Position numbers and translations under genes: made by a program. Shown here piece after piece: positions 1 through 64,000 of a DNA stretch of 64,000 nucleotides. This DNA is from Pseudoclavibacter endophyticus (lineage in GTDB: Bacteria; Actinomycetota; Actinomycetes; Actinomycetales; Microbacteriaceae), in contig NZ_WBJY01000004.1 in the NCBI RefSeq assembly GCF_008831085.1, positions 124,001 through 188,000 on the forward strand. Direction: 5' to 3'. Below the pieces are notes generated by a model. The model worked only from the letters and a program-made list of their open reading frames with translations, did no database searches and was not told the origin of the DNA. The number at the start of each line of letters is the position of its first letter. The stretch's first letter is position 1.

Positions 1-477
1 TGGACCCGTCGAGACCAGGTCGAGGTCCGGGCCGTCGTCGCCGCCACGACGGCGCTCCTCGCGGCGCTCATCTGGACGATCCTCGCCCTGCTCCAGCCCG
101 ATCCTCAACCGGCCATCCAGGCCGTGACCGGCGCGCCGATCACCACCCGGGAACCACAGTTCTCGCCGCTCGGCGCGCTGCTCGTCGCCGTGATCGCGTG
201 CTCCGGAGTCTTCGTGCCGGCCCTCATCGTCGCCCTCTCGCGCATCCACTGGCTCGCCGTGTGGATCGGCGGCGCGGTGCTGCTCGTCTGGGCCGTCACG
301 CTCGTGAGCTCGTACGGCATCCTCGTCCATCCGATGGAGGGTCTCGACCCCGACGCCGCCGCGTCTCGCAACACCGAAGCGACCGTGAGCGCCGCGATTG
401 CGCTGGTCGGGGCGGCTGTCGTCGTCGTGGCGTCGTCGATCGGCACCCTTCGCGCTCCCATCAAGCGATTCGGGTGA
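1..477 (+). CDS. Multi-pass membrane protein, C-terminal part (cut by left edge)
   Basis: The reading frame is already open at base 1 and stops at TGA 475-477, so only the last 158 residues are visible. A GTG at 124 could be read as a start, but coding sequence of the same character runs in frame upstream of it. Four hydrophobic segments are visible, at about residues 11-33, 55-80, 83-107 and 124-147, and the protein ends in a short basic tail (RAPIKRFG). It has no recognisable catalytic motif, so I can only call it a polytopic membrane protein of unknown function. It lies on the same strand as the heme operon but is separated from it by about 240 bases holding an iron box, so it is probably a separate unit. 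Confidence 0.7.
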   Translation, partial: WTRRDQVEVRAVVAATTALLAALIWTILALLQPDPQPAIQAVTGAPITTREPQFSPLGALLVAVIACSGVFVPALIVALSRIHWLAVWIGGAVLLVWAVTLVSSYGILVHPMEGLDPDAAASRNTEATVSAAIALVGAAVVVVASSIGTLRAPIKRFG

Positions 478-578
478 GGCGGCGGGGGACTCATTGCACG
501 GGGCGTAGCGGCTGCATGGCGGTCGCTCCGCCCCGTCTGCGTCAGGAAGCAGGTGTTGGGGATTGGCGAAGCTGAGGG

Positions 579-607
579 TTTGCAGTAAGGTAAGCCTGCC
601 CTAACTT
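579..607 (+). promoter_or_regulatory. Promoter overlapped by a DtxR/IdeR-type iron box
   Basis: The 19-mer TAAGGTAAGCCTGCCCTAA at 586-604 matches 17 of 19 positions of the remembered DtxR/IdeR consensus TWAGGTWAGSCTWACCTWA. It lies between a weak -35 (TTTGCA, 579-584) and a -10-like TAACTT (602-607) spaced 17 bases apart, so a bound repressor would block RNA polymerase. A second, poorer half-palindrome (TTAGTACTGCCTTAC, 606-620) overlaps on the right. The heme operon start at 714 follows. Iron-dependent repression of heme uptake is expected from the family; binding here is inferred. Confidence 0.8.
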
Positions 608-713
608 AGTACTGCCTTACTTCTCCCGGTGGTCGTGAGGGAGGGCATCCGTGCGCGGCACGGACACGGCGCATGCCGCCGCGCCCCGGCCGCGCGATGC
701 GACAGGAGAACTC

Positions 714-2171
714 ATGACAACAGTGCAGGACGGGGCGGCGTCGCGGCCGCCGAGATCGGGGTCGCGCCTTGCGATCCTGAGCGGCGCCGGTCTCGCGATC
801 GGCGCGCTTGCGGCAGGGCTCGCGCTCGGCTTGAGCGCGGCGCCGGCGAACGCGGCCGAGCAGACGGTGAGCAACGTCGACTTCTCATGGCGAGTCAACG
901 ACGAGTCGGGTGGCGGCGCGTACTTCGGCGGCTGCAACTTCCTCGTCGCGGGTGCGGCCGGCGATGCGGGCAGTTCGCGGCTGTGGACCGAGCCCGACGG
1001 CTTCTACAAGACCAGTGAGGGCAACGTCACCATCACGAAGCCCGACAGCGCGGGCAACCAGGTCGAGCCGACGTGGTCGACCAAGTGCCAGAACGCAGGG
1101 GGGACCGCGGTGGGGACGGGCGCCGGCTCGACCACGGGCAACCAGGTGAACCTCTCGTCCGGTACGGGCACGGTCGACGTGGACACGAACTCGGCGCGGC
1201 TCTCGTGGGACGGTTCGTTCACCTTCGTCTTCTACGGCGGCATGACGTACTGGACGGTGAACGACCCGGTGCTGACGATCGCTGACGGCGTTGGTTCGCT
1301 GACGGCGACGGCGTCCGGTTACGGCGCTGACATGAACGACACGTCGAAGTGGGTCACGCTGCCCGAGACCGCGATCGAGCTCGCGACCTTCTCGGGCGCC
1401 GAGGTCTCGGCGACGGGCTTGACCGTGCAGCCCGACTATCTCGGGGTCGAGGTCGACACGGACGGCGGCATGAGCCCGCAGTCGAGGAGCGGCGAGACCT
1501 GGGGGGCATTCCCGCAGTCCTTCGTCGACTTCAACATCCTCACGGGGCAGTCGTCGTACTGGTACTCGTCTGGCGGCGCAGCCGATCCCAAGAAGCCGGC
1601 GGTGCCGTTCACCGTGGCCTACGAGGTCGAGACGACGACGCCGCCGCCCGCCGCGGGCGAGGGCGACATCGGCGTGACGATCCCTGACGCCGAAGACCCG
1701 ACCGATCCGGGCGAGCCCGGTGACCCCACGGGGGAGTTCGGCTGGACATGGGCGGAGGCTGACGGCGTGGACCTCGGCACGGCGAAACAGGTCGACGACA
1801 CGTTCGTCGCGTCCGGCAGTCTCACGAACGTGGTCGTCAACGACACCCGTGCGGGTGGCACCGCACCGTACTCGTGGTCGCTCTCCGGCCAGGCGGGCGA
1901 CTTCACGGCGAGCGGCGGAAGCTCCTTCTCGTCGTCGTACCTCGGCTGGACGCCGAAGATCATCGACGCAGCCGCGCCCGCCGTCACGGCCGGAGCGGCC
2001 GTGACGGCGGGCGCAGGCGACGCCGACGGCCTCGCGACGGCGAAGACGCTCGGGAGCTCATCGGCCGCGGCGAGCGCGACGCTCGGTGCAGACCTCAGCC
2101 TCGCCGTCCCCGTCGACAAGGCTCCGGCGGGCGACTACCGCACGACGTTGACGGTCACGGCCATCAGCTGA
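714..2171 (+). CDS. htaA: Secreted HtaA heme-binding protein with C-terminal WxL-like domain
   Basis: This protein of 485 aa probably captures heme at the cell surface. ATG 714 is chosen because AGGAG lies at 704-708; an in-frame GTG at 651 has no such site. Residues 1-46 form a signal peptide (basic start, long hydrophobic core, cleavage near ANA/AE). Residues 55-300 are an HtaA domain (FSWRVN start, YGGMTYW, SGYGADMND, FVDFN) with Tyr70 in GAYFGGCNF as the likely heme ligand. Cys74 and Cys125 are the only cysteines of the domain and may form a disulfide. The domain has no histidine. An acidic/Pro linker is followed, at about 340-485, by a module with VVVNDTRAG, W388-S-L, YLGWTP and a GDYRTTLTVTA ending, which resembles a WxL cell-wall-binding domain lacking the second WxL motif. 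There is no membrane anchor. The next gene encodes a WxIP-like protein, a logical partner. Confidence 0.82.
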   Translation: MTTVQDGAASRPPRSGSRLAILSGAGLAIGALAAGLALGLSAAPANAAEQTVSNVDFSWRVNDESGGGAYFGGCNFLVAGAAGDAGSSRLWTEPDGFYKTSEGNVTITKPDSAGNQVEPTWSTKCQNAGGTAVGTGAGSTTGNQVNLSSGTGTVDVDTNSARLSWDGSFTFVFYGGMTYWTVNDPVLTIADGVGSLTATASGYGADMNDTSKWVTLPETAIELATFSGAEVSATGLTVQPDYLGVEVDTDGGMSPQSRSGETWGAFPQSFVDFNILTGQSSYWYSSGGAADPKKPAVPFTVAYEVETTTPPPAAGEGDIGVTIPDAEDPTDPGEPGDPTGEFGWTWAEADGVDLGTAKQVDDTFVASGSLTNVVVNDTRAGGTAPYSWSLSGQAGDFTASGGSSFSSSYLGWTPKIIDAAAPAVTAGAAVTAGAGDADGLATAKTLGSSSAAASATLGADLSLAVPVDKAPAGDYRTTLTVTAIS

Positions 2172-2190
2172 GACTCGAGCGACCTGGCGC

Positions 2191-2231
2191 GTTCCCCGGG
2201 GGAAGCCTTCGACGGCCGCTCCCCGGGGAAC
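2191..2231. terminator. Strong inverted repeat inside the heme operon
   Basis: The 11-base arms GTTCCCCGGGG (2191-2201) and CCCCGGGGAAC (2221-2231) are perfect inverted repeats around a 19-base loop, in the 169-base gap between the first and second genes. No T-run follows. It may be an attenuator, a processing site or an mRNA-stabilising hairpin that lets the secreted HtaA protein be made in excess of the downstream membrane proteins. The structure is visible; the role is inference. Confidence 0.55.
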
Positions 2232-2340
2232 CGGCGCACGGACGCATCGCCGGTCCGGTCCCGGCCGCCAGACCCCGGTGACCGTACGCCGCGTCCGCAT
2301 CGGCAACCACTCCACGCACGACACACGCATTCGAGGGACC

Positions 2341-3786
2341 ATGCCTCACGCCATCCGCACGACGCTGCGCCACGCGGCGGCGACCGTCATCGCGTCGCTG
2401 ATCGCGCTCGCGGCGCTCGTCATGCACCCGCTCGCCGCCGACGCCGCGACAGACGAGCCGCCCGCCTGGACGGTCGCAACCGTCGACAACGATCACGGCT
2501 CCGGCCGCGCGAACTTCGCGCACGACGTCGACCCCGGCCAGACGATCACCGACACCATGCGCGTGACGAACACCGGCGGGAGCGACCTGCCACTGACGGT
2601 GTACGCGGCCGACGCCTTCACGACCGATACCGGTTCGATCGACATATTGCCGCTCGAAGAAGCGTCGATCGACGCCGGCACCTGGATCACGGTCGACGCG
2701 CCCGACCTCACGCTGCGGCCGGGCGAGTCGGCCGACGTGACGTTCACGGTCGCGGTGCCGGACAACGCCACGCCCGGCGACCACGCCGCGGCCATCGTCG
2801 CCTCGCTGCTCCCAGGTGACGCCGGCGGCCAGGTGCAGGTGGAGCGCCGCCTCGGCCTGCGCGTCGATCTGCGCGTCAGCGGCGAGATCGCCCCGGTCGC
2901 AGAGATCTCCTCGCTGACGACGGGCTACGCAGCCGGCTGGAATCCCTTCGGCGGCGGCACCGTGACCGTCACTTACGTGCTCACGAATACGGGAAACGTG
3001 CGGCTCGCGACACTGGAAGACCTGCGTATCGCCGGCATCGGCGGCATCGCCCCGATCGCGCTGCAGGGCATGGAGGTGCCCGAGCTGCTGCCGGGCTCGT
3101 CGGTGTCGGTCACGCGCGAGGTGCCGACGAGCGTCGTCGGCCCCGTCGACGGCACGCTCACGCTCTACCTGCAGCCGGTCGGCGCCTTCACCGATGCGCC
3201 CGTCGCCGTCACGACCGAGCTCTCGGCGTTCGGGGTGCCGTGGACCCTCGTGGCGCTCATCGTCGTCGTGCTGATCGCTCTCGCGGCCGTCGCGTTCTGG
3301 TGGTGGCGCCGTCGCCGGCTCGATCTGCTCGCCGCGACGTACGTCGACGGCGGGTTCGGCCTCGACGACGAGCCGGGCGAGGGCCAGGATGCTCGTGGCC
3401 GCGAGGGCCGCGCCGGCGCGCTCGCCGCCGGCGGTGCGACCGCTGTCCTCCTCGCGGCGGCGCTCACCGTCGGCTTCAGCGCGGCCGCGGGCGAGGCCGT
3501 CGCTGCGCCCATCGGGGTGCTCGCCGCACAGGCCGAGGATCCCGAATCGACCATCGGCGTTGAGATCCCGAGCGCGACCCCGGCCATGCCCGGCACCCAG
3601 GTGCCGTCCGGGGCACCGGCGCCGGGGACGACCTCCGGCACGGGCACGGGCTCCGGCACGGGCACCGGTAGCGGCCTGACCCCAACCGGGATCGCCGGCT
3701 TCACCGAGGTCGTCGCCATCGGCGCGGGCGCGCTCGTGCTCGGCACCGCGGCGACCCTGCTCGCACTCCGCAGGCGTGGGGCCTAG
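2341..3786 (+). CDS. WxL-interacting-protein-like (DUF916-type) membrane protein with LTPTG-type C-terminus
   Basis: This is a 481-aa surface protein. ATG 2341 has GAGGGA at 2333-2338; an in-frame GTG/ACC region upstream is less likely. A signal peptide covers residues 1-36. Residues 40-290 form two beta-sandwich modules typical of WxL-interacting proteins: the first carries DPGQTITDTMRVTNTGGSDL, then a YAADAF motif and a GDHAAAIVAS strand. A transmembrane helix (301-325, ending WWWRRRR) follows. After it the protein continues with a second signal-like hydrophobic stretch (about 359-385), a Gly/Thr/Ser-rich linker, LTPTG (446-450), 25 hydrophobic residues and a terminal RRRGA. That tail looks like a small sortase substrate fused to the WxIP part. 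In Firmicutes such proteins hold WxL proteins on peptidoglycan; here the partner would be the HtaA-WxL protein. Family call by motif only. Confidence 0.68.
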   Translation: MPHAIRTTLRHAAATVIASLIALAALVMHPLAADAATDEPPAWTVATVDNDHGSGRANFAHDVDPGQTITDTMRVTNTGGSDLPLTVYAADAFTTDTGSIDILPLEEASIDAGTWITVDAPDLTLRPGESADVTFTVAVPDNATPGDHAAAIVASLLPGDAGGQVQVERRLGLRVDLRVSGEIAPVAEISSLTTGYAAGWNPFGGGTVTVTYVLTNTGNVRLATLEDLRIAGIGGIAPIALQGMEVPELLPGSSVSVTREVPTSVVGPVDGTLTLYLQPVGAFTDAPVAVTTELSAFGVPWTLVALIVVVLIALAAVAFWWWRRRRLDLLAATYVDGGFGLDDEPGEGQDARGREGRAGALAAGGATAVLLAAALTVGFSAAAGEAVAAPIGVLAAQAEDPESTIGVEIPSATPAMPGTQVPSGAPAPGTTSGTGTGSGTGTGSGLTPTGIAGFTEVVAIGAGALVLGTAATLLALRRRGA

Positions 3787-3791
3787 CCGGA

Positions 3792-5048
3792 ATGGCGCTT
3801 CCCCGTCTCCTTCGCCGCTTCAAGCGGCAGACCCTGCGCCGCTCCGCGTGGGGGCTCGTGATCGTGCTCGCCGTCGGCCTGCTGTGGGTCAACGGCATTC
3901 ACAACGTCGGCGCTTCCCCCGGCGCCTCGGCGGGCGGCTGCGTCCAGCCTCCCGCCCAGACCGTGCCCGCACCGCCCGCCCTTCCCGGAGTGACGAGCGC
4001 CGACCTGCCAGACCCCAGGACGATCACCGGGCCGACGACCGCGTACACGTCGACCGCCGCGATTCCGCCCGTCACCGACGCGCCGGAGGCGCTGCAGCGG
4101 CTGCCAGCGACCATCGAGAGCTCCGACGGCGCCATGACGACCGTGGCCGACACCTCCCGGATCTTGGCCGTGAACCAGAACGGCGGGCTCGCCGCCGCCG
4201 TCATCGGCCTCGGCTTCGGCTGCAACCTCGTCGGCCGCGACACGGCGACCGACGTGGAGCAGCTCATGCCCGGCAATGAGCAGTTGCCGCTCGTGACGCA
4301 GAACGGTCATGAGCTGAGCGCCGAGTCGATCCTCGACCTGGCGCCGACCGTCGTCATCACTGACTCCTCGGTAGGCCCGTACGACGTCCAACTGCAACTG
4401 CGCGAGGCGGGCATCCCGGTCGTGATGGTTCCCATCGTCTACGAAGAGGGCGTGCAGGGCGTCGGCGCCCAGATCCAGCTCGTCGCCGATGCGCTCGGCG
4501 TCCCCGAGGCCGGCGAGGCGCTCGTGAACCGCACGAACGAGGAGATCGGCGTCACGATCCAGGGGCTCGGCGCCATGGCGCCGTCCGACCCGGAGCAGAA
4601 GCCCCGCACCGTCTTCCTGTACCTGCGCGGCAGCATCTATTACTGGTTCGGCGCGGGCTCCGGCGCCGACTCGATCATCCAGAGCATCGGCGCGCGCGAC
4701 GTCGCGACCGAGGTCGGGTTCGAGGGCATGGCGCCGACCAACGCCGAGGCCCTCGTCGAGGCCGCGCCCGACGTCATCATCGTCATGACCCTCGGTCTCG
4801 CCTCCGTCGGCGGCATCGACGAGGCGCTCGAGCTGCCCGGCATCAAGCAGACGCCGGCAGGCGCGAACCGGCGCATCGTCGACATGAGCGACTACGAGGT
4901 CATGAGCTTCGGCCCGCGCACCGCCTCGGTGCTCGCGGCGCTCGGTGTTGCCATCTACGCGCCGGAGTACGCGTACGCGCCGGACGACGCCGGCGGGGCC
5001 GAGGCATCCGGCGCGCCCGCTCGCGGCGGGAGAGGAACGAACGCGTGA
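3792..5048 (+). CDS. hmuT: Heme ABC transporter substrate-binding protein HmuT
   Basis: The 418-aa product is the extracytoplasmic heme receptor that hands heme to the HmuUV permease. The N-terminus is basic (RLLRRFKRQTLRR) and followed by one hydrophobic segment (21-36). The ASAGGC at 45-50 is a weak lipobox set unusually far from that segment, so anchoring could be by uncleaved helix or by lipid. The mature part is a class III periplasmic-binding fold (GLAAAVIGLGFGCNLVGRD, SAESILDLAPTVVI). His173 (NGHELS) and the Y277-L-R279 motif correspond by position to the conserved His and Tyr-x-Arg heme ligands I recall from corynebacterial HmuT. The gene starts 6 bases after its upstream neighbour and overlaps hmuU by 4 bases (GTGA), indicating translational coupling. 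Confidence 0.9.
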   Translation: MALPRLLRRFKRQTLRRSAWGLVIVLAVGLLWVNGIHNVGASPGASAGGCVQPPAQTVPAPPALPGVTSADLPDPRTITGPTTAYTSTAAIPPVTDAPEALQRLPATIESSDGAMTTVADTSRILAVNQNGGLAAAVIGLGFGCNLVGRDTATDVEQLMPGNEQLPLVTQNGHELSAESILDLAPTVVITDSSVGPYDVQLQLREAGIPVVMVPIVYEEGVQGVGAQIQLVADALGVPEAGEALVNRTNEEIGVTIQGLGAMAPSDPEQKPRTVFLYLRGSIYYWFGAGSGADSIIQSIGARDVATEVGFEGMAPTNAEALVEAAPDVIIVMTLGLASVGGIDEALELPGIKQTPAGANRRIVDMSDYEVMSFGPRTASVLAALGVAIYAPEYAYAPDDAGGAEASGAPARGGRGTNA

Positions 5049-6286
5049 CGACGCTGCACGACCGCGCGAACCCCTCGCCCGCGGGCGATGACGCCCCCGC
5101 CGAGCCGCGGGCGCAGACCGGCGCGCCGCCCAGTGCGCTGCCGACCGCGCACGGTGCTCCAGTGTCCACGGACACGCGACGCGATCGGGGGCACGGGGCA
5201 CTGCGGCGCGCCGACCCGCTCGAACGCCCGAAGCCGACACCGCCGCGCACGAAGCGGGGCCGCGCGGCGCTGCTCGCGATCGTGCTCGGGGCACTGCTCG
5301 TCGCCGGCTGCCTCGTGTCGGCGATGATCGGCCAGCTCTACATCCCGCCGAACGAGGTGCTCGGCTTCGTATTGCACTCGGTCGGCATCGACTGGATCGC
5401 GGGCCCGAGCCACGAGTTCGGATCGGCGGCGCTCACCGAGGTGCGGTTCCCGCGCATCGTGCTCACGCTGCTCGTCGGGGCGGCTCTCGCCGTCGCCGGC
5501 ACCCTGATGCAGGGCATCTTCGGCAACCCGCTCGCGGAGCCCGGCTCCGTCGGCGTCTCGTCGGGCGCCGCGGTCGGCGCGAGTTTTTCCATCCTGTTCA
5601 GCCTCACGTTCCTCGGCCCGTTCACGACACCGGCGTTCGCGTTCGTCGCGGGCCTCATCACGACGTTCGTGGTGTACGCGCTCTCGCGGCAGGGCAGGCG
5701 AACCGAGGTCATCACGCTCATCCTCACGGGCGTCGCCGTCAACGCCGTGTGCGGCGCGCTCATCGCGTTCATCACGTTCCGAGCACCGACGCAGGCGCGA
5801 GAGCAGATCGTGTTCTGGCAGATGGGCAGCCTCAACGGCAGCCGGTGGGAGCAGGTCGCGCTCGTCGCACCGCTCGTCGTCGTCGGCTGCCTCCTGGCGA
5901 TCGGAATGGGGCGTCAGCTCGACCTGCTGAGCCTCGGCGAGAAGGCCGCGCGGCACGTCGGCGTCAACGTCGAACGCGTGCGCGTCCTCGTCATGATCTA
6001 CGTCGCGCTGCTCGTTTCGGCGGCGGTCGCGTTCGCCGGCATCATCGCCTTCGTCGGGCTCGTCGTGCCGCACATCATCCGCATGATCATCGGGCCGGCT
6101 CACCGGGCGCTCCTGATCTGTTCGGTGCTCGGCGGGGCGCTGTTGCTCACGGTCGCCGATCTCGCGGCGCGCACCCTCGTCGAGTACGCCGACCTGCCGA
6201 TCGGCATGCTCACGTCGATGATCGGCGGACCGTTCTTCTTCTACCTCATCCGCCGCAGCCGATCGAAGGGGGGTGGCTGGCAGTGA
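5045..6286 (+). CDS. hmuU: Heme ABC transporter permease HmuU (FecCD family)
   Basis: The 413-aa inner-membrane permease moves heme from HmuT to the cytoplasm. It starts with GTG overlapping the hmuT stop. The first 75 residues are hydrophilic, Pro/Arg-rich and absent from typical FecCD permeases (about 330-350 aa); the rest has about ten membrane helices. Family landmarks are visible: PRIVLTLLVGAALAVAGTLMQG, NPLAEPGSVGVSSGAAVGA and the ATPase-coupling region GEKAARHVGVNVERVR, then FVGLVVPHIIRMIIGPAH. It overlaps hmuV by 4 bases (GTGA). The N-terminal extension could begin at a later start, but no better ribosome site was found. Confidence 0.92.
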   Translation: MTTLHDRANPSPAGDDAPAEPRAQTGAPPSALPTAHGAPVSTDTRRDRGHGALRRADPLERPKPTPPRTKRGRAALLAIVLGALLVAGCLVSAMIGQLYIPPNEVLGFVLHSVGIDWIAGPSHEFGSAALTEVRFPRIVLTLLVGAALAVAGTLMQGIFGNPLAEPGSVGVSSGAAVGASFSILFSLTFLGPFTTPAFAFVAGLITTFVVYALSRQGRRTEVITLILTGVAVNAVCGALIAFITFRAPTQAREQIVFWQMGSLNGSRWEQVALVAPLVVVGCLLAIGMGRQLDLLSLGEKAARHVGVNVERVRVLVMIYVALLVSAAVAFAGIIAFVGLVVPHIIRMIIGPAHRALLICSVLGGALLLTVADLAARTLVEYADLPIGMLTSMIGGPFFFYLIRRSRSKGGGWQ

Positions 6287-7149
6287 GCTCGATCCTCATG
6301 GGCGCTGCCCGCCGCCCGCGGCCAGTGGAGCACGGCGCCGTCGTGCTGACGGTGCGCGGCGCGACCGTCGAGTTCGGCGAGCGCCGGGTCCTCGACGGCG
6401 TCGACCTCGACATTCGCGCGGGCGAGGTACTCGCGCTCGTCGGGCCCAACGGCGCAGGCAAGTCGACGTTGATCAATGTGATCACCGCCGACGTCGACAT
6501 CGTGCGCGGCAGCGTCGAGCTCGACGGCCTGGCGAGCTACGCCTGGACGAACACCGAGCTCGCGATGCGCAGGGCCGTGCTGCTGCAGCACGTCGACATC
6601 GCCTTCCCGTTCACCGTGGAAGAGGTCGTCGACATGGGCCGTGCCCCCTGGCGGGGCACGAGTGACAGCGATCGCGACGAGCTCATCGCGCGCGGCGCGA
6701 TGCGGCGGACCGACATCGAGCGGTTCGCCGACCGCCACTACCCGTCCCTCTCCGGCGGTGAGCGCGCTCGGGCGGCGCTCGCGCGCGTGCTCGCGCAGAC
6801 CTCGTCGGTCATGCTGCTCGACGAACCGACGGCCGCGATGGACATCAAGCACCAGGAGCTGGTGCTGTCACTGACGCGCGACTACGCGGCGACCGGCTGC
6901 GCGGTCGTCATCATCGTGCACAACCTCGATCTTGCGGCGGCGTACGCCGACCGCATTGCGCTGCTCTCCGACGGCCGGATCGTGGCCGACGGCGCGCCCA
7001 CGGAGGTGCTCACGAGCGAGCGCATCGGTGAGGTCTACGACCATCCCGTGCAGATCCTCGAAGACCCGATCACGGGCGCGCCCATCGTCGTGCCCGAGCG
7101 ACGCGCCCGCCTGACGGCGGACGCAACGCGTGGAAGGAACGCCCCATGA
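6283..7149 (+). CDS. hmuV: Heme ABC transporter ATP-binding protein HmuV
   Basis: This 288-aa ATPase powers HmuTU. GTG 6283 overlaps the hmuU stop and has a purine-rich AAGGGGGG just upstream; an ATG at 6298 is an alternative. Walker A is GPNGAGKS (residues 54-61), the Q-loop is in LLQHVDIAFPF, the signature is LSGGERARAALARVLAQ, Walker B is VMLLDEPTAAMD and the switch His is in IIVHNLD. The D-x-x-x-x-H spacing and the VEEVVDMGRAPW segment are typical of heme/siderophore FecE-type ATPases. The next gene overlaps by 4 bases (ATGA), so all genes from hmuT to 11413 form one coupled block. Confidence 0.93.
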   Translation: MSSILMGAARRPRPVEHGAVVLTVRGATVEFGERRVLDGVDLDIRAGEVLALVGPNGAGKSTLINVITADVDIVRGSVELDGLASYAWTNTELAMRRAVLLQHVDIAFPFTVEEVVDMGRAPWRGTSDSDRDELIARGAMRRTDIERFADRHYPSLSGGERARAALARVLAQTSSVMLLDEPTAAMDIKHQELVLSLTRDYAATGCAVVIIVHNLDLAAAYADRIALLSDGRIVADGAPTEVLTSERIGEVYDHPVQILEDPITGAPIVVPERRARLTADATRGRNAP

Positions 7150-8588
7150 CCTCCTTGAGCATCGGCGCGCGGAGCATCGGCCGCACCCTCGTCGTAGCAG
7201 CCATCGCGGCGCTCGCCGCCGTGTGGGCGCTCGTCGGCGTCGGGGCCGCCCCCGCTCACGCGGCCGGGCAGGTCACGGTGTCCGGCACGCTGACTGCTGA
7301 CACCGAGAGCACGATCCAGGTGTCCGGCTCCGGCTTCCAGTCGGTGCAGGGAGGATTCGGCGGAATTTACGTGCTCTTCGGCTGGGTGGATGATCCGGCC
7401 GGTGGCTCGTGGACGCCGAGTGCCGGCGGCGTCACCGGCGAGGACTACCGCTACGTGTACGACGACGAGAGCAACCCCGTCGGCTACCAGCTCTTCGTCA
7501 CCTTCCCCGGCAGCTCGACCGCCTATGCCGCAAACGGCGGCGAGGTGGCCGCGGACGGCACCTGGTCCGGCACCATGCGCGTCCCGAGTGCCGTCTTCCA
7601 AACCTTCGACCGCGACCTGAACGAGACGACGGTCAACTGCCTCGAGGTGCAGTGCGGCGTCATCACGATCGGCGCGCACGGCGTCAAGAACGCGAACAAC
7701 GAGTCGTTCACGCCAGTGAGCTTCCCCGCCCCCGCGGCCGGCACCGGGACGGCGGGCGACGCCGGTGCGACGGCCGGGGAGACGAACGACGAGGCGGCCC
7801 CGGAACAGTCGGAGGAGGTGGCGGCGGCCCCCGTCGCGACGTCGGCACCGATCACGACCGTGACGACGCCAGCGGCGCAGCCGCTGCCCGACTGGCTCCT
7901 CGTGCTGCTGCCCGTGCTCATCGTGGCAGGCCTCGCCATCGTCGCGCTCGCGGTGGGCGTGGGCGCCTACCTCGCGGCGAAGAGCCTGCTGCTCGGCGTC
8001 AACCCGGCGGCGCTCGAAAAGGTGCGCGGCCAGCGCGAGCGCAGGGCCATCCGCGAGCGCGAGAAACAGCGACGCAAGACCGCGACGCTTCGGCGAGCCC
8101 AAGAGCTGCGCAGCGCGAGGGCGAGGCAGCGCGTCGACGGCGCCGTCGCGCGGCAGCAGCTGGAGCGCGATCCCGTGGTGGTGGCGGACAGCGCGGATCG
8201 CATGAACGACTTCTTCGCCGCCGAAGTTCCGCCGTCGACGCCGACGTCCGGTGATGTGCCGCCGACCTCGTGGTTCGAGACGGTCGCTGCGAATGCGGGC
8301 GGCCAGGGCGGCTCGAGTCCGGCCGGTCCGGATTCGATCGGCGCGGAGGCGGAGTCAGGCGCGGGTGCGGCCGGGGGTGCCGGCACGGCACCCGGAGACG
8401 ATGATCCGGCGGCGACCAGGCAGGGCGAGACCTCGCCGACGTATCTCGCTGCGGTGGCCGACGACGCCGATGGCACCCGGACGGGCGGAGCCGACGGCGA
8501 TGCACCGACGCTCGTGCTCGCCGCAGCCCGGGCGTCGACCTCGGCACCGAACGAGGCGGCGACGCGCGGGACGGAGGAGGAGCGATGA
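7146..8588 (+). CDS. Unassigned surface protein with Ig-like ectodomain and basic cytoplasmic helix
   Basis: The 480-aa product was not recognised. It has a signal peptide (1-38, AHAAG cleavage), then a beta-rich ectodomain (40-200) opening with VTVSGTLTADTESTIQVSGS, containing GGFGGIYVLFGWVDDP and a lone Cys pair in NCLEVQCGVITIGAHGVKN. After a low-complexity Ala/Glu/Thr linker comes one membrane helix (about 259-285). The juxtamembrane LLLGVNPAALEKVRGQRER leads into a strongly basic, probably helical segment to about residue 340, and the last 140 residues are Ala/Gly/Asp-rich and disordered. Its place between hmuV and the double-HtaA gene, with 4-base overlaps on both sides, implies a role in heme capture or transfer, or in organising the surface complex. 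It is unusual in coupling a secreted domain to a long cytoplasmic tail. Confidence 0.6.
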   Translation: MTSLSIGARSIGRTLVVAAIAALAAVWALVGVGAAPAHAAGQVTVSGTLTADTESTIQVSGSGFQSVQGGFGGIYVLFGWVDDPAGGSWTPSAGGVTGEDYRYVYDDESNPVGYQLFVTFPGSSTAYAANGGEVAADGTWSGTMRVPSAVFQTFDRDLNETTVNCLEVQCGVITIGAHGVKNANNESFTPVSFPAPAAGTGTAGDAGATAGETNDEAAPEQSEEVAAAPVATSAPITTVTTPAAQPLPDWLLVLLPVLIVAGLAIVALAVGVGAYLAAKSLLLGVNPAALEKVRGQRERRAIREREKQRRKTATLRRAQELRSARARQRVDGAVARQQLERDPVVVADSADRMNDFFAAEVPPSTPTSGDVPPTSWFETVAANAGGQGGSSPAGPDSIGAEAESGAGAAGGAGTAPGDDDPAATRQGETSPTYLAAVADDADGTRTGGADGDAPTLVLAAARASTSAPNEAATRGTEEER

Positions 8589-11413
8589 CCGGCCGGCTGG
8601 CGGTCTTCCGCCGCGGCGAGGGCTGCAGCCCGACGGCCACGGCGCGACGGCGAGGCCGCAGCGGACCCGGCAGGAACCGACCGGGAATCATCGCGCGGCT
8701 CCTCGCGGGCCTCGGCATCGCGAGCCTCATGACCGGCGGCGGCTGGTTCGCGATCGAGGCCGCGAGTGCGGCGGAGTCGGTGGTCAGCGACGTGGGCTTC
8801 TCGTGGCGGGTGAACGAGGAGTCCGGAGGCGGCGCGTACTTCGGCGGCTGCAACTTCCTCGCCGCAGGGACGGCGGGCGACGCCGGCAGCTCGCGGCTGT
8901 GGGCCGAGACCGACGGCTTGTACTCGACCAGCGATGGGAATGTGACGATCACGAAGCCCGACAGCGCCGGCAACCAGGTCGAGCCGACGTGGTCGACGAA
9001 GTGCCTGGACTCAGCCGGCGGTCCGGTGACCACGCAGCCGGGGTCGTCGTCGGGCAATCAGGTGAACTTGGCTGGCGGCTCCGGGAGGCTCGATGTCGAC
9101 GCCGATACCGGCAGCATCTCGTGGAAGGGGTCGTTCACGATCGTCTACTACGGCGGTATGACGTACTGGACGATCAGCGATCCGGTGCTGTCCGTCGAGA
9201 ACGGTGTCGGCACGCTCACGGGTATTGCGTCGGGGTACGGGGCGGACATGAACGATCCCTCGAAGTGGGTGGAGCTGGAGCCGACCGAGATCGAGCTCGC
9301 GACGTTCTCCGGTGTCGATCTCACGGCGACCGGCGTGACCATCGATCCCGACTACGCGGGAATCGCGATCGACAGTGACCCAGGCGGCCCCTCCGGTCCG
9401 CAGAACCGGGAGAAGGAGGGCTGGGGCTCGTTCCCGCAGTCCTTCATCGACTTCAACGTGCAGACCGGCCAGGCCGCGTACTGGTACACCTCCGGTGGCG
9501 CCGCCGACCCGAAGAAGCCCGGCGCACCGATCGCCATCGACTACGCCGTCGCCGACGGTCCCGCGGCATCCGTCGATCACGGCCGGGTGCCCGAGGGCTT
9601 CGACGGGGGCGTCGCGGTGTCGTTCTCGGGCCTCGGGGATGCGCCCGGCCGCGTGGAACTGCGTTCCCGCGCGGACGGCTCAGTGCTGCAGCTACTCGAC
9701 AAAGCGGTCGTGGACGGCGGAACGGCGAGTGGGCGTTGGGACGTCTCGACCCTCGCCCGAGGCCCGCACGAGTTCGACGCCGTGCTCGTCGACGGCAGTG
9801 GCGAGACCGTCATCGAGCTCGCCTCGCCGGTGACGATCGTGGTCGTCGCCCCGCTCGCCGACGCAGCGCCGGAGCTGGACGCGCCCCTCGTGACGGCCAG
9901 GTCGATCGCGGCGAGTTGGGGGTGGCCGGCAGGCTCGGCCGCGGGGCCGCCGAGCTCCTACGTCGTCCAGGCCTTCGCGGGGCCTGCGGCGACGGGAACA
10001 CCGGTCGCCGAGCGCACGGTCCCCGCTGACCCGGCCGCCTCAGGGGGAACGACGACGCTCACCGGGCTGGCGCCATCGACCCAGTACACGGTCGCGGTGA
10101 CCCCGCAGCTCGCGGGGGAGAACGGATCGGCAGCGACGCGCACGGTGACGACCAAGGCGGCCGGTGACAACGCCGGCGGGAACGACGGCGACGGGAACGA
10201 CGGCGGCGGGAACGGCGGTGACGGCGGTGTCGAGGGGAACGACCCGGGCGGCGATGATACGGCGGGCGCCACGTTCTACTGGGGCCTGAATCAGGAGTCG
10301 AACGCCGGCGCCTTCTTCGGCGGCTGCAACTTCCTCGTGGCCGGGCGGGCGGGCGACAAGGGCGCGGCGACGCCCTGGACGGATGGCGACGGCATGTACG
10401 CCTCGGCCGCGGGCAACGTGACGATCATCAAGCCCGTCGGGCAGAGCTTCGAGCAGGCGAGCTGGTCGACGAAGTGCACCGATCGGACCGGGGCGCCCGT
10501 CTCGGTGCAGCGCCAGGGCTCGTACACCGAGTCGCAGGTGCGCATCACGGGCGGCGAGGTCGCGACCGAGGCGGACGGTTCGGTCCAGGTCCAGTGGCGC
10601 GGCTCGTTCACGGTCGCCTTCTACGGCGGCATGACCTACTGGTCGGCGACCGACCCGCTGCTCGTGGTGGACGCGAACGGGAACGGGAAGGTGACGGCGA
10701 CCGCATCCGGCTACGGAGCATCCATGCACGACGCCTCGAAGTGGGTTGCGCTCGAGGAGCGCACGATCACGCTCGCCAATCTCACCGGGTTGACGGCCGA
10801 TGCTGTCGAGCGCGATGGCGGGTTCACCATGACGCCCGACTACTTGGGCGTCGCGTACACGGGCACCAACGAGGGGCAGGGGGTGCCCGGCTCCGGCATG
10901 GAGTCCGCGACCGAGCAGGCGGCGCGGAACGCGGCCAATGGTTCGTACTGGGGGTCGTTCCCGGCCGACTTCGTCGACTTCCAGGGCGAGACGGGCCAGT
11001 TCTCGTACTGGTTCACGTCGAACGGCCAGCGCGACCCGTACAAGCCGACGACGCCCATGACGGTGAGCCTCGACGGCGCGGGCGGCCCCGTCGCCGGCAA
11101 CTACAACGCGGCACCGGCGCCCAACCTGAACCAGCAGGTGCCGGGAGGCGGCGGAGCGGGAGCCGGAGGCAACGGGGGCGGGGGAGCGGGTGCGGACGCC
11201 CTGGCCGACGCTGGTCCCGCGGACGGCGCGCAGTCGCAACCCGCGCAGGCCGGGCCGGCGCCGCTGACGGTCGCGAGTGGCGACCGAGGGCCCATCAGCC
11301 CGGCGCTGCTCGTCGGCAGTGGTCTCGGGCTCACCGCGACCGGGCTGGCGAGCTGGGCAGTCGGTCTGCTGATCCGAAGACGCCTCGGCCTTGATCCCGC
11401 GGCGTTCTCGTAG
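8585..11413 (+). CDS. htaA: Large membrane-anchored protein with two HtaA domains and an Fn3 domain
   Basis: This 942-aa protein is a probable surface heme receptor. Its order is: basic N-terminus and signal/anchor (about 34-64), HtaA domain 1 (70-320), Ig-like domain (325-420), fibronectin type III-like domain (about 427-523), Gly/Asn/Asp-rich linker, HtaA domain 2 (562-840), Gly-rich linker and a C-terminal membrane helix (about 904-930) followed by RRRLGLDPAAFS. Domain 1 is close to that of the 714-2171 protein (shared blocks such as GNVTITKPDSAGNQVEPTWS), so the two arose by duplication. Domain 1 has Tyr85 in GAYFGGCNF; domain 2 has Phe577 at the same place (GAFFGGCNF). Each domain has a Cys pair (89/140 and 581/631). 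The ATG overlaps the previous stop. The gene ends the operon. Confidence 0.87.
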   Translation: MTGRLAVFRRGEGCSPTATARRRGRSGPGRNRPGIIARLLAGLGIASLMTGGGWFAIEAASAAESVVSDVGFSWRVNEESGGGAYFGGCNFLAAGTAGDAGSSRLWAETDGLYSTSDGNVTITKPDSAGNQVEPTWSTKCLDSAGGPVTTQPGSSSGNQVNLAGGSGRLDVDADTGSISWKGSFTIVYYGGMTYWTISDPVLSVENGVGTLTGIASGYGADMNDPSKWVELEPTEIELATFSGVDLTATGVTIDPDYAGIAIDSDPGGPSGPQNREKEGWGSFPQSFIDFNVQTGQAAYWYTSGGAADPKKPGAPIAIDYAVADGPAASVDHGRVPEGFDGGVAVSFSGLGDAPGRVELRSRADGSVLQLLDKAVVDGGTASGRWDVSTLARGPHEFDAVLVDGSGETVIELASPVTIVVVAPLADAAPELDAPLVTARSIAASWGWPAGSAAGPPSSYVVQAFAGPAATGTPVAERTVPADPAASGGTTTLTGLAPSTQYTVAVTPQLAGENGSAATRTVTTKAAGDNAGGNDGDGNDGGGNGGDGGVEGNDPGGDDTAGATFYWGLNQESNAGAFFGGCNFLVAGRAGDKGAATPWTDGDGMYASAAGNVTIIKPVGQSFEQASWSTKCTDRTGAPVSVQRQGSYTESQVRITGGEVATEADGSVQVQWRGSFTVAFYGGMTYWSATDPLLVVDANGNGKVTATASGYGASMHDASKWVALEERTITLANLTGLTADAVERDGGFTMTPDYLGVAYTGTNEGQGVPGSGMESATEQAARNAANGSYWGSFPADFVDFQGETGQFSYWFTSNGQRDPYKPTTPMTVSLDGAGGPVAGNYNAAPAPNLNQQVPGGGGAGAGGNGGGGAGADALADAGPADGAQSQPAQAGPAPLTVASGDRGPISPALLVGSGLGLTATGLASWAVGLLIRRRLGLDPAAFS

Positions 11414-11420
11414 CAGCGGG

Positions 11421-11487
11421 CCCGCCGAAGCCCGGTGCGAGGCCCGAAGCTGTCCGAGATCCCGAAGCTTCGGGTGGGGCCGGCGGG
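11421..11487. terminator. Nested inverted repeats between convergent genes, probable bidirectional terminator
   Basis: The 79-base gap between the double-HtaA gene and the heme oxygenase gene is almost entirely inverted repeat. The perfect 14-mer palindrome CCCGAAGCTTCGGG (11461-11474) can also pair its right half with CCCGAAGCT at 11443-11451, and an outer CCCGCCG (11421-11427) matches CGGCGGG (11481-11487). The position after two converging stops suggests a two-way terminator. No long T-run is present, as is common in GC-rich actinobacteria. Confidence 0.6.
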
Positions 11488-11492
11488 TGACG

Positions 11493-12152
11493 CTAGGCGA
11501 ATGTGCGCTCGAGGGCCGTGAAGATGCGCTCGTTGTGGGCGAAGCTCTCGTTGGCCTCGTCGAGCAGCCGGGAGATGGCGGCCTCGTCGAACGGCAGCTC
11601 GTCGAGCCGTGTGCGGTAGGCGCGCTTGAACGGCACGAGCTCGTCGATCGCGTCGAAGGCGAAGAACCTCGCCTCGTCGTCGGGCAACCCGTAGGCGCGG
11701 TCGATCATGACGCGCATGGCCTGACCGCCCGACAGATCGCCGAGATAGCGCGTGTAGTGGTGCGCGAGGAGGCGGGCGGGATCGCCGGCGGCGTCGTGGA
11801 TACGGTCGGCGTAGGACCGAGTTTCGGGCAGCACGCCCGGCAGTGGTGTCGAGACGCGCGGGGCGAGAGCGGCGAGGTCGGACTCGATCGAAGGCACGCG
11901 GTCGAGCTCCTCGACGACGAGACCGGGCAGGTCGCGGCGCTCGCGCAGCCGTCGGGTCGCGGCCTCGAGCGCCTCGTACACCGCGCCGTACTGCTGCAGC
12001 AGCGCCGCCCACGCGTCGATGCTGAGGTTGCCGCCGAGCAGGCGTTCGAGGAAGGCGGCGCGCTCAGCGCTCTCGTGCGCCTGAGCAGTTCGCTCGCGCA
12101 GGCGCTGGCTGATCGGCAGCGCGTCGGTCGCGGTGGAGGCGGTCGTCGTCAT
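11493..12152 (-). CDS. hmuO: Heme oxygenase
   Basis: The 219-aa cytoplasmic enzyme opens the heme ring with O2 and electrons to give biliverdin, CO and Fe2+. The start ATG (12152) has GCAGGAGT 6 bases upstream; longer in-frame starts lack this. His26 in TAQAHESAE is the proximal heme ligand, and the distal helix motif YLGDLSGGQ is at about 136-144. The length is normal for the bacterial HmuO family (about 215 aa). It converges on the heme uptake operon and has its own iron-box-like site about 50 bases upstream, so uptake and degradation would be induced together under iron starvation although transcribed separately. Confidence 0.94.
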   Translation of the reverse strand: MTTTASTATDALPISQRLRERTAQAHESAERAAFLERLLGGNLSIDAWAALLQQYGAVYEALEAATRRLRERRDLPGLVVEELDRVPSIESDLAALAPRVSTPLPGVLPETRSYADRIHDAAGDPARLLAHHYTRYLGDLSGGQAMRVMIDRAYGLPDDEARFFAFDAIDELVPFKRAYRTRLDELPFDEAAISRLLDEANESFAHNERIFTALERTFA

Positions 12153-12203
12153 CGGTACTCCTGCGGGCTCATGGCGCGGCGTTGCGCGCACGGCAAGGCT
12201 ACC

Positions 12204-12217
12204 TTAGGTACACCTAA
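12204..12217 (-). promoter_or_regulatory. DtxR/IdeR-like operator upstream of heme oxygenase
   Basis: TTAGGTACACCTAA is a perfect 14-base palindrome with both DtxR half-sites (TTAGGT/ACCTAA). It lacks the exact centre of the 19-base consensus (about 14 of 19 matches). It sits 52 bases before the heme oxygenase ATG in the only gap between that gene and the upstream ssuC stop. Iron control is inferred from sequence and gene function. Confidence 0.65.
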
Positions 12218-12252
12218 CTTGCGGAGTCGATTCGAGCCGGATCTCGTTGGCG

Positions 12253-13182
12253 CTACGTCCAGCGAGCGAGCACCCGCTTCTGCGCGATGCCGAACAGGCC
12301 ATCACACAGCTTGCCGATGACCGCGAGCAGCACGACCGCAAGCAGCATCCGGTCGGTTCGGCCGTTGTTCTGCGAGTCGACGAGCAGGAACCCGAGCCCG
12401 CTTGAGGAAGCCAAGAGCTCGGCGGCCACGAGGAACAACCACGACTGGGCCAGAGCGAGGCGGAGTCCGGCGACGATTGACGGGAGCGCGGCAGGCACCT
12501 GCACCTGCAGGAGCAGCTCGAGTCGCGTGAGACCGAAGGCACGACCGGCTTCGACCAGCAACGGGTCAACGTGACGGAGCGCCGCCGCGACCGTCGTATA
12601 GACGGGGAAGAACGCGCCGATTGCGACGAGTGTCACCTTCGAGTCTTCGCCGATACCGATCCAGAGCGCCAGCAGCGGCACCCACGCGAGCCCCGTGACG
12701 GCGCGGAAGGCGCCGACCGTTGGGGCGAACAGTGCGTCCGTGAGACGCGAGAGGCCGACGGCCGCGCCGACCGCGAGACCGAGCAGCGAACCGATGACGT
12801 AGCCGAGCAGCACCCGTTGCGTCGAGATCCCGACGTGGCCGAGCAACTGTCCGCGCTCGATCAAGTCGACCGCAGCCGTGACCACGTCGGCTGGCGGCGG
12901 CAACTGGACGGACGTGAAGATGCCGACCGACGTGCTCCACTGCCAGAGCGCGAGCAGCAGCAGCGGCACGATCGCCCCGAGCAGCCAATACGCGCCGGCG
13001 CGGCGACGAGTGCGACCGCCGGCGTCGCCGGTTCCCCGGATGACCCGCGCGCTGCGGTCTCGCGTGCGCCCAGGGTGACCGGGCAGCCCTCGGCGGCGTG
13101 CCGAGCCGGCGTCCGTGCCAATGGGCCCGGTCGAGCGCGAGTCGGGGTTGGCGCGTTCGTCGAGCTGTTCGCCTGTGGTCAT
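12253..13182 (-). CDS. ssuC: ABC transporter permease, sulfonate/nitrate/taurine type (SsuC-like)
   Basis: The 309-aa inner-membrane permease belongs to an organosulfonate-type importer. The first 60 residues are hydrophilic and Arg-rich; six membrane segments follow (AIVPLLLLALWQW, VLLGYVIGSLLGLAVGAAVG and others). The ATPase-contact loop EAGRAFGLTRLELLLQVQVP and the family sequence LPPPADVV near the N-terminus are typical of SsuC/TauC. It lies last in the order ssuB-ssuA-ssuC on the minus strand. The substrate could be any sulfonate, sulfur-containing amino acid derivative or related anion, since this subfamily is broad. Confidence 0.83.
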   Translation of the reverse strand: MTTGEQLDERANPDSRSTGPIGTDAGSARRRGLPGHPGRTRDRSARVIRGTGDAGGRTRRRAGAYWLLGAIVPLLLLALWQWSTSVGIFTSVQLPPPADVVTAAVDLIERGQLLGHVGISTQRVLLGYVIGSLLGLAVGAAVGLSRLTDALFAPTVGAFRAVTGLAWVPLLALWIGIGEDSKVTLVAIGAFFPVYTTVAAALRHVDPLLVEAGRAFGLTRLELLLQVQVPAALPSIVAGLRLALAQSWLFLVAAELLASSSGLGFLLVDSQNNGRTDRMLLAVVLLAVIGKLCDGLFGIAQKRVLARWT

Positions 13183-13242
13183 GACGGGCTCCTGCTGGGA
13201 TTCATCGATGGGACGGCGGTCGCGCTCGTCGCGACCGGATCG

Positions 13243-14247
13243 CTACTCGGTGGAGGCGCCGCTCGCGGCGGCCTCCGCGAACGACGGGTCGAAGAGCGTG
13301 CCGAGGGCATCGTTGAGTTCGTCCTCGCTCCGCACATCGCCCGACTCGACCATGAAGCCGCCGATCGTCAGCAGCACGGGTGAGAGGTCGTCGCTGTTCG
13401 GCACACCGCTGATGTCGTGGTTGAACCGGCCGAAGGCGAGCTCGGCCACGTCGTCCTCCAGGCCCGCACCATCGGCATAGATCCCGAGCGCCTCGTCGGG
13501 GTTCTCGAGCACCCAGGTGCGTGCGCGCTCGTAGGTATCGATGACGAGCTGTGTCAGCTCGGGATGCTGCGATGCAAAGCTGTTGTTGACGTTGAGCACG
13601 ATGGGGCTGATGAGCGACGGGTCCGTGTGGATCAACTGCGCGCCCGCGAGTTCGGCGCCAGCGAGGATCGGGTCGAGGCCCGACCACGCGTCGACCTGGC
13701 CGGTGTCGAGGGCCGCGCGACCGTCGGCGTGCTGGAGATTTTCGAGCGTGACCTCGTCGGCGCCGATGCCGGCCTCCTCGAGGGCCTGGAGCAGGTAGAA
13801 GTACGGGTCGGTGCCCCTCGTGACGGCGATGGAAGCGCCGCGCAGGTCGTCGATCGACGTGATCGACGAGTCGGCGGCGACCGCGAGCCCGAAGCCCTCG
13901 CTGGCGTGCGTGACGTAGACCGTGGAGATGTCGGCCCCATTGGCGCGGGCCTGCAGCGCGGGACCGCCGCCAGTCGTGCCAAAGTCGATAGCCTCCGCGC
14001 GCAGGTTCTCGTTCGCCTTGTTCGAACCCGCCGAGAGCACCCAGTTCACCCCGACGCCTTCCTCGGCCAGTGCCTCCTCGAGCCACCCCTGGTCCTTGAT
14101 AACCAGGCTCAGCACGCTGTACGTCGCGTAGTCGATGTTGAGGGTTTCCGGTGCGCCGGCCCCGGCGTCGCCGGCGGCGCAGCCGGTGAGCGCGAGGGCC
14201 GCCGCGGCGGCGATTGCGGCGCCGAGTCGGATTGGGTGTCGAGTCAT
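13243..14247 (-). CDS. ssuA: SsuA/NMT1-type substrate-binding lipoprotein
   Basis: The 334-aa lipoprotein is the ligand receptor for the SsuBC permease. The lipobox LTGC places the lipidated Cys at 23. The mature part has the NMT1/SsuA fold: NIDYATYSVLSLVIKDQGWL, AIDFGTTGGGPALQARANG, GFGLAVAADSSITSIDDLRG and a TRGTDPYFYLLQAL segment that faces the ligand. The C-terminal ends with an acidic region after DVRSEDELNDAL. It is located between ssuB and ssuC with about 60-base gaps. The ligand cannot be deduced from the sequence; the nearby SsuD-like monooxygenase favours a sulfonate or thioether. Confidence 0.86.
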   Translation of the reverse strand: MTRHPIRLGAAIAAAAALALTGCAAGDAGAGAPETLNIDYATYSVLSLVIKDQGWLEEALAEEGVGVNWVLSAGSNKANENLRAEAIDFGTTGGGPALQARANGADISTVYVTHASEGFGLAVAADSSITSIDDLRGASIAVTRGTDPYFYLLQALEEAGIGADEVTLENLQHADGRAALDTGQVDAWSGLDPILAGAELAGAQLIHTDPSLISPIVLNVNNSFASQHPELTQLVIDTYERARTWVLENPDEALGIYADGAGLEDDVAELAFGRFNHDISGVPNSDDLSPVLLTIGGFMVESGDVRSEDELNDALGTLFDPSFAEAAASGASTE

Positions 14248-14307
14248 ATTGAGGGCTCCGGATGCTGTTGTTGCGTGTGGTGGTCTGGTGGGTTCGAGAT
14301 GAGGGCC

Positions 14308-15249
14308 CTACCGCGCGGGCGTGGTCGCGTCCTCCGTCGAGCCGCCTGCGGGTTCACCGGCCTCGGCGTGCAGGTGCACGCCGAGAGCTGCGAGCAGTTC
14401 GTGACGCAAGCGAAGGAACTCCTTGCTCGACCGGCTGCGCGGGCGGGGTTCGGCGAGCTCGTCAATGCGCAGCAGTGTGGCGCCTTCCCGGGCGCCGGCG
14501 ATGTCACGGTCGTCAGCGGAGCGTCCGGCGCCGTCGGCCGTGCTCGCGGCTGCCTCGGTGCCCACGACGAAGATCCGGTCGGCGAGGATCAGCGCCTCGT
14601 CAACGTCGTGGGTGACGAACACGACGGTGCACGGGTTGGCCGTGTGGATGTCGAGGAGCAGATCGTGCATACGCAGGCGGGTGAGGGCGTCGAGCGCGCC
14701 GAACGGCTCGTCGAGCAGGAGCACGTCAGGCCTGCGAGCGAGCGCCCGGGCCAGCGATACGCGCTGCGCCATGCCGCCCGAGATCTCACGCGGGCGGTGC
14801 TCGGCAAACTCGCTCAGGCCAACCAGCTCGAGCAGGCGCGCCACGCGCTCGCGTCCCTCGACACCGCGAGCCCTCCGCGGGAGGCCGAGCGCGATGTTGG
14901 TGGCGAGCGAGCGCCACGGCAGGAGCCGTGCTTCCTGAAAGGCCACGGCCGATCGTGGATCGTACGGCTGGACGGGCGTGCCGTCGATCGTGACCCGGCC
15001 GGTCGTCGGATCGGAGAGCCCACCGAGAACGCGGAGCAACGTCGACTTGCCGGAACCGCTCGCGCCGATCACGGCGACGATCTCGCCCGGCTCGATACGA
15101 GCATCCACATCACGGAGCACGACGCGCTCGCGGCCGGCCTCACCAAACGACTTCCCGACGCTGTGCAGTTCGACGACCCCACCGCTCGCGCTCCGATCCT
15201 GGCTCGCGCCGGCCAGCTGGGCGTCGGGGACGGTCGGTGCCGTTGTCAT
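14308..15249 (-). CDS. ssuB: ABC transporter ATP-binding protein, SsuB/TauB type
   Basis: The 313-aa ATPase energises the SsuAC importer. Walker A is GASGSGKS (62-69), the Q-loop is AVAFQEARLLPWRSL, the signature is ISGGMAQRVSLARAL, Walker B is VLLLDEPFGALD and the switch His is in FVTHDVDEAL. The AFQEARLLPWR sequence is characteristic of SsuB/TauB/NrtD-type subunits. A C-terminal tail of about 80 residues beyond the ATPase core is charged and ends ATTPAR. It is the first gene of the minus-strand ssuBAC unit. Confidence 0.87.
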   Translation of the reverse strand: MTTAPTVPDAQLAGASQDRSASGGVVELHSVGKSFGEAGRERVVLRDVDARIEPGEIVAVIGASGSGKSTLLRVLGGLSDPTTGRVTIDGTPVQPYDPRSAVAFQEARLLPWRSLATNIALGLPRRARGVEGRERVARLLELVGLSEFAEHRPREISGGMAQRVSLARALARRPDVLLLDEPFGALDALTRLRMHDLLLDIHTANPCTVVFVTHDVDEALILADRIFVVGTEAAASTADGAGRSADDRDIAGAREGATLLRIDELAEPRPRSRSSKEFLRLRHELLAALGVHLHAEAGEPAGGSTEDATTPAR

Positions 15250-15541
15250 GGAATTCCTCTTGGCTGGCGGGGCGTACTGGCTGACGGGAGTGGAGACGGC
15301 CGTCGAGGGATTCCGGTCGGCCGGTCGGTGGCAGGTGGTCCTCCTCGTGGAGGTGCTCGCGCGCTGTGCGAGCGTCCGCCTCGCGCCTGGCGCCTGGCCA
15401 GGCCGGCCGGGGCCCCTATCGGGTTCGGCGCGTCCAGCCCGCCACGCTAACGGTGCACGACGATCGGCTCGAAATGGAGCGTCACACGGCGAAAGAAACG
15501 GGCGCGGCCGCGGCGGGCTCGTACCGGGCGGGACCGACGCG
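15250..15541 (-). other. Intergenic leader between aminotransferase and ssuB
   Basis: These 292 bases lie on the ssuB upstream side, after the stop of the minus-strand aminotransferase. They hold several GC palindromes, for example CCTGGCCAGG at 15393-15402 and GGCCGGCC just beside it, and no convincing -10/-35 pair. I looked for a SAM-type riboswitch because of the sulfur context and could not fit one. No gene is supported here. Confidence 0.4.
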
Positions 15542-16795
15542 CTAGCGCGCCTCGAGCCGAGCGATCGCCTCGTCGAGCGTCGCGTCGTGTTTGCACGCGG
15601 CGAATCGCAGCCACGTGCCGAACGTGCGGCCGGCCTCGCTGCCGTCGCGACAGAACGACGCGACCGGGATGCTCACGACGCCCGCCTCGCTCGCGAGCGT
15701 TCGCGCGAAGTCGGCACCGTCGCGCGCCCCGAGCGGCGCAGCGTCGGCGCACACGAAGTACCCGGCGGCGGGTCGGGCGACGTCGAGCCCGAGCCGCGCG
15801 AGGGCATCGGCCAGCTTTGCCGCGCGGCGGCCGAGGTCTTGGCGGCGCCCTTCGAAGACCGCGTCCGGCAGGCCGAGCCCGACCGCGACGGCGTGCTGAA
15901 ACGGCGTCCCGTTGGAGTAGGTGAGGTACTGCTTAACCATGAGGACCGACTGCGCGAGCGACGGCGGGGCCGTGAGCCAGCCGACCTTCCAACCCGTGGC
16001 CGAGAACGTCTTGCCGGCCGACGAGATGGTGATGGTTCGATCCCTGGCGCCGGGGATCGCGGCGATCGGCGTGTGCGTGCCGCCGTACGCGAGGTGCTCG
16101 TAGACCTCATCGGTCACGATGAGGGCGTTGTGTCGTTCGGCGACGCGCACGATGTGGGCGAGGGTCTCCCGTGGGAGCAGTGCCCCGGTCGGGTTGTGGG
16201 GTGTGTTCACGATGATGAGGCGCGTGCGGTCGGTGACGGCCGAGGCGAGCTCGTCGGGGTCGATCGTGAACCTCGGCGGAGCCGGGTCCGCGCCGGATGC
16301 TGGCGGCAGCGTCGCGACGGTCGCCCGCCGAAGCGGCACGGTCACGAGTTTCGCGTCCGTGAGGCCTGCGAGCGCCGCATACTCGTCGTAGTACGGCTCG
16401 ATGGCGACGATCTCGTCGCCCGGCTCGACGAGCGCGAGCAGGACCGCGGCGATCGCCTCGGTCGCGCCCGCCGTGACGACGACCTCGCGGTCGGGGTCGA
16501 CGTCGAGCCCATACCAGCGCCGCTGATGCTCGGCGACCGCCCGGCGCAGGGCGGGCACGCCGATCCCCGGCGCGTACTGGTTGCGGCCGTCGGCGATCGC
16601 TGCGCGCGCGGCCTCGAGCACTTCGGGCGGCGCGCCGTCCTCGGGCACGCCCTGCCCGAGATTGACCGCGCCCGTGCTCGTGGCGAGCTCGGTCATCTCG
16701 GCGAAGATGGTCTGCGCCGGGCGGCCGTCGGCGCGGAGGAGCCCGGCCGCGTGGGCCGACCGGCGCCACGGCCCTGTGATGTGCATGCCCACCAT
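15542..16795 (-). CDS. Class I PLP-dependent aminotransferase, KAT/methionine-transaminase-like
   Basis: The 417-aa cytoplasmic enzyme moves an amino group between an amino acid and a 2-oxo acid through pyridoxal phosphate. The PLP lysine is Lys262 in SSAGKTFSATGWKVGW; other landmarks are NLGQGVPEDGAPPEV, NQYAPGIGVPALR, VNTPHNPTGALL and DEVYEHLAY. The signature resembles kynurenine/glutamine transaminases and the methionine aminotransferase YbdL more than aspartate aminotransferase. ATG 16795 is used; ATG 16786 (MHITGPW) is also possible and neither has a clear ribosome site. Much longer in-frame starts encode an Arg-rich stretch and are rejected. It is transcribed towards ssuB and divergently from the monooxygenase operon, so a sulfur amino acid substrate is plausible. 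Confidence 0.82.
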   Translation of the reverse strand: MVGMHITGPWRRSAHAAGLLRADGRPAQTIFAEMTELATSTGAVNLGQGVPEDGAPPEVLEAARAAIADGRNQYAPGIGVPALRRAVAEHQRRWYGLDVDPDREVVVTAGATEAIAAVLLALVEPGDEIVAIEPYYDEYAALAGLTDAKLVTVPLRRATVATLPPASGADPAPPRFTIDPDELASAVTDRTRLIIVNTPHNPTGALLPRETLAHIVRVAERHNALIVTDEVYEHLAYGGTHTPIAAIPGARDRTITISSAGKTFSATGWKVGWLTAPPSLAQSVLMVKQYLTYSNGTPFQHAVAVGLGLPDAVFEGRRQDLGRRAAKLADALARLGLDVARPAAGYFVCADAAPLGARDGADFARTLASEAGVVSIPVASFCRDGSEAGRTFGTWLRFAACKHDATLDEAIARLEAR

Positions 16796-17123
16796 TGTTG
16801 CGCGTTGCGGGAGCGCGCCCTCTCCACGCGGGCCGGCGGGCGCGCGGGCATCCGCGTCTGCCGGCCGCCGGCATCCGCCGATGCGGAGAAATGTGTCGTA
16901 ACGTGCGGCGCCGGCCGGGCGCACGCGAGGGGCGCGCATTCCGCCCGTCTTGCCCGGAAACGCGGGCGACGCGGGGCGATAAGCTTCTGCTATGGGCGGC
17001 ATGCACCGTGGCTTATTGGTGGCGCGCTGCGCTGCGTGCCTACAGTGATCGACACTGCCGACGGCTGCACGAGAGAGCGGTGCGCCGCTCCGGAAGATGA
17101 CGTGTGACCGCCGAGGGAGCCCT
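16796..17123. other. Divergent intergenic region, 328 bases, no gene
   Basis: The region separates the minus-strand aminotransferase from the plus-strand monooxygenase operon and should hold both promoters. Near 16978-17016 there is an inverted pair ATAAGC...GCTTAT about 30 bases apart, which could be an activator half-site pair for the LysR regulator encoded at 24673. A TACAGT near 17041 is a possible -10 for the operon. Nothing else is recognised. Confidence 0.4.
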
Positions 17124-18254
17124 ATGCCCATTGAACTTCGATCTCGCCTGCAGATCGCCAGCGCCCCGATCGGCGACCCAGCGACCGTCGTGCAGCGTCG
17201 CGCCACGTCGAGCGGCAATTGGTCGGTTCGGAACTCGACGAACGTCGAAACCGTGCTCACCGCGGCGCGTGAGCAGGAGGAGATCGGTTACGACGGGGTG
17301 CTCGTGGCCGAGCGCAGCGGCTGGCCCGACGTGTACGCGCAGTCGGCCTGGGTGCTCGCGAACACGAGGCGACTCAAGACCGTCTCGGCGCACCGCATCG
17401 GCCGGCAGTCGCCGACGACGGTCGCGCGCCTCGCGCAGACGATGGACATGCTGTCGGGCGGCCGCTTCATCCACCACTTCATCACCGGCCACAATGAGGT
17501 CGATCAGCAGCGCGACGGCGACTTCATCGACAAATCGCGGCGCTACGCGCGGGCCAACGAGTTTCTCGAGCTCTACGTGCGCGAGCTGACGGCAACCGAG
17601 CCGTTCGACTTCGAGGGCGAGTTCTACCGCGTCAAGGGAGCAATGTCGGGCGTCGGCAATCACTCGACGCCGTACCCCGAGATCTCGTGGGCCGGCTCGT
17701 CGCCGCAGGCGCTCGAGGTCGCCGCCGCGTGGGCAGACACGTTCTCGCTCCCGGCGACCTCCGTTGCCGACACGCTCGAGGTCACGAGCCGCGTGCGAGC
17801 GCTCGCCGAGTCGAAGGCGCGCACGCTTCGCTTCTGGTACAACGCCAACCAGATCGTCGCCGAAACCGACGAGCGGGCCCGCGGCATCGCCGAGGGGATC
17901 GTGCGCGAGCTCGAGACGCGAGCCGACCTCCTCCGACTCGACATCGAGCGTCCCGAGTCGGTGAGTCGGCGCAAGATCTACGACCGGGCTCGCGAGGGCG
18001 ACTGGGTCGACGGCAGCCTCTTCCTCGGCCTCGCGCGCGTCACGGGCGTCGAGAGCGTGCCGGCGTTCGTCGGCTCGCCGCAGACGGTCGCGAACGCCAT
18101 GCTCGAGCACTACCGCAATGGCGTCGAGATCTTCGGCCTCGACCCGACGGCCTACACGCAGGAGGAGTTCGAGCTCAAGCGCGAGCTCCTGACGCTGCTG
18201 CGCGCGGGAGCGGCCGAGATCGACGCCGAGCGCGCGGCGTCGGTGCCCGCATGA
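17124..18254 (+). CDS. ssuD: LLM-class flavin-dependent monooxygenase, SsuD-like
   Basis: The 376-aa enzyme uses reduced FMN and O2 to cleave a C-S bond, as in alkanesulfonate monooxygenase, giving an aldehyde and sulfite. ATG 17124 has GAGGGAG at 17113-17119. The bacterial-luciferase-like barrel shows EEIGYDGVLVAE, the flavin-side TVARLAQTMDMLSGGRFI, then ITGHNEVDQQRDGDFID (the SsuD TGGDP...GDG region), RYARANEFLELY and ISWAGSSPQALEVAA. It is the first gene of an operon with an M20 amidohydrolase (4-base overlap) and a Dpp-type transporter. That context matches the N-acetyl-S-alkylcysteine salvage operons of Bacillus as well as sulfonate use, so the exact substrate is open. Confidence 0.82.
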   Translation: MPIELRSRLQIASAPIGDPATVVQRRATSSGNWSVRNSTNVETVLTAAREQEEIGYDGVLVAERSGWPDVYAQSAWVLANTRRLKTVSAHRIGRQSPTTVARLAQTMDMLSGGRFIHHFITGHNEVDQQRDGDFIDKSRRYARANEFLELYVRELTATEPFDFEGEFYRVKGAMSGVGNHSTPYPEISWAGSSPQALEVAAAWADTFSLPATSVADTLEVTSRVRALAESKARTLRFWYNANQIVAETDERARGIAEGIVRELETRADLLRLDIERPESVSRRKIYDRAREGDWVDGSLFLGLARVTGVESVPAFVGSPQTVANAMLEHYRNGVEIFGLDPTAYTQEEFELKRELLTLLRAGAAEIDAERAASVPA

Positions 18255-19486
18255 GCGGCGGATCGGGCGCTCGCGGGGCGGATGCTCGTGCCGGCATCGA
18301 GCGTTGGCTCGCGTCGCACGACGGCGAGGTCGTCGCGTGGCGGCACCACCTGCACCGCAACCCCGAGCTCGGGCACAGTGAGCACGCGACCACGTCGTTC
18401 GTCGCCGAGGCGCTGCGGGCCGCCGGACTCGCGCCGCGCATCCTGCCGGGCGGCACGGGCCTGACGGTCGATCTCGAGCCGGTGGGCGGCGCGGGTGACG
18501 GACCGCTCGTCGCGCTGCGCGCCGACCTCGACGCATTGCCGATCCGCGAGGCGAGCGGGGAGCCGTTCGCGTCGGAGGTCGACGGGGTGATGCACGCCTG
18601 TGGACACGACGTGCACACGGCGAGCCTGCTCGGCGCCGTGCTCGCCCTCGCGTCGCTGCCGCACCTGCCTGGCCGCATCCGGGCCATCTTCCAGCCCGCC
18701 GAAGAGGTCATGACCGGGGCGATCGCCGCCATCGACGCGGGCGTCATGCACGGCGTCGACCAGATCTTCATGCTGCACGTCGCCCCCGGACTACGGACCG
18801 GGACGATCGGCGCCGCGACCGGGCCCGCGACGAGCTCGTCCGACGCGATCACGGTGCGCCTGACCGGGCCGGGCGGCCATTCGTCGCGCCCCAACGACAC
18901 GGCCGACATCGTGTACGCGCTCGGAAGCGTCATCACGTCGCTCCCCGCGCTCCTGACCCGACGCCTCGACCCGCTCGACGCCGGCGTGCTCGTCTGGGGG
19001 CAGGTCGAGAGCGGGAAGACGGCCAACGTGATCCCGACCGAGGGGTTGCTCCGGGGCACGCTGCGGCTCGGCAGCCGCGAGGCGTGGGACGAGGCGCCGG
19101 CCCTCGTGGCCGAACTGCTCGACGGGGTGCTGGCTCCCACGCGCGCGTCCCACGAGCTCGAGTATCAGCGCGGCGTGCCGCCCGTCGTCAACGACGCGGC
19201 CGCCGTCGCGCTCGCGAGCCGCGTCGCCGACGATGACCTCGGCCATGACGCGTTCGTGCCACTGCCCCGCACGGGCGCGGGCGAGGACTTCGCCTACTAC
19301 CTCGATCACGCGCCGGGCGCGCTCATCTCGCTCGGCGTGTGGGATGGCCGGGGCGAGCCGACCAGCGTGCATCGCGACACGTTTCGAGCCGACGATGCGG
19401 CGCTCGCCGTGGGCGTGCGCACGTACGCGGGCCTCGCCCTCGCCGCGCACGCCGAGCTCGCCGGGGCCGCCCGGCCTGACGCCTGA
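18251..19486 (+). CDS. M20D-family metal-dependent amidohydrolase
   Basis: The 411-aa cytoplasmic metallohydrolase removes an acyl group from an amino acid amide (hippuricase / N-acyl-amino acid deacylase type). ATG 18251 overlaps the monooxygenase stop (ATGA). Metal-site residues are visible: His115-Ala-Cys117-Gly-His119-Asp120, the PAEEVMTGA glutamates, HVAPGL and the C-terminal GAGEDFAYY. WRHHLHRNPELGHSEHATT near the start is the usual family opening. In Bacillus YxeP/HipO-type relatives sit beside LLM monooxygenases and ABC importers and deacetylate sulfur amino acid derivatives; the same arrangement here supports that role by inference. Confidence 0.87.
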   Translation: MSGGSGARGADARAGIERWLASHDGEVVAWRHHLHRNPELGHSEHATTSFVAEALRAAGLAPRILPGGTGLTVDLEPVGGAGDGPLVALRADLDALPIREASGEPFASEVDGVMHACGHDVHTASLLGAVLALASLPHLPGRIRAIFQPAEEVMTGAIAAIDAGVMHGVDQIFMLHVAPGLRTGTIGAATGPATSSSDAITVRLTGPGGHSSRPNDTADIVYALGSVITSLPALLTRRLDPLDAGVLVWGQVESGKTANVIPTEGLLRGTLRLGSREAWDEAPALVAELLDGVLAPTRASHELEYQRGVPPVVNDAAAVALASRVADDDLGHDAFVPLPRTGAGEDFAYYLDHAPGALISLGVWDGRGEPTSVHRDTFRADDAALAVGVRTYAGLALAAHAELAGAARPDA

Positions 19487-19595
19487 CCGTCCGGGCGAAC
19501 GCTCCGGGAAGGCATCGCGACCCGTCGTCGCCGGCCCGGGCATGCATTTCCCCGCAGCACCTCACGACCCGCAAACCGACCGAAGGACCCCCCAA

Positions 19596-21152
19596 ATGAG
19601 ACTTACGCGAGTGGCACGAGCCGCCGCCGTCGTCGCCGTCACCGCCTCCCTCGTGGCCGGATGCTCCTCGGGATCGACGGGTGACGGCGGGTACGCCGAC
19701 ACCATTACGTATCCGGTCACGGCGACGATCCCGACGCTCGACCCGCACGTGAGCCCGTCCGGTGTCGTCGCCGACATCGATCACCACATCTTCGAGACCC
19801 TCGTGGCGCTCGACGAGTCGCTGACGCCGCAGCCGGCGCTCGCCGAGTCGTGGACGACGAGCGACGACGAGCTCACCTGGACCTTTACGCTCCGCGACGG
19901 CGTCCAGTTCCACAACGGCCAGCCGCTCACCGCCGCGGACGCGGCCGCGTCGCTGAACCGGTGGAAGGAGGCAACGGCCAGGGCGCAGACCATGCTCGGC
20001 GACAGCGAGTTCGTGGCCGACGACGACCTCACGCTCTCGGTCGAGCTCGCCGGACCGCGCGGCGACCTCCTCGCGCAGCTCGCCAACCCGCTGCAGTTCG
20101 CGGCCATCATGCCCGCCGACCTCGTCGAGAACGCGCCCGCCGACGGCATCACCGAGTTCGTCGGGACGGGCCCGTACGAGTTCGTGGCCTGGAACGTCGA
20201 CCAGAGCATCGAGCTCACGCGGTTCGACGACTACTCGGGCGTCGACGCCGAGCCGAGCGGTTACGCCGGCCGCAAGGACGCCCCGACCGAGAACCTCGTG
20301 TTCGAGTTCAACGTCGACTCGTCGACCCGGTTCTCGTCGTTCCTCGGCGGCCAGTACGACATCGTCGACGTTTCGGTCGACAATCTCCCGCAGGTGGCCG
20401 ACGACCCCGACGTGACGGTCAACCGCGAGCTCGGCACGGGCTACGCCGTCGTCTTCAACATGCAGAGCGACTTCGGCGCGAACCTCGCGAACCGCGAGGC
20501 GACCAACGCGGCAATCGACGCGGACGACTTCATGACGGCGGTGACGTCGGATCCCGACCTGTACCGGCTCAACCCCAGCTACGTCTACGAGGAGAACGAG
20601 GCGTGGTGGACCGACGCGGGCTCCGACGGCGTCTACAACGCTCCCGACGCCGAACTCGCCGCGCAGAAGCTCGAGGAGTCGGGGTACAACGGCGAAGAGG
20701 TCACGATCCTCACGAGCCACGACTACGGCGACGTCTACTATCGCTCGGCCGTGATCCTGCAGAGTCAGCTCGTCGCCATCGGCGTCAACGCGGTGCTCGA
20801 CATCTACGACTACGCGACGCTCATCCAGAAGCGCAACTCGCTCGACGGCTGGGACATCTACGCGGGCGCGTTCCTGGTGCCATCGACGCCCTCGCAGCTG
20901 CTGCATCTGACGCCGAACTACGCCGGGGCCGACGACCCCGAGCTGGCGTCGCTCGTGCAGGACACGGCCGCCGCGACCGACCCGGAGGCGCAGCAGGCGG
21001 CGAGCGTTGCGCTGGAGGAGTACCTGTGGGAGCAGCTGCCGGTGATCAACGTCGGCGACACCTACACGTACGAGGCCGTGCGCAACTCGGTCGAGGGCTA
21101 CCAGACCCTCAACGGTTCGCCGATCCTCTGGAACGCGCGCGTGGCGGGCTGA
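19596..21152 (+). CDS. Family 5 (Dpp/Opp-type) substrate-binding lipoprotein
   Basis: The 518-aa lipoprotein is the receptor of the adjacent ABC importer. ATG 19596 follows GAAGGA at 19582-19587. The lipobox VAGC gives the lipid anchor at Cys23. The mature part has the family 5 pattern: PTLDPHVSPS, HIFETLVALDESLTPQPALA, WTFTLRDGVQFHNGQPLTAAD and GTGPYEFVAW. It is a normal length for the family (about 520). It lies 110 bases after the amidohydrolase, with no terminator in between, so it is probably in the same operon. The ligand may be a short peptide, a modified amino acid or nickel-like chelate; family membership does not decide. Confidence 0.88.
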   Translation: MRLTRVARAAAVVAVTASLVAGCSSGSTGDGGYADTITYPVTATIPTLDPHVSPSGVVADIDHHIFETLVALDESLTPQPALAESWTTSDDELTWTFTLRDGVQFHNGQPLTAADAAASLNRWKEATARAQTMLGDSEFVADDDLTLSVELAGPRGDLLAQLANPLQFAAIMPADLVENAPADGITEFVGTGPYEFVAWNVDQSIELTRFDDYSGVDAEPSGYAGRKDAPTENLVFEFNVDSSTRFSSFLGGQYDIVDVSVDNLPQVADDPDVTVNRELGTGYAVVFNMQSDFGANLANREATNAAIDADDFMTAVTSDPDLYRLNPSYVYEENEAWWTDAGSDGVYNAPDAELAAQKLEESGYNGEEVTILTSHDYGDVYYRSAVILQSQLVAIGVNAVLDIYDYATLIQKRNSLDGWDIYAGAFLVPSTPSQLLHLTPNYAGADDPELASLVQDTAAATDPEAQQAASVALEEYLWEQLPVINVGDTYTYEAVRNSVEGYQTLNGSPILWNARVAG

Positions 21153-21160
21153 TCGGGCCG

Positions 21161-22120
21161 ATGCTCCGCTACACGCTCTCGCGGCTGGCTGCCCTGCTGC
21201 AGGTGCTCGTGATCATGTCGATCGTGATCTACGGGCTGATCTACGCGATGCCGGGCGACCCGGCGACCGTGATCCTGGGCGACGAGGCGACCCCTGAGCG
21301 TGTGGCCGAGCTGCGCGGCGAGCTGGGACTCGACCAGCATCCGGTCGCCGGCTACGTGTCGTGGGCGTGGTCTGCCCTCGGCGGCGACCTCGGCGACTCG
21401 ATCTTCCTGCGTCAGCCCGTCACGGAGGTGCTCGGGGAACGGATGCTCCCGACCCTCTCGATCGCCGTGCTGGCGACGTTCCTCAGCGTCATCGTCGCGA
21501 TCCCGCTCGCGACGTTCGCGGCGCGGCGGCGCGGGGGAGTGGCGGATGTCTCGGTCACCGTGCTCGCGATGCTCGGTATCGCGGTGCCCGGCTTCGTGCT
21601 CGCGCTCTTCCTCGTGCGCGTGTTCGCGGTGCAGCTCGGCTGGTTCCCTCCGGCCGGGTTCACCGACCCGGGGCGGGATCTCGGTGACTTCCTCCGCTCG
21701 ATCTTCCTGCCGGCCGCCTCGCTCGCGGTCGTGCAGGTTGCACTGCTCGGCCGCATCACCCGCAGCTCCGTCGTCGAGACGCTCGGCCAGTCGTTCGTGA
21801 CGGTCGCCCGTGCCAAGGGCCTCTCGCCGCGCGGCGTGCTGTTCGGGCACGCGCTGCGGGCGTCGCTCGTGCCCATCCTCACGGTGCTCGCCGGCTCGTT
21901 CGGCACCCTGCTCGCCGGTGCCGCCGTCGTCGAGACGGTCTTCAACATCCAGGGCGTTGGCGAGCTCATCGTCACGGCGATCTCGCGCCGCGACTACCCG
22001 GTCATCCAGGGCACCGTCCTGACGATCGCCCTCATCTACGTGGTACTGAACTTCGTCGTGGACCTGCTCTACCCGGCGCTCGATCCTCGCATCCGACTCA
22101 CGGCAGGAGGCCGACGATGA
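21161..22120 (+). CDS. Dpp-type ABC permease, subunit B
   Basis: The 319-aa membrane subunit has about six helices and the DppB/OppB signature (YAMPGDPATVILGDEATPE after helix 1; GLDQHPVAGYVSW). The ATPase-contact loop is VARAKGLSPRGVLFGHALR, followed by the family sequence VVETVFNIQGVGELIVTAI. The ATG at 21161 lies 8 bases after the substrate-binding protein stop and its own stop overlaps the next permease by 4 bases. Confidence 0.9.
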   Translation: MLRYTLSRLAALLQVLVIMSIVIYGLIYAMPGDPATVILGDEATPERVAELRGELGLDQHPVAGYVSWAWSALGGDLGDSIFLRQPVTEVLGERMLPTLSIAVLATFLSVIVAIPLATFAARRRGGVADVSVTVLAMLGIAVPGFVLALFLVRVFAVQLGWFPPAGFTDPGRDLGDFLRSIFLPAASLAVVQVALLGRITRSSVVETLGQSFVTVARAKGLSPRGVLFGHALRASLVPILTVLAGSFGTLLAGAAVVETVFNIQGVGELIVTAISRRDYPVIQGTVLTIALIYVVLNFVVDLLYPALDPRIRLTAGGRR

Positions 22121-23028
22121 CGATGGCGGCTCAGGAACGTCCCGCACGACGCTCATGGATCATGCGGCGGCCGGGCATCGCGATCGGCATCGCGCTGCTG
22201 GTCGCGCTCGCCCTCTTCGCCGTGCTCGTGCCGCTGTTGAGCCCGTACGACGCCAACGACGCGACCGCCGTGCAGCAGCGCATGCAGGCACCTTCCGCCG
22301 AGCACCCCTTCGGCACCGACGACTTCGGCCGCGATGTCATGCTGCGGCTGGCCGTCGGCATCGGCACCTCGATGCAGGTCGCGCTCGGCACCTCGATCGT
22401 CGCGCTCGTGCTCGGCCTGTTCCTCGGGCTCGTCGCGGTCTTCGTGCGGTTGCTCGACCAGCCGATCATGCGCGTCTGCGACGGGCTGCTCGCCATCCCG
22501 GGCGTGCTGCTCGCGCTGGCGGTCGTGGCCGCGACCGGAGCGAGCACCTGGAGCCTGATCGCCTGCCTGATCATCGTCGAGACGCCGAACGTCGTGCGGC
22601 TGACGCGGTCGGCCGCCCTCGGCATCCGCGAGCGCCGGTACGTCGAGGCCGCCGAAGCGGCCGGTGTGCGGCCGGCGACCGTCGTCGTGCGGCACGTGCT
22701 GCCGGGCGTCGTTGTGCCCGTCGCCGTACAGGCGTCGGCCGTGTTCGGGGCGGCGATCATCATCGAGGCCGCGCTCAGCTTCCTCGGCGCGGGGGTGCCC
22801 GCGCCCACCGCGAGTCTCGGCAACATGCTGAGCGACGCCAAGGGCTTCATCAACATCGCGTGGTGGATGATGACGTTCCCCGCCGCCGCCCTCGCCGGGC
22901 TCGTGCTCGGAGCCAACCTCATCGGCGACGGCATCGCGGGCAGCGGGCTGCTCCGGCGGCCCCGCCGGCGCGACCGGGCCCGGCTGACGCGGGACGAAGC
23001 CATGTCGATCGAGGGGGCACGCTCGTGA
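22117..23028 (+). CDS. Dpp-type ABC permease, subunit C
   Basis: The 303-aa subunit pairs with the 21161-22120 permease. It shows the DppC landmarks HPFGTDDFGRDVMLRLAVG near the first periplasmic loop, the contact loop EAAEAAGVRPATVVVRHVLP and IIIEAALSFLGAGVPAPTASLG. There are six membrane segments. Both ends overlap neighbours by 4 bases (ATGA and GTGA), so the permease-permease-ATPase block is translationally coupled. Confidence 0.9.
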   Translation: MTMAAQERPARRSWIMRRPGIAIGIALLVALALFAVLVPLLSPYDANDATAVQQRMQAPSAEHPFGTDDFGRDVMLRLAVGIGTSMQVALGTSIVALVLGLFLGLVAVFVRLLDQPIMRVCDGLLAIPGVLLALAVVAATGASTWSLIACLIIVETPNVVRLTRSAALGIRERRYVEAAEAAGVRPATVVVRHVLPGVVVPVAVQASAVFGAAIIIEAALSFLGAGVPAPTASLGNMLSDAKGFINIAWWMMTFPAAALAGLVLGANLIGDGIAGSGLLRRPRRRDRARLTRDEAMSIEGARS

Positions 23029-24668
23029 GCGCGCGCACGCCGACGGTGCCCGACGACGAGCGGGACGAGATCGTCCCGGCGCTCGACGTGAGCCGGCTGC
23101 GAGTGGCCTACGGCGAAACCGCCGTGGTGCAGGGATCGACGTTCGCGATCGCTCCGGGCGAGGTCGTGGCGCTCGTCGGCGAATCGGGCTCCGGCAAGAC
23201 GACGACGGCGCAGGCCGTGCTCGGGCTCCTGCCACCGGAGGCCGAGGTCGAGGGCGGCAGCGTGCGGCTCGCGGGCGAGTCGCTGCTCGGCCTCGACGAG
23301 CGCCGGTTGCGTGAGCTCCGAGGCCGTCGCATCGGCTACGTGCCGCAAGACCCCGCCTCGGGGCTGAACCCGGTCGTACGCGTTGGCCGCCAGATCGATG
23401 AGGTGCTTCGCAGCCACCGGCTGGGCCCGGCGCGCGAGCGGCGCGGACGCGTCCTCGATGCCCTCAGGCAGGCCGGCATCGCCGACGCCGAGCGCGTCGC
23501 GGCGAGCTTCCCGCACCAGCTCTCGGGCGGCATGCAGCAGCGCGCCCTCATCGCGCAGGCGCTCGTGGCGGGGCCGGAGCTCATCGTGGCCGACGAGCCG
23601 ACGAGCGCCCTCGACGTGACGGTGCAGCAAGAGGTGCTCGACAACCTCGGGCGCGCGGCCGACGAGCTCGGCGTCGCGCTGCTGCTCATCACCCACGACC
23701 TCGCCGTCGCCGCCGAGCGTGCCGACCGGGTGCTCGTCCTGCGCGACGGTCGGATCGTCGAACAGGGCGACGCCGCGGCCGTGCTGCGCGCGCCGACCCA
23801 CGCCTACACGCGCGAGCTCGTCGCGGCGAGCCCGGCCGTCATCGCCGACTCGCTGCGGGACCGCGAGGAGCGGGCGGTCGAAGCGCCCGGTTTCCTGCGG
23901 GTGGAGGGGCTGCGGCGCAGGTTCACGGGCGGCGGCCTCGGATCGCGCGGCGCCGTCGTCGCCGTCGACGACGTCTCGTTCGAGATCCCGCGCGGGCACA
24001 CGCTTGCGCTCGTGGGGGAGTCGGGCTCGGGCAAGACCACGACGGCGCGCATCGTGTCGCGACTCGAGCGGGCCGACGCCGGCGAGGTCATGCTCGACGG
24101 CAGGCCGATCACGGGGCTACGCGGTCCGGCGCTGCGCGAGTTCCGTCGCCGCGTGCAGTACGTGCACCAGCATCCGCGCACGGCACTCAACCCCCGCTTC
24201 ACCGTCGCTCAGGCCGTCGGCGAGCCGCTCGGGGCATTCGGCGTCGCGGGCGGCGAGCGATTGCGGCGCGTGCGCGAGCTGCTCGAACGGGTGGCGCTCC
24301 CCGAGCACTTCGCCGAGCGCACGACCGCCGAACTCTCGGGCGGGCAGGCGCAGCGGGTCGCCATCGCCAGGGCGCTCGCGCTCGACCCCGAGGTCATCGT
24401 GCTCGATGAAGCAGTCTCGGCGCTCGACGTCGCCATCCAGGCGAAGATCCTCGACCTGCTCGCCGCCCTTCAGGCGGAGGCCGAACTCACGTATCTGTTC
24501 GTCACGCACGACCTCGCGGTCGTCGCGCAGATCGCCGACCGCGTCGCGGTCATGCGCTCGGGGGAGGTCGTGGAGGCGGGGACCGCGCGCCGCGTGTTCG
24601 AATCGCCCGAGGATCCCTACACGCAGCGGCTACTCGCGGCGGTGCCCGGCATGCGTGGCGTAGCGTGA
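23025..24668 (+). CDS. Dpp-type ABC ATPase with two fused nucleotide-binding domains (DppD-DppF)
   Basis: The 547-aa protein carries both ATPases of the importer in one chain. It starts with GTG 23025 overlapping the permease stop. Domain 1 (about 15-270) has GESGSGKT, LSGGMQQRALIAQAL and ELIVADEPTSALD; domain 2 (about 290-547) repeats [23 protein letters not shown] and [12 protein letters not shown]. The second domain ends with the oligopeptide-transport hallmark EDPYTQRLLAAVPG. Both domains look catalytically complete. Such fusions are common in actinobacteria. The next gene, a LysR regulator, starts 5 bases after the stop. Confidence 0.92.
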   Translation: MSARTPTVPDDERDEIVPALDVSRLRVAYGETAVVQGSTFAIAPGEVVALVGESGSGKTTTAQAVLGLLPPEAEVEGGSVRLAGESLLGLDERRLRELRGRRIGYVPQDPASGLNPVVRVGRQIDEVLRSHRLGPARERRGRVLDALRQAGIADAERVAASFPHQLSGGMQQRALIAQALVAGPELIVADEPTSALDVTVQQEVLDNLGRAADELGVALLLITHDLAVAAERADRVLVLRDGRIVEQGDAAAVLRAPTHAYTRELVAASPAVIADSLRDREERAVEAPGFLRVEGLRRRFTGGGLGSRGAVVAVDDVSFEIPRGHTLALVGESGSGKTTTARIVSRLERADAGEVMLDGRPITGLRGPALREFRRRVQYVHQHPRTALNPRFTVAQAVGEPLGAFGVAGGERLRRVRELLERVALPEHFAERTTAELSGGQAQRVAIARALALDPEVIVLDEAVSALDVAIQAKILDLLAALQAEAELTYLFVTHDLAVVAQIADRVAVMRSGEVVEAGTARRVFESPEDPYTQRLLAAVPGMRGVA

Positions 24669-24672
24669 GGGG

Positions 24673-25587
24673 ATGCCAGAGCCGCTCGATCTCGTCGCAC
24701 TCCGCAGCCTGACGGAGATCGCCGAGGCCGGCTCGTTCACTGGGGCCGCACGGTCGCTCGGCATCAGCCAGCCGGCCGTGTCGCAGCACGTGCGAGCGCT
24801 CGAGACGCGCTTCAGCACGCGGCTGGTGCACCGGGATGGGCGGCGCATGGTCTTCACCACGTCGGGCGAGCGCGTGCTCGCCGCGGCCCGAAGGCTGCTC
24901 AGCGTGCACGATGAGGTCGTTCGCGCGCTCGAGCCTCCCGAGACACCGCCCATCGTCGTGGGCTGCATCGATCACGCCGTGTCGAGCGTGCTGCCCGGCG
25001 TGCTCGCCGAGCTCGGCCGTGCGGCGCCGGCGCGACGTGTCGTCGTGCACGTTGAGCGAGCGGAGACCCTCAGCGAGGGCCTGCGCGACGGGTGGATCGA
25101 TGTCGCCGTCGTGCTCGGCGGCGACTGGAGCGTGCCCGGCGACGAGGCGGGCCGGTTCGAACTCCGCTGGGTCACGGCGGCCGCCGGCGGCTCGGAGACC
25201 GGGGCGGGGGCGGGCGCGGAAACCTCTGTTCCCCTCGTCGTGAGCCGCGAGCCGTGCCGCATCCGCAACCGTGCGCTGTCGCTCGTGGCCGAGGCCGGCA
25301 TCGCGGGGCACATCGCGGCCGAGTCGTCGACTCTCGAGGGGGTCGTGGCGGCGGCCCGGACGGGGCTCGGGGTGGCGCTGCTTCCCATGCCGCACGGCAC
25401 GACGAACGGCTTCACCGAGCGCGCCGGCCTGCCAGAGGCGGGCTCGATCCCCGTGCGCGTCGTCGCGGGCGAGCGCACCGACCCTGAGATTCGGGCGGCC
25501 GCACTTCGCGGGGCCATCAACGCGCTGGGAGCGGGCGCCGCGGCGCCGGGCGACCGCGTCGCTCCCGGCGCTGAGCCGCACCGCTAG
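24673..25587 (+). CDS. LysR-family transcriptional regulator
   Basis: The 304-aa regulator has a winged helix-turn-helix at residues 5-65 (LRSLTEIAEAGSFTGAARSLGISQPAVSQHVRALE) and a co-inducer domain from about 95 (IVVGCIDHAVSSVLPGVLAEL). It lies at the end of the monooxygenase/M20/Dpp operon and probably controls it; LysR proteins also control the similar sulfur-salvage operons of Bacillus. TAGCGT (24661-24666) ends 6 bases before the ATG, so the gene may also be made from its own leaderless transcript. The stop shares its bases with the convergent peptidase stop (CTAG, 25584-25587). Confidence 0.86.
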   Translation: MPEPLDLVALRSLTEIAEAGSFTGAARSLGISQPAVSQHVRALETRFSTRLVHRDGRRMVFTTSGERVLAAARRLLSVHDEVVRALEPPETPPIVVGCIDHAVSSVLPGVLAELGRAAPARRVVVHVERAETLSEGLRDGWIDVAVVLGGDWSVPGDEAGRFELRWVTAAAGGSETGAGAGAETSVPLVVSREPCRIRNRALSLVAEAGIAGHIAAESSTLEGVVAAARTGLGVALLPMPHGTTNGFTERAGLPEAGSIPVRVVAGERTDPEIRAAALRGAINALGAGAAAPGDRVAPGAEPHR

Positions 25588-27680
25588 CTCGTCAACCCGC
25601 GCCGTTCGAGAAGGGGCTCGATGCGCGGCTCGCGGCCCAGGAACGCGCGCACGGCATCCATCGCGTCGCGCGAACCACCGACACCGAGCACGTGCTGGCG
25701 GAAGCGGTCGCCGTTCGTCCGCAGCAAGCCCCCGTGCTCGCGGAACCACTCGACCGTGTCGGCGTCGAGGACCTCGGACCAGATGTAACCGTAATACCCG
25801 GCCGCGTAACCGCCGGCGAAGACGTGTTTGAAGTACCGCGAGTGGTAGCGGCTGCGCACGCCGGCCACGTCGAGCCCGGCGCGCGTCAGGGCGGCGGCCT
25901 CGAAGGCGTCGATGTCGGTCACCGCGTCGGCCTCGGCGGCCGAGAGCGTGTGCCACGCCTGGTCGATGACGCTCGCGGCGAGGTACTCGACGGTCTCGAA
26001 GCCCTGATTGAACGTCGAGGCCGCCTCGAGTCGGTCGATGAGGTCGTCGGGCAGGGGTGCGCCCGTGGTGACGTGCGCGGTCGAGTGGCGCACGACCTCG
26101 GGCCACAGCATCCACATCTCGTTCACCTGGCTCGGGAACTCGACGAAGTCGCGGGGCACGCTCGTGCCGCCAGAGGAGGGGTACACGACATGGGCGAGCA
26201 GGCCGTGCAGCGCGTGACCGAACTCGTGATACAGCGTCGTGACCTCGTCGAGCGTGAGCAAGGTCGGCGCGTCGCCGGCCGGCTTCGGCACGTTCAGCAC
26301 GTTCACGATCACGGTGGGGTGACCGAGCAGCTCGTTCTGCTGCCGGAAGCTGCTCATCCACGCCCCGCCGCTCTTCTCCTCGCGCGCGAAGAGATCGAGC
26401 AGGTAGAGGCCGAGCACTTGCCCGTCGGCGTCGCCGACCTCGAACACGCGCACGTCGGGGTGATAGCCGACCAGGTCGTCTCGCTCGGCGAAGGTGAGCC
26501 CGTAGAGCTGCGAGGCGGCCCAGAACACGCCATCGCGCAGCACGCGCTCGGCCCCGAAGTACGGGCGCAGCGCCGCCGCGTCGAGGTCGAAGTCGCGCGA
26601 ACGCACGAGTTCGGCGTAGTACGGCCAGTCCCACGACTCGAGCTCGAAGCGCTCGGCACCCGCGGCATCCTGCAGCTCGTCCGCGAACGCCTGCAGCACC
26701 TCGCGCTCGCGGCGGGCGTTGCGGGCCGCCGGCGTCGCGAGCAGTTCGAGCCGATCCGCGATCGCGGTCGGCGACCCCGCCGTCGACTCGGCGGCGGCGA
26801 GCTCCGAGTGACTGGGGAAGCCGATCAGCTCGGCCCGCCGCGCACGAAGCCGCACGATCTCGAGCACCGTCTCGGTGCTGTCGTGCTCGCCGCCGGCGGC
26901 GCGGCCGACGGATGCGTCGAACAGACGCCGGCGCACGTCGCGGTTCGTGAGGCGCGCCAGGGCTGGATGCGCCGTGAAGAGCACGAGCGGGAGCCGGTAC
27001 CCGTCGTGGCTTTTCGCGCGAGCGGCCTCTCGGGCCGCCTCGATCTCGGCCTCGTCGAGCCCGTCGAGCTCCTCCGGCGTGTCGACGACGAGCGCCGCGT
27101 CGGCCGTCGCCGCCAGCAGGCGCTGCTCGAATCGCGTCGACAGCGCGGCGAGCCGTGTGTTGATGTCGGCCAGCTCGACCTTGACCGCGTCGTCGAGCGC
27201 CGCTCCGTGCACGCGGAACTCGAGTTCGGTGCGTTCGAGCACGTGGGCCTGCTCCGGCGTCAGGTCGAGGTCACCGGATCGCGACGCGAGGTCGCGCACC
27301 CGTTGAGCGAGGGCACCGTTGAGGAAGATCGCATCGGCGTGCTGCGCGCTGCGCGGGCTGATCTCGCGCTCGATCGCCTCGAGTGCCGGTGTCGAGTGGG
27401 CGGACGTGAGGTTCCAGAACACGTCGCTCACCCGCGCGAGCAGCTCGCCCGAACGTTCGAGCGCCTCGATGGTGTTCGCGAAGGTCGCTGGCTCCGGGTT
27501 CGAGGCGATCGCCTCGATCTCCGCGCGGTGCTGCGCGAAGCCCGCGTCGAACGCGGGCAGAAAGTGCTCATCGCGGATGCGTTCGAACGGCGGCAGCTCG
27601 CACGGCAGCTCGCTCGGCGCCGCGAAGGGGTTGCCGGCGGGGAGCGCGGCGGCTGATTGGTGGGGCGTCGTCGAAGTCAC
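25584..27680 (-). CDS. dcp: M3-family zinc metallopeptidase (peptidyl-dipeptidase/oligopeptidase A type)
   Basis: The 698-aa cytosolic enzyme degrades short peptides. The zinc site is LYHEFGHALHGLL (HEFGH), with the third ligand region VEFPSQVNEMW downstream. The N-terminus NPFAAPSELPCELPPFERI is the usual start of this family, and the length fits (about 680-700 aa). GTG 27680 is chosen because TACCCT (27692-27687 on the minus strand) ends exactly 6 bases before it, implying a leaderless transcript; longer in-frame starts encode Arg-rich sequence. It converges on the LysR gene. A role in finishing the breakdown of imported peptides is possible but this is also a common housekeeping enzyme. 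Confidence 0.9.
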   Translation of the reverse strand: MTSTTPHQSAAALPAGNPFAAPSELPCELPPFERIRDEHFLPAFDAGFAQHRAEIEAIASNPEPATFANTIEALERSGELLARVSDVFWNLTSAHSTPALEAIEREISPRSAQHADAIFLNGALAQRVRDLASRSGDLDLTPEQAHVLERTELEFRVHGAALDDAVKVELADINTRLAALSTRFEQRLLAATADAALVVDTPEELDGLDEAEIEAAREAARAKSHDGYRLPLVLFTAHPALARLTNRDVRRRLFDASVGRAAGGEHDSTETVLEIVRLRARRAELIGFPSHSELAAAESTAGSPTAIADRLELLATPAARNARREREVLQAFADELQDAAGAERFELESWDWPYYAELVRSRDFDLDAAALRPYFGAERVLRDGVFWAASQLYGLTFAERDDLVGYHPDVRVFEVGDADGQVLGLYLLDLFAREEKSGGAWMSSFRQQNELLGHPTVIVNVLNVPKPAGDAPTLLTLDEVTTLYHEFGHALHGLLAHVVYPSSGGTSVPRDFVEFPSQVNEMWMLWPEVVRHSTAHVTTGAPLPDDLIDRLEAASTFNQGFETVEYLAASVIDQAWHTLSAAEADAVTDIDAFEAAALTRAGLDVAGVRSRYHSRYFKHVFAGGYAAGYYGYIWSEVLDADTVEWFREHGGLLRTNGDRFRQHVLGVGGSRDAMDAVRAFLGREPRIEPLLERRGLTS

Positions 27681-27798
27681 CCGGTCAGGGTATCGGGGCG
27701 CTCTCGCCCGGCTGTGGCGTGCCACCCCGGACATGTCGTCGCCGCGACCGTCATCCGGTGCGCCCGCCCCGCGACCCCTACCCGGCTGGACATTCGCT

Positions 27799-27812
27799 AC
27801 CGGACGTCCGGT
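27799..27812. other. Perfect palindrome upstream of M3 peptidase and downstream of arsC
   Basis: ACCGGACGTCCGGT is a 14-base perfect palindrome about 110 bases upstream of the peptidase start and about 85 bases past the arsC stop, in a 216-base gap with no gene. It could be an operator or part of an arsC terminator; the sequence does not decide. Confidence 0.35.
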
Positions 27813-27896
27813 CGCCGGTGTCCGACTCGGTAGCTGAATGGGCGGGGCTGCCACCACGCGCATTTGGCAACCTGACGCCGACTGAGCTTCCGGGCG

Positions 27897-28382
27897 CTAC
27901 GCCGCGCCGTGCACGAACCGCGCCGCGAGCTCTCGCACCCGCGCCGCGATGTCGTCACGCACGAGGCGCATCCGCTCCATGCCGCCGATGCCGCGCTCGG
28001 AGGGTTCGTCGGTGATCCATGTCTCGACCGGCGTGCCGTTGGCGGGCTCGACCCTGGCCTCGGCACCCAGCACGACGATCAGGTCGGCGGCGGCGACCAT
28101 CTCGTCCGTGAGCGGCTTGGGTTGCTCGTCGCCCACTCCGATGCCGAGCTCAGCGAGCGACTCGACCGACTGCGCGTTGAGGGTCTCACCGGGCGCGGTG
28201 CCGGCCGATGCAACGTGCACTCGGTCACCGGCCTCGTGGCGCATGAGCGCTGCGGCCATCTGCGACTTGCCACCGTTCTTCTTGCAGACGAACACGATGT
28301 ACGGGGCGGCGGTGCCCTGCCCGGCAATGGTGGCGTCGATCACGGGATGCTCCGTCGGGTCGATCGGTGGAGGGCACGTCAT
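27897..28382 (-). CDS. arsC: ArsC/low-molecular-weight phosphatase family protein, mycothiol-type arsenate reductase-like
   Basis: The 161-aa cytosolic protein has the LMW-PTP fold. Its catalytic loop reads VFVCKKNGGKSQMAAAL: the nucleophile Cys is present and the usual Arg of C-x5-R is Lys, as I recall for actinobacterial arsenate-mycothiol transferases (CxxNGGKS). The acidic segment ITDEPSERG holds a candidate general-acid Asp. The predicted role is conjugation of arsenate to mycothiol before reduction, or a related phosphatase activity. The gene overlaps the small upstream gene by 4 bases. No arsenite pump or ArsR lies nearby, which weakens a dedicated arsenic-resistance role. Confidence 0.75.
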   Translation of the reverse strand: MTCPPPIDPTEHPVIDATIAGQGTAAPYIVFVCKKNGGKSQMAAALMRHEAGDRVHVASAGTAPGETLNAQSVESLAELGIGVGDEQPKPLTDEMVAAADLIVVLGAEARVEPANGTPVETWITDEPSERGIGGMERMRLVRDDIAARVRELAARFVHGAA

Positions 28383-28642
28383 GAATGGGCCGGGAAGAGG
28401 TCTTCGTCATCCTCGTCGTCGAGCGCGGCATCGTGCCCGTGCGGTGCGTCGCCGACGGTCACGCGCAGCCCGCTGTCGAGCTCGGCGACCGGTCGGCCCT
28501 CCAGCCACGTCAGCGTCCAGGATCCACCGCGCGCCGATGCCGGCGCCGCGGCCTCCGCCTGCGCGATCGCCGCGACGAGCTCGTCGGGCAGTCCTCGGGG
28601 TGGAGTGTCGCCGAACGCCCAGCGGCCGCCGATCTGCATCAT
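28379..28642 (-). CDS. Small conserved-looking protein of unknown function, coupled to arsC
   Basis: The 87-aa protein opens MMQIGGRWAFGDTPPRGLPDEL, has a central beta-rich stretch (GGSWTLTWLEGRPVAELDSG) and a very acidic end (DDEDDEDLFPAHS). No domain was recognised. It overlaps arsC by 4 bases (ATGA) and begins 13 bases after the GNAT gene, so the three form an operon. Either of two adjacent ATGs (28642, 28639) may be used. Its compact size and acidic tail suggest a regulatory or partner protein, but this is a guess. Confidence 0.62.
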   Translation of the reverse strand: MMQIGGRWAFGDTPPRGLPDELVAAIAQAEAAAPASARGGSWTLTWLEGRPVAELDSGLRVTVGDAPHGHDAALDDEDDEDLFPAHS

Positions 28643-28655
28643 TCCGCGCTCGCCC

Positions 28656-29174
28656 TCAGGCCCGTGACTGCACGCGCATGCCGTGCCCGACGATGTGGCT
28701 CCGATCGCCGAGACGGTCCCAGTAGCGGATCGAGGCCTCGTCGTCGCCGGGGGTGAACGTCGAGATGCGATCGACGCCGCGCCTCTCGGCCTCGGCGTAG
28801 ACGGCCCCGATGAGCTCGTCGTTGATCCCGCGCATCCTCACGTCGGGCGCCACGTAGAGGTCTTGCAGCTGGAACTCGACCGTGCCCGTCTGCGGCACGA
28901 CGGTCTCCTGGAAGTGCAGGATCCCCACCACGCGATCATCGAGCAGGGCGATGAGCCCTTCGAGGCGCGCGGGCCGTGCCTCGAGCCACTGCCACACGCG
29001 CAGCGCGTGCGTCTCGCTCAGTTGCTGGCCCGACTCGGCGAGGAACGCCGCGAAGGCATCGTGCCACCCGAAGAAATCGCCCCGCGAGATGGGGCGGACG
29101 ACGATGCTCGCCTCGCGGGAGCGAGCCTGGCGAGAAGCTTGACGGCGTGAAGGAAGGTGACCGGATGTGCTCAT
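28656..29174 (-). CDS. GNAT-family N-acetyltransferase
   Basis: The 172-aa protein has the GCN5-like acetyl-CoA fold: IVVRPISRGDFFGWHDAF at the start, a central EFQLQDLYVAPDVRMRGI, in which V-x-x-x-x-R-x-x-G is the acetyl-CoA-binding loop, and EASIRYWDRLGDRS near the end. ATG 29174 has GAGG upstream; a far longer in-frame start is not supported. The substrate is unknown. It is followed by the small protein and arsC on the same strand, and preceded by valS with a hairpin between them. Confidence 0.8.
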   Translation of the reverse strand: MSTSGHLPSRRQASRQARSREASIVVRPISRGDFFGWHDAFAAFLAESGQQLSETHALRVWQWLEARPARLEGLIALLDDRVVGILHFQETVVPQTGTVEFQLQDLYVAPDVRMRGINDELIGAVYAEAERRGVDRISTFTPGDDEASIRYWDRLGDRSHIVGHGMRVQSRA

Positions 29175-29307
29175 TGAGGCCTCGAAGACGTGGAATGCGG
29201 CGGCGATGAGCGTCCACGATAGCGCGCCGAGGTAGCCGCGTTTTGAACGCGTGGCGCGCGACCCGCGGCAGTGCGGACGGGGCCGGATGCAGGCCGCGGC
29301 ATGCGGA

Positions 29308-29340
29308 CGGGCCGGTCCCCGCGACCGTGAAACCGGCCCG
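29308..29340 (-). terminator. Hairpin downstream of valS
   Basis: The arms CGGGCCGGT (29308-29316) and ACCGGCCCG (29332-29340) are a perfect 9-base inverted repeat with a 15-base loop, starting 10 bases after the valS stop. There is no clear T-run, but position and strength suggest termination or 3'-end protection of the valS transcript. Confidence 0.55.
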
Positions 29341-29349
29341 ACCGGCGCG

Positions 29350-32031
29350 CTACGCGCTCGCCTCGGCCTCGGCGAGCTCGATGTCGCGCACCTCGAGGTC
29401 ATCGGCCTCGCTGAACCGCAGTTCGGCGATGCGCCCGACGGCCTCGAGGTCGCCGGCCACCTGCCGGAGCAGCTCGAGCTCTGCGCCGGGCGCCGCGATC
29501 TCGGCCGACGCCACTGGCGTCTTCTGCGAGGCCTTCGCGGCCGTCTTCGCGCCGCGGATGCTCGTGAGGGCCCGGCTCGCGAGGCCGAGCACCGTGTCAC
29601 TCGCGTCGGCGGCGCTCGCGAACTCGTCGGCCGTCGGCCACGCGGCGGCGTGCACCGACGCGCCGGCGTCTGGGGCCGATCCGGTCCCCGCGGCGATCCA
29701 CGACCACGACTCCTCGGCCGCGAACGGGATGAAGGGCGCGAAGAGCCGCAGCAGCACCTGTACGGCCGCGCGCATGGCGGCGACGGCCGAATCCCGCTGC
29801 GCCGTCGACCCGTCGGCGTCGGCGCCTCCGTACGCGCGCTCCTTCACGAGCTCGACGTAGTCGTCGCAGAACGTCCAGAAGAATGTCTCGGTCACCTCGA
29901 GCGCGCGGGCGTGGTTGAACGCCTCGAACGCCCCTGTCGCGTCGCGCACGACGTCGGCCAGCGAGGCGAGCATGGCCCGGTCGAGCGGATTGGTGACGAC
30001 GGCGGCCAGCGCATCGGGGTCGATCGTTCGCCCGATCGTGCCTGGCGCATCGCCGTAGCCGAGCACGAGCTTCGTCGCGTTGAGCACCTTGATCGCGAGG
30101 CGACGGCCGATCTTGATCTGGGTCGGGTTCTGCGGGTCGAAGGCGGCGTCGGTTCCGAGGCGCGACGAGGCCGCCCAATAGCGCACAGCATCCGACCCGT
30201 GCTTCTCGAGGATGTCGGCGGGCGTGACGACGTTGCCCTTGGACTTCGACATCTTCTTCCGGTCGGGATCGACGATGAAGCCCGAGATCGTCGCGTGCTT
30301 CCACGGGGCCGAACCGTGCTCGAGCTGGCTGCGCAGCATGGTCGAGAAGAGCCAGGTGCGGATGATGTCCTGGCCCTGCGGGCGCACGTCATACGGGAAC
30401 ACCACGTCGAACAGCTCGGGGTCGCGCTCCCAGCCGCCCGCGAGCTGCGGGGTGAGCGACGACGTCATCCACGTGTCCATGACGTCGAGCTCGCCGGCGA
30501 AACCACCGGGCACGCCCCGCTGCTCCTCGGAATAGCCGGCCGGAACATCGGTCGAGGGGTCGACGGGCAGCGCCTCCTGCGGCGGCGTGATCACACGGTC
30601 GTAGTCGGGGTTGCCGTCGGCGTCGAGCGGGTACCAAACCGGAATCGGCACGCCGAAGAAGCGCTGGCGCGAGATGAGCCAGTCGCCCGAGAGGCCCTCG
30701 ACCCAGTTCTCGTAGCGAACGCGCATGAAGTCGGGGTGGAACCGCAGCTCGCGGCCCAGCTCGATGAGCCGCGCCTTGAGCGCGTCGTCGCTCGCGCCGT
30801 TGCGCACGTACCACTGGCGCGTCGAGACGATCTCGAGCGGCTTGTCGCCCTTCTCGAAGAACTTCACCGGGTGTTGGATGGGCTTCGCGTCGCCGAGCAT
30901 CTCGCCCGAGTCCTGCAGCAGCTCCACGATGGCCTTCTTGGCCGAGAACACCGTCTTGCCGGCGAGCTCGGCGTAGGCGGCCAGGCCGGCTTCGCTCGCG
31001 ATCGCCTCCGGTGGCGTCGAGACGATCCGGCCATCCTGGCCGAGGATCGTCCGGTTCGGCAGCTGCAGTTCCCGCCACCAGACCACGTCGGTCACATCGC
31101 CGAAGGTGCAGATCATGGCGATGCCGGAGCCCTTGTCGGGCTGCGCGAGCGGGTGGGCGAGCACGGGCACCTCGACCCCGAACAGTGGCGTCGCGACGTT
31201 CGTGCCGAAGAGCGGCTGATAGCGCTCATCATCCGGATGCGCGACCAACGCCACGCAGGCGGGCAGCAGTTCCGGCCGGGTCGTCTCGATGACGACGTCG
31301 TCGCCCGTTCGGGTGCCGTCGGCGTCGACGCGGTGGAACGCGAGCGTGTGGTAGGCGCCCGGCTGGTCGCGGTCCTCGAGCTCGGCCTGGGCGACGGCCG
31401 TCCGGAACGTGACGTCCCACAGCGTGGGCGCCATCGCCTGATACGCCTCGCCGCGCTCGATGTTGCGCAGGAACGCGCGCTGGGATGCCGCGCGCGAGTC
31501 GTCGTCGATCGTGCGGTACGTCTGCGTCCAGTCGACCGACAGGCCGAGCCGGCGCCACAGCTGCTCGAAGGCCTGCTCGTCCTCGATCGTGAGCGCCTCG
31601 CACAGCTCGATGAAGTTGCGGCGCGAGATGGGCACCTGGTCGGCGGCTTTGACGCTCTTCGCCGCGCCCTGCTGCGGGGGCGTGAAGCCGGGGTCGTACG
31701 GCAGTGACGGGTCGCAGCGCACCCCGTAGTAGTTCTGCACGCGGCGCTCGGTCGGAAGGCCGTTGTCGTCCCAGCCCATCGGGTAGAACACGCGCTTGCC
31801 CCGCATGCGCTGATACCGGCTCACGACGTCGGTGTGCGTGTACGAGAAGACGTGACCGATGTGCAGCGAACCCGAAGCGGTCGGCGGCGGGGTGTCGACC
31901 GAGTAGACGTCGGCGCGGGTCGCGCCATCGCGGTCGAAGCGGTACACGCCCGACTGCTCCCAGGCCTCACCCCACTTCGCCTCGAGGCCCTCGAGGGCCG
32001 GCTTGTCGGGCACGTTCGCAGGTGTGGTCAT
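29350..32031 (-). CDS. valS: Valyl-tRNA synthetase, type 2
   Basis: The 893-aa enzyme charges tRNA-Val with valine. ATG 32031 follows GGAG; the HIGH motif is SLHIGHVF and the KMSKS motif is KKMSKSKGN. The editing (CP1) domain is present between them. The sequence WDDNGLPTERRVQNYYGV and the absence of the long C-terminal coiled coil place it with the archaeal/eukaryotic-like type 2 ValS group rather than the E. coli type. It reads divergently from the purine permease. A hairpin follows the stop. Confidence 0.96.
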   Translation of the reverse strand: MTTPANVPDKPALEGLEAKWGEAWEQSGVYRFDRDGATRADVYSVDTPPPTASGSLHIGHVFSYTHTDVVSRYQRMRGKRVFYPMGWDDNGLPTERRVQNYYGVRCDPSLPYDPGFTPPQQGAAKSVKAADQVPISRRNFIELCEALTIEDEQAFEQLWRRLGLSVDWTQTYRTIDDDSRAASQRAFLRNIERGEAYQAMAPTLWDVTFRTAVAQAELEDRDQPGAYHTLAFHRVDADGTRTGDDVVIETTRPELLPACVALVAHPDDERYQPLFGTNVATPLFGVEVPVLAHPLAQPDKGSGIAMICTFGDVTDVVWWRELQLPNRTILGQDGRIVSTPPEAIASEAGLAAYAELAGKTVFSAKKAIVELLQDSGEMLGDAKPIQHPVKFFEKGDKPLEIVSTRQWYVRNGASDDALKARLIELGRELRFHPDFMRVRYENWVEGLSGDWLISRQRFFGVPIPVWYPLDADGNPDYDRVITPPQEALPVDPSTDVPAGYSEEQRGVPGGFAGELDVMDTWMTSSLTPQLAGGWERDPELFDVVFPYDVRPQGQDIIRTWLFSTMLRSQLEHGSAPWKHATISGFIVDPDRKKMSKSKGNVVTPADILEKHGSDAVRYWAASSRLGTDAAFDPQNPTQIKIGRRLAIKVLNATKLVLGYGDAPGTIGRTIDPDALAAVVTNPLDRAMLASLADVVRDATGAFEAFNHARALEVTETFFWTFCDDYVELVKERAYGGADADGSTAQRDSAVAAMRAAVQVLLRLFAPFIPFAAEESWSWIAAGTGSAPDAGASVHAAAWPTADEFASAADASDTVLGLASRALTSIRGAKTAAKASQKTPVASAEIAAPGAELELLRQVAGDLEAVGRIAELRFSEADDLEVRDIELAEAEASA

Positions 32032-32117
32032 GACGCTCCGCATCGCTATGGGCGGCACCGAGTCAAGGGGTGCCTCATGTCAACCCGGCAAGTGTACGCG
32101 GAGGGTAGGCTCCCCGG

Positions 32118-33542
32118 GTGACGCAGAAGACCACCGTGTTCGATCGCATCGACCGCTGGTTCGCGATCTCGCAACGCGGCTCGACCCTCTCCCGCGAGCT
32201 CCGCGGCGGGGTCGTCACGTTCGTGACGATCTCGTACATCCTCGTCCTCAATCCGCTCATTCTCGGCGGCGGGCCCGATGTCGCGGGCGGTTCGCTCGAG
32301 GCGGTGCAGATCGCGACGTCGACGGCGCTCGCGGCCGGCGCGCTGACGGTGCTGTTCGGGTTCGTCGCCAACCTGCCGTTCGCGCTCGCGGCCGGCCTCG
32401 GCATCAACTCGTTCGTCGCGGTCTCGATGGTGCAGCAGGTGACGTGGGCCGAGGCGATGGGTCTCGTGCTGCTCAACGGCATCGTCATCGTCATCCTCGG
32501 AGCGACCGGTGCGCGGACGGCCATCTTCCGCGCCGTGCCGGCCGCGCTGAAGTCGGCGATCACGGTCGGCATCGGCCTGTTCATCGCCTTCATCGGGCTC
32601 GTCGACTCGGGTTTCGTCACGCGCACCGACGCCGGCCCGCCCGTGCAGCTCGGGTACGGCGGGTCGATCGCGACCGTGCCGACCCTCGTGTTCGTCGTGA
32701 CGCTCTTGGCCATCGCGGTCCTCGTGGCCCGAAAGGTGCCCGGCGCCATCCTGATCGGCATCGCCGGCGGAACCGTCGTCGCGATCGCCGTCGAGGCCCT
32801 CCTGCAGCTCGGGCCCCTCGCCGAAAACCTCGGCGGCTGGAACCTCACGGTGCCGGCCCTCCCCTCGGCCATCGTGGCCCCGCCCGACTTCGGGCTCGTC
32901 GCGACGGCGGATCCCTTCGGCTCCTTCGCGCGCGTCGGTCCGGTCGCGGCGCTCATGCTGCTGCTCACGCTCGTGTTCATGAACTTCTTCGACGCCATGG
33001 GGGCCATGACGGGGCTCGCCCGCAACGCCGGCCTCGCCTACGACGACGGCACGTTTCCGCGGATGCGAGGGGCCTTCGTCGTCGAGGGGCTCGGTGCCGT
33101 GGTCGGCGGCGGCACATCGAGCTCGTCGAGCACGGTCTACGTCGACTCGGCGGCGGGAATCGGCGAGGGCGCTCGCACGGGGCTCGCCTCGGTCGTCACG
33201 GGGATGCTCTTCCTGCTCGCGATGTTCTTCACCCCGCTCGCGCTCATCGTGCCCCAGGAGGTCGGCGCGGCGGCGCTCGTCGTCGTCGGCGCCATGATGA
33301 TGGCGCAGGTCGTCAACGTCGAGTGGGGCGACTTCGCCGTCGCGCTGCCCGCCTTCCTGACGATCGTCACGATGCCCCTCACGTACTCGATCGCCAACGG
33401 CATCGGCATCGGGTTCATCTCCTGGGTCATCGTGGCGGCCTTCACCGGCGGCATCCGTCGCGTGCACTGGCTGCTGTGGGTGGTCGCGGCGGGCTTCGTG
33501 CTGTTCTTCGCAAGGGGACCGCTCGAAGCGCTCACCGGGTGA
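32118..33542 (+). CDS. NCS2-family purine permease, AzgA-like
   Basis: The 474-aa membrane protein is a proton symporter for a nucleobase, probably hypoxanthine/adenine/guanine. It has about 12-14 membrane helices. AzgA-type landmarks are the N-terminal RELRGGVVTFVTISYILVLN, ALAAGLGINSFVAVSMV, VFMNFFDAMGAMTGLARNAG and GGGTSSSSSTVYVDSAAGIG. GTG 32118 is used; TAGGCT at 32106-32111 ends 6 bases before it, so the message is likely leaderless. It is divergent from valS and appears to be a single-gene unit. Confidence 0.9.
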   Translation: MTQKTTVFDRIDRWFAISQRGSTLSRELRGGVVTFVTISYILVLNPLILGGGPDVAGGSLEAVQIATSTALAAGALTVLFGFVANLPFALAAGLGINSFVAVSMVQQVTWAEAMGLVLLNGIVIVILGATGARTAIFRAVPAALKSAITVGIGLFIAFIGLVDSGFVTRTDAGPPVQLGYGGSIATVPTLVFVVTLLAIAVLVARKVPGAILIGIAGGTVVAIAVEALLQLGPLAENLGGWNLTVPALPSAIVAPPDFGLVATADPFGSFARVGPVAALMLLLTLVFMNFFDAMGAMTGLARNAGLAYDDGTFPRMRGAFVVEGLGAVVGGGTSSSSSTVYVDSAAGIGEGARTGLASVVTGMLFLLAMFFTPLALIVPQEVGAAALVVVGAMMMAQVVNVEWGDFAVALPAFLTIVTMPLTYSIANGIGIGFISWVIVAAFTGGIRRVHWLLWVVAAGFVLFFARGPLEALTG

Positions 33543-33645
33543 GCGCCGTGGCTGCCGTCCCGGCGCCGAAACGGGATAATGCGAGGTGCCGAGCCCGCGA
33601 CCCCAGTCGTGACGCGCATCCGGCGCACATCGAAGGAGATCGCCT

Positions 33646-34047
33646 ATGAGCAACGACCCAACCCCTCGCCGCCGGAGCATCGAATTGCCCGGCTTCGGGC
33701 ACGAGAACCCCATCCCCGTCGCCAGCCGCATCGGGCCCTTCGTCTACTCGGGCGCGATCACGGGCAAGAACCTCGAGACGAGGGCGTTCCCCGACTCGCT
33801 CGACGAACAGGTCGCCATCGTCTTCGGCCGCATCCGCGACCTCATGGCGGTGGCCGGTGGCACCGTCGACGACATCATCAAGCTCAGCGTGCACCTCGCC
33901 GACCCGAGCGACCGCTCGGCCCTCAACCGCGAGTGGCTCGCGATGTTCCCCGATGCCGACAGCCGGCCCGCACGCCACGTCTCCGGCGGCGAGCTGAGTG
34001 GCGGCGCGCTCGTCAACGTCGAGCTCGTCGCGATCCTCCCTGACTGA
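33646..34047 (+). CDS. RidA/YjgF/Rid family protein
   Basis: The 133-aa protein belongs to the Rid family, whose members hydrolyse reactive enamine/imine intermediates. The fold is visible in GPFVYSGAITGKNLETRAFP, VDDIIKLSVHLADPSDR and RHVSGGELSGGALVNVELVAIL. The usual Arg before the C-terminal segment is present as ARHVSGGE, but the canonical ARS(C/A)v... block is changed, so it belongs to a divergent subgroup. A GATAAT -10-like box lies at 33575-33580. It converges on pckG with a 20-base gap. Confidence 0.8.
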   Translation: MSNDPTPRRRSIELPGFGHENPIPVASRIGPFVYSGAITGKNLETRAFPDSLDEQVAIVFGRIRDLMAVAGGTVDDIIKLSVHLADPSDRSALNREWLAMFPDADSRPARHVSGGELSGGALVNVELVAILPD

Positions 34048-34067
34048 GCCGTCGCTCGGCGAACCGA

Positions 34068-35930
34068 CTACGACGAGGCGTCCTCCTTGGCGGCGGCCCG
34101 CAGCCCCCCGCGTACCTCGTCGAGCTGCGAGAAGAGCTGCGCCGGCACCTTGTCGCCGAGCTCCTCGAAGTACGCCTTCGTGACGTCGAGCTCGACGAGC
34201 CACGACCGCGGGTTCACCTCGAACAGCGGCTCGAGGTCGTCTCGGGAGAGGTCCTTCAGCCCCTCCACGTCGATGTCGCGCGTGCGCGGCAGGTTGCCGA
34301 TCGGCGTCTCGACGGCATCGACCGCGTTCTCGATCCGGCGGGTGACCCACTTGATGGCGCGGATGTTCTCGCCGAACCCTGGCCACAGGAAGTCGCCGTG
34401 CTCGTCCTTCCGGAACCAGTTGACCTGGAAGATCTTGGGTGCCTTGTCACCAAGCTCCTCGCCGATCGAGAGCCAGTGGCCCCAGTAGTCGGCCATGTGG
34501 TAGCCGGCGAACGGCTGCATGGCGAACGGGTCGCGGCGCAGCTTGCCGACGGGGCCCTCGGCGGCAGCGGTCTGCTCGCTCGCGAGCGTCGCGCCGAGGT
34601 AGCAGCCGTGCTCCCAGCTCTTCGACTGAAACACGAGCGGCACGTTCGAGGCGCGGCGCCCGCCGAACAGGATCGCGTCGACCGGCACGCCGTCGGGCGA
34701 CTCCCAGTCGGGCGAGATGGTCGGGCACTGCGAGGCGCGCACGGTGAAGCGGGCGTTCGGGTGCGCGGCCTTGCCGGCCGAGTCTGCCTCCCAGTCGTTG
34801 CCCTGCCAGTCGATGAGGTGCTCCGGCGCGTCCTCCGTCATGCCCTCCCACCAAACGTCGCCGTCATCGGTCAGCGCGACGTTGGTGAAGATCGTGTTCT
34901 TCGTGATCGTCTCCATGGCGACGGGGTTCGTGTGGTAGCCCGTGCCGGGGGCGACGCCGAAGAATCCGTACTCGGGGTTGATCGCGTAGAGGCGGCCGTC
35001 CGCCCCCTTGCGCATCCAGACGATGTCGTCGCCGATCGTCTCGACCTTCCAGCCCGGCAGCTTCGGCCGCATCATGGCGAGGTTGGTCTTGCCCGTCGCC
35101 GACGGGAATGCGCCCGTGATCGTGAACGTGCGGCCGGCCGGGTTGGTCACCTGGATGAGCAGCATGTGCTCGGCCAGCCAACCCTCGTCGCGGGCCATGG
35201 CCGACGCGATGCGCAGGGCGAAGCATTTCTTGCCGAGGAGCGCGTTGCCGCCGTAGCCCGAGCCGAACGAGATGATCTCGCGGTCCTCGGGGAAGTGGGT
35301 GATGTACTTCGTCTCGTTGTGCGGCCACGGGACGTCCTCGCGGGCGTTGCCGTCCGCATCCACGAGCGGCGCGCCAACCGTGTGCAGCGCCTTGACCCAT
35401 TGGCGCTCCGGCGTGATGTACTCGAGCGCCGCCGAGCCCGAGCGCGTCATGAGCGCCATCGATGCCACCACGTATGGCGAGTCGGTGATCTCGATGCCGT
35501 ACTGCGTGATGGCGCCGCCGAGCGGGCCCATCGCGAACGGCACGACGTACATGGTGCGTCCGCGCATCGAGCCGTCGAGCAGGGGGTGCAGCTCCGCGCG
35601 CATCTCGGCCGGGTCGCGCCAGTTGTTGGTCGGGCCGGCGTCGTCTTCGCGCTTCGAGCAGATGTAGGTGCGGCTCTCGACGCGCGCGACATCGCCGGCG
35701 TCGGAGCGCGCGAGGAACGAGTTGGGGCGCTTTTCTGGATTGAGCCGGATGAGGGTGCCCGCCTCGACCATCTCCTGCGTGAGCCGGTCGTACTCCGCGT
35801 CGCTGCCGTCGCACCAGACCACCCGCGTCGGCTTGGTGAGCTCAGCCGTGGCAACGACCCACTCGTTGACCTCGGGGTTCGCAGAAAGCTGCGGAACATC
35901 GGCGGTTGACACGACGGCGTGTGGAGACAT
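34068..35930 (-). CDS. pckG: GTP-dependent phosphoenolpyruvate carboxykinase
   Basis: The 620-aa cytosolic enzyme converts oxaloacetate and GTP to PEP, GDP and CO2, the first step of gluconeogenesis. The substrate loop [15 protein letters not shown], the P-loop region [17 protein letters not shown], the metal-binding [16 protein letters not shown] and the [12 protein letters not shown] motif are all intact. The active-site Cys is replaced in the sequence context I read as FPSATGKT (Ser where the GTP-type enzyme usually has a Cys), which should be checked. ATG 35930 is chosen for family length (about 610). It is divergent from a RamB-like regulator across a region with three inverted repeats, matching acetate/gluconeogenic control in corynebacteria. 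Confidence 0.95.
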
Positions 35931-36023
35931 GATGCTGCTTTCGACTTGGCGGGCTGCGACGTTCCCCCCATTTTCACCCACACTGCCGCCATTAGCACGC
36001 TGAATGGGCGTCAAAAATCACAA

Positions 36024-36099
36024 AAGTTTACAAACTTCCGGAAACCGGGTCACCCTTGTCGATCAAGGGTGGTAAAAGTTTGCCTGGATGCGCAAAACT
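36024..36099. promoter_or_regulatory. Three inverted repeats between pckG and the RamB-like gene
   Basis: Site A is AAGTTTACAAACTT (36024-36037), a 14-base inverted repeat with arms AAGTTT/AAACTT. Site B has perfect arms CACCCTTG (36051-36058) and CAAGGGTG (36064-36071) around TCGAT. Site C has AGTTTGC (36077-36083) facing GCAAAACT (36092-36099). Sites A and C resemble remembered RamB motifs of C. glutamicum (AAACTTTGCAAA type). Site B is a different pattern and would suit a second regulator. The region serves both divergent genes; regulation is inferred. Confidence 0.6.
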
Positions 36100-36183
36100 G
36101 GTGAGACGTGATTCCTTCGCCGGCCGTCGCGGTATGCGCGGTTCGGGGCTCGAGCGTGGGGAACAGGAACGGGTGGGAGGGCA

Positions 36184-37665
36184 GTGGACACGCTCATACT
36201 TGGTCGCCGCATCCGCTTCTTCCGCAAGCAGCGCGGCCTCACGCTTGAAGCGCTCGGCTCGCGCACCGGCCTGCTCGCGAGCCAACTGTCGCTGTTCGAG
36301 ACCGGGAAGCGCGAGCCGAAGCTCTCGGTGCTGGAACAGATCGCGGCCGCAATGGACGTCGACCTCGCCGAGATGCTCAGCCCGACCCCGCCCGATGAGC
36401 GGACGCGCCTCGAAGTCGAGGTCGAGCGCGCGCAATCGAGCGAGCTCTATCGATCACTCGGACTGCCGCGCATCGGCCCGACGAAGTCGCTGCCCGGCGA
36501 GGTGCTCGCGGCGCTCGCCGGCATGCATCGCGAGTTGCAGCGCCGCGAGCACGAGGCCACCGAGACGCCCGAGGAGGCGCGCCGAGCGAACACCGAGCAG
36601 CGGCTCCGCATGCGCGAGCTCAATAACTCGATGCCGGAGCTCGACAGGGCGGCCGACGGCCTGCTCACCCGCGTCGACCACACGCGTGGGGCGCTCACGC
36701 ACCACGCGGTCGCCGAGATGGCGCGGCACCTGGGATTCGAGCTGATCTACGTGGACGACCTGCCCCGCTCGACGAGGTCGATCACCGACCTCGAACACGG
36801 TCGCATCTATCTCCCGCCCGCCTCGATCCCCGGTGGTCACGGGCTGCGCGCCATGGCGCTGCAGGCGATGGCGCACCGCGTGCTCGGGCACGAGCGGCCG
36901 CGTGACTACGCCGACTTCTTGCGCCAGCGGCTCGAGATCAACTACTTCGCGGCGGCCTGCCTCATGCCCATCGACCGCTCGATCGCCTTCCTGCGTGACG
37001 CGAAGGAGCGCCGCGACATGTCGGTCGAGGACTTCCGCGACGCCTTCGGCGTGACGCACGAGGCCGCGGCCCTGCGCATGACGAACCTGCTCACCGCGCA
37101 CCTCGGCATCCGCCTGCACTTCCTGCGGGTCGACGACGACGGCTCCATCTCGCGCGTGTACGAGAACGACGATCTCCCCCTTCCGACCGACATCACCGGT
37201 TCGATCGAGGGACAGCTCGCCTGCCGGAGCTTCCTCGCCCGCCGAGCCCTCGGCCAGCGGAACCGCACGACCGCCACGTACCAGTACACCGACACGCCCG
37301 CCGGCACGTTCTGGTGCTCGACGCAGACCGGCCGCACCGAGTCGCGCGAGTTCTCGATCACGATCGGCGTGCCGTTCGACGAGGCGAAATGGTTCCGCGG
37401 TCGCGACACGACGCAGCGGGCGTTCTCGTCGTGCCCCGACGATCCCTCGTGCTGCCGCCGACCGAATCCGGCCCTCGCCTCGCGATGGTCGGGGAGGGCG
37501 TGGCCGAGCGCTCGCGTGCATCAGCACGTGTTCTCGCCGCTGCCGGGCGGCGAGTTTCCCGGCGTCGATCAGCGCGAGGTGTTCGAGTTCCTCGATCGGC
37601 ACGCGACCGAGTGGGCCGACGATGGGATCGGTGCGGGCGAGCGGATCCTCGGCGAGCACGCATAG
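36184..37665 (+). CDS. ramB: RamB-like XRE regulator with IrrE-type and ScfR-type domains
   Basis: The 493-aa regulator has a helix-turn-helix at residues 7-62 (RRIRFFRKQRGLTLEALGSRTGLLASQLS), a central IrrE-like region with ALQAMAHRVLGHERP, and a C-terminal Cys-rich part (FSSCPDDPSCCRRPNP) of the short-chain-fatty-acyl regulator type. GTG 36184 has GGGAGG at 36175-36180. RamB of corynebacteria controls acetate and PEP-carboxykinase genes, and here the gene faces pckG across AAGTTT-type repeats, so it probably regulates both pckG and itself. The effector is unknown. Confidence 0.82.
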   Translation: MDTLILGRRIRFFRKQRGLTLEALGSRTGLLASQLSLFETGKREPKLSVLEQIAAAMDVDLAEMLSPTPPDERTRLEVEVERAQSSELYRSLGLPRIGPTKSLPGEVLAALAGMHRELQRREHEATETPEEARRANTEQRLRMRELNNSMPELDRAADGLLTRVDHTRGALTHHAVAEMARHLGFELIYVDDLPRSTRSITDLEHGRIYLPPASIPGGHGLRAMALQAMAHRVLGHERPRDYADFLRQRLEINYFAAACLMPIDRSIAFLRDAKERRDMSVEDFRDAFGVTHEAAALRMTNLLTAHLGIRLHFLRVDDDGSISRVYENDDLPLPTDITGSIEGQLACRSFLARRALGQRNRTTATYQYTDTPAGTFWCSTQTGRTESREFSITIGVPFDEAKWFRGRDTTQRAFSSCPDDPSCCRRPNPALASRWSGRAWPSARVHQHVFSPLPGGEFPGVDQREVFEFLDRHATEWADDGIGAGERILGEHA

Positions 37666-37696
37666 CGCGCAGGCCGTGCCCGGGGCGTGGCGAGCC

Positions 37697-39295
37697 TCAG
37701 GGCGCCGACTCGAGGCGGCCCGACGCCATGCGGAGCGTGCGGTGGCTGATCTGCGCGGTGACGAGCGGGTCGTGCGAGATGAACAGCAGCGCGAGCCCGC
37801 GCTCGCGCTGCAGCCCTTCCAGCAGGTCGAGCACGCCGTCGGTCGAGGCCGGATCGAGCGCCGAGACGGCCTCGTCGCACACGAGGACGCGCGGCTCGGC
37901 GGCGAGGGCGCGCGCGATGGCGACCCGCTGGCGCTGCCCGCCCGAGAGGTGCAGCGGACGGCGAGTCGCGAGGTCGCGGGAGAGCGCCACCTCGTCGAGC
38001 GCCGCCTCGATGCCGTCGCGGTGTGTGCGGGGCGAGCGCGAGGCGCCCCGCGAGAGCGCGTCGGCGAGGATCGCGCCGACCGTGCGACGAGGGTCAAAGC
38101 TCGAGAGCGCGTCTTGTGGCACGTGACCGACCGCGCCGCGCATGGGGCGCCGTTCGGCCTCGGTCGCCGGCGACCAGCTGCGGCCGTCGAGCTCGATCGT
38201 GCCCGAGTCGGGGCGCTCGAGACCGAGGATCAGGCGCCCGAGCGTCGATTTGCCAGAACCGGATGCTCCGACGAGGCCGACCGTCTCACCCGCGCGAAGA
38301 TTGAGCCGGGCGTCGTCGACGGCCTGGATGCGACGGCCTCCGGGGACGGTGAACGCCTTCGAGACGCCGTGCACACCGAGCACGACCGGCCGGGGTGACG
38401 TTGCTGCGGCGCGAGGCTGCGTAGGCCGAGGAGCCGGCACTGCCTGTGCTCCCCGAGGCGCCGACGCCGAAGGCGGCAGGACGGGCGCCGCGCCCGCCTC
38501 CCGCAGCCCGCCGTCGCTGAGCTCGCGCACCTCGTCGGCCACGCGCCCCACCGCGTCGAGATCGTGGCTCACCAGCAGCACCGCGACGCCGCCGCGCGCA
38601 AGCTCGCGCAGCAGCTCGAGCACGCCGTCGCGGGTGTCCCGATCGAGTGATGCGGTCGGCTCGTCGGCGATGACGATGTCGGGATGCTGCGCGATGGCCG
38701 TCGCGATGAGCGCCCGTTGCCGCTGGCCGCCCGAGAGCTCGTCGGCGCGCCGGCCGAGATAGGCGGCGGGGTCGTCGAGCCCGGCGCGCTCGAGCAGCGC
38801 GGCGGCGCGGGCGCGCCGCTCGCGTTTCGGAACTCCGGGCAATCTGCCCATGGCCTCGTCGAGTTCGCGGCCCACCGTGCGAAGCGGGTCGAGGGCGACG
38901 AGCGCGTCCTGCAGCACCAGCCCCGCGAGCCGCCCGCGCACTCGGCGCCAGTCGCGGTCCCGACCGGAACGCAGGTCGATGGCGCGCCGCGCCTCCCTCC
39001 CCTCGGCGCCCCGCTCAAGCATCTCGAAGCGGTCCGCCCGCACGCGCGCGCCGGCGCCCGCGAGTCCGACGAGCGCGCGAGCGGTCACCGACTTTCCCGC
39101 CCCCGACGGACCGACGATGGCGAGTACCCGCCCCGGCACGAGGTCGAGGTCGACACCCCGCACGATCGTGCGACCGTTGAAGTCGATCTCGAGCCCGCGC
39201 ACCGAGAGCGCGGGGCGAGCGGCGTGGTCGCCGGCCGCGAGCATCCGGTCATTGCCACGGGTGGTCGCCGAGGCATCGGGCGTCTCCGCGCTCAC
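37697..39295 (-). CDS. Second Dpp-type ABC ATPase with two fused nucleotide-binding domains
   Basis: The 532-aa protein supplies both ATPases of the minus-strand importer. GTG 39295 overlaps the permease stop; a longer in-frame start would run through the permease gene. Domain 1 has [23 protein letters not shown] and [13 protein letters not shown]; domain 2 has [23 protein letters not shown] and [12 protein letters not shown]. An Ala/Pro-rich linker of about 30 residues joins them ([17 protein letters not shown]). It is the last gene of the operon and converges on the RamB-like gene. Confidence 0.9.
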
Positions 39296-40137
39296 GCCGT
39301 GCCCGCCTGCCGGGTGCGCCGCTGCAGTGCCCGACCGAGCAGCGTGGCGGCGACCGCGGCGACGACGATCGCGGTCCCGGGGAACACCGTGAGCCACCAT
39401 GATCCGGTCAGGAGGTAGGTGCGCCCCGCCGAGAGCAGTGCGCCCCACTCGGGGGAGGGCGGGGGCTCGCCGAGGCCGAGGAAGGCGAGGGCCGATGCCC
39501 ATACGATCGCCTGCCCGAGGCCGAGTGTCGCCAGGGCGAACAGCGGCGCGAGCGTGTTCGGCAGGATGGTGTGCACGAGCCGGTGCCGGCGCGAGCGCCC
39601 GAGCACGACATCGGCCTCGACGTAGGCCGAGGCGCGCACGCCGAGCATCGCGCCGCGGACCACACGGGCGTACCCCGGCGCGGTCGACAGGCCGACCGCG
39701 ATCGTGGAGGTGACGACGCCCGGCCCCCAGAGGGCGATGACGAGGAGCGCCAGCAGAATCCCGGGGAACGCGAAGCCCACCTCGAGCACGCGGCCGACGC
39801 CCCAGTCCAGCCAGCGGGGCCCGAGCGCCGCTGCGGCCCCGAACACGATGCCGATGCCGAGACCGATGGCGGTGGCCGCGACGCCGATCACGAGCGATGC
39901 GCGCGTGCCGTGCACGATGCGGGTGAGCAGGTCGCGCCCCGACTCGTCGGTGCCGAGCGGGTGCCGAGGCCCCGGCGGCCGCATCGCTTCAGCGGGATCG
40001 ATCGCGAGCGGGTCGCCGGGCGCGAGCAACGACGGCACGAGTGCGGCGAGCACGATGCCAAACAGCACGGCGGCACTGATCCAGAGCGACGCGTCGGGGC
40101 GTCGTCGCCGGACCGCGACCTCGGGCTGCGCGGTCAC
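39292..40137 (-). CDS. Dpp-type ABC permease, subunit C (second system)
   Basis: The 281-aa membrane subunit has six helices and the DppC pattern RHPLGTDESGRDLLTRIVHG, a contact loop EADVVLGRSRRHRLVHTILP and IVWASALAFLGLGEPPPSPEWG. It overlaps both neighbours by 4 bases. Confidence 0.9.
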   Translation of the reverse strand: MTAQPEVAVRRRRPDASLWISAAVLFGIVLAALVPSLLAPGDPLAIDPAEAMRPPGPRHPLGTDESGRDLLTRIVHGTRASLVIGVAATAIGLGIGIVFGAAAALGPRWLDWGVGRVLEVGFAFPGILLALLVIALWGPGVVTSTIAVGLSTAPGYARVVRGAMLGVRASAYVEADVVLGRSRRHRLVHTILPNTLAPLFALATLGLGQAIVWASALAFLGLGEPPPSPEWGALLSAGRTYLLTGSWWLTVFPGTAIVVAAVAATLLGRALQRRTRQAGTA

Positions 40138-41210
40138 GGTGCGCCCGCCGGGGTGATGGGCGCGTGGGCATCGGCGGGGCCGCGGACGCTACCAGGGCCG
40201 GGCGTTCCGGGCCCGGCCGCGCCGCCCGGCGCAGGCTCGACCGCACCGGCGCCGCCCGCGATGCGCGGGTCGAGCAGGCGCTCGGCGAGCTCAGTCGCGA
40301 GTGTGACGAGCACGTACACGATCGCGACGACGATGAGGGCCCCGCATACGAGCGGTACGTCGCGGATCATGACCGCGTCGAGCAGTGTGCGCCCGAGGCC
40401 AGGCCGGGCGAAGATCGTCTCGACCACGACGGCGCCCGACACGAGCGACCCGAAGGCCCACCCCGTGGTCGCCACCGCCGGCACGGCCGCGTGCCGCAGC
40501 ACGTGCCGGAAGTAGACCTGTGTGTCGCCGAGCCCGCGCGCCCGCGCCGCGACGACGAACGGCTGCTCGAGCGTGTCGAGCATCCGCTCGCGCATGACCT
40601 GGCCGAGAAACCCGGCAACGGGAATCGCGAGCGTGACGGCCGGCAGAATCAAGCCGCCGGCGCCAGGACGGCTCACCGCCACCGGCAGCCCGAGCGATAC
40701 GGCGAAGACCGCGATCAGCACCGTCGCGATCCAGAAGTGCGGCAGCACCGTGCCGACGGCCTCGAGGAATGATGCGATCGCCCACGCCACCCGGCCGCCG
40801 CGCATCGACCACCACGAGAACGCGACCGCGAGCGTCCACGCCAGCACGAGCGCGACCAGCGCGAGCCCGAGCGTGGGCGGCAGCTGCTCGCCGACGATCG
40901 CGGTGACGGGGCGGCGCAGGTCGTACGAGTCGCCGAGGTCGAACACCGCGACGCGGCCGAGGTAACGCACGTACTGCAGCCACAACGGCTGATCGAGCCC
41001 ATGGTCGGCGCGGGCCTGCTCGACCGCCTCCGGTGTCGCGTTCGACCCCGGACCGCCGAGGATCGCGAGCACGGGATCGCCCGGCACGGCGCGCACCGCG
41101 AGGAACGTGACCGTCACGACGGCCCAGATCACGGCGACGGCACCGAACAGGCGCAGCGCGAGAGCGCGAAGGCGCCCACCGAGCGCACTCACGGCCGACC
41201 CCATGACCAT
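40134..41210 (-). CDS. Dpp-type ABC permease, subunit B (second system)
   Basis: The 358-aa permease shows VRAVPGDPVLAILGGPGSNA after helix 1, the contact loop AARARGLGDTQVYFRHVLRH and VVVETIFARPGLGRTLLDAV. ATG 41210 (or 41204) gives a normal N-terminus; GTG 41285 would add 25 hydrophilic residues. A Pro/Gly-rich C-terminal tail of about 45 residues after the last helix is unusual. It lies 126 bases downstream of the substrate-binding protein gene, on the same strand. Confidence 0.86.
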   Translation of the reverse strand: MVMGSAVSALGGRLRALALRLFGAVAVIWAVVTVTFLAVRAVPGDPVLAILGGPGSNATPEAVEQARADHGLDQPLWLQYVRYLGRVAVFDLGDSYDLRRPVTAIVGEQLPPTLGLALVALVLAWTLAVAFSWWSMRGGRVAWAIASFLEAVGTVLPHFWIATVLIAVFAVSLGLPVAVSRPGAGGLILPAVTLAIPVAGFLGQVMRERMLDTLEQPFVVAARARGLGDTQVYFRHVLRHAAVPAVATTGWAFGSLVSGAVVVETIFARPGLGRTLLDAVMIRDVPLVCGALIVVAIVYVLVTLATELAERLLDPRIAGGAGAVEPAPGGAAGPGTPGPGSVRGPADAHAPITPAGAP

Positions 41211-41336
41211 CTGAGTGCATCGAACGCGCGACGCGCCGTCGATGCTCCGCGCGGCGGCACCAGCCGCACTCGGTTCGCCACGCACCGGGACGTGCGAGGC
41301 CTCCGTGTGCGGGGCGGTACCGGGACCATCCCGCCC

Positions 41337-43010
41337 CTAGCGCCCGATCGTGACGTCGAGGAAGGTGGGCGTTCCGAGCTGCGGTTGGAGCCTGAAGCCC
41401 TGCACGTCGGTCGAGTACGCCAGCTGCACCATTTGATCGTAGAGCGGGATCACCATGCCGGTTTCGGCGATCGCCTGCTGCGCCTGCCCGTAGAGCGGCC
41501 CGCGCACGGCGTCGTCGCTCGCCTGGCTGGCCTCGTCGAGGAGCGCGTCGAGCGCGGGGTCGCTGAGACCCGTGTTGTTGGCGTGGTAGCCGCTCGGGGC
41601 GGGTGGGATGCCCATCGAGTGATACACGGTGCGGAGCACGTCGGGCGACGACTTCGAGTAGGGCGCGATGATGGCGTCGAACTCCCACGAGCCGCTGCGC
41701 TCGTACCAGGTCGCGAGGTCGAGCAGCTCGAGTCGCACGTCGAAGCCCACCTCGGCGGCCGTGGCCGCGATCTGCTCGAGGAGCGACACCTCCGCGGGGA
41801 TCGACTGGTTCGTCGACACGGGGAAGGCGACCGTGAGCCGCTCGCCGTCGCGGGTGCGGATGCCGTCGGCGCCGCGCGCCGTCCAGCCCGCCTCATCGAG
41901 GAGGGCGTTCGCCCGGTCCGGGTCGTACACGAAGCGATCGGGGAACGACGCGGCGAACGGCAGCGAGCTCGACAGGAGCGAGGTCGATCGGTCGAGCGTG
42001 CCCGCGAAGAGCGAATCGATGGCCGGGTCGAGGTTCATCGAGAGGGCGAAGGCCTCGCGAACGGTGGCGTCCTCGAAGGGCGCGCGTGTCGTGTTGAGCT
42101 CGATGCGTGCCGTAACGCCCGGGCGGGCGAACGTCGCGGTCGAGAACGCGTCATCGTCTCCGAAGGCGGCGAGGGCATCCGGCTGCACCGAGTCGATCAC
42201 GTCGACCTGCCCGGACTGCAGGGCAGCGAGCCTCGAGGCCGCGTCGGGGATGAACCTCCACTCGATGCGCTCCAAGTGGGCGGGGCCCTGGTTGCTGGCG
42301 TCAGCAGGCGGCGACGCGTAGTCGTCGTTCCGTACGAGCGTGATGCTGTCCTGCGGCTGCCACGACTCGACGATGAAGGGCCCGGTGCCGATGGGCGCCT
42401 GGCAGTTCTCGTCGATGCCGCGCTCGAAGCCGGCCGGCGACATCATGCCGGTCCAGGTCTGGGCGAGCGATTCGATGAGCGCGCCGTCGGGCTCCGAGAG
42501 CTCGAAACGGGCCGTGTGCTCGTCGACGGCGACGACGCGCTCGACCTTGCCCAGCGCGAGTACGCCGGTTGACGACGCGGTCGCCGGGTCTTTGAGGTGC
42601 TCGACGTTCGCCCGCACGGCCTCGGCGTCGAAGGGCGTGCCGTCGGTGAAGGTCACGCCCTCGCGCAGCGCGATGTCCCAGCTGAGTCCGTCGTCGGCCT
42701 CGGACGCACCCGTTGCGAGCCACGGAATGATCTCGCCACCGTCGTTGCGCGAGAACAGCGACTCGACGAATTGGTTGCCGACGAGCGCCTGCGGCCAGTT
42801 TCCGCCCACGTGAGGGTCGAGGCACGAGGGCTCGGCGTCGCCCGTCGCATACACGAGGGTGGTGCGCTCGGTCTCGCCCGGGGAGCACGCTGCGAGCGCG
42901 GCCACGATGGCGACGGCCGCGGCCGATGCGGCCATGATGCGGGCCGTTCTCACTCGGCCGCGGAGACGGGGGGACGGGTGGGGGAGTGAGGCGAGTCGGA
43001 GTTCGGGCAC
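41337..43010 (-). CDS. Family 5 substrate-binding lipoprotein (second Dpp-type system)
   Basis: The 557-aa lipoprotein is the receptor of the minus-strand importer. The lipobox ALAAC puts the lipidated Cys at 42 if GTG 43010 is used (AGGA lies upstream); GTG 42953 would give a more usual 23-residue signal peptide. Mature landmarks are SCLDPHVGGNWPQALVGNQ, WDIALREGVTFTDGTPFDAE and IGTGPFIVESWQ. The first gene of the operon, it starts 18 bases from a TetR-type palindrome and is divergent from the TetR gene. The ligand is unknown; it is not a close repeat of the 19596-21152 receptor. Confidence 0.87.
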   Translation of the reverse strand: MPELRLASLPHPSPRLRGRVRTARIMAASAAAVAIVAALAACSPGETERTTLVYATGDAEPSCLDPHVGGNWPQALVGNQFVESLFSRNDGGEIIPWLATGASEADDGLSWDIALREGVTFTDGTPFDAEAVRANVEHLKDPATASSTGVLALGKVERVVAVDEHTARFELSEPDGALIESLAQTWTGMMSPAGFERGIDENCQAPIGTGPFIVESWQPQDSITLVRNDDYASPPADASNQGPAHLERIEWRFIPDAASRLAALQSGQVDVIDSVQPDALAAFGDDDAFSTATFARPGVTARIELNTTRAPFEDATVREAFALSMNLDPAIDSLFAGTLDRSTSLLSSSLPFAASFPDRFVYDPDRANALLDEAGWTARGADGIRTRDGERLTVAFPVSTNQSIPAEVSLLEQIAATAAEVGFDVRLELLDLATWYERSGSWEFDAIIAPYSKSSPDVLRTVYHSMGIPPAPSGYHANNTGLSDPALDALLDEASQASDDAVRGPLYGQAQQAIAETGMVIPLYDQMVQLAYSTDVQGFRLQPQLGTPTFLDVTIGR

Positions 43011-43027
43011 CAGAGCATCCTAGACTT

Positions 43028-43042
43028 TTGGATCGGGTCCAA
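43028..43042. promoter_or_regulatory. Candidate TetR operator
   Basis: TTGGATCGGGTCCAA is a 15-base near-palindrome with perfect outer arms TTGGA/TCCAA. It begins 18 bases upstream of the substrate-binding protein start in the 157-base gap shared with the divergent TetR gene. Autoregulation and repression of the ABC operon by that TetR protein is the obvious hypothesis. Confidence 0.5.
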
Positions 43043-43167
43043 CAAACGCCATCGCCCCCGCCTCGACCATTCTGGGAGCGGTCGTCGCCCGCGGGCGACG
43101 AGCGGCTTCCACGTACCGTAGGGGGACGCCGCGAGAACGCGGCGCGGGACGAGCAGTCGGAGGCGAC

Positions 43168-43794
43168 GTGGCAGAAGCCGACGCGGCCGGGCGCGAGCCG
43201 CAGCCGGTCAGGGGACGCCCGACGGCGACGACCCGAGAGACGATCGAAGAGGCCGCCTGCGAGCTGTTCCTCGAGCGAGGCTACGAGGCGACGAGCGTGA
43301 CCGACATCGCGAGGCGCGCGGGCGTCAGCCGATCGAGCTTCTTCAACTACTTCACCGGCAAGACCGACGTGCTATGGGGGCCCGTGTTCCGCGCGCTCGA
43401 CGGGGCCGACGCCGCATTCGAAGCCGCCGCGGCCGAGCACCGCGAGCCCGGAGACGTCGTGCGCGCGGCGATCCTCGCCCTCGCGCGCCAGGTCGACGCG
43501 TCGAGCATCCCCGTCGCGGCCTCGCAGGCCGAGCTCATGGGCACGGGGCGCGCCCTCCTCGAGACCGGCGCGGTGCTCGTGCTCGAGCGCGCCGGGGTGC
43601 TGCGCGAACGGCTCGCCCGGCTCGACCCGGGCGGCGACCGGCTCGCCCACGCCGCTTACGCGTCGGCGGTGACCGGGGGCGTCGCGGCGGCCTGCATCGA
43701 ATGGATGCGCGCGGGAACCGATCGAGGCGAGCTCGCGCCCTATATCGAGCGCGCGCTCGCGGGCCTTCCGCAGCTGCCGGCAGTCCCTCGGTGA
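43168..43794 (+). CDS. TetR-family transcriptional regulator
   Basis: The 208-aa repressor has the TetR helix-turn-helix at about residues 25-70 (CELFLERGYEATSVTDIARR, then SRSSFFNYF), followed by a helical ligand domain. GTG 43168 has GGAGG at 43159-43163. It is divergent from the second Dpp-type operon, which is its likely target. The ligand is not predictable. It converges on the following lipoprotein gene with a 19-base gap. Confidence 0.88.
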   Translation: MAEADAAGREPQPVRGRPTATTRETIEEAACELFLERGYEATSVTDIARRAGVSRSSFFNYFTGKTDVLWGPVFRALDGADAAFEAAAAEHREPGDVVRAAILALARQVDASSIPVAASQAELMGTGRALLETGAVLVLERAGVLRERLARLDPGGDRLAHAAYASAVTGGVAAACIEWMRAGTDRGELAPYIERALAGLPQLPAVPR

Positions 43795-43813
43795 GGCCGG
43801 GCCGTCGCGGCGC

Positions 43814-44365
43814 CTACTCGCCGCCCCCGCAATAGTCGCTGAGCGCGCTGAGGTCGGACTGCAGCTCACCGAGCTTGGTCATGCCCTGGGCGCCAGCCTC
43901 GATGAGGGTGATCTCGCCCGCCTGCGCCTGCTCAAGAATCGTCAGCGCCTCGGTACCGCGCGCCGTGACGTTCTCGAGGTGCTGCTTCAACTCGCCGTCC
44001 TGGACGCGCTCCGAGAGCGTCGTCACCTCATCGATCGACGTCTGCACGTCAGTGATCGCGCCGGGGAGGTCGCCCGGAATCTTGTCGGGAAGCGCGTTCA
44101 GCCGGGCCTGCGTGGCCGCGATCGCGGCCTCCACATCGGCGCACTCGCTCGCCGCGGTGGTCGCGCCGTCCGTGGCGGCTACTCCGTCGCTCGTCTCGCC
44201 GGGCTCCGTGTCCGCGCCCGGCCCCGTCGGCCCGCAGGCCGCGAGCGAGAGGGCGACCGCCGCGGCGAGCAGTGGCGCGCCCAGGCGTCGGAGCCGGCCG
44301 CGTCCGGAACGGATGGGGCGAGCGGATGCTGCGGGCAGGGCGGCGGTCGGGATGAGGTCGGTCAT
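43814..44365 (-). CDS. Small lipoprotein of unknown function
   Basis: The 183-aa protein has a basic N-terminus (RSGRGRLRRLG), hydrophobic core and lipobox LAAC with Cys44. The mature part has a Thr/Gly/Asp linker, then a helical domain (about 75-175: VEAAIAATQARLNALPDKIP...DVQTSIDEVTTLSERVQDGE) bracketed by two Cys (SEC, DYC), which could form a disulfide. ATG 44365 has GAAAGG upstream; longer starts lack this. It is divergent from the two-component system and could sense or report envelope conditions to it; this is only suggested by position. Confidence 0.75.
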   Translation of the reverse strand: MTDLIPTAALPAASARPIRSGRGRLRRLGAPLLAAAVALSLAACGPTGPGADTEPGETSDGVAATDGATTAASECADVEAAIAATQARLNALPDKIPGDLPGAITDVQTSIDEVTTLSERVQDGELKQHLENVTARGTEALTILEQAQAGEITLIEAGAQGMTKLGELQSDLSALSDYCGGGE

Positions 44366-44549
44366 GTCGAGCCTTTCGCAGGGATCCGGCCGTTGGCGGG
44401 ACGCCACGGGTGACGCTCCGAGGCCCGGCCCAACGTACTCGCTCCGCGCTGCGGACGCGCAGGTGGGGACGAAAGGCGGGGGATAACCCCCGAGCGATCT
44501 GGGGCTGGCACGGGAGACGGCCGCCTCGTCCGCCAATAGCGTTAGTGGC

Positions 44550-45800
44550 ATGAACCTCGGACTCGGCAGATCACTTGCCACCATCGCGAATCTCGCCGCC
44601 TACGGCCTCCTGGGTGGTTTCGTCCTCGGCACGCTCGGCGTGCTCGCCGGCCTCTCCATCGGCCTCGCCTTCGTGCTCGTCGGCTTTCTCTTCGCGGCGC
44701 TGCTCGCCCTCGTCCTTCGAGGTATCTGGTACATCGAGTCGTGGCGCGTCGCGACACTCTTCGACACCGACATCCGACACGCACCATTCAAGCGGTCGAA
44801 CCGAACCGATGGATGGCAGCCGCTGCACACGCTCGTGCTGCAGTTCGCCGACGGCAACAATTGGCTCGCGCTGCTCCACGGCTTCATCACCACGCTGCTC
44901 GGGTGGATCACGCTCGCGCTGCTATCGGTGATCGGCTGGGGTATCGGCGCGATCACGTGGCCGTTCGCGGATTGGACGCCGCCGGGGGCTTCTCCCGACG
45001 ACTTCCGGCCCGGTTCCTACTTCGGCCTGCCCGTCGACTCGCCGTGGTACATCCTCTTCGGGGTCCTGGCCATCGTGATCGCCGTCGCCACCCTGTACGC
45101 CCTCTCGGTCGCCCACCGCGCCATCTCGTTGCCCATCTTCGCTCCGAACCGCGAGCAAGAGCTGCGGCGCGAAGCCCACGACGCGCACCTGCGCCGCAGC
45201 GAGGCCATCCGCGCCGCCTCCGTTGAGCGCAGCCGCATCGAGCGCGACCTGCACGACGGCGTCCAGCCCCGCCTCGTGTCGGTCGGAATGACCCTCGGCA
45301 TGGCGAAGCAGAAGGTGCCGACCGAACCGGACCGGGCCGTCGCGCTCATCGACGAGGCCCACACGTCGACGAAGGCGGCGATCACCGAGCTGCGCCAGCT
45401 CGCGCGTGGCTTCCATCCCGCCATCCTCGAAGATCGCGGCCTCGACGCCGCCCTGAGCGCGCTCGCCTCGCAGTCGCACCTCCCCGTCTCCCTCGACGTC
45501 CGGATCGGCCGGCGCTGCGCCCCGCAGGTCGAGGCGGCCATGTACTTCGCCATCGCCGAGTCGATCACCAATGCCAACAAGCACGCCCGTGCCACCGAGG
45601 TGCGCGTCACCGCGGTTGAGCGGCCGGGCGGCAAGCTCTGGGCCCGCATCGAGGACGATGGTGTCGGCGGTGCTAATCCGCTGCCCGGCGGCGGGATCGA
45701 CGGTGTCGCCAATCGAGTCCGCGCAGCCGGCGGCACGTTCACGCTCACGAGCCCGGCCGGCGGCCCGACCACCGTGGAGGTGAGCCTGCCGTGCGAGTAA
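44550..45800 (+). CDS. Sensor histidine kinase, NarL/LiaS type
   Basis: The 416-aa membrane kinase has four helices in two pairs (about 10-58 and 108-195), forming a 'putative sensor' domain, then a HisKA_3 dimerisation helix with the phospho-His in RIERDLHDGVQPRLV and an HATPase domain (ESITNANKHARATEV, EDDGVGGANPLPGGGIDGVA). TAGCGT (44537-44542) ends 7 bases before the ATG, so the message is probably leaderless. It overlaps the response regulator by 10 bases. With the downstream DUF4097-like protein it resembles cell-envelope stress systems of the LiaSR family. Confidence 0.88.
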   Translation: MNLGLGRSLATIANLAAYGLLGGFVLGTLGVLAGLSIGLAFVLVGFLFAALLALVLRGIWYIESWRVATLFDTDIRHAPFKRSNRTDGWQPLHTLVLQFADGNNWLALLHGFITTLLGWITLALLSVIGWGIGAITWPFADWTPPGASPDDFRPGSYFGLPVDSPWYILFGVLAIVIAVATLYALSVAHRAISLPIFAPNREQELRREAHDAHLRRSEAIRAASVERSRIERDLHDGVQPRLVSVGMTLGMAKQKVPTEPDRAVALIDEAHTSTKAAITELRQLARGFHPAILEDRGLDAALSALASQSHLPVSLDVRIGRRCAPQVEAAMYFAIAESITNANKHARATEVRVTAVERPGGKLWARIEDDGVGGANPLPGGGIDGVANRVRAAGGTFTLTSPAGGPTTVEVSLPCE

Positions 45801-46522
45801 TCATCTGCGAAGACGCGGTCCTGCTGCGCGAGGGAATGATCCGGCTGCTGCAGGATGCCGGGCACGAGGTGGTCGCCGCGCTCGCCGACGCGACGGGGCT
45901 GGAAGACGCCGTGACGGAGGCGGAACCCGAGCTCGTGCTGCTCGATGTCCGCCTTCCCCCGACGTTCACCGACGAGGGCATCCGCGAGGCGATCCGGCTG
46001 CGCGCCTCGCATCCCGCCATTCGCATCCTCGTGCTGAGCCAGTACGTCGAGGAGCGCTACGCCGCCGAGCTCATCGCCGACCGTCGCGGCGGGCTCGGGT
46101 ACCTGCTGAAAGACCGGGTCACCGACATCGAGGAGTTCCTCGAGTCGGTCGAGACGGTCGCGGGCGGCGGCACCGTCCTCGACCCGGAAGTCGTGGCGCA
46201 GCTGCTGCACCGCCGCAGCCGCGACTCGAGGCTCGACCGCCTCACGCCCCGCGAAAGCCAGGTCCTCGGCCTCATGGCCGAGGGCAAGTCGAACCAATCG
46301 ATCGCGAAGGCGCTGTTCGTGACGGAGGGCAGCGTCGAGAAGCACATCTCGCAGCTGTTTCAGAAGCTGGATCTCGGCGCTGACACCGACGGCAACCGCC
46401 GAGTGCTGGCCGTGCTGACGTACCTCGCCAACGCCAACCAGGGCAGCTCCGGCGGCGGGCCCGCCCACTACTCGTCGAACACCTACTCGTCGAACACCGG
46501 CGTGCCCAGAAGGGGAGCTTGA
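45791..46522 (+). CDS. NarL/LuxR-family response regulator
   Basis: The 243-aa regulator has a receiver domain (1-120) with the acidic pair ED at 7-8, the phospho-Asp in LVLLDVRLPP and Lys in YLLKDR, and a LuxR-type helix-turn-helix (about 150-215: LTPRESQVLGLMAEGKSNQS...TEGSVEKHISQLFQKL). It is the cognate partner of the overlapping kinase. A Ser/Thr/Asn-rich tail of 25 residues after the DNA-binding domain contains two copies of YSSNT. Confidence 0.9.
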   Translation: MRVIICEDAVLLREGMIRLLQDAGHEVVAALADATGLEDAVTEAEPELVLLDVRLPPTFTDEGIREAIRLRASHPAIRILVLSQYVEERYAAELIADRRGGLGYLLKDRVTDIEEFLESVETVAGGGTVLDPEVVAQLLHRRSRDSRLDRLTPRESQVLGLMAEGKSNQSIAKALFVTEGSVEKHISQLFQKLDLGADTDGNRRVLAVLTYLANANQGSSGGGPAHYSSNTYSSNTGVPRRGA

Positions 46523-46523
46523 C

Positions 46524-47762
46524 ATGAACACCAACGACAGCAACGAACCGCAGGGCCACGAGTTCCGCTCCGATCAGGTACCCGGCGACGCGACGATGCC
46601 GGAAGCGGTCGATGCCGGGCGGGCATCGGGAGCGTGGACCGCGGAGGGCTCGGCCACGGGCGAGGGGTTCGCGGCACCCGAGCCGGTTGCCCCGACGATG
46701 CCTGCCGAACGCATCGCCCCGTCGGGCGACGCGCCCGGTGCCCCGTCGGACGACGCGCCCGGTGCCCCCTTCGGCGGAGCGCCCGGTGGCGCGCCCGGCG
46801 ACGACAGCCGGGGAATGAGCCCGCCACCAGGCGCAGGAGCCGGGAGGGGGGACGACGGTGGCAGCGGCGCGGGACGTGGCAACGCGTCCGGGCCGTTCCG
46901 CCGCCAGGGTGCCTGGGTCGCCGTCGTGCTCACGATCGTCGGCGGGCTCGTGGCGTTGTCCACCCTCGGCACCAGCATCTGGGACAGCGCGATCGCGATG
47001 CCCTCGCAGTCGCGCGGCGACGGATATGTCGGCGGCTGGGGAGGGCCCGGGCCGTGGCAGGAGGACGTGCCGACGTTCGACTGGAGCGACAGCATCGCCG
47101 TCGACGACGTTGAGTCGATCGTCGTCGACGGCCGGTCGAGCGAGCTGACGATCCGGTACGGCGGCGTCGACGCGGCCACCCTCGACATCTCGACCACGGC
47201 GGGCTCGATGCCCGACTGGCGGTTCGAGGTCGAGGACGGCGTGCTCACGGTGCGCGAGTCGGACACAACCGGGGGCGCCCGTCCGTTCGGATGGTCGAGC
47301 ACGAGCGCGACCCTCACGCTGCCGGATGCGCTTCAGGAGTCGGCGCCCGCGCTCGCCGCCACCATGCAGTCGGGTGCGCTCAGCATCGTGGGCGACTACG
47401 GCACGGTGGAGCTCGCGGCGCGCAGTGGCGCGCTCTCCTTCGAGGGCGCCGCCTCGAGCATCCACTGCGACCTGCAGTCGGGCGCCGGCGATCTGACGGT
47501 GTACGACGCCGACGAGGTCGCCCTGTCGGTCGGCTCCGGCGTACTCGGCGTGAACGTCCACGGAAACCAGCCGGCCTCCACGGTGCTCGACGTGCGGTCC
47601 GGATACGGCGAGCTCACGTTGCCAACCGGCGCCTACAACCTCACCGGCACGGCCTCGAGCGGCGCGCGCGACGTCGATGTCGAGACCTCGTCGACGGCCG
47701 ACGCGACGCTCGAGGTCAATGTGAGCAGCGGCATCGCCGCCGTCTCGCAGCACGGGGGATAG
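46524..47762 (+). CDS. DUF4097-like (LiaG-type) beta-helix membrane protein
   Basis: The 412-aa protein has a 125-residue Pro/Gly/Ala/Asp-rich cytoplasmic region with repeats of DDAPGAP, one membrane helix (about 131-152) and an extracellular repeat domain of short beta strands (SIAVDDVESIVVDGRSSELT, SGALSIVGDYGTVELAARSG, RSGYGELTLPTGAYNLTG), typical of the DUF4097 putative-adhesin family. GGGGAG at 46513-46518 precedes the ATG. It is the last gene of the two-component operon, so it probably takes part in, or responds to, envelope stress. Confidence 0.78.
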   Translation: MNTNDSNEPQGHEFRSDQVPGDATMPEAVDAGRASGAWTAEGSATGEGFAAPEPVAPTMPAERIAPSGDAPGAPSDDAPGAPFGGAPGGAPGDDSRGMSPPPGAGAGRGDDGGSGAGRGNASGPFRRQGAWVAVVLTIVGGLVALSTLGTSIWDSAIAMPSQSRGDGYVGGWGGPGPWQEDVPTFDWSDSIAVDDVESIVVDGRSSELTIRYGGVDAATLDISTTAGSMPDWRFEVEDGVLTVRESDTTGGARPFGWSSTSATLTLPDALQESAPALAATMQSGALSIVGDYGTVELAARSGALSFEGAASSIHCDLQSGAGDLTVYDADEVALSVGSGVLGVNVHGNQPASTVLDVRSGYGELTLPTGAYNLTGTASSGARDVDVETSSTADATLEVNVSSGIAAVSQHGG

Positions 47763-47782
47763 GCACGCCCCCGTCCATCCGA

Positions 47783-47834
47783 GTGACGATTGCCCGGCTG
47801 AGCCGACATGGCGACCCAGCTGGGCAATCGTCAC
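47783..47834. terminator. Long hairpin between convergent genes
   Basis: The arms GTGACGATTGCCC (47783-47795) and GGGCAATCGTCAC (47822-47834) are perfect 13-base inverted repeats; pairing continues inward for five more bases with one G:T wobble, to leave a 16-base loop. It lies between the converging DUF4097-like and PabC-like genes and is a strong candidate bidirectional terminator. Confidence 0.75.
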
Positions 47835-47857
47835 GCTCCGCACGGTTGGGCGGGGCG

Positions 47858-48766
47858 TCAGGCGGGTGATGCCCCCGCCGCCCCCGGCACGCGCAGCACG
47901 GCCGCGAGGCGCTCGTGCAGCGGTGAGACGCGGAACGGCTCGCCATCGATGCTGACGACCGGCGCCGCGATGCGCCCGCTCGAGAGCAGCCACGCCCCTC
48001 GGGCCGCGAGCAGCTCCTGGCGCGTCACTTCGCGCGTGCGGAGCGCGAGGCCCGCTGCTGGTCCTTCGCGGCGGAGGTGCGCGACCGTGATCGAGTCGAG
48101 AATGCCCGCGAGCGGCGGGGTCACGAGCTCGCCGTCGAGGTCGACGACCACCCCCGACGTCGGCCCTTCCAGGATGTTCCCGCTCGGCGAGACGAAGATC
48201 GCGTCATCGGCCCCGTTGGCGGCGGCGTAGCGACCCGCTGCCATGTTGACGCCGTAGCTCAGCGTCTTCGCGCCGGGCAGGAGCCACGGCAGGGGCGCGA
48301 TCTCGTCGCCCTCGAAACCACGGTCCAGCAAAAGCACCCGCACCCCGGCGCTGCGCTGGCGCACGACCGCGGGGGAGAGTGGAAAGGCCAGTGCCCAGCC
48401 GCCCGGCCCGCCGGCGTCGGGCGGGTCGAGCTCGGACCCGGGTCCGCGCCCCACATCGCGACCGCGCGTCTGGACGATGCGCACGAGCGCCTCCTGCGCA
48501 TCGGCCCACGGCCACGCGCCGAGCACCGCGGCGATGGCGCGGCGATAGCCCGCCGCATCGGGAACGGGGAGCGAGAGCAGCTTCGCCGACGCGGCGAGCC
48601 GCTCGAGGTGGGGCTCGAGGTCGCGCGGCTCGCCGTCGATGGCGAGCAGCGTCTCGAAGACCCCGTCGCCCCGCACGACGCCGAGATCGTCGGCGTGAAC
48701 GATCGGCGTCGCCGGGTCGATCAGCGAGCCGTCGAGGAGGGCGAGCAGCCGGGATGACGTGACCAT
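47858..48766 (-). CDS. pabC: Class IV PLP aminotransferase, aminodeoxychorismate lyase-like
   Basis: The 302-aa enzyme has the fold-type IV PLP signature: active-site Lys in [25 protein letters not shown] near the start and [20 protein letters not shown]. PabC-type members release pyruvate from aminodeoxychorismate to give p-aminobenzoate for folate; branched-chain and D-amino acid transaminases share the fold, so the call is not certain. The location near folC (four genes away, opposite strand) fits a folate role. TACCCT (48778-48773, minus strand) ends 6 bases before the ATG, indicating a leaderless transcript. Confidence 0.75.
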
Positions 48767-48833
48767 GCCGCAAGGGTAGGCCGCGTTCCTGCCAGCGCGG
48801 CGCCGGTGTGCGGCGAGGGCGCCGCGACAGGGG

Positions 48834-49083
48834 TACGATGTCGCGCACGGGCGATGATCCGCGATCAACGGGGAGCCTCCGGAAGAACGGCGCACCGCGC
48901 CAAGTAGACCCGGACGGGGCAGGCCCGTCACAGCCGGCGAACGAGCGGTCGCGCGCACGGGCAGTGCGCACGGCAATCGGGGTGGTACCGCGTGAGCGGC
49001 CCGGAAGCGGGCGGCGAGCGTCCCCGGAAGAGAACTCCCTCTCCCTGAGACCCGTCCCGATCCACCGACCGATTGCGAACGCC
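48834..49083 (+). promoter_or_regulatory. T-box riboswitch leader of ileS
   Basis: A TACGAT -10 box (48834-48839) begins a leader of about 240 bases. The T-box sequence GGTGGTACCGCG at 48981-48992 is the tRNA-acceptor-pairing element. A short Stem I with the Ile specifier candidate ATC (48857-48859; a second ATC at 48864) and GGGGAGCCTCCGGAAGAACG follows the promoter, then AGTAGA and a stem (GACGGG/CCCGTC). This is the actinobacterial ileS-type T-box that senses uncharged tRNA-Ile. There is neither a T-run terminator nor a clear Shine-Dalgarno before the ATG at 49084, so the output step is uncertain. An A/G-rich hairpin near 49026-49044 may be involved. Confidence 0.88.
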
Positions 49084-52000
49084 ATGACCTACCCCCGCGC
49101 CACGGGCCCCGCCGACGAGCGCGCCGCCATCGACCGCGCGTCATCGTTCGGCCCGGCCGCCAGCGTGCCGGCCTCGCCCTCGTTTCCCGAACTCGAGCGC
49201 GAGGTGCTCGAGTACTGGCGGCACGACGGCACGTTCCAAGCATCCATCGACCAGCGCGACGGCGCCGACGAGTGGGTCTTCTACGACGGCCCTCCGTTCG
49301 CGAACGGCCTGCCCCACTACGGCCATCTCCTGACGGGCTACGCGAAGGACGTGTTCCCCCGGTTCTTCACCATGCGGGGAAAGCAGGTGCAGCGCGAGTT
49401 CGGGTGGGACACGCACGGCCTGCCCGCCGAGCTCGAGGCCATGCGGCAGCTCGGGATCCAGTCGAAGGACGAGATCGAGCGCATGGGCATCGGCGCCTTC
49501 AATGCGGCGGCGCGCGACTCGGTGCTGCGGTACATGGACGAGTGGCAGGATTACGTCACGCGCCAGGCGCGCTGGGTCGACTTCGAGAACGGCTACAAGA
49601 CCCTCGACCTGACCTACATGGAGTCGGTGATCTGGGCCTTCAAGCGGCTCTACGACGAGGGCCTCGCCTATGAGGGCTTCCGCGTGCTGCCCTACTGCTG
49701 GCGCGACGAGACGCCCCTGTCGAATCACGAGCTGCGCATGGACGACGACGTCTACCAGCCGCGACAGGATCAGACCGTCACCGTCACGTTCCCGCTCGAG
49801 GGCGAGCGCGCCGTCGAGCTCGGCCTCGAGGGCGTGCACGCCCTCGCATGGACGACGACGCCGTGGACGCTGCCGACGAACGCCGCGCTCGCCGTCGGCC
49901 CCGCGATCGAGTACGCCGTCGTGCCGGCGGGCCCGAACGGCGCCGGCGACGGCGCCGATTCCGGCACTCGCGCGTATCTGCTCGCGACCGAGCGTGTCGG
50001 CGCACACGCGAGGGAACTCGGCTACGACGACGCCGAGACCGCGCTCGCGGCCGTCGATCGGCGCATCGCGGGTGCCGAGCTCGAGGACGTGCGGTACGCG
50101 CCGCTGTGGGACTTCTTCGCCGGTGACGAGTACGGGATGCTCGGGGTCGCGTGGCGCATTCTCGTCGCCGACTACGTCACCACGGCCGACGGCACCGGAA
50201 TCGTGCATCAGGCTCCGGCCTACGGCGAGGACGACAAGGCGATCTGCGACGCGGCCGGCATCCCGACCGTGCTCTCGGTGAATGACGGCGGCGTCTTCCT
50301 CGACGCGGTCGCCCCCGTCGCCGGCCTGCAGGTGTTCGACGCCAACAAGCCGCTCACTCGGCTGCTCAAGACCGACGGGCGCCTCTTCAAGCAAGCAAGC
50401 TACGAGCACAGCTACCCGCACTGCTGGCGGTGCCGAAACCCGCTCATCTACAAGGCCGTCTCGAGCTGGTTCGTGCGCGTCACCGACATCAAGGATGACC
50501 TGATCCGCCACAACGAGGCGATCGAGTGGGTGCCCGAGAACGTCAAGCACGGCCAGTTCGGCAAGTGGCTCGAGGGTGCGCGCGACTGGTCGGTGAGCCG
50601 CAACCGCTACTGGGGCAGCCCGATTCCGGTGTGGAAGAGCGACGATCCGAACCACCCGCGCATCGACGTCTACGGCTCGCTCGACGAGCTGGAGCGCGAC
50701 TTCGGCGTGCGGCCGAGTGATCTGCACCGGCCCGCGATCGACGAGCTCACGCGCCCGAACCCGGACGACCCGACGGGGCGCTCGACCATGCGCCGCATCG
50801 AGGACGTCTTCGACGTCTGGTTCGACTCGGGCTCGATGCCCTACGCGCAGCGGCACTACCCGTTCGAGAACGGCGAGTGGTTCGATGCGCACTCGCCGGC
50901 CGACTTCATCGTCGAGTACATCGGGCAGACGCGCGGCTGGTTCTACGTGATGCACGTGCTGTCGGTCGCGCTCTTCGATCGTCCTGCGTTCTCCCGGGTG
51001 GTCTCGCACGGCATCGTGCTCGGGAGCGACGGTCGCAAGATGTCGAAGAGCCTGCGCAACTATCCGGACGTGCACGAGGTGTTCGAACGCGACGGGTCCG
51101 ACGCGATGCGCTGGTTCCTCATGTCGAGCCCCGTGCTGCGCGGCGGCAATCTCGTCGTGACGGAGGAGGGGATCCGCGAGGGCCTGCGGCAGTTCCTGCT
51201 GCCGCTGTGGTCGACGTACTACTTCTTCACGACGTACGCGAACGTCGCCCACGCCGGCTCGGAGCCGTACGTGGCGCGGTGGCGCACCGACTCCGCCGAT
51301 CCGCTCGATCGATACATCCTCGCGAAGACGGGCCGGCTGGTCGACGAGGTCGCGGCCGACCTCGAGTCGCTCGACTCGACCACGGCGACGCAGCGCCTGC
51401 GCGACTTCGCCGATGTGCTGACGAACTGGTACGTGCGCCGGTCGCGCGATCGCTTTTGGGGCGGTGTCGAGCCTGCGGGGGCGGATGGTCCCGGTGCGGA
51501 TGATCCGGGCGCCACCGAATCGGCGTCGGTCGTCTCGAGCGGCACGGCCGCGTTCGACACGCTCTTCACGGTGCTCGAGACGCTCACTCGTGCGGCGGCG
51601 CCGCTCGCCCCGCTCGTGACCGAGTCGGTGTGGCGCGGGCTGACGGGCGGCCGGTCCGTCCACCTCGAGGACTGGCCCGACGCGTCGGCATTCCCGGCCG
51701 CCGACGACCTCGAGTCGGCGATGGACGGCGTGCGCAGCGTTTCCAGCGCCGCCCTCGCCCTTCGCAAGCAGGCACAGCTGCGCGTTCGGCTGCCGCTTGC
51801 GTCGATGACGGTCGTGACACCCGATGTCGAGGGGCTCCGTCCCTTCGCCGACATCCTTCGCGATGAGCTCAACGTGAAGGCCGTCGTCTTCGAACCGCTT
51901 TCGGACGCAGTGGTCGCGTCGTACGGCATCGAGCACGTGCTGCAGGTCAATGCGCGCGCGGCCGGCCCTCGGCTCGGCAAGCGGGTGCAGCAGGCGATCA

Positions 52001-52443
52001 AGGCCTCGAAGACGGGCGACTGGAGCGAGGCCGACGGCGTCGTGACCGCAGGCGGGATTCCGCTCGAGCCCGGGGAGTACGAGGTGAAGCTCATGACCGG
52101 CGACGCGGCGGACGACCGCGCGCTCACGCTGCTGGGCGATGGCAGCATCCTCGCCCTCGATACCCGGGTCACGCCGGAGCTCGCCGCCGAGGGCACCGCG
52201 CGCGACGTGATCCGCGCCGTGCAGGAGGCGAGGAAAGAGGCCGGTCTCGACGTGTCCGACCGCATTCGCCTCGCGCTGCGCACCGACGATGCGTCGCTCG
52301 CGGCGATTACCGCGCACTCGCGCCTGATCGGCGACGAAACGCTTGCGGTAGCGCTCGACATCGCGGGCGGGCTCGAGCCCGAGAACGATGCGGCCGAGCA
52401 TTCGTTCGGGGCACTGGATGTAGAACTCGAGGTGGCGACGTGA
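49084..52443 (+). CDS. ileS: Isoleucyl-tRNA synthetase, type 2
   Basis: The 1119-aa enzyme charges tRNA-Ile. ATG 49084 begins MTYPRATG, the usual actinobacterial start; upstream frame is leader RNA. HIGH appears as [10 protein letters not shown] and KMSKS as [12 protein letters not shown]; the editing domain and a C-terminal anticodon-binding region (PHCWRCRNP zinc-like motif in the middle) are present. [17 protein letters not shown] is typical of type 2, eukaryotic-like IleS, often linked to mupirocin insensitivity in other bacteria; that is family knowledge, not shown here. It is controlled by the T-box leader and overlaps folC by 4 bases. Confidence 0.97.
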
Positions 52444-54113
52444 GAGATGAACGTGGGCTCGACGGCGGGGACGGCGCAGCCGGCCACGGCGACGGCGGGG
52501 ACGATGATGCGCAGCGGGATTTCGACGCCGAACAGGCCGACGCGCTGCTCGCGGCGTTCCGGCGCGAGCTCGGCGATCCTGAGTCGCTGGGGCTGCCCGA
52601 TCCCGACCTCGGCCTGACCGACGAGTTCGGCGGCGAGCTCGTCGACGCGTTCGGCGATGAGGCCGGCCGGCAGCCCGAGGACCTCAACGAGGAGACCGAG
52701 GCCAAGCCCGAGCCGCTGAGCGAGCGCGAGTCGGCAGAGCGGACCGTGCGCGAGCGGACCGACTGGCGAGACGAGGCCGACCGGGTGATGGACGAGCTGA
52801 TGGAGCGCGTCGGCGAGGCCCAGCCCGAGCCGCGGCTCGGCCCGACGCGGCGGGCCGCGGAGCTGCTCGGCGACGTGCATCGCAGCGCGCCGGTCGTGCA
52901 CCTCACGGGCACGAACGGCAAGACGTCGACGGCCCGCATCACGGCCGCGCTCCTCGGGGCGCACGGGCTTCGCGTCGGCCTGATGACGAGCCCGCACCTG
53001 GAACGGCTGAACGAGCGCATCGAGATCGAGGGCGAGCCCATCAGCGACGAACGCCTCGCCGTGAACTGGGGCGACATCCAGCCGGTCCTGACGATCGTGG
53101 ATGCCGAGCTCGAGGCGGCGGGCGAAGTGCGGTTGACGTTCTTCGAGGCGCTCACGGTGCTCGCGTTCGCCTGCTTCACCGACGCCCCCGTCGATGTCGT
53201 GGTGCTCGAAGTCGGCATGGGCGGCGAGTGGGACTCGACGAACGTCGCCGACGGAGACGTGGCCGTGTTCACGCCGATCGCGCTCGACCATGCGAGTCGG
53301 CTCGGCTCGACCATCGCCGAGATCGCACGCACGAAGGCGGGCATCATCAAACCGGCCGCGCGCGTCGTCACAGCGATACAGGCGCCGGAGGCGCTCGCCG
53401 AGATCGCCGCCGCCTGCGCCCTGCGCGACGCGACGCTCGCGGTCGAGGGGTCCGAGTTCGAGCTCGTCTCCGACACCCCGGAAGGGCCGGCGGCGCGCGA
53501 CATCGTGGTTCGGGCACGATCCGGCACCTACGAGGGCGTGCTGCCGCTGCGCGGCGCGTACCAGGCGCACAACGCGTCGCTCGCGATCGCCGCCGTCGAG
53601 GCGTTCTTCGGTGGGGAGCAGCAGTTGCGCGCCGAGGTGGTCCAGCAGGGGCTTGCGGCGGTCACCTCGCCCGGGCGGCTGCAGCGCATCGGCCACAGGC
53701 CGGCCGTGTTCATCGACGCGGCCCACAACCCGCACGGCGCCCTCGCGCTCGCCGAAGCCGCCCCGCACGCCATGGGGCGGCGCATCATCGTGGTGCTCGG
53801 GGTCCTGGACGACAAGGACTATCCCGGCGTGATTCGCGCGCTCGCACCCATCGCCGCCGGATTCATCGCGACCCGGTCGGAATCGCCGCGGGCAGTCGAT
53901 GCCGAGGTGCTCGCCGAACGCATCGCCGAGCTCACAGGGCACGAGCCGGACGCGTTCGATCGCCTCGAGGAGGCGCTGGAGCACGCGCGCGATCTCGTGT
54001 CGGGGGATGAGGGCGGCGCCGTGCTCGTGACCGGATCGGTCACGATGCTGGGCGACGCGATACGGCTCGCCCGCGAGGAGGGCTGGGGAGCGACCGGCAC
54101 CGACCTCGCCTGA
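52440..54113 (+). CDS. folC: Folylpolyglutamate synthase/dihydrofolate synthase
   Basis: The 557-aa enzyme adds glutamate to dihydropteroate and folates. The Mur-ligase-like ATP loop is [13 protein letters not shown] (about 156-168), followed by [28 protein letters not shown], and the C-terminal [13 protein letters not shown]. The catalytic part begins near residue 105 ([20 protein letters not shown]); the first about 100 residues are an unusually acidic, Gly/Asp-rich extension not needed by the family. It starts with GTG overlapping ileS. A shorter start would lose the coupling. Confidence 0.93.
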
Positions 54114-54190
54114 CGCGAACCGCGCGACGACGACCCGGTACCCTGGTGGGCGGCGAGACGAGGCCGGCGACGGCAGCAGAGGACGGTGAA

Positions 54191-54679
54191 ATGCCAGTGG
54201 CAGTCGCGCGAGACGACCGCACGAGCGACGACGACCGAGCTGACGACGCCGCGCGTGCACCTCGCCCCCGCCGCCGCAGGTCAATGCGCGAGAACCTCGG
54301 GAGCATCCTGATCGCCTTCGAGCTCTTCGCGATCTTCTGCAGCACGCTCACGTTCTTCGGTCTTCGCATCCTCCCCGCCCCTCTCGCCCTGGGTGGGGGA
54401 GCGGCCGTGTGCGTCGTGCTCATCGCCCTCGTGTTCGCGTTCCGCTACGAGTGGGGCTTCGTCGCCGGCTGGGTCGCTCACATCGCCCTCGTCCTCACCG
54501 GCTTCCTGCACCCCGGAATGTTCGTCGTCGCGGGAATCTTCCTCGCCACGTGGGCCTTCATCATGATCAAGGGCGGCGAGATCGACCGCGCCCGAGCCCC
54601 CATCATCGCCGAGTACGAGCGCGCTCTCGCCGCGGGCGAGATCAACCCAGACGGCACGCCACGCGATCGAACCGCCTAA
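54191..54679 (+). CDS. DUF4233 integral membrane protein
   Basis: The 162-aa protein has a charged N-terminus (Arg/Asp-rich, to about 45) and four membrane helices, ending in a short basic/acidic tail. The sequence RSMRENLGSILIAFELFAIF and FRYEWGFVAGWVAHIALVLT match the DUF4233 family, which sits between folC and ndk in many actinobacteria; the function is unknown. ATG 54191 has AGAGGA at 54178-54183; a GTG at 54146 lacks one. A TACCCT box at 54139 could start a separate transcript. Confidence 0.85.
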   Translation: MPVAVARDDRTSDDDRADDAARAPRPRRRRSMRENLGSILIAFELFAIFCSTLTFFGLRILPAPLALGGGAAVCVVLIALVFAFRYEWGFVAGWVAHIALVLTGFLHPGMFVVAGIFLATWAFIMIKGGEIDRARAPIIAEYERALAAGEINPDGTPRDRTA

Positions 54680-54700
54680 TCGCCCAACGAAGGGAAGCGC

Positions 54701-55129
54701 ATGACCTCCACGCCCATCGAAGAGACCCTCGTGCTGATCAAGCCCGATGGCGTTGAGCGTCAACTGACGGGTGAAGTCCTCGCCCGCATCGAGCGCAAGG
54801 GGTACGAACTCGTCGATCTGCGCATGCTCACACCGAGCCGCGAGCTGCTCACACGTCACTACCTCGAGCATGAGGGCAAGCCCTTCTTCGAGGGGCTGCT
54901 CGCGTTCATGTCGTCGGGGCCGGTCGTCGCGGCGCGGGTGCGGGGCATCCGCGTCATCGAGGGCTTCCGCTCGCTCACCGGGCCCACCGACCCGACAACG
55001 GCGCCGCCCGGCACGATCCGCGGCGACCTCGGTCGGGCATGGGAGACGCCGACGATCCTGAACATCGTGCACGGCTCCGATTCGCCCGAGTCGGCGGCCC
55101 GCGAACTCGCGATCTGGTTCGCCGCGTAA
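54701..55129 (+). CDS. ndk: Nucleoside diphosphate kinase
   Basis: The 142-aa cytosolic enzyme exchanges phosphate between NTPs and NDPs. The phospho-His is His124 in [33 protein letters not shown] and [16 protein letters not shown] are invariant family blocks. The length is standard. It follows the DUF4233 gene by 21 bases and is last in the ileS-folC-DUF4233-ndk run. Confidence 0.97.
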
Positions 55130-55185
55130 CGCCGACCGGCACCTTTCTCACTGCCGCGCGCGCGAGCAAGCACGCGCCAGCCAGA

Positions 55186-55207
55186 GTTCACGTCGCGTAC
55201 ACCTTAC
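55186..55207 (+). promoter_or_regulatory. PHO-box-like direct repeat upstream of the Na/Pi transporter
   Basis: Two adjacent 11-base units, GTTCACGTCGC (55186-55196) and GTACACCTTAC (55197-55207), follow the actinobacterial PhoP direct-repeat pattern (GTTCAYC type, 11-base period). They lie 115 bases before the transporter ATG. This suggests induction by phosphate starvation, which is inference. Confidence 0.55.
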
Positions 55208-55321
55208 GGCTCGGCTGCGGTTGGTCGCGCCCGCTTCGATGTTCGTGACGCCGGTACCCCTGCCGGTCGATCCCGCATTCGACCAGAAGGTCGGCCGGGC
55301 AGTGAAGGGCGAGGTGCCGGA

Positions 55322-56560
55322 ATGACCGACGTCAATGAGAAGGTCGCGGGGCGCGACACCACCGAGCCCGAGGCCCGGGCCGCGACGATCACGAGTCCCC
55401 TCTCGTTCATCCCGCTGACCGGCCGAGCCGCGAACATCCGCGACTGGATCGGTGTCGCTGTCGGCGTGTGGCTGCTGATCACCGCCGTGAAGATGATCAG
55501 CTCCGGCTTCAAGACCGCGACGGGCGACCAGGCCGGCGAACTGTTCGCCTTCGCCGACAACCCGCTCGTCGCCCTCCTCATCGGCCTGCTCGCGACCGCC
55601 CTGACGCAGTCATCGTCGACGACGACCTCGGTGACGGTCGGCCTCGTCGCCGGCGGCATGCCGATGGAGATCGCGATCCCCATGCTCATGGGCGCCAACC
55701 TCGGCACGACCATGACGAACACGCTCGTGAGCCTCGGCATGGCCGGCGAGAAGGCGACGTTCCGCCGCGCATTCGCTGCCGCGACGGTGCACGACTTCTT
55801 CAACGTGCTCGCCGTGGCGATCATGCTGCCGCTCGAGATGATGTTCGGCATCCTGCAGACGAGCGCCGGCTGGCTCGCCGGGATCACGTCGGGCGACGGC
55901 GGCGTCGTCGCCGTCGTCTTCGGCGCTCTCGGTACGGTCGTCAGCTTCATTACCGAGCCGCTCTACGAGGTGGTCAGGTGGGTGCTCGAACTCTTCAGCA
56001 TGCCGAGCGTCGCGGAGGGCATCATTCTCATCGCCCTCGGCATCGGACTCATCCTTTTCGTGATCAACAAGATCGGCCAGCTGCTCAAGGGGCTCATGGT
56101 CGGCAAAGCCAAGCAGGTCCTCCACACCGCGATCGGCCGTGGCCCGATCACGGGCATCTTCTCGGGCATGGTCATGACCGTCATGGTGCAGTCGTCGTCG
56201 ACCACGACGAGCCTCGCCGTGCCCCTCGCCGGATCCGGCGCATTCACCCTGCGCCAAATTTACCCGTTCACGGTCGGCTCGAACGTCGGCACCACCATCA
56301 CGGCGCTCATCTCGGCCTTCGCGTTCACGGGGGTCGAGGCCACCCTCGCCATGCAGGCGTCGTACGTGCACTTGCTGTTCAACGTCTTCGCGGCCATCAT
56401 CATCTTCGGCCTGCCGTTCCTCCGCGTCGTCCCGCCGTGGTGCGCCGAGCTGCTCGCCAAATACTCGGCCGAGCGGAAGTGGATCGCGCTCGTGTGGACC
56501 TTCGGAGTCTTCCTGGTGCTGCCGCTCATCATCATCGCCCTCACCAGCTGGGTCTTCTGA
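55322..56560 (+). CDS. Na+/phosphate cotransporter, NptA/SLC34-like
   Basis: The 412-aa membrane protein imports phosphate with Na+. The two inverted-repeat QSSSTTTS motifs (ALTQSSSTTTSVTVG and MVQSSSTTTSLAVP) that form the substrate site are intact, each followed by a GxNxGTT sequence (MGANLGTTMTN and VGSNVGTTITA). About 8-9 helices are seen. The ribosome site GAGGTG precedes the ATG. The start of a three-gene operon with a coiled-coil protein and a PstS-like lipoprotein. Confidence 0.9.
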   Translation: MTDVNEKVAGRDTTEPEARAATITSPLSFIPLTGRAANIRDWIGVAVGVWLLITAVKMISSGFKTATGDQAGELFAFADNPLVALLIGLLATALTQSSSTTTSVTVGLVAGGMPMEIAIPMLMGANLGTTMTNTLVSLGMAGEKATFRRAFAAATVHDFFNVLAVAIMLPLEMMFGILQTSAGWLAGITSGDGGVVAVVFGALGTVVSFITEPLYEVVRWVLELFSMPSVAEGIILIALGIGLILFVINKIGQLLKGLMVGKAKQVLHTAIGRGPITGIFSGMVMTVMVQSSSTTTSLAVPLAGSGAFTLRQIYPFTVGSNVGTTITALISAFAFTGVEATLAMQASYVHLLFNVFAAIIIFGLPFLRVVPPWCAELLAKYSAERKWIALVWTFGVFLVLPLIIIALTSWVF

Positions 56561-56582
56561 CCCGCCCCCACCGGAGGACAGC

Positions 56583-56984
56583 ATGAACACGTCACCAGAC
56601 ACCCCGCGCCCTGCACGCGGCTATGCCGATGTCGATCGTGAGATTGAAGAGATGCTCGTCGACGCCGAGCACACCGTCGCCCGGCTGAAGGCGGAGCTCG
56701 CCGCCCGCCGTGCCCAGCGCGAGGCGGCCGCCTCGGGAGTCCCGAGTGGTCCCAGCGAGCTTTCGCCCGAAGAGCGCGAGGCGCTCGCGCACGCTGAGAT
56801 CGATCGACTCGAAGAGCACCTCGCAAACGCCAAGGTGCGCTGGAGCGAGGTGCGGTCGTTCCTCGAAGACGCGCTGAACCAGCTCATTGCCCGGCACCAG
56901 ACGCCCGACGCCTCCGCCTCCGCTTCCGAGGCGCCAACCGCCACCACGCCCCGCACGGGCACCGATGAGGAGCCCTCGCGATGA
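56583..56984 (+). CDS. Soluble coiled-coil protein of unknown function
   Basis: The 133-aa protein has two helical, heptad-like stretches (about 17-48, VDREIEEMLVDAEHTVARLK, and about 60-105, EREALAHAEIDRLEEHLANA), then a low-complexity Ala/Ser/Thr tail. No domain was recognised. It lies between the Na/Pi transporter and the PstS-like gene, overlapping the latter by 4 bases, so it may serve as a regulatory or scaffolding partner of phosphate uptake. Confidence 0.72.
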   Translation: MNTSPDTPRPARGYADVDREIEEMLVDAEHTVARLKAELAARRAQREAAASGVPSGPSELSPEEREALAHAEIDRLEEHLANAKVRWSEVRSFLEDALNQLIARHQTPDASASASEAPTATTPRTGTDEEPSR

Positions 56985-57952
56985 CCGCTCGCAGCATCCG
57001 AATCGCCGCCACGTCGTTCGCCGCGCTTGCGGCGCTGACGGGCTGCGCGACCGCGGCGAACGAGGGCGCCGAGATCACCGTCTCGGGCTCGGCCACGGTC
57101 GCGCCGATCACGCAGGCGGTCGCCGATCAGGGACGGTTCGCCATTGACCTCGCCGCCGAGGGAACCATCAATGGGTTCGAGCGATTCTGCGCCGGCGAGA
57201 CCGACCTCAACAACGCCTCGACGGCGATTCCGGAGGAGTTTGTGGCGTCCTGCGCCGAGAACGGCGTCGACTTCGTCGAGTTGCCGATTGGGCTCGACGC
57301 GATGACCCTCGTCCGAAACGAAGCGAACTCGTTCGCGACTGACCTCTCGATGACCGAGCTCGCCGACATCTGGGCACCCGACTCGACGGTCACCACGTGG
57401 GCCGACGTGCGGTCGGAGTGGCCCGACGACGAGATCGGGCTCTACGGTCGGCCGGACGGCTCAGGAACGTTCGATTTCTTCACGAACACCGTCAACGGCG
57501 AGCCCGGCTCCATCCGCGACGACTACCAGGCCACGAACGACATGGTCGAGTTGACAAGCTGGGTCGCTGACGACGAGAACGCCCTGGCGTTCATGGGCGT
57601 CGGCAACTACCTGGAGGCCGATGAAGAGCAGCGCGACCGGATCACGAACATCGCGATCGATGGCGTCATGCCCACGCTCGAGCACGCGCAATCTGGCGAG
57701 TACACGCCGTTCTCGCGCCCGCTGTTCATCTACGTGTCGCTCCAGGCGATCGAGGAGAAGGCGGCCGTCGCCGAGTTCGTCGATTACTACGTCGACTACG
57801 TGCCGAACGCCCTGCCCTTCACGGGCTTCTACGGCCTCGGCGACGAGGTCACGGAGCTCGTGCAGGCGCGCTGGGAAGCACGCACCCCCGGAGCCATGTT
57901 CGACGGCGACGAGTTCCCCACGGGAGACCTTGCGGCGGCGCTTTCGAGCTGA
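56981..57952 (+). CDS. PstS-like phosphate-binding lipoprotein
   Basis: The 323-aa lipoprotein has lipobox LTGC (Cys22) and PstS/SphX features: ISGSATVAPI-like VSGSATVAPITQAVADQ, GETDLNNASTAIPEEF, VELPIGLDAMTLVRN and LYGRPDGSGTFDFFT. These are the phosphate-site loops. No pstC, pstA or pstB is nearby; instead the gene is in an operon with a Na/Pi symporter, so it may deliver phosphate to that or act as a sensor. A terminator-like hairpin follows. Confidence 0.85.
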   Translation: MTARSIRIAATSFAALAALTGCATAANEGAEITVSGSATVAPITQAVADQGRFAIDLAAEGTINGFERFCAGETDLNNASTAIPEEFVASCAENGVDFVELPIGLDAMTLVRNEANSFATDLSMTELADIWAPDSTVTTWADVRSEWPDDEIGLYGRPDGSGTFDFFTNTVNGEPGSIRDDYQATNDMVELTSWVADDENALAFMGVGNYLEADEEQRDRITNIAIDGVMPTLEHAQSGEYTPFSRPLFIYVSLQAIEEKAAVAEFVDYYVDYVPNALPFTGFYGLGDEVTELVQARWEARTPGAMFDGDEFPTGDLAAALSS

Positions 57953-58315
57953 CACCAGCCCGGCACCCGCAGCGCGCCAGGAGCGTCGACGACGGTCGGC
58001 GCTCTTGGCGTTCCTCCTGCCGGGCGGTCGGATGCCCATGGTGGTGTTCGGCGTGGGTGCAGAGCTCCGTGCGATACTGGGTCTTGGTCCACCCATCGAG
58101 TGCGACGAAAAGCTTTGCGCGCGGCGCGGGCGGCGGCCGACACGGTCGTGGTCCGATCGACGCGCCCAACGCCGCAACCGCGGCACCAACACCAACAACC
58201 GTCGGCCGAACGGCACGACGTACACAGTTTGAGAGCGAGGCGCGACGAGCGTCTCCACGAGCAACCGGCGGACCGCGCGGACGCAGGGCAACGCCGGGCG
58301 AGGAGTGCACCAGGA
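57953..58315 (+). other. 363-base region: terminator of the phosphate operon and rne leader
   Basis: The left part holds a hairpin (57975-58010) described separately and an outer pair GCCCGGCA (57958-57965)/TGCCGGGC (58018-58025). GATACT at 58073-58078 is a possible -10 with only a weak -35. The rest, about 230 bases, would be the 5' leader of the RNase E gene; AGGAG at 58301-58305 is the ribosome site. No gene is supported here. Confidence 0.5.
57975..58010 (+). terminator. Terminator hairpin after the PstS-like gene
   Basis: The arms CGCCAGGAGCG (57975-57985) and CGCTCTTGGCG (58000-58010) pair over 11 positions with one G:T wobble around a 14-base loop, followed by TTCCTCC. It lies 22 bases past the phosphate-operon stop and is a good intrinsic-type terminator. 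Confidence 0.65.
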
Positions 58316-61300
58316 ATGGTGGAATACAACGAGCAGGAGCATGGCGACCCTGCAACTGAGGCGATCGCTCCCACGTCGTCTGACGCTGAGCGATCGGCGA
58401 CCGGGCCCGACCCGGTCGCCGCCGAGGCGACGACCCCCTCAACTGAAAGCGTCGAGCGGCCAGGCGGGAGAGAATCCGGCCCGGACGGCGATGCTGTCGG
58501 CACGGCTTCGACCGATGCCCAAGTCGGCGAGGCAGATGCGGGCGAGGCAGCGGTCGATGGGGATGACCGTGAGGTTCCGGTCGATGCGGATGCCCCCGAG
58601 GTCCCGGTCGACCCGGATGATCGCGAGGCCGCGGTCGGCGTGGACGACGGCGACGCCGCGACCGGTGTGGACTCGAGCGTGGCGGCGGAAGCGGCCGTCG
58701 AGTCGGGCACCGCGACCGATGTGACCGACACCGCTCAGGCTGAGGCGACCCGGGAACTCGACGCGACGCCCGCATCCGGCACGACCGGCACCGAGCCCGA
58801 AACGCCACACGAGCCGGAACCCGAGGAGAAGCAGCGCGCGGCAGCGGAGCCCGCGGACGAGCGGGAGCGCGCGGACGAGAAGCGCGCTGCGTCGTCGAAG
58901 CTCAAGGGGTTTCCGGAGGTCATCACGACGACGACGCTCTTCTTTGTCGCTCCGGACCTCCCTCCCGTCGATGACTGGAGCAAGGGTGATGACTGGAGCA
59001 AGGCCGATGACTGGGGCAAGGGCGACGACGCCGACCGTGACGACGATCACGGTGACCGAGACGAGGGCCGCTCCGGTCGTCGCCGCGGCCGCAACTCGCG
59101 CAAGCACCGGGGTGACCGCGACGATCGCGGCAATGACGGAGCGAACGACCGCGGCGGGAAGAGCGACCGCGGTGACAGGACCGACCGGCACGACAAGACC
59201 GACCGCGGTGACAAGAACGACCGGCACGACAAGAACGACCGGCACGACAAGGGCGACAGGCGCGACAAGGACGAAAGGCACGACAGGGGCGACAGGTACG
59301 ACAAGTCCGACAGGGGGGCGAAGCGAAACGACCCGGAGCCCATCACGGAGCCCCAGAAGATCAAGGGGTCGACCCGCCTCGAGGCCAAGCGTCAGCGCCG
59401 CCGGGAGGGCCGCGAGGTCAGCCGCCGCCGCCCCGTTGTGACCGAATCCGAGTTCCTCGCGCGCCGTGAGTCGGTCGACCGCGTCATGCTCGTGCGCGCG
59501 AAGGACGGCCGGGTGCAGATCGGTGTGCTCGAAGATCAGGTGCTCGTCGAACACTACGTCGCACGCTCGAGCGAGTCATCGCTGATCGGCAACGTCTACC
59601 TCGGGCGCGTGCAGAACGTGCTGCCGAGCATGGAGGCCGCATTCATCGACATCGGCCGCGGTCGCAACGCCGTGCTGTACTCCGGCGAGGTCGACTGGTC
59701 CGTGGCCGAGCTGGGCGGCGGCCAGGCACGGCGCATCGAGAACGCCCTCAAGCCGGGCGACCGCGTGCTCGTGCAGGTCACGAAGGATCCTGTCGGACAC
59801 AAGGGGGCGCGGCTCACGAGCCAGGTGTCGCTGCCCGGCCGCTACCTCGTCTACGTGCCGGGCAATGCCATGAACGGCATCAGTCGCAAGCTGCCGGACA
59901 CCGAGCGGGCGCGCCTCAAGAAGATCCTGAAAGAGGTGCTGCCGCAGGGCGTCGGCGTGATCGTGCGCACGGCTGCGGAGGGCGCAACGCGCGAGCAGCT
60001 CGAGCGCGACGTGAACCGGCTGACGGCGCAGTGGGAGGACATCCGGAAGCGCGTGGCCAACGGGCCCGCGCCCGCCCTGCTCCATTCCGAGCCCGACCTG
60101 CTCATCAAGATCATCCGCGATGTCTTCAACGAAGACTTCCAGAAGATCGTGATTCAGGGAGAGGCCGAGCTCGAGACGATCACCGCCTACCTGAATCAGG
60201 TGGCCCCCGACCTCGTCGAGCGCATCGAAGCGTTCGACGGCGAAGATGCGTTCCAGGCGTATCGGGCGACGGAGCACATCGAGAAGGCCCTTGAGCGCAA
60301 GGTCTGGCTGCCGTCGGGCGGTTCCCTCGTGATCGACCGCACCGAGGCCATGACGGTCGTCGACGTCAACACCGGCAAGTTCGTCGGGTCCGGCGGCAAT
60401 CTCGAGGAGACCGTCACGAAGAACAACCTCGAGGCCGCCGAAGAGGTCGTGCGCCAGCTGCGTCTGCGCGACATCGGCGGGATCATCGTGATCGACTTCA
60501 TCGACATGGTCCTCGAATCGAACCGCGATCTCGTGCTGCGCCGGCTCGTCGAGTGCCTGAGCCGTGACCGCACCAAGCATCAGGTCGCCGAGGTCACGAG
60601 CCTCGGGCTCATCCAGATGACCAGAAAGAAGCTCGGTCTCGGCCTGCTCGAGACCTTCAGCGAACCGTGCGCGACGTGCGCGGGGAGGGGCGTGGTGGTG
60701 CATCACGACCCCGCGGCCAAGCATCGCGCGACCGACGATGCGCCCTCCGGTCGCTCGGGACGGCGCGGACGCGGCGGCCAGGGCGAATCGAATCGCAAGG
60801 CCGGCGCATCGACCGGCGACGGGAACAACGGCAACGGCAACGGTGGCACGCACGCCATCACCGACGAGGCCCGCGGGGCGCTATCGCGCATCGCGGCGTC
60901 GACGCTGTCCGGCGTCCCGAAGAACGAAGCCGGCAAGGATGAGCCCGACGGCGGTGCGCCGAGTGACGCGCAGGCCGCGGGCGGCACCGCACCGACGTCC
61001 GGTGGCGATTCTGCGGTCGAGGGAACGGAAGCGTCGCCCGCCGACAGCGCTGAGCGACGTGACGCGCCCGACCAGCAGGGTGAGGGCCGAAGCCGTCGAT
61101 CGCGTCGCGGCCGCCGACGCGGACGCGGCAACAACGGCGGCTCGGAACAGCAGTCAGACGCGGCGACGGCAGACCCGCAGGACGGCGGTGGCCGAGCGTC
61201 CCGGAGTGACGAAAGCGGCGCGATCGGCGCAGCGTCACCGGACGGGGACGCGGGCTCGGTGCTCCCCGACCTCGCGATCGACCTGCCCGCGCCCCGCGGC

Positions 61301-61693
61301 GAGGAGCCGGCCGTCTCGAGCCCCGACCGTGCGGCGCTCGACGCGCTCAGCAGCGCCCTCGATGCGCTCGGGGACGATGAGCGCGGGGATGCGGGCGCCG
61401 ATGCGGCCGCGGACTCCACGCCCAGCGGCGCCCCGGATGTGGGGACCGGCGCGGACGAGGCCAAGCCGACCGCTGAGAAGGCGCCCGCGACCGAATCGAC
61501 CGCGGATGGTTCGGCCGCTGAAGAACCGGTTGCCGAAGAGCCGGTCGAGGCGGCCGCGGTGGCTCCTGTTGCGCCGGCGACGGCCGCCGACCCGGCTCCA
61601 TCCGCTCCGGACCGCAGCGGAGCATCGGGTCGTCCGAAGCGTCGTCGCGTGACCGTAGCGATGAACGACGACGAGGGCGGGGCGACGCACTGA
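58316..61693 (+). CDS. rne: RNase E/G family endoribonuclease
   Basis: The 1125-aa enzyme processes rRNA and degrades mRNA. ATG 58316 has AGGAG at 58301-58305. The first 360 residues are disordered: an acidic Val/Asp/Ala part with repeated EVPVD-type units, a DDWSK repeat (about 220-238) and a basic DRHDK repeat. The catalytic core follows: S1 domain (about 421-450, [19 protein letters not shown]), then the DNase-like Mg site [18 protein letters not shown] and a CATCAG zinc-link region (about 785). The C-terminus (about 800-1125) is again disordered with RRGRRRGRG clusters, as in actinobacterial RNase E. It is upstream of rplU-rpmA-obgE, the usual actinobacterial order. Confidence 0.95.
59165..59314 (+). 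repeat. Eight 18-base repeats coding DRHDKx units in rne
   Basis: Eight consecutive 18-base units of the type GACCGGCACGACAAGAAC plus a partial ninth (GACAGG) encode D-R-x-D-K-x hexapeptides. Units differ at single bases, all in frame. The region is charged and likely disordered, within the N-terminal arm of the RNase. Such arrays can vary in copy number by slippage. Confidence 0.85.
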
Positions 61694-61695
61694 GC

Positions 61696-61724
61696 TTGAC
61701 GGCCCAACGCGGGCCGCGTAAACT
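61696..61724 (+). promoter_or_regulatory. Promoter of rplU-rpmA
   Basis: TTGACG (61696-61701), a 17-base spacer and TAAACT (61719-61724) form a near-consensus vegetative promoter. The -35 begins two bases after the rne stop codon. The first base of the message would be near 61731, giving a leader of about 220 bases. Confidence 0.82.
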
Positions 61725-61953
61725 TGGTCGCTGTTGCACGTGGGCACGTGGGTGCGATCCCGATCGCCCGTGTCACCGCGTGCTGAGCTTGCGTTGCGGA
61801 GGCTCACCGGCTCGGTTCGGGCGCGGGAGGCTGCGAGAACACGATTCGCGAACACCCGTTGGCGAAGACCGGGTTGGCGGCACGAGCGACGACCTCGGCA
61901 ATGAGAACACATCAGCTCGGCTTCGGCCGGGCACCGAAGAAAAGGACCCAGAA
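61725..61953 (+). other. Long rplU leader
   Basis: About 220 bases separate the promoter from rplU. A hairpin CGGCTTCGGCCG lies near 61919-61930 close to the start; other self-complementary stretches are seen. A leader of this length before a ribosomal protein gene suggests autogenous control, but I recognised no known L21 leader fold. Confidence 0.4.
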
Positions 61954-62268
61954 GTGGTATTCGCAGTTGTGCGCGCCGGTGGCCGGCAGGAAAAGGTCGA
62001 GGTGGGCGACGAGATCAGCGTGAACCGCGTCGTCGCCGATGAAGACGGCAACATCACGTTCCCCGCGCTGCTGCTCGTCGACGGCGAGACCGTCACGAGC
62101 GACGCGGCGAAGCTTGCCGGCGTCACGGTGACCGGCGAAGTCCTCGAAGACTTCCGCGGCCCCAAGATCGTCATCCAGAAGTTCAAGAACAAGACCGGGT
62201 ACAAGAAGCGCCAGGGCCACCGCCAGGAGCTCACCCGCGTCAAGATCACCGACATCACCGAGAAGTAA
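61954..62268 (+). CDS. rplU: 50S ribosomal protein L21
   Basis: The 104-aa protein binds 23S rRNA in the large subunit. GTG 61954 has AAGGA at 61942-61946. [40 protein letters not shown] and [10 protein letters not shown] are the family's invariant blocks. It is followed by rpmA after 18 bases. Confidence 0.97.
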
Positions 62269-62286
62269 GCCTGGGAGGCGTACGAA

Positions 62287-62544
62287 ATGGCACACAAGAA
62301 GGGTGCGAGCTCATCTCGCAACGGTCGTGACTCGAACGCCCAGTACCTGGGCGTCAAGCGCTACGCGGGCCAAGAGGTCAACGCCGGCGAGATCCTCGTC
62401 CGCCAGCGCGGTACGCACTTCCACCCCGGCGCCGGTGTCGGTCGCGGCGGTGACGACACGCTGTTCGCCCTCGAGGCGGGTGTCGTGAAGTTCGGCGCGA
62501 AGGGCCGCCGCAAGGTGGTCAACATCGTCACGGCGGACGCGTAG
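62287..62544 (+). CDS. rpmA: 50S ribosomal protein L27
   Basis: The 85-aa protein sits at the peptidyl-transferase centre. [20 protein letters not shown] starts without the N-terminal extension that Firmicutes cleave. The blocks [20 protein letters not shown] and [10 protein letters not shown] are conserved. A strong terminator follows. Confidence 0.97.
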
Positions 62545-62588
62545 TCCGCAGCCAAGACGAGCCCACGGTGGCTCGCGAACACGTTTCA

Positions 62589-62620
62589 CGATGAGGGGTG
62601 GCACACGCCACCCCTCATCG
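62589..62620 (+). terminator. Terminator after rpmA
   Basis: The arms CGATGAGGGGTGGC (62589-62602) and GCCACCCCTCATCG (62607-62620) form a perfect 14-base stem with a 4-base loop, followed by TCGTTTC. It separates rpmA from obgE, implying partial termination or a separate obgE promoter. Confidence 0.85.
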
Positions 62621-62680
62621 TCGTTTCGGCCGCAGGTGCCGAAACACCCGGCAGCAAACCAAGTGAGGATCGGAGGAGTC

Positions 62681-64000
62681 ATGGCGACGTTCGTCGACGA
62701 GGTCACCCTGTATCTGCGCGCGGGCGCGGGGGGCAACGGTTGCGCCTCGATCAAGCGCGAGAAGTTCAAGCCGCTCGCCGGCCCCGATGGCGGGAACGGC
62801 GGCGACGGCGGCGACATCGTGCTCGTCGCCGATCCTCAGGTCACGACGCTGCTGAGCTACCACCATTCGCCGCATCGCTCAAGCGAGAAGGGCGGCTTCG
62901 GCATGGGCGACTTTCGCAACGGCGTGACGGGTGGCGACCTCGAGCTCCCGGTACCGGTCGGCACGGTCGTGCGCGACGCCGAGGGCGTCGAACTCGCCGA
63001 CCTCTCCGAGACCGGAATGCGCTTCGTGGCCGCCGAGGGCGGTCAGGGCGGGCTCGGGAACGCGGCGTTGTCGTCCACCAAGCGCAAGGCCCCGGGCTTC
63101 GCCCTGCTCGGCACGCCCGGCGAAGAGGTCTCGCTCCTGCTCGAGCTCAAGACCGTCGCCGATGTCGCGCTCGTCGGCTACCCGTCGGCGGGCAAGTCGA
63201 GCCTCATCGCCGCGATGTCGGCCGCGAAGCCGAAGATCGCCGACTACCCGTTCACGACGCTCCACCCGAACCTCGGCGTCGTCGAAGCGGGGCAGACGCG
63301 TTTCACGGTCGCCGACGTGCCGGGGCTGATCGAGGGCGCGAGCGAGGGGCGCGGGCTCGGTCACGAGTTCCTGCGCCACGTCGAGCGTTGCTCGGCGCTT
63401 CTGCACGTTCTCGACTGCGCCACGCTCGACCCGGGGCGCGACCCCGTCTCCGACCTCGGCGTGATCCTGCGCGAGCTCGAGGCCTACGAGGTGCCCGAGG
63501 GGCAGGTGCCCTTGCTGGAGCGGCCCCAACTCGTTGCGCTGAACAAGATCGATGTGCCGGATGCCCGTGAGCTCGCGGAGTTCGTTCGCGGAGATCTCGA
63601 GGAGCGCGGCTACCGCGTGTTCCTGATTTCCGCGGCGAGCCACGAGGGGCTGCGCGAGCTCGGCTTCGCCCTCGGCGAGCTCGTCGAGGCCGATCGGTCG
63701 GTCCGCGCGGACGCGGAAGCGACGAAGCCGCGCATCGTGCTGCGTCCGAGGGCGGTCGACGCGAAGGAGTTCGAGGTGCGCGTCGAGGGCGGAACGTACG
63801 GCAACCTCTACCGCGTGCTCGGCCGCAAGCCGGAGCGCTGGGTTGCCCAGACTGACTTCCAGAACGACGAGGCGGTCGGCTACCTCGCGGATCGCCTCAA
63901 CCGGCTCGGCGTGGAGGACGCGCTCTTCAAGGCCGGGGCGGTCGCGGGCTCGACCGTCGTGATCGGGCCCGGCGACGGCATGGTGTTCGACTGGGAGCCG
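62681..64000 (+). CDS. obgE: GTPase Obg/CgtA, N-terminal 440 residues (cut by right edge)
   Basis: Obg binds GTP and associates with the large ribosomal subunit in ribosome assembly and stress response. ATG 62681 has GGAGGAG at 62672-62678. The Gly-rich Obg fold ([40 protein letters not shown]) covers residues 1-158, followed by the G domain with [10 protein letters not shown] (G1, about 166), DVPGLIEGA (G3) and NKID (G4), then an OCT domain ([20 protein letters not shown]). The frame is still open at the last base, so the C-terminal tail is missing. Confidence 0.96.

Follow-up and report, generated by a model that had tools for sequence, protein, structure and literature searches.

Genes and features of the locus

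The window analysed here is a 64,000 nt stretch of Pseudoclavibacter endophyticus (GCF_008831085.1, NZ_WBJY01000004.1 positions 124,001-188,000, forward strand), and all positions given below refer to it. P1 (714..2171, + strand, 485 aa) has AGGAG upstream of its ATG at 714 and consists of a signal peptide, assigned by reading the sequence, an HtaA/CR-like domain of a divergent GGCNF subtype (861..1625, +, residues 50-304), a linker with the strand motif DIGVTIP (1665..1685, +, residues 318-324) and a WxL-homologous C-terminal module (1731..2168, +, residues 340-485). P2 (2341..3786, +, 481 aa) follows, with a likely start at ATG 2341 and the end of its ORF at 3786, and encodes a WxL-interacting protein (WxLIP) fused to a CscD-like tail.

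Further downstream on the same strand lie a heme ABC substrate-binding protein (3792..5048; PF01497, E 2.9e-28), which we take from its context to be HmuT-like, an HmuU-like permease (5045..6286; PF01032, E 7.7e-95) and an ORF whose C-terminal part is an HmuV-like ATPase (5749..7149) that adjoins HmuT/U in relatives. Besides P1, P6 (8585..11413, +) also has HtaA-like domains, here together with a hydrophobic helix at the C-terminus, and phmmer with the HtaA region of P1 recovers it at E 1e-175; the PF04213 profile has no match in it at E <= 10. On the opposite strand, 11493..12191 presumably encodes an HmuO-like heme oxygenase, judging by its sequence and context, and homologues of this gene occur in many hmu loci.

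A DtxR/IdeR-like iron box, TAAGGTAAGCCTGCCCTAA, occurs upstream of P1 at 586..604, with 4 mismatches to a 19-bp consensus. No other site of the 64 kb comes as close, and the minima in 20 shuffled windows were 5-7 mismatches. The unit looks iron-regulated. A weaker site at the HmuO-like gene (12204-12222, 6 mismatches) falls inside the shuffled range, and a scan of positions 400-12400 recovered no sigma-70 promoter.

Residues 50-304 of P1 match the PF04213 profile and, in the model, have the CR fold. This agrees with the HtaA/CR-like part of an earlier reading of the region as an HtaA heme domain; the heme part of that reading is less secure, the S-x-x-x-Y heme-ligand motif not being conserved in the GGCNF subtype. 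In characterised CR domains a conserved Ser-x-x-x-Tyr is reported to supply the axial heme tyrosine (PMC12494546), and the corresponding place in the subtype of P1 reads ESGGGA(Y/F)FGGCNF, where Tyr and Phe interchange. In the fold comparison the hemoglobin receptor HbpA ranks first, and the domain could be a hemoglobin or hemoprotein receptor of this kind rather than a heme binder, other HtaA-type proteins taking the heme. We regard this as a serious minority possibility. Against it, the sequence profile scores HtaA CR2 and HbpA alike (E 0.0018 and 0.0022), two other conserved tyrosines, Y174 (34/35) and Y284 (31/35), could be heme ligands, and the host bacteria need not encounter hemoglobin. 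P1 shares with Corynebacterium HtaA/HtaB/ChtA and HbpA the CR beta-sandwich fold, secretion, neighbouring hmuTUV and an iron-box-like site. It differs from them in its heme-ligand place and at its C-terminus, where a WxL-type module stands in for the helix described for Corynebacterium and for the sorting signal that other genera have.

The P1 module, P2 and the WxL and WxLIP families

The motifs VVVNDTRAG, W388-S-L, YLGWTP and GDYRTTLTVTA, on which the earlier note based its WxL-like assignment, are all present in the translation of 714-2171. Judged from sequence comparison, the motif pattern of the module is far from chance, since the sequence search recovers 80 relatives at E <= 1e-3 and eight residues (D377, R379, W388, G411, W412, P414, P466 and G473) are invariant in the alignment of 81 sequences. 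WxL domains have been defined by a first Trp-x-Leu preceded by Asp-x-Arg and a second one near the C-terminus (PMC1534035). The first is present in P1 (D377-T-R379 and W388-S-L), its D, R and W being among the invariant residues, and the second is absent, as had been noted from the sequence: TLTVTAIS aligns with TLTWTLAN, and none of the 18 rows of a second alignment has a distal Trp at this place. The module lies at the extreme C-terminus of P1, and 166/169 modules end <=6 residues from the stop.

The PF13731 (WxL) profile has no match in P1 at E <= 10 or in its genome at E <= 1, and it matches 27/80 relatives of the module at E <= 1. Of nine relatives inspected singly, eight matched over the module, and P0082 exceeds the cutoff; across 149 genomes of the phylum, three have a match at E <= 1e-3 and none over the cutoff. 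PDB sequence searches with P1, with profiles of the module and of Bacillota WxL domains, and with a long Bacillota WxL protein returned no WxL chain. Fold comparison of P1 gave no match named WxL among the matches listed, which is no evidence of a difference; the matches of the module are pilin-like domains and domains attached to glycoside hydrolases. Two module-bearing proteins are already named 'WxL domain-containing' in databases. Within the best explanation for P1 and P2 as a whole, the module is probably an Ig-like, somewhat pilin-like domain homologous to WxL.

In P2, the peptidoglycan-binding domain of WxLIPs (PGBD; DUF916, PF06030) is found at 2509..2796 (+, residues 57-152, numbered from the M start) with 39.6 bits against a cutoff of 27.3 (E 6.3e-10), and nothing else in this genome matches PF06030 at E <= 1. 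Two DUF916-type modules had been proposed for this protein; only one holds, the second Ig-like domain matching PF24346 (DUF7507; 32.8 bits, cutoff 27) instead, and the list of 12 Pfam families at E <= 10 does not include DUF3324 (HBD). After this second domain comes a first membrane helix (3241..3348, +, residues 301-336), delimited by AF2/DSSP and by hydrophobicity from sequence, with basic residues behind it, and P2 counts as a predicted membrane protein. The fold match of its model covers both domains of the solved WxLIP 9i25, and the predicted structure combines the fold of a WxLIP with a C-terminal membrane helix. The Bacillota PGBD motif NQIDKxxxYFDLK has no counterpart in this group, where the aligned place reads GRxNFxYxxxPG and, in P2 itself, GRANFAHDVDPG. 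Many actinobacterial relatives of P2 already carry the name 'WxL protein peptidoglycan domain-containing'. Profile matches of relatives, alignments and folds together bear out the WxL-like and WxLIP-like assignments of P1 and P2, and the profile check did not leave both regions without a match to the WxL/WxIP folds.

Pairing across genomes and the proposed holding of P1

A WxLIP gene lies directly downstream of the module in 133/169 cases, counted over all cargos together. Side-by-side conservation of the pair in relatives and its hmu setting, both anticipated from the single sequence, were confirmed by locus comparison, yet the pair accompanies many cargos and is not heme-specific, 90 representatives of this set carrying many unrelated cargo families. 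The remaining 36 modules lack a WxLIP directly downstream, and 15 of these have none anywhere in a stretch with no near end. Cases scored as misses include three loci (L060, L063, L069) where the stretch ends close to the module, and an HtaA-module ORF whose frame continues in an unusual way (L043), which is without WxLIP and hmu genes. Conversely, PF06030 occurs without a module in 1/297 genomes, and no WxLIP was found in the stretches of 21 module-free HtaA loci, suggesting that the WxLIP serves the module. Module and WxLIP never share one ORF in the 276 sequences with a module and the 253 with a WxLIP, where overlapping loci enter the count repeatedly.

Our preferred reading, to which we give a probability of about 0.7, is that P1 would be secreted as a CR-type capture protein for heme or a hemoprotein, and that P2, as a membrane-anchored, chaperone-like WxLIP partner with two Ig domains, would hold its module. 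The likeliest way is the donation of a beta-strand, as predicted for the Enterococcus WxLIP (PMC10599100). The pair would keep the capture protein at the envelope beside HmuT, and captured heme could therefore reach HmuTUV and HmuO; the fused tail of P2 may serve as a second holding strand. That P1 and P2 are only neighbours in an operon and do not interact physically is very improbable. Their binding is itself deduced, and the pair is inherited jointly, which by itself would already correlate their trees, but the WxLIP follows the module in spite of the variety of cargo. Also, the structure of a complex between WxLIP and WxL is known from Enterococcus faecium (PDB 9i25), and two E. faecium WxL proteins bind their transmembrane partner in vitro according to a review (PMC5817068), which indicates that this class of interaction is real.

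The earlier note had the pair tether P1 to the wall. Enterococcus WxL domains reportedly bind peptidoglycan (PMC5817068), which speaks for it, but predictions place P2 in the membrane and searches of this genome gave no sortase, and for these two reasons holding at the membrane is the safer statement. Non-covalent binding of WxL domains to peptidoglycan, also in trans, has been described (Brinster 2007, cited in PMC5817068; PMC10599100, PMC9772566), and the module could likewise bind the wall directly, independent of P2, which would then be an accessory stabiliser. This is rather unlikely: the modules without an adjacent WxLIP favour it, whereas the near absence of PF06030 from genomes and HtaA loci without a module runs against it. 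The pilin-like and glycoside-hydrolase-attached fold matches neither show nor exclude glycan binding.

Within one operon type, the module takes the place of the sorting signal or membrane helix that other genera have on the same protein, which amounts to a natural swap experiment. Comparison with other genomes suggests that the WxL-WxLIP pair is a general, exchangeable holder of secreted proteins at the cell surface. A display system known mainly from Bacillota (lactic acid bacteria and related groups), and discussed there in connection with carbohydrate use and attachment to hosts, would act in Actinomycetota as a cargo-independent anchor, with heme uptake as one of its tasks. Genera with this arrangement include Cellulomonas and Herbiconiux, which are usually environmental. 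The WxLIP helix has been suggested to insert into host membranes (PMC10599100); this role is questionable here, because the P2 gene adjoins an import system, the hosts are usually environmental and basic residues follow the helix. A search of mainly open-access literature found no paper joining HtaA with WxL.

The tail of P2 and comparison with other systems

The locus resembles the Csc or WxL-WxLIP clusters reported from Bacillota (Siezen 2006, PMC1534035; Hassan 2022, PMC9772566; Hassan 2023, PMC10599100) in having a WxL-type domain at the C-terminus of a variable cargo protein (CscC), an adjoining gene for a DUF916 membrane protein (CscA/WxLIP) and, as part of the WxLIP chain, a short segment that may correspond to the LPxTG-type CscD. 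Unlike in those clusters, the module has lost its distal WxL motif and shows an invariant GWTP motif specific to this group, a CR-type protein for heme or a hemoprotein is carried as cargo within an hmu cluster, the second WxLIP domain is not recognised as DUF3324, the CscD-like part is fused and no sortase was detected in this genome.

The last 150 residues of P2, on which the earlier note is silent, add another pair of hydrophobic helices, a motif of beta-strand type and LTPTG. The first of these helices (3418..3486, +, residues 360-382) resembles an internal signal peptide, and Pseudoclavibacter relatives have AVA-E here, so cleavage may occur. The strand motif IGVEIP (3553..3570, +, residues 405-410) resembles the pre-module strand of P1, and the sorting-signal-like C-terminus (3676..3783, +) comprises LTPTG (446-450), a hydrophobic helix and a basic end, with LASTG, LAATG, LISTG, LARTG and similar in relatives. 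The tail thereby resembles the small sortase-anchored CscD of csc clusters.

The strict strand motif was found in 81/162 pre-module stretches against 4.9 expected by shuffling. Among 155 loci with a WxLIP ORF, in stretches often of just 3 kb per side, 23 sorting-signal candidates were recorded near WxLIP genes, most loci showing none. After seven had been removed by eye as unrelated or spurious (L084, L103, L116, L132, L167, L181, L219), 14/16 carried the motif against 1.24 expected, a descriptive count since the selection was made after viewing the sequences; the exceptions are L232 and L239, the latter having lost its strand through trimming. In the AF2 monomers, the DIGVTIP strand of P1 has pLDDT < 50. 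P2 naturally joins WxLIP and the strand tail in one chain, and its model leaves the tail strand undocked. This speaks weakly against docking, because pLDDT is mostly < 50 and a sorting-type end occurs in 13/67 rows by pattern, plus P0084 and P0125 by eye.

A tentative extension, which we consider possible but doubtful, is that WxL/WxLIP is a Gram-positive counterpart of chaperone-subunit systems. The module would be pilin-like and one strand short, the WxLIP a membrane-tethered, gap-filling chaperone, and CscD a donor strand linked to the wall, which imitates the pre-module strand and takes over the cargo by strand exchange; here chaperone and donor would be fused in one gene, with a heme-uptake protein as cargo. 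Strand complementation and exchange are reportedly the subject of published work on TasA (PMC10151520, PMC9674648). The motif common to the CscD-like strand and the strand before the module would offer CscD, whose function has been unexplained since 2006, a testable role. The likeness to chaperone-usher pili (CfaA-CfaB, CsuC-CsuA/B, FimC-FimA) is one of fold only, other Ig-like proteins scoring alike; unlike there, the chaperone-like partner is membrane-anchored, no usher is expected and the proteins carried are binding proteins or enzymes. For donor strand, CscD and chaperone-usher, the literature matches listed held no link to WxL, although a chaperone comparison may be in print, most subscription papers lying outside this scope. 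DUF916 proteins and metallophosphatases have already been reported as gene neighbours of Ang-2 (PMC12537917). CscD-like strand proteins are encoded by separate genes at two loci (L041 and L045).

Organization of the heme-uptake locus

P1 (714-2171, plus strand, 485 aa from ATG 714), an HtaA-type protein with a C-terminal module, and P2 (2341-3786, plus strand, 481 aa from ATG 2341, the most likely start), a WxLIP protein with a CscD-like tail, represent an actinobacterial version of the csc/WxL-WxLIP system that is real and conserved and whose cargo serves heme uptake. The component names are already in public annotation; a literature search found no publication on HtaA together with WxL.

P2 is followed on the same strand by genes that, from their context, we take to be HmuT-like (3792-5048), HmuU-like (5045-6286) and, 3' of the latter, HmuV-like. 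The hmu cluster also holds an additional secreted or membrane protein (7146-8588, plus strand), adjoined by one that has further HtaA-like domains (8585-11413, plus strand), and a heme-oxygenase-like gene lies on the opposite strand. The 7146-8588 product has homologues in many hmu loci and a weak similarity, far under the cutoff (E 0.003), to the enediyne chromoprotein family NF040680. Outside the window, the same genome encodes a second, canonical HtaA domain (G000:C4:257879-258322, 104 bits).

Upstream of P1, a DtxR-like box (586-604) departs from the consensus by 4 mismatches and is the best site in 64 kb, compared with minima of 5-7 mismatches in 20 shuffled controls. A weaker box before the heme oxygenase gene (12204, 6 mismatches) falls inside the range of the shuffled minima. 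The P1-P2 gap contains a perfect 11-bp inverted repeat (GTTCCCCGGGG / CCCCGGGGAAC, 2191-2231) with a 19-base loop, possibly an RNA processing or attenuation site.

Relationship of the P1 module to WxL domains

The Pfam WxL profile matched neither P1 nor any protein of its genome, and across 149 genomes of the phylum it gave matches in 3, none above cutoff. The C-terminal module has 80 relatives on different cargo proteins (HtaA, purple acid phosphatases, esterases, Ig-like and PBP-like proteins), and of the 81 proteins scanned, these relatives and P1, 27 match Pfam WxL at E <= 1, none of them P1. When nine were inspected one by one, the match covered the module in eight, one of which, P0082, exceeded the curated cutoff. 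Profile-profile comparison of 18 modules with four Bacillota WxL proteins gave 95.6% probability (E 1.3e-8, 134 columns), placing DTR opposite D-x-RG, the first WxL motif opposite its counterpart and TLTVTA opposite TLTWTL. Because of this alignment and the Pfam matches in relatives, the module is, as judged from sequence, homologous to WxL but without the second WxL motif, whose absence the earlier note had correctly read; its reading of a WxL-like module holds as homology, though not as a direct Pfam match to P1. Given that missing motif and an invariant GW-P stretch of the group's own, we call the module WxL-homologous rather than a strict WxL domain.

Pairing with WxLIP and probable anchoring of heme-capture proteins

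In an order-level scan of 297 genomes, the module occurred in at least 69 and PF06030 (E <= 1e-5) in 54; among the matches listed, at least 53 genomes had both, 16 the module only, 1 PF06030 only and 227 neither. At least 69 of 89 PF06030 hits had a module within 2 kb among the matches listed, all of these on the same strand and upstream, with gaps of 183-601 bp. The module was found in 19 of 296 genomes of a phylum sample. WxLIP was then sought, with a profile made from relatives, in 156 stretches, namely the window and 155 others chosen for a hit to the module or PF06030. It lay downstream within 1.2 kb for 133 of 169 modules, while for the others it was elsewhere in the stretch (15), absent (15) or the module was at a stretch end (6). 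Across the 133 pairs, sequence distances show a correlation of 0.77, against a maximum of 0.10 in permutations, which shows that module and WxLIP are, on distance evidence, inherited as a unit. Clusters L092 and L216 carry two divergent WxLIP-like genes plus module proteins.

Cargo among 90 representative module proteins, picked from those <1200 aa, included HtaA (6), alkaline phosphatase (4), GH26 (4) and GH18, GH20, esterase, peptidase and GDPD types. HtaA-modules occur in 27 of 48 named loci, and WxLIP adjoins them in 23, bearing out the expectation that the pair is conserved side by side in relatives; hmuT, U or V is in the stretch for 20 of these 23 and all three in 19. Pair-bearing groups include Gulosibacter, Pseudoclavibacter, Zimmermannella, Cellulomonas, Herbiconiux, Occultella, Luteimicrobium, Brachybacterium, Oerskovia, Cellulosimicrobium and Bifidobacteriaceae MAGs. 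The four loci without adjacent WxLIP are L043, L060, L063 and L069, the last three in stretches that stop near the module. In L043 (9782-11527, Pseudoclavibacter helvolus) the module frame extends abnormally, and WxLIP and hmu neighbours are absent in the stretch. Module-free HtaA loci had no WxLIP within the stretches examined (0/21); an LxxTG-type sorting signal ends an HtaA-matching ORF in 13 of the 21, and two (L086, L088) have a C-terminal helix. A capture protein of one kind is therefore anchored differently from genus to genus, by a sorting signal, a C-terminal helix or, presumably, module and WxLIP.

The CscD-like tail

Behind its first membrane helix, P2 continues with a second hydrophobic helix and the motif IGVEIP; a linker of Gly, Ser, Thr and Pro then leads to LTPTG, which is followed by a third helix and arginines. 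Pseudoclavibacter relatives share this fusion, with LASTG, LAATG, LISTG or LLSTG as the signal, and also have an AVA-E stretch resembling a signal-peptide cleavage site. L225, P0125 and P0146 are fused as well, but Gulosibacter (L041, 12822-13313) and Zimmermannella (L045, 12628-13059) encode the tail in a small neighbouring gene of its own. The tail, or small LxxTG gene, resembles CscD of csc clusters, described in excerpts of PMC1534035 as very short LPxTG proteins with peptides reported not alignable, proposed to anchor other Csc proteins via unknown interactions. It is optional, since most WxLIP loci have no tail in the stretch seen. Two WxLIP proteins (L183:3471-5027, P0159) have the fused strand motif and last hydrophobic helix but no LxxTG; the tail can therefore exist without a sorting signal.

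Actinobacterial tails carry an alternating strand after the hydrophobic stretch (e.g. DDVTVDVSIxP or DINVTIP), present in 14 of 16 candidates kept after 7 of 23 were removed before counting (1.24 expected by shuffling). A like strand precedes the modules: of 162 distinct stretches, 81 have it in strict form, where shuffling predicts 4.9. P1 carries it as DIGVTIP, and several small proteins with the module have it directly behind the presumed signal peptide. The CscD component thereby gains a testable hypothesis; on CscD as strand donor, the literature search found no publication among the matches listed. Sortase-family genes lie about 4 kb or less from WxL/WxLIP genes at G349:C1:347415, G371:C17:159109 and G198:C2:43300, suggesting that some clusters have dedicated sortases.
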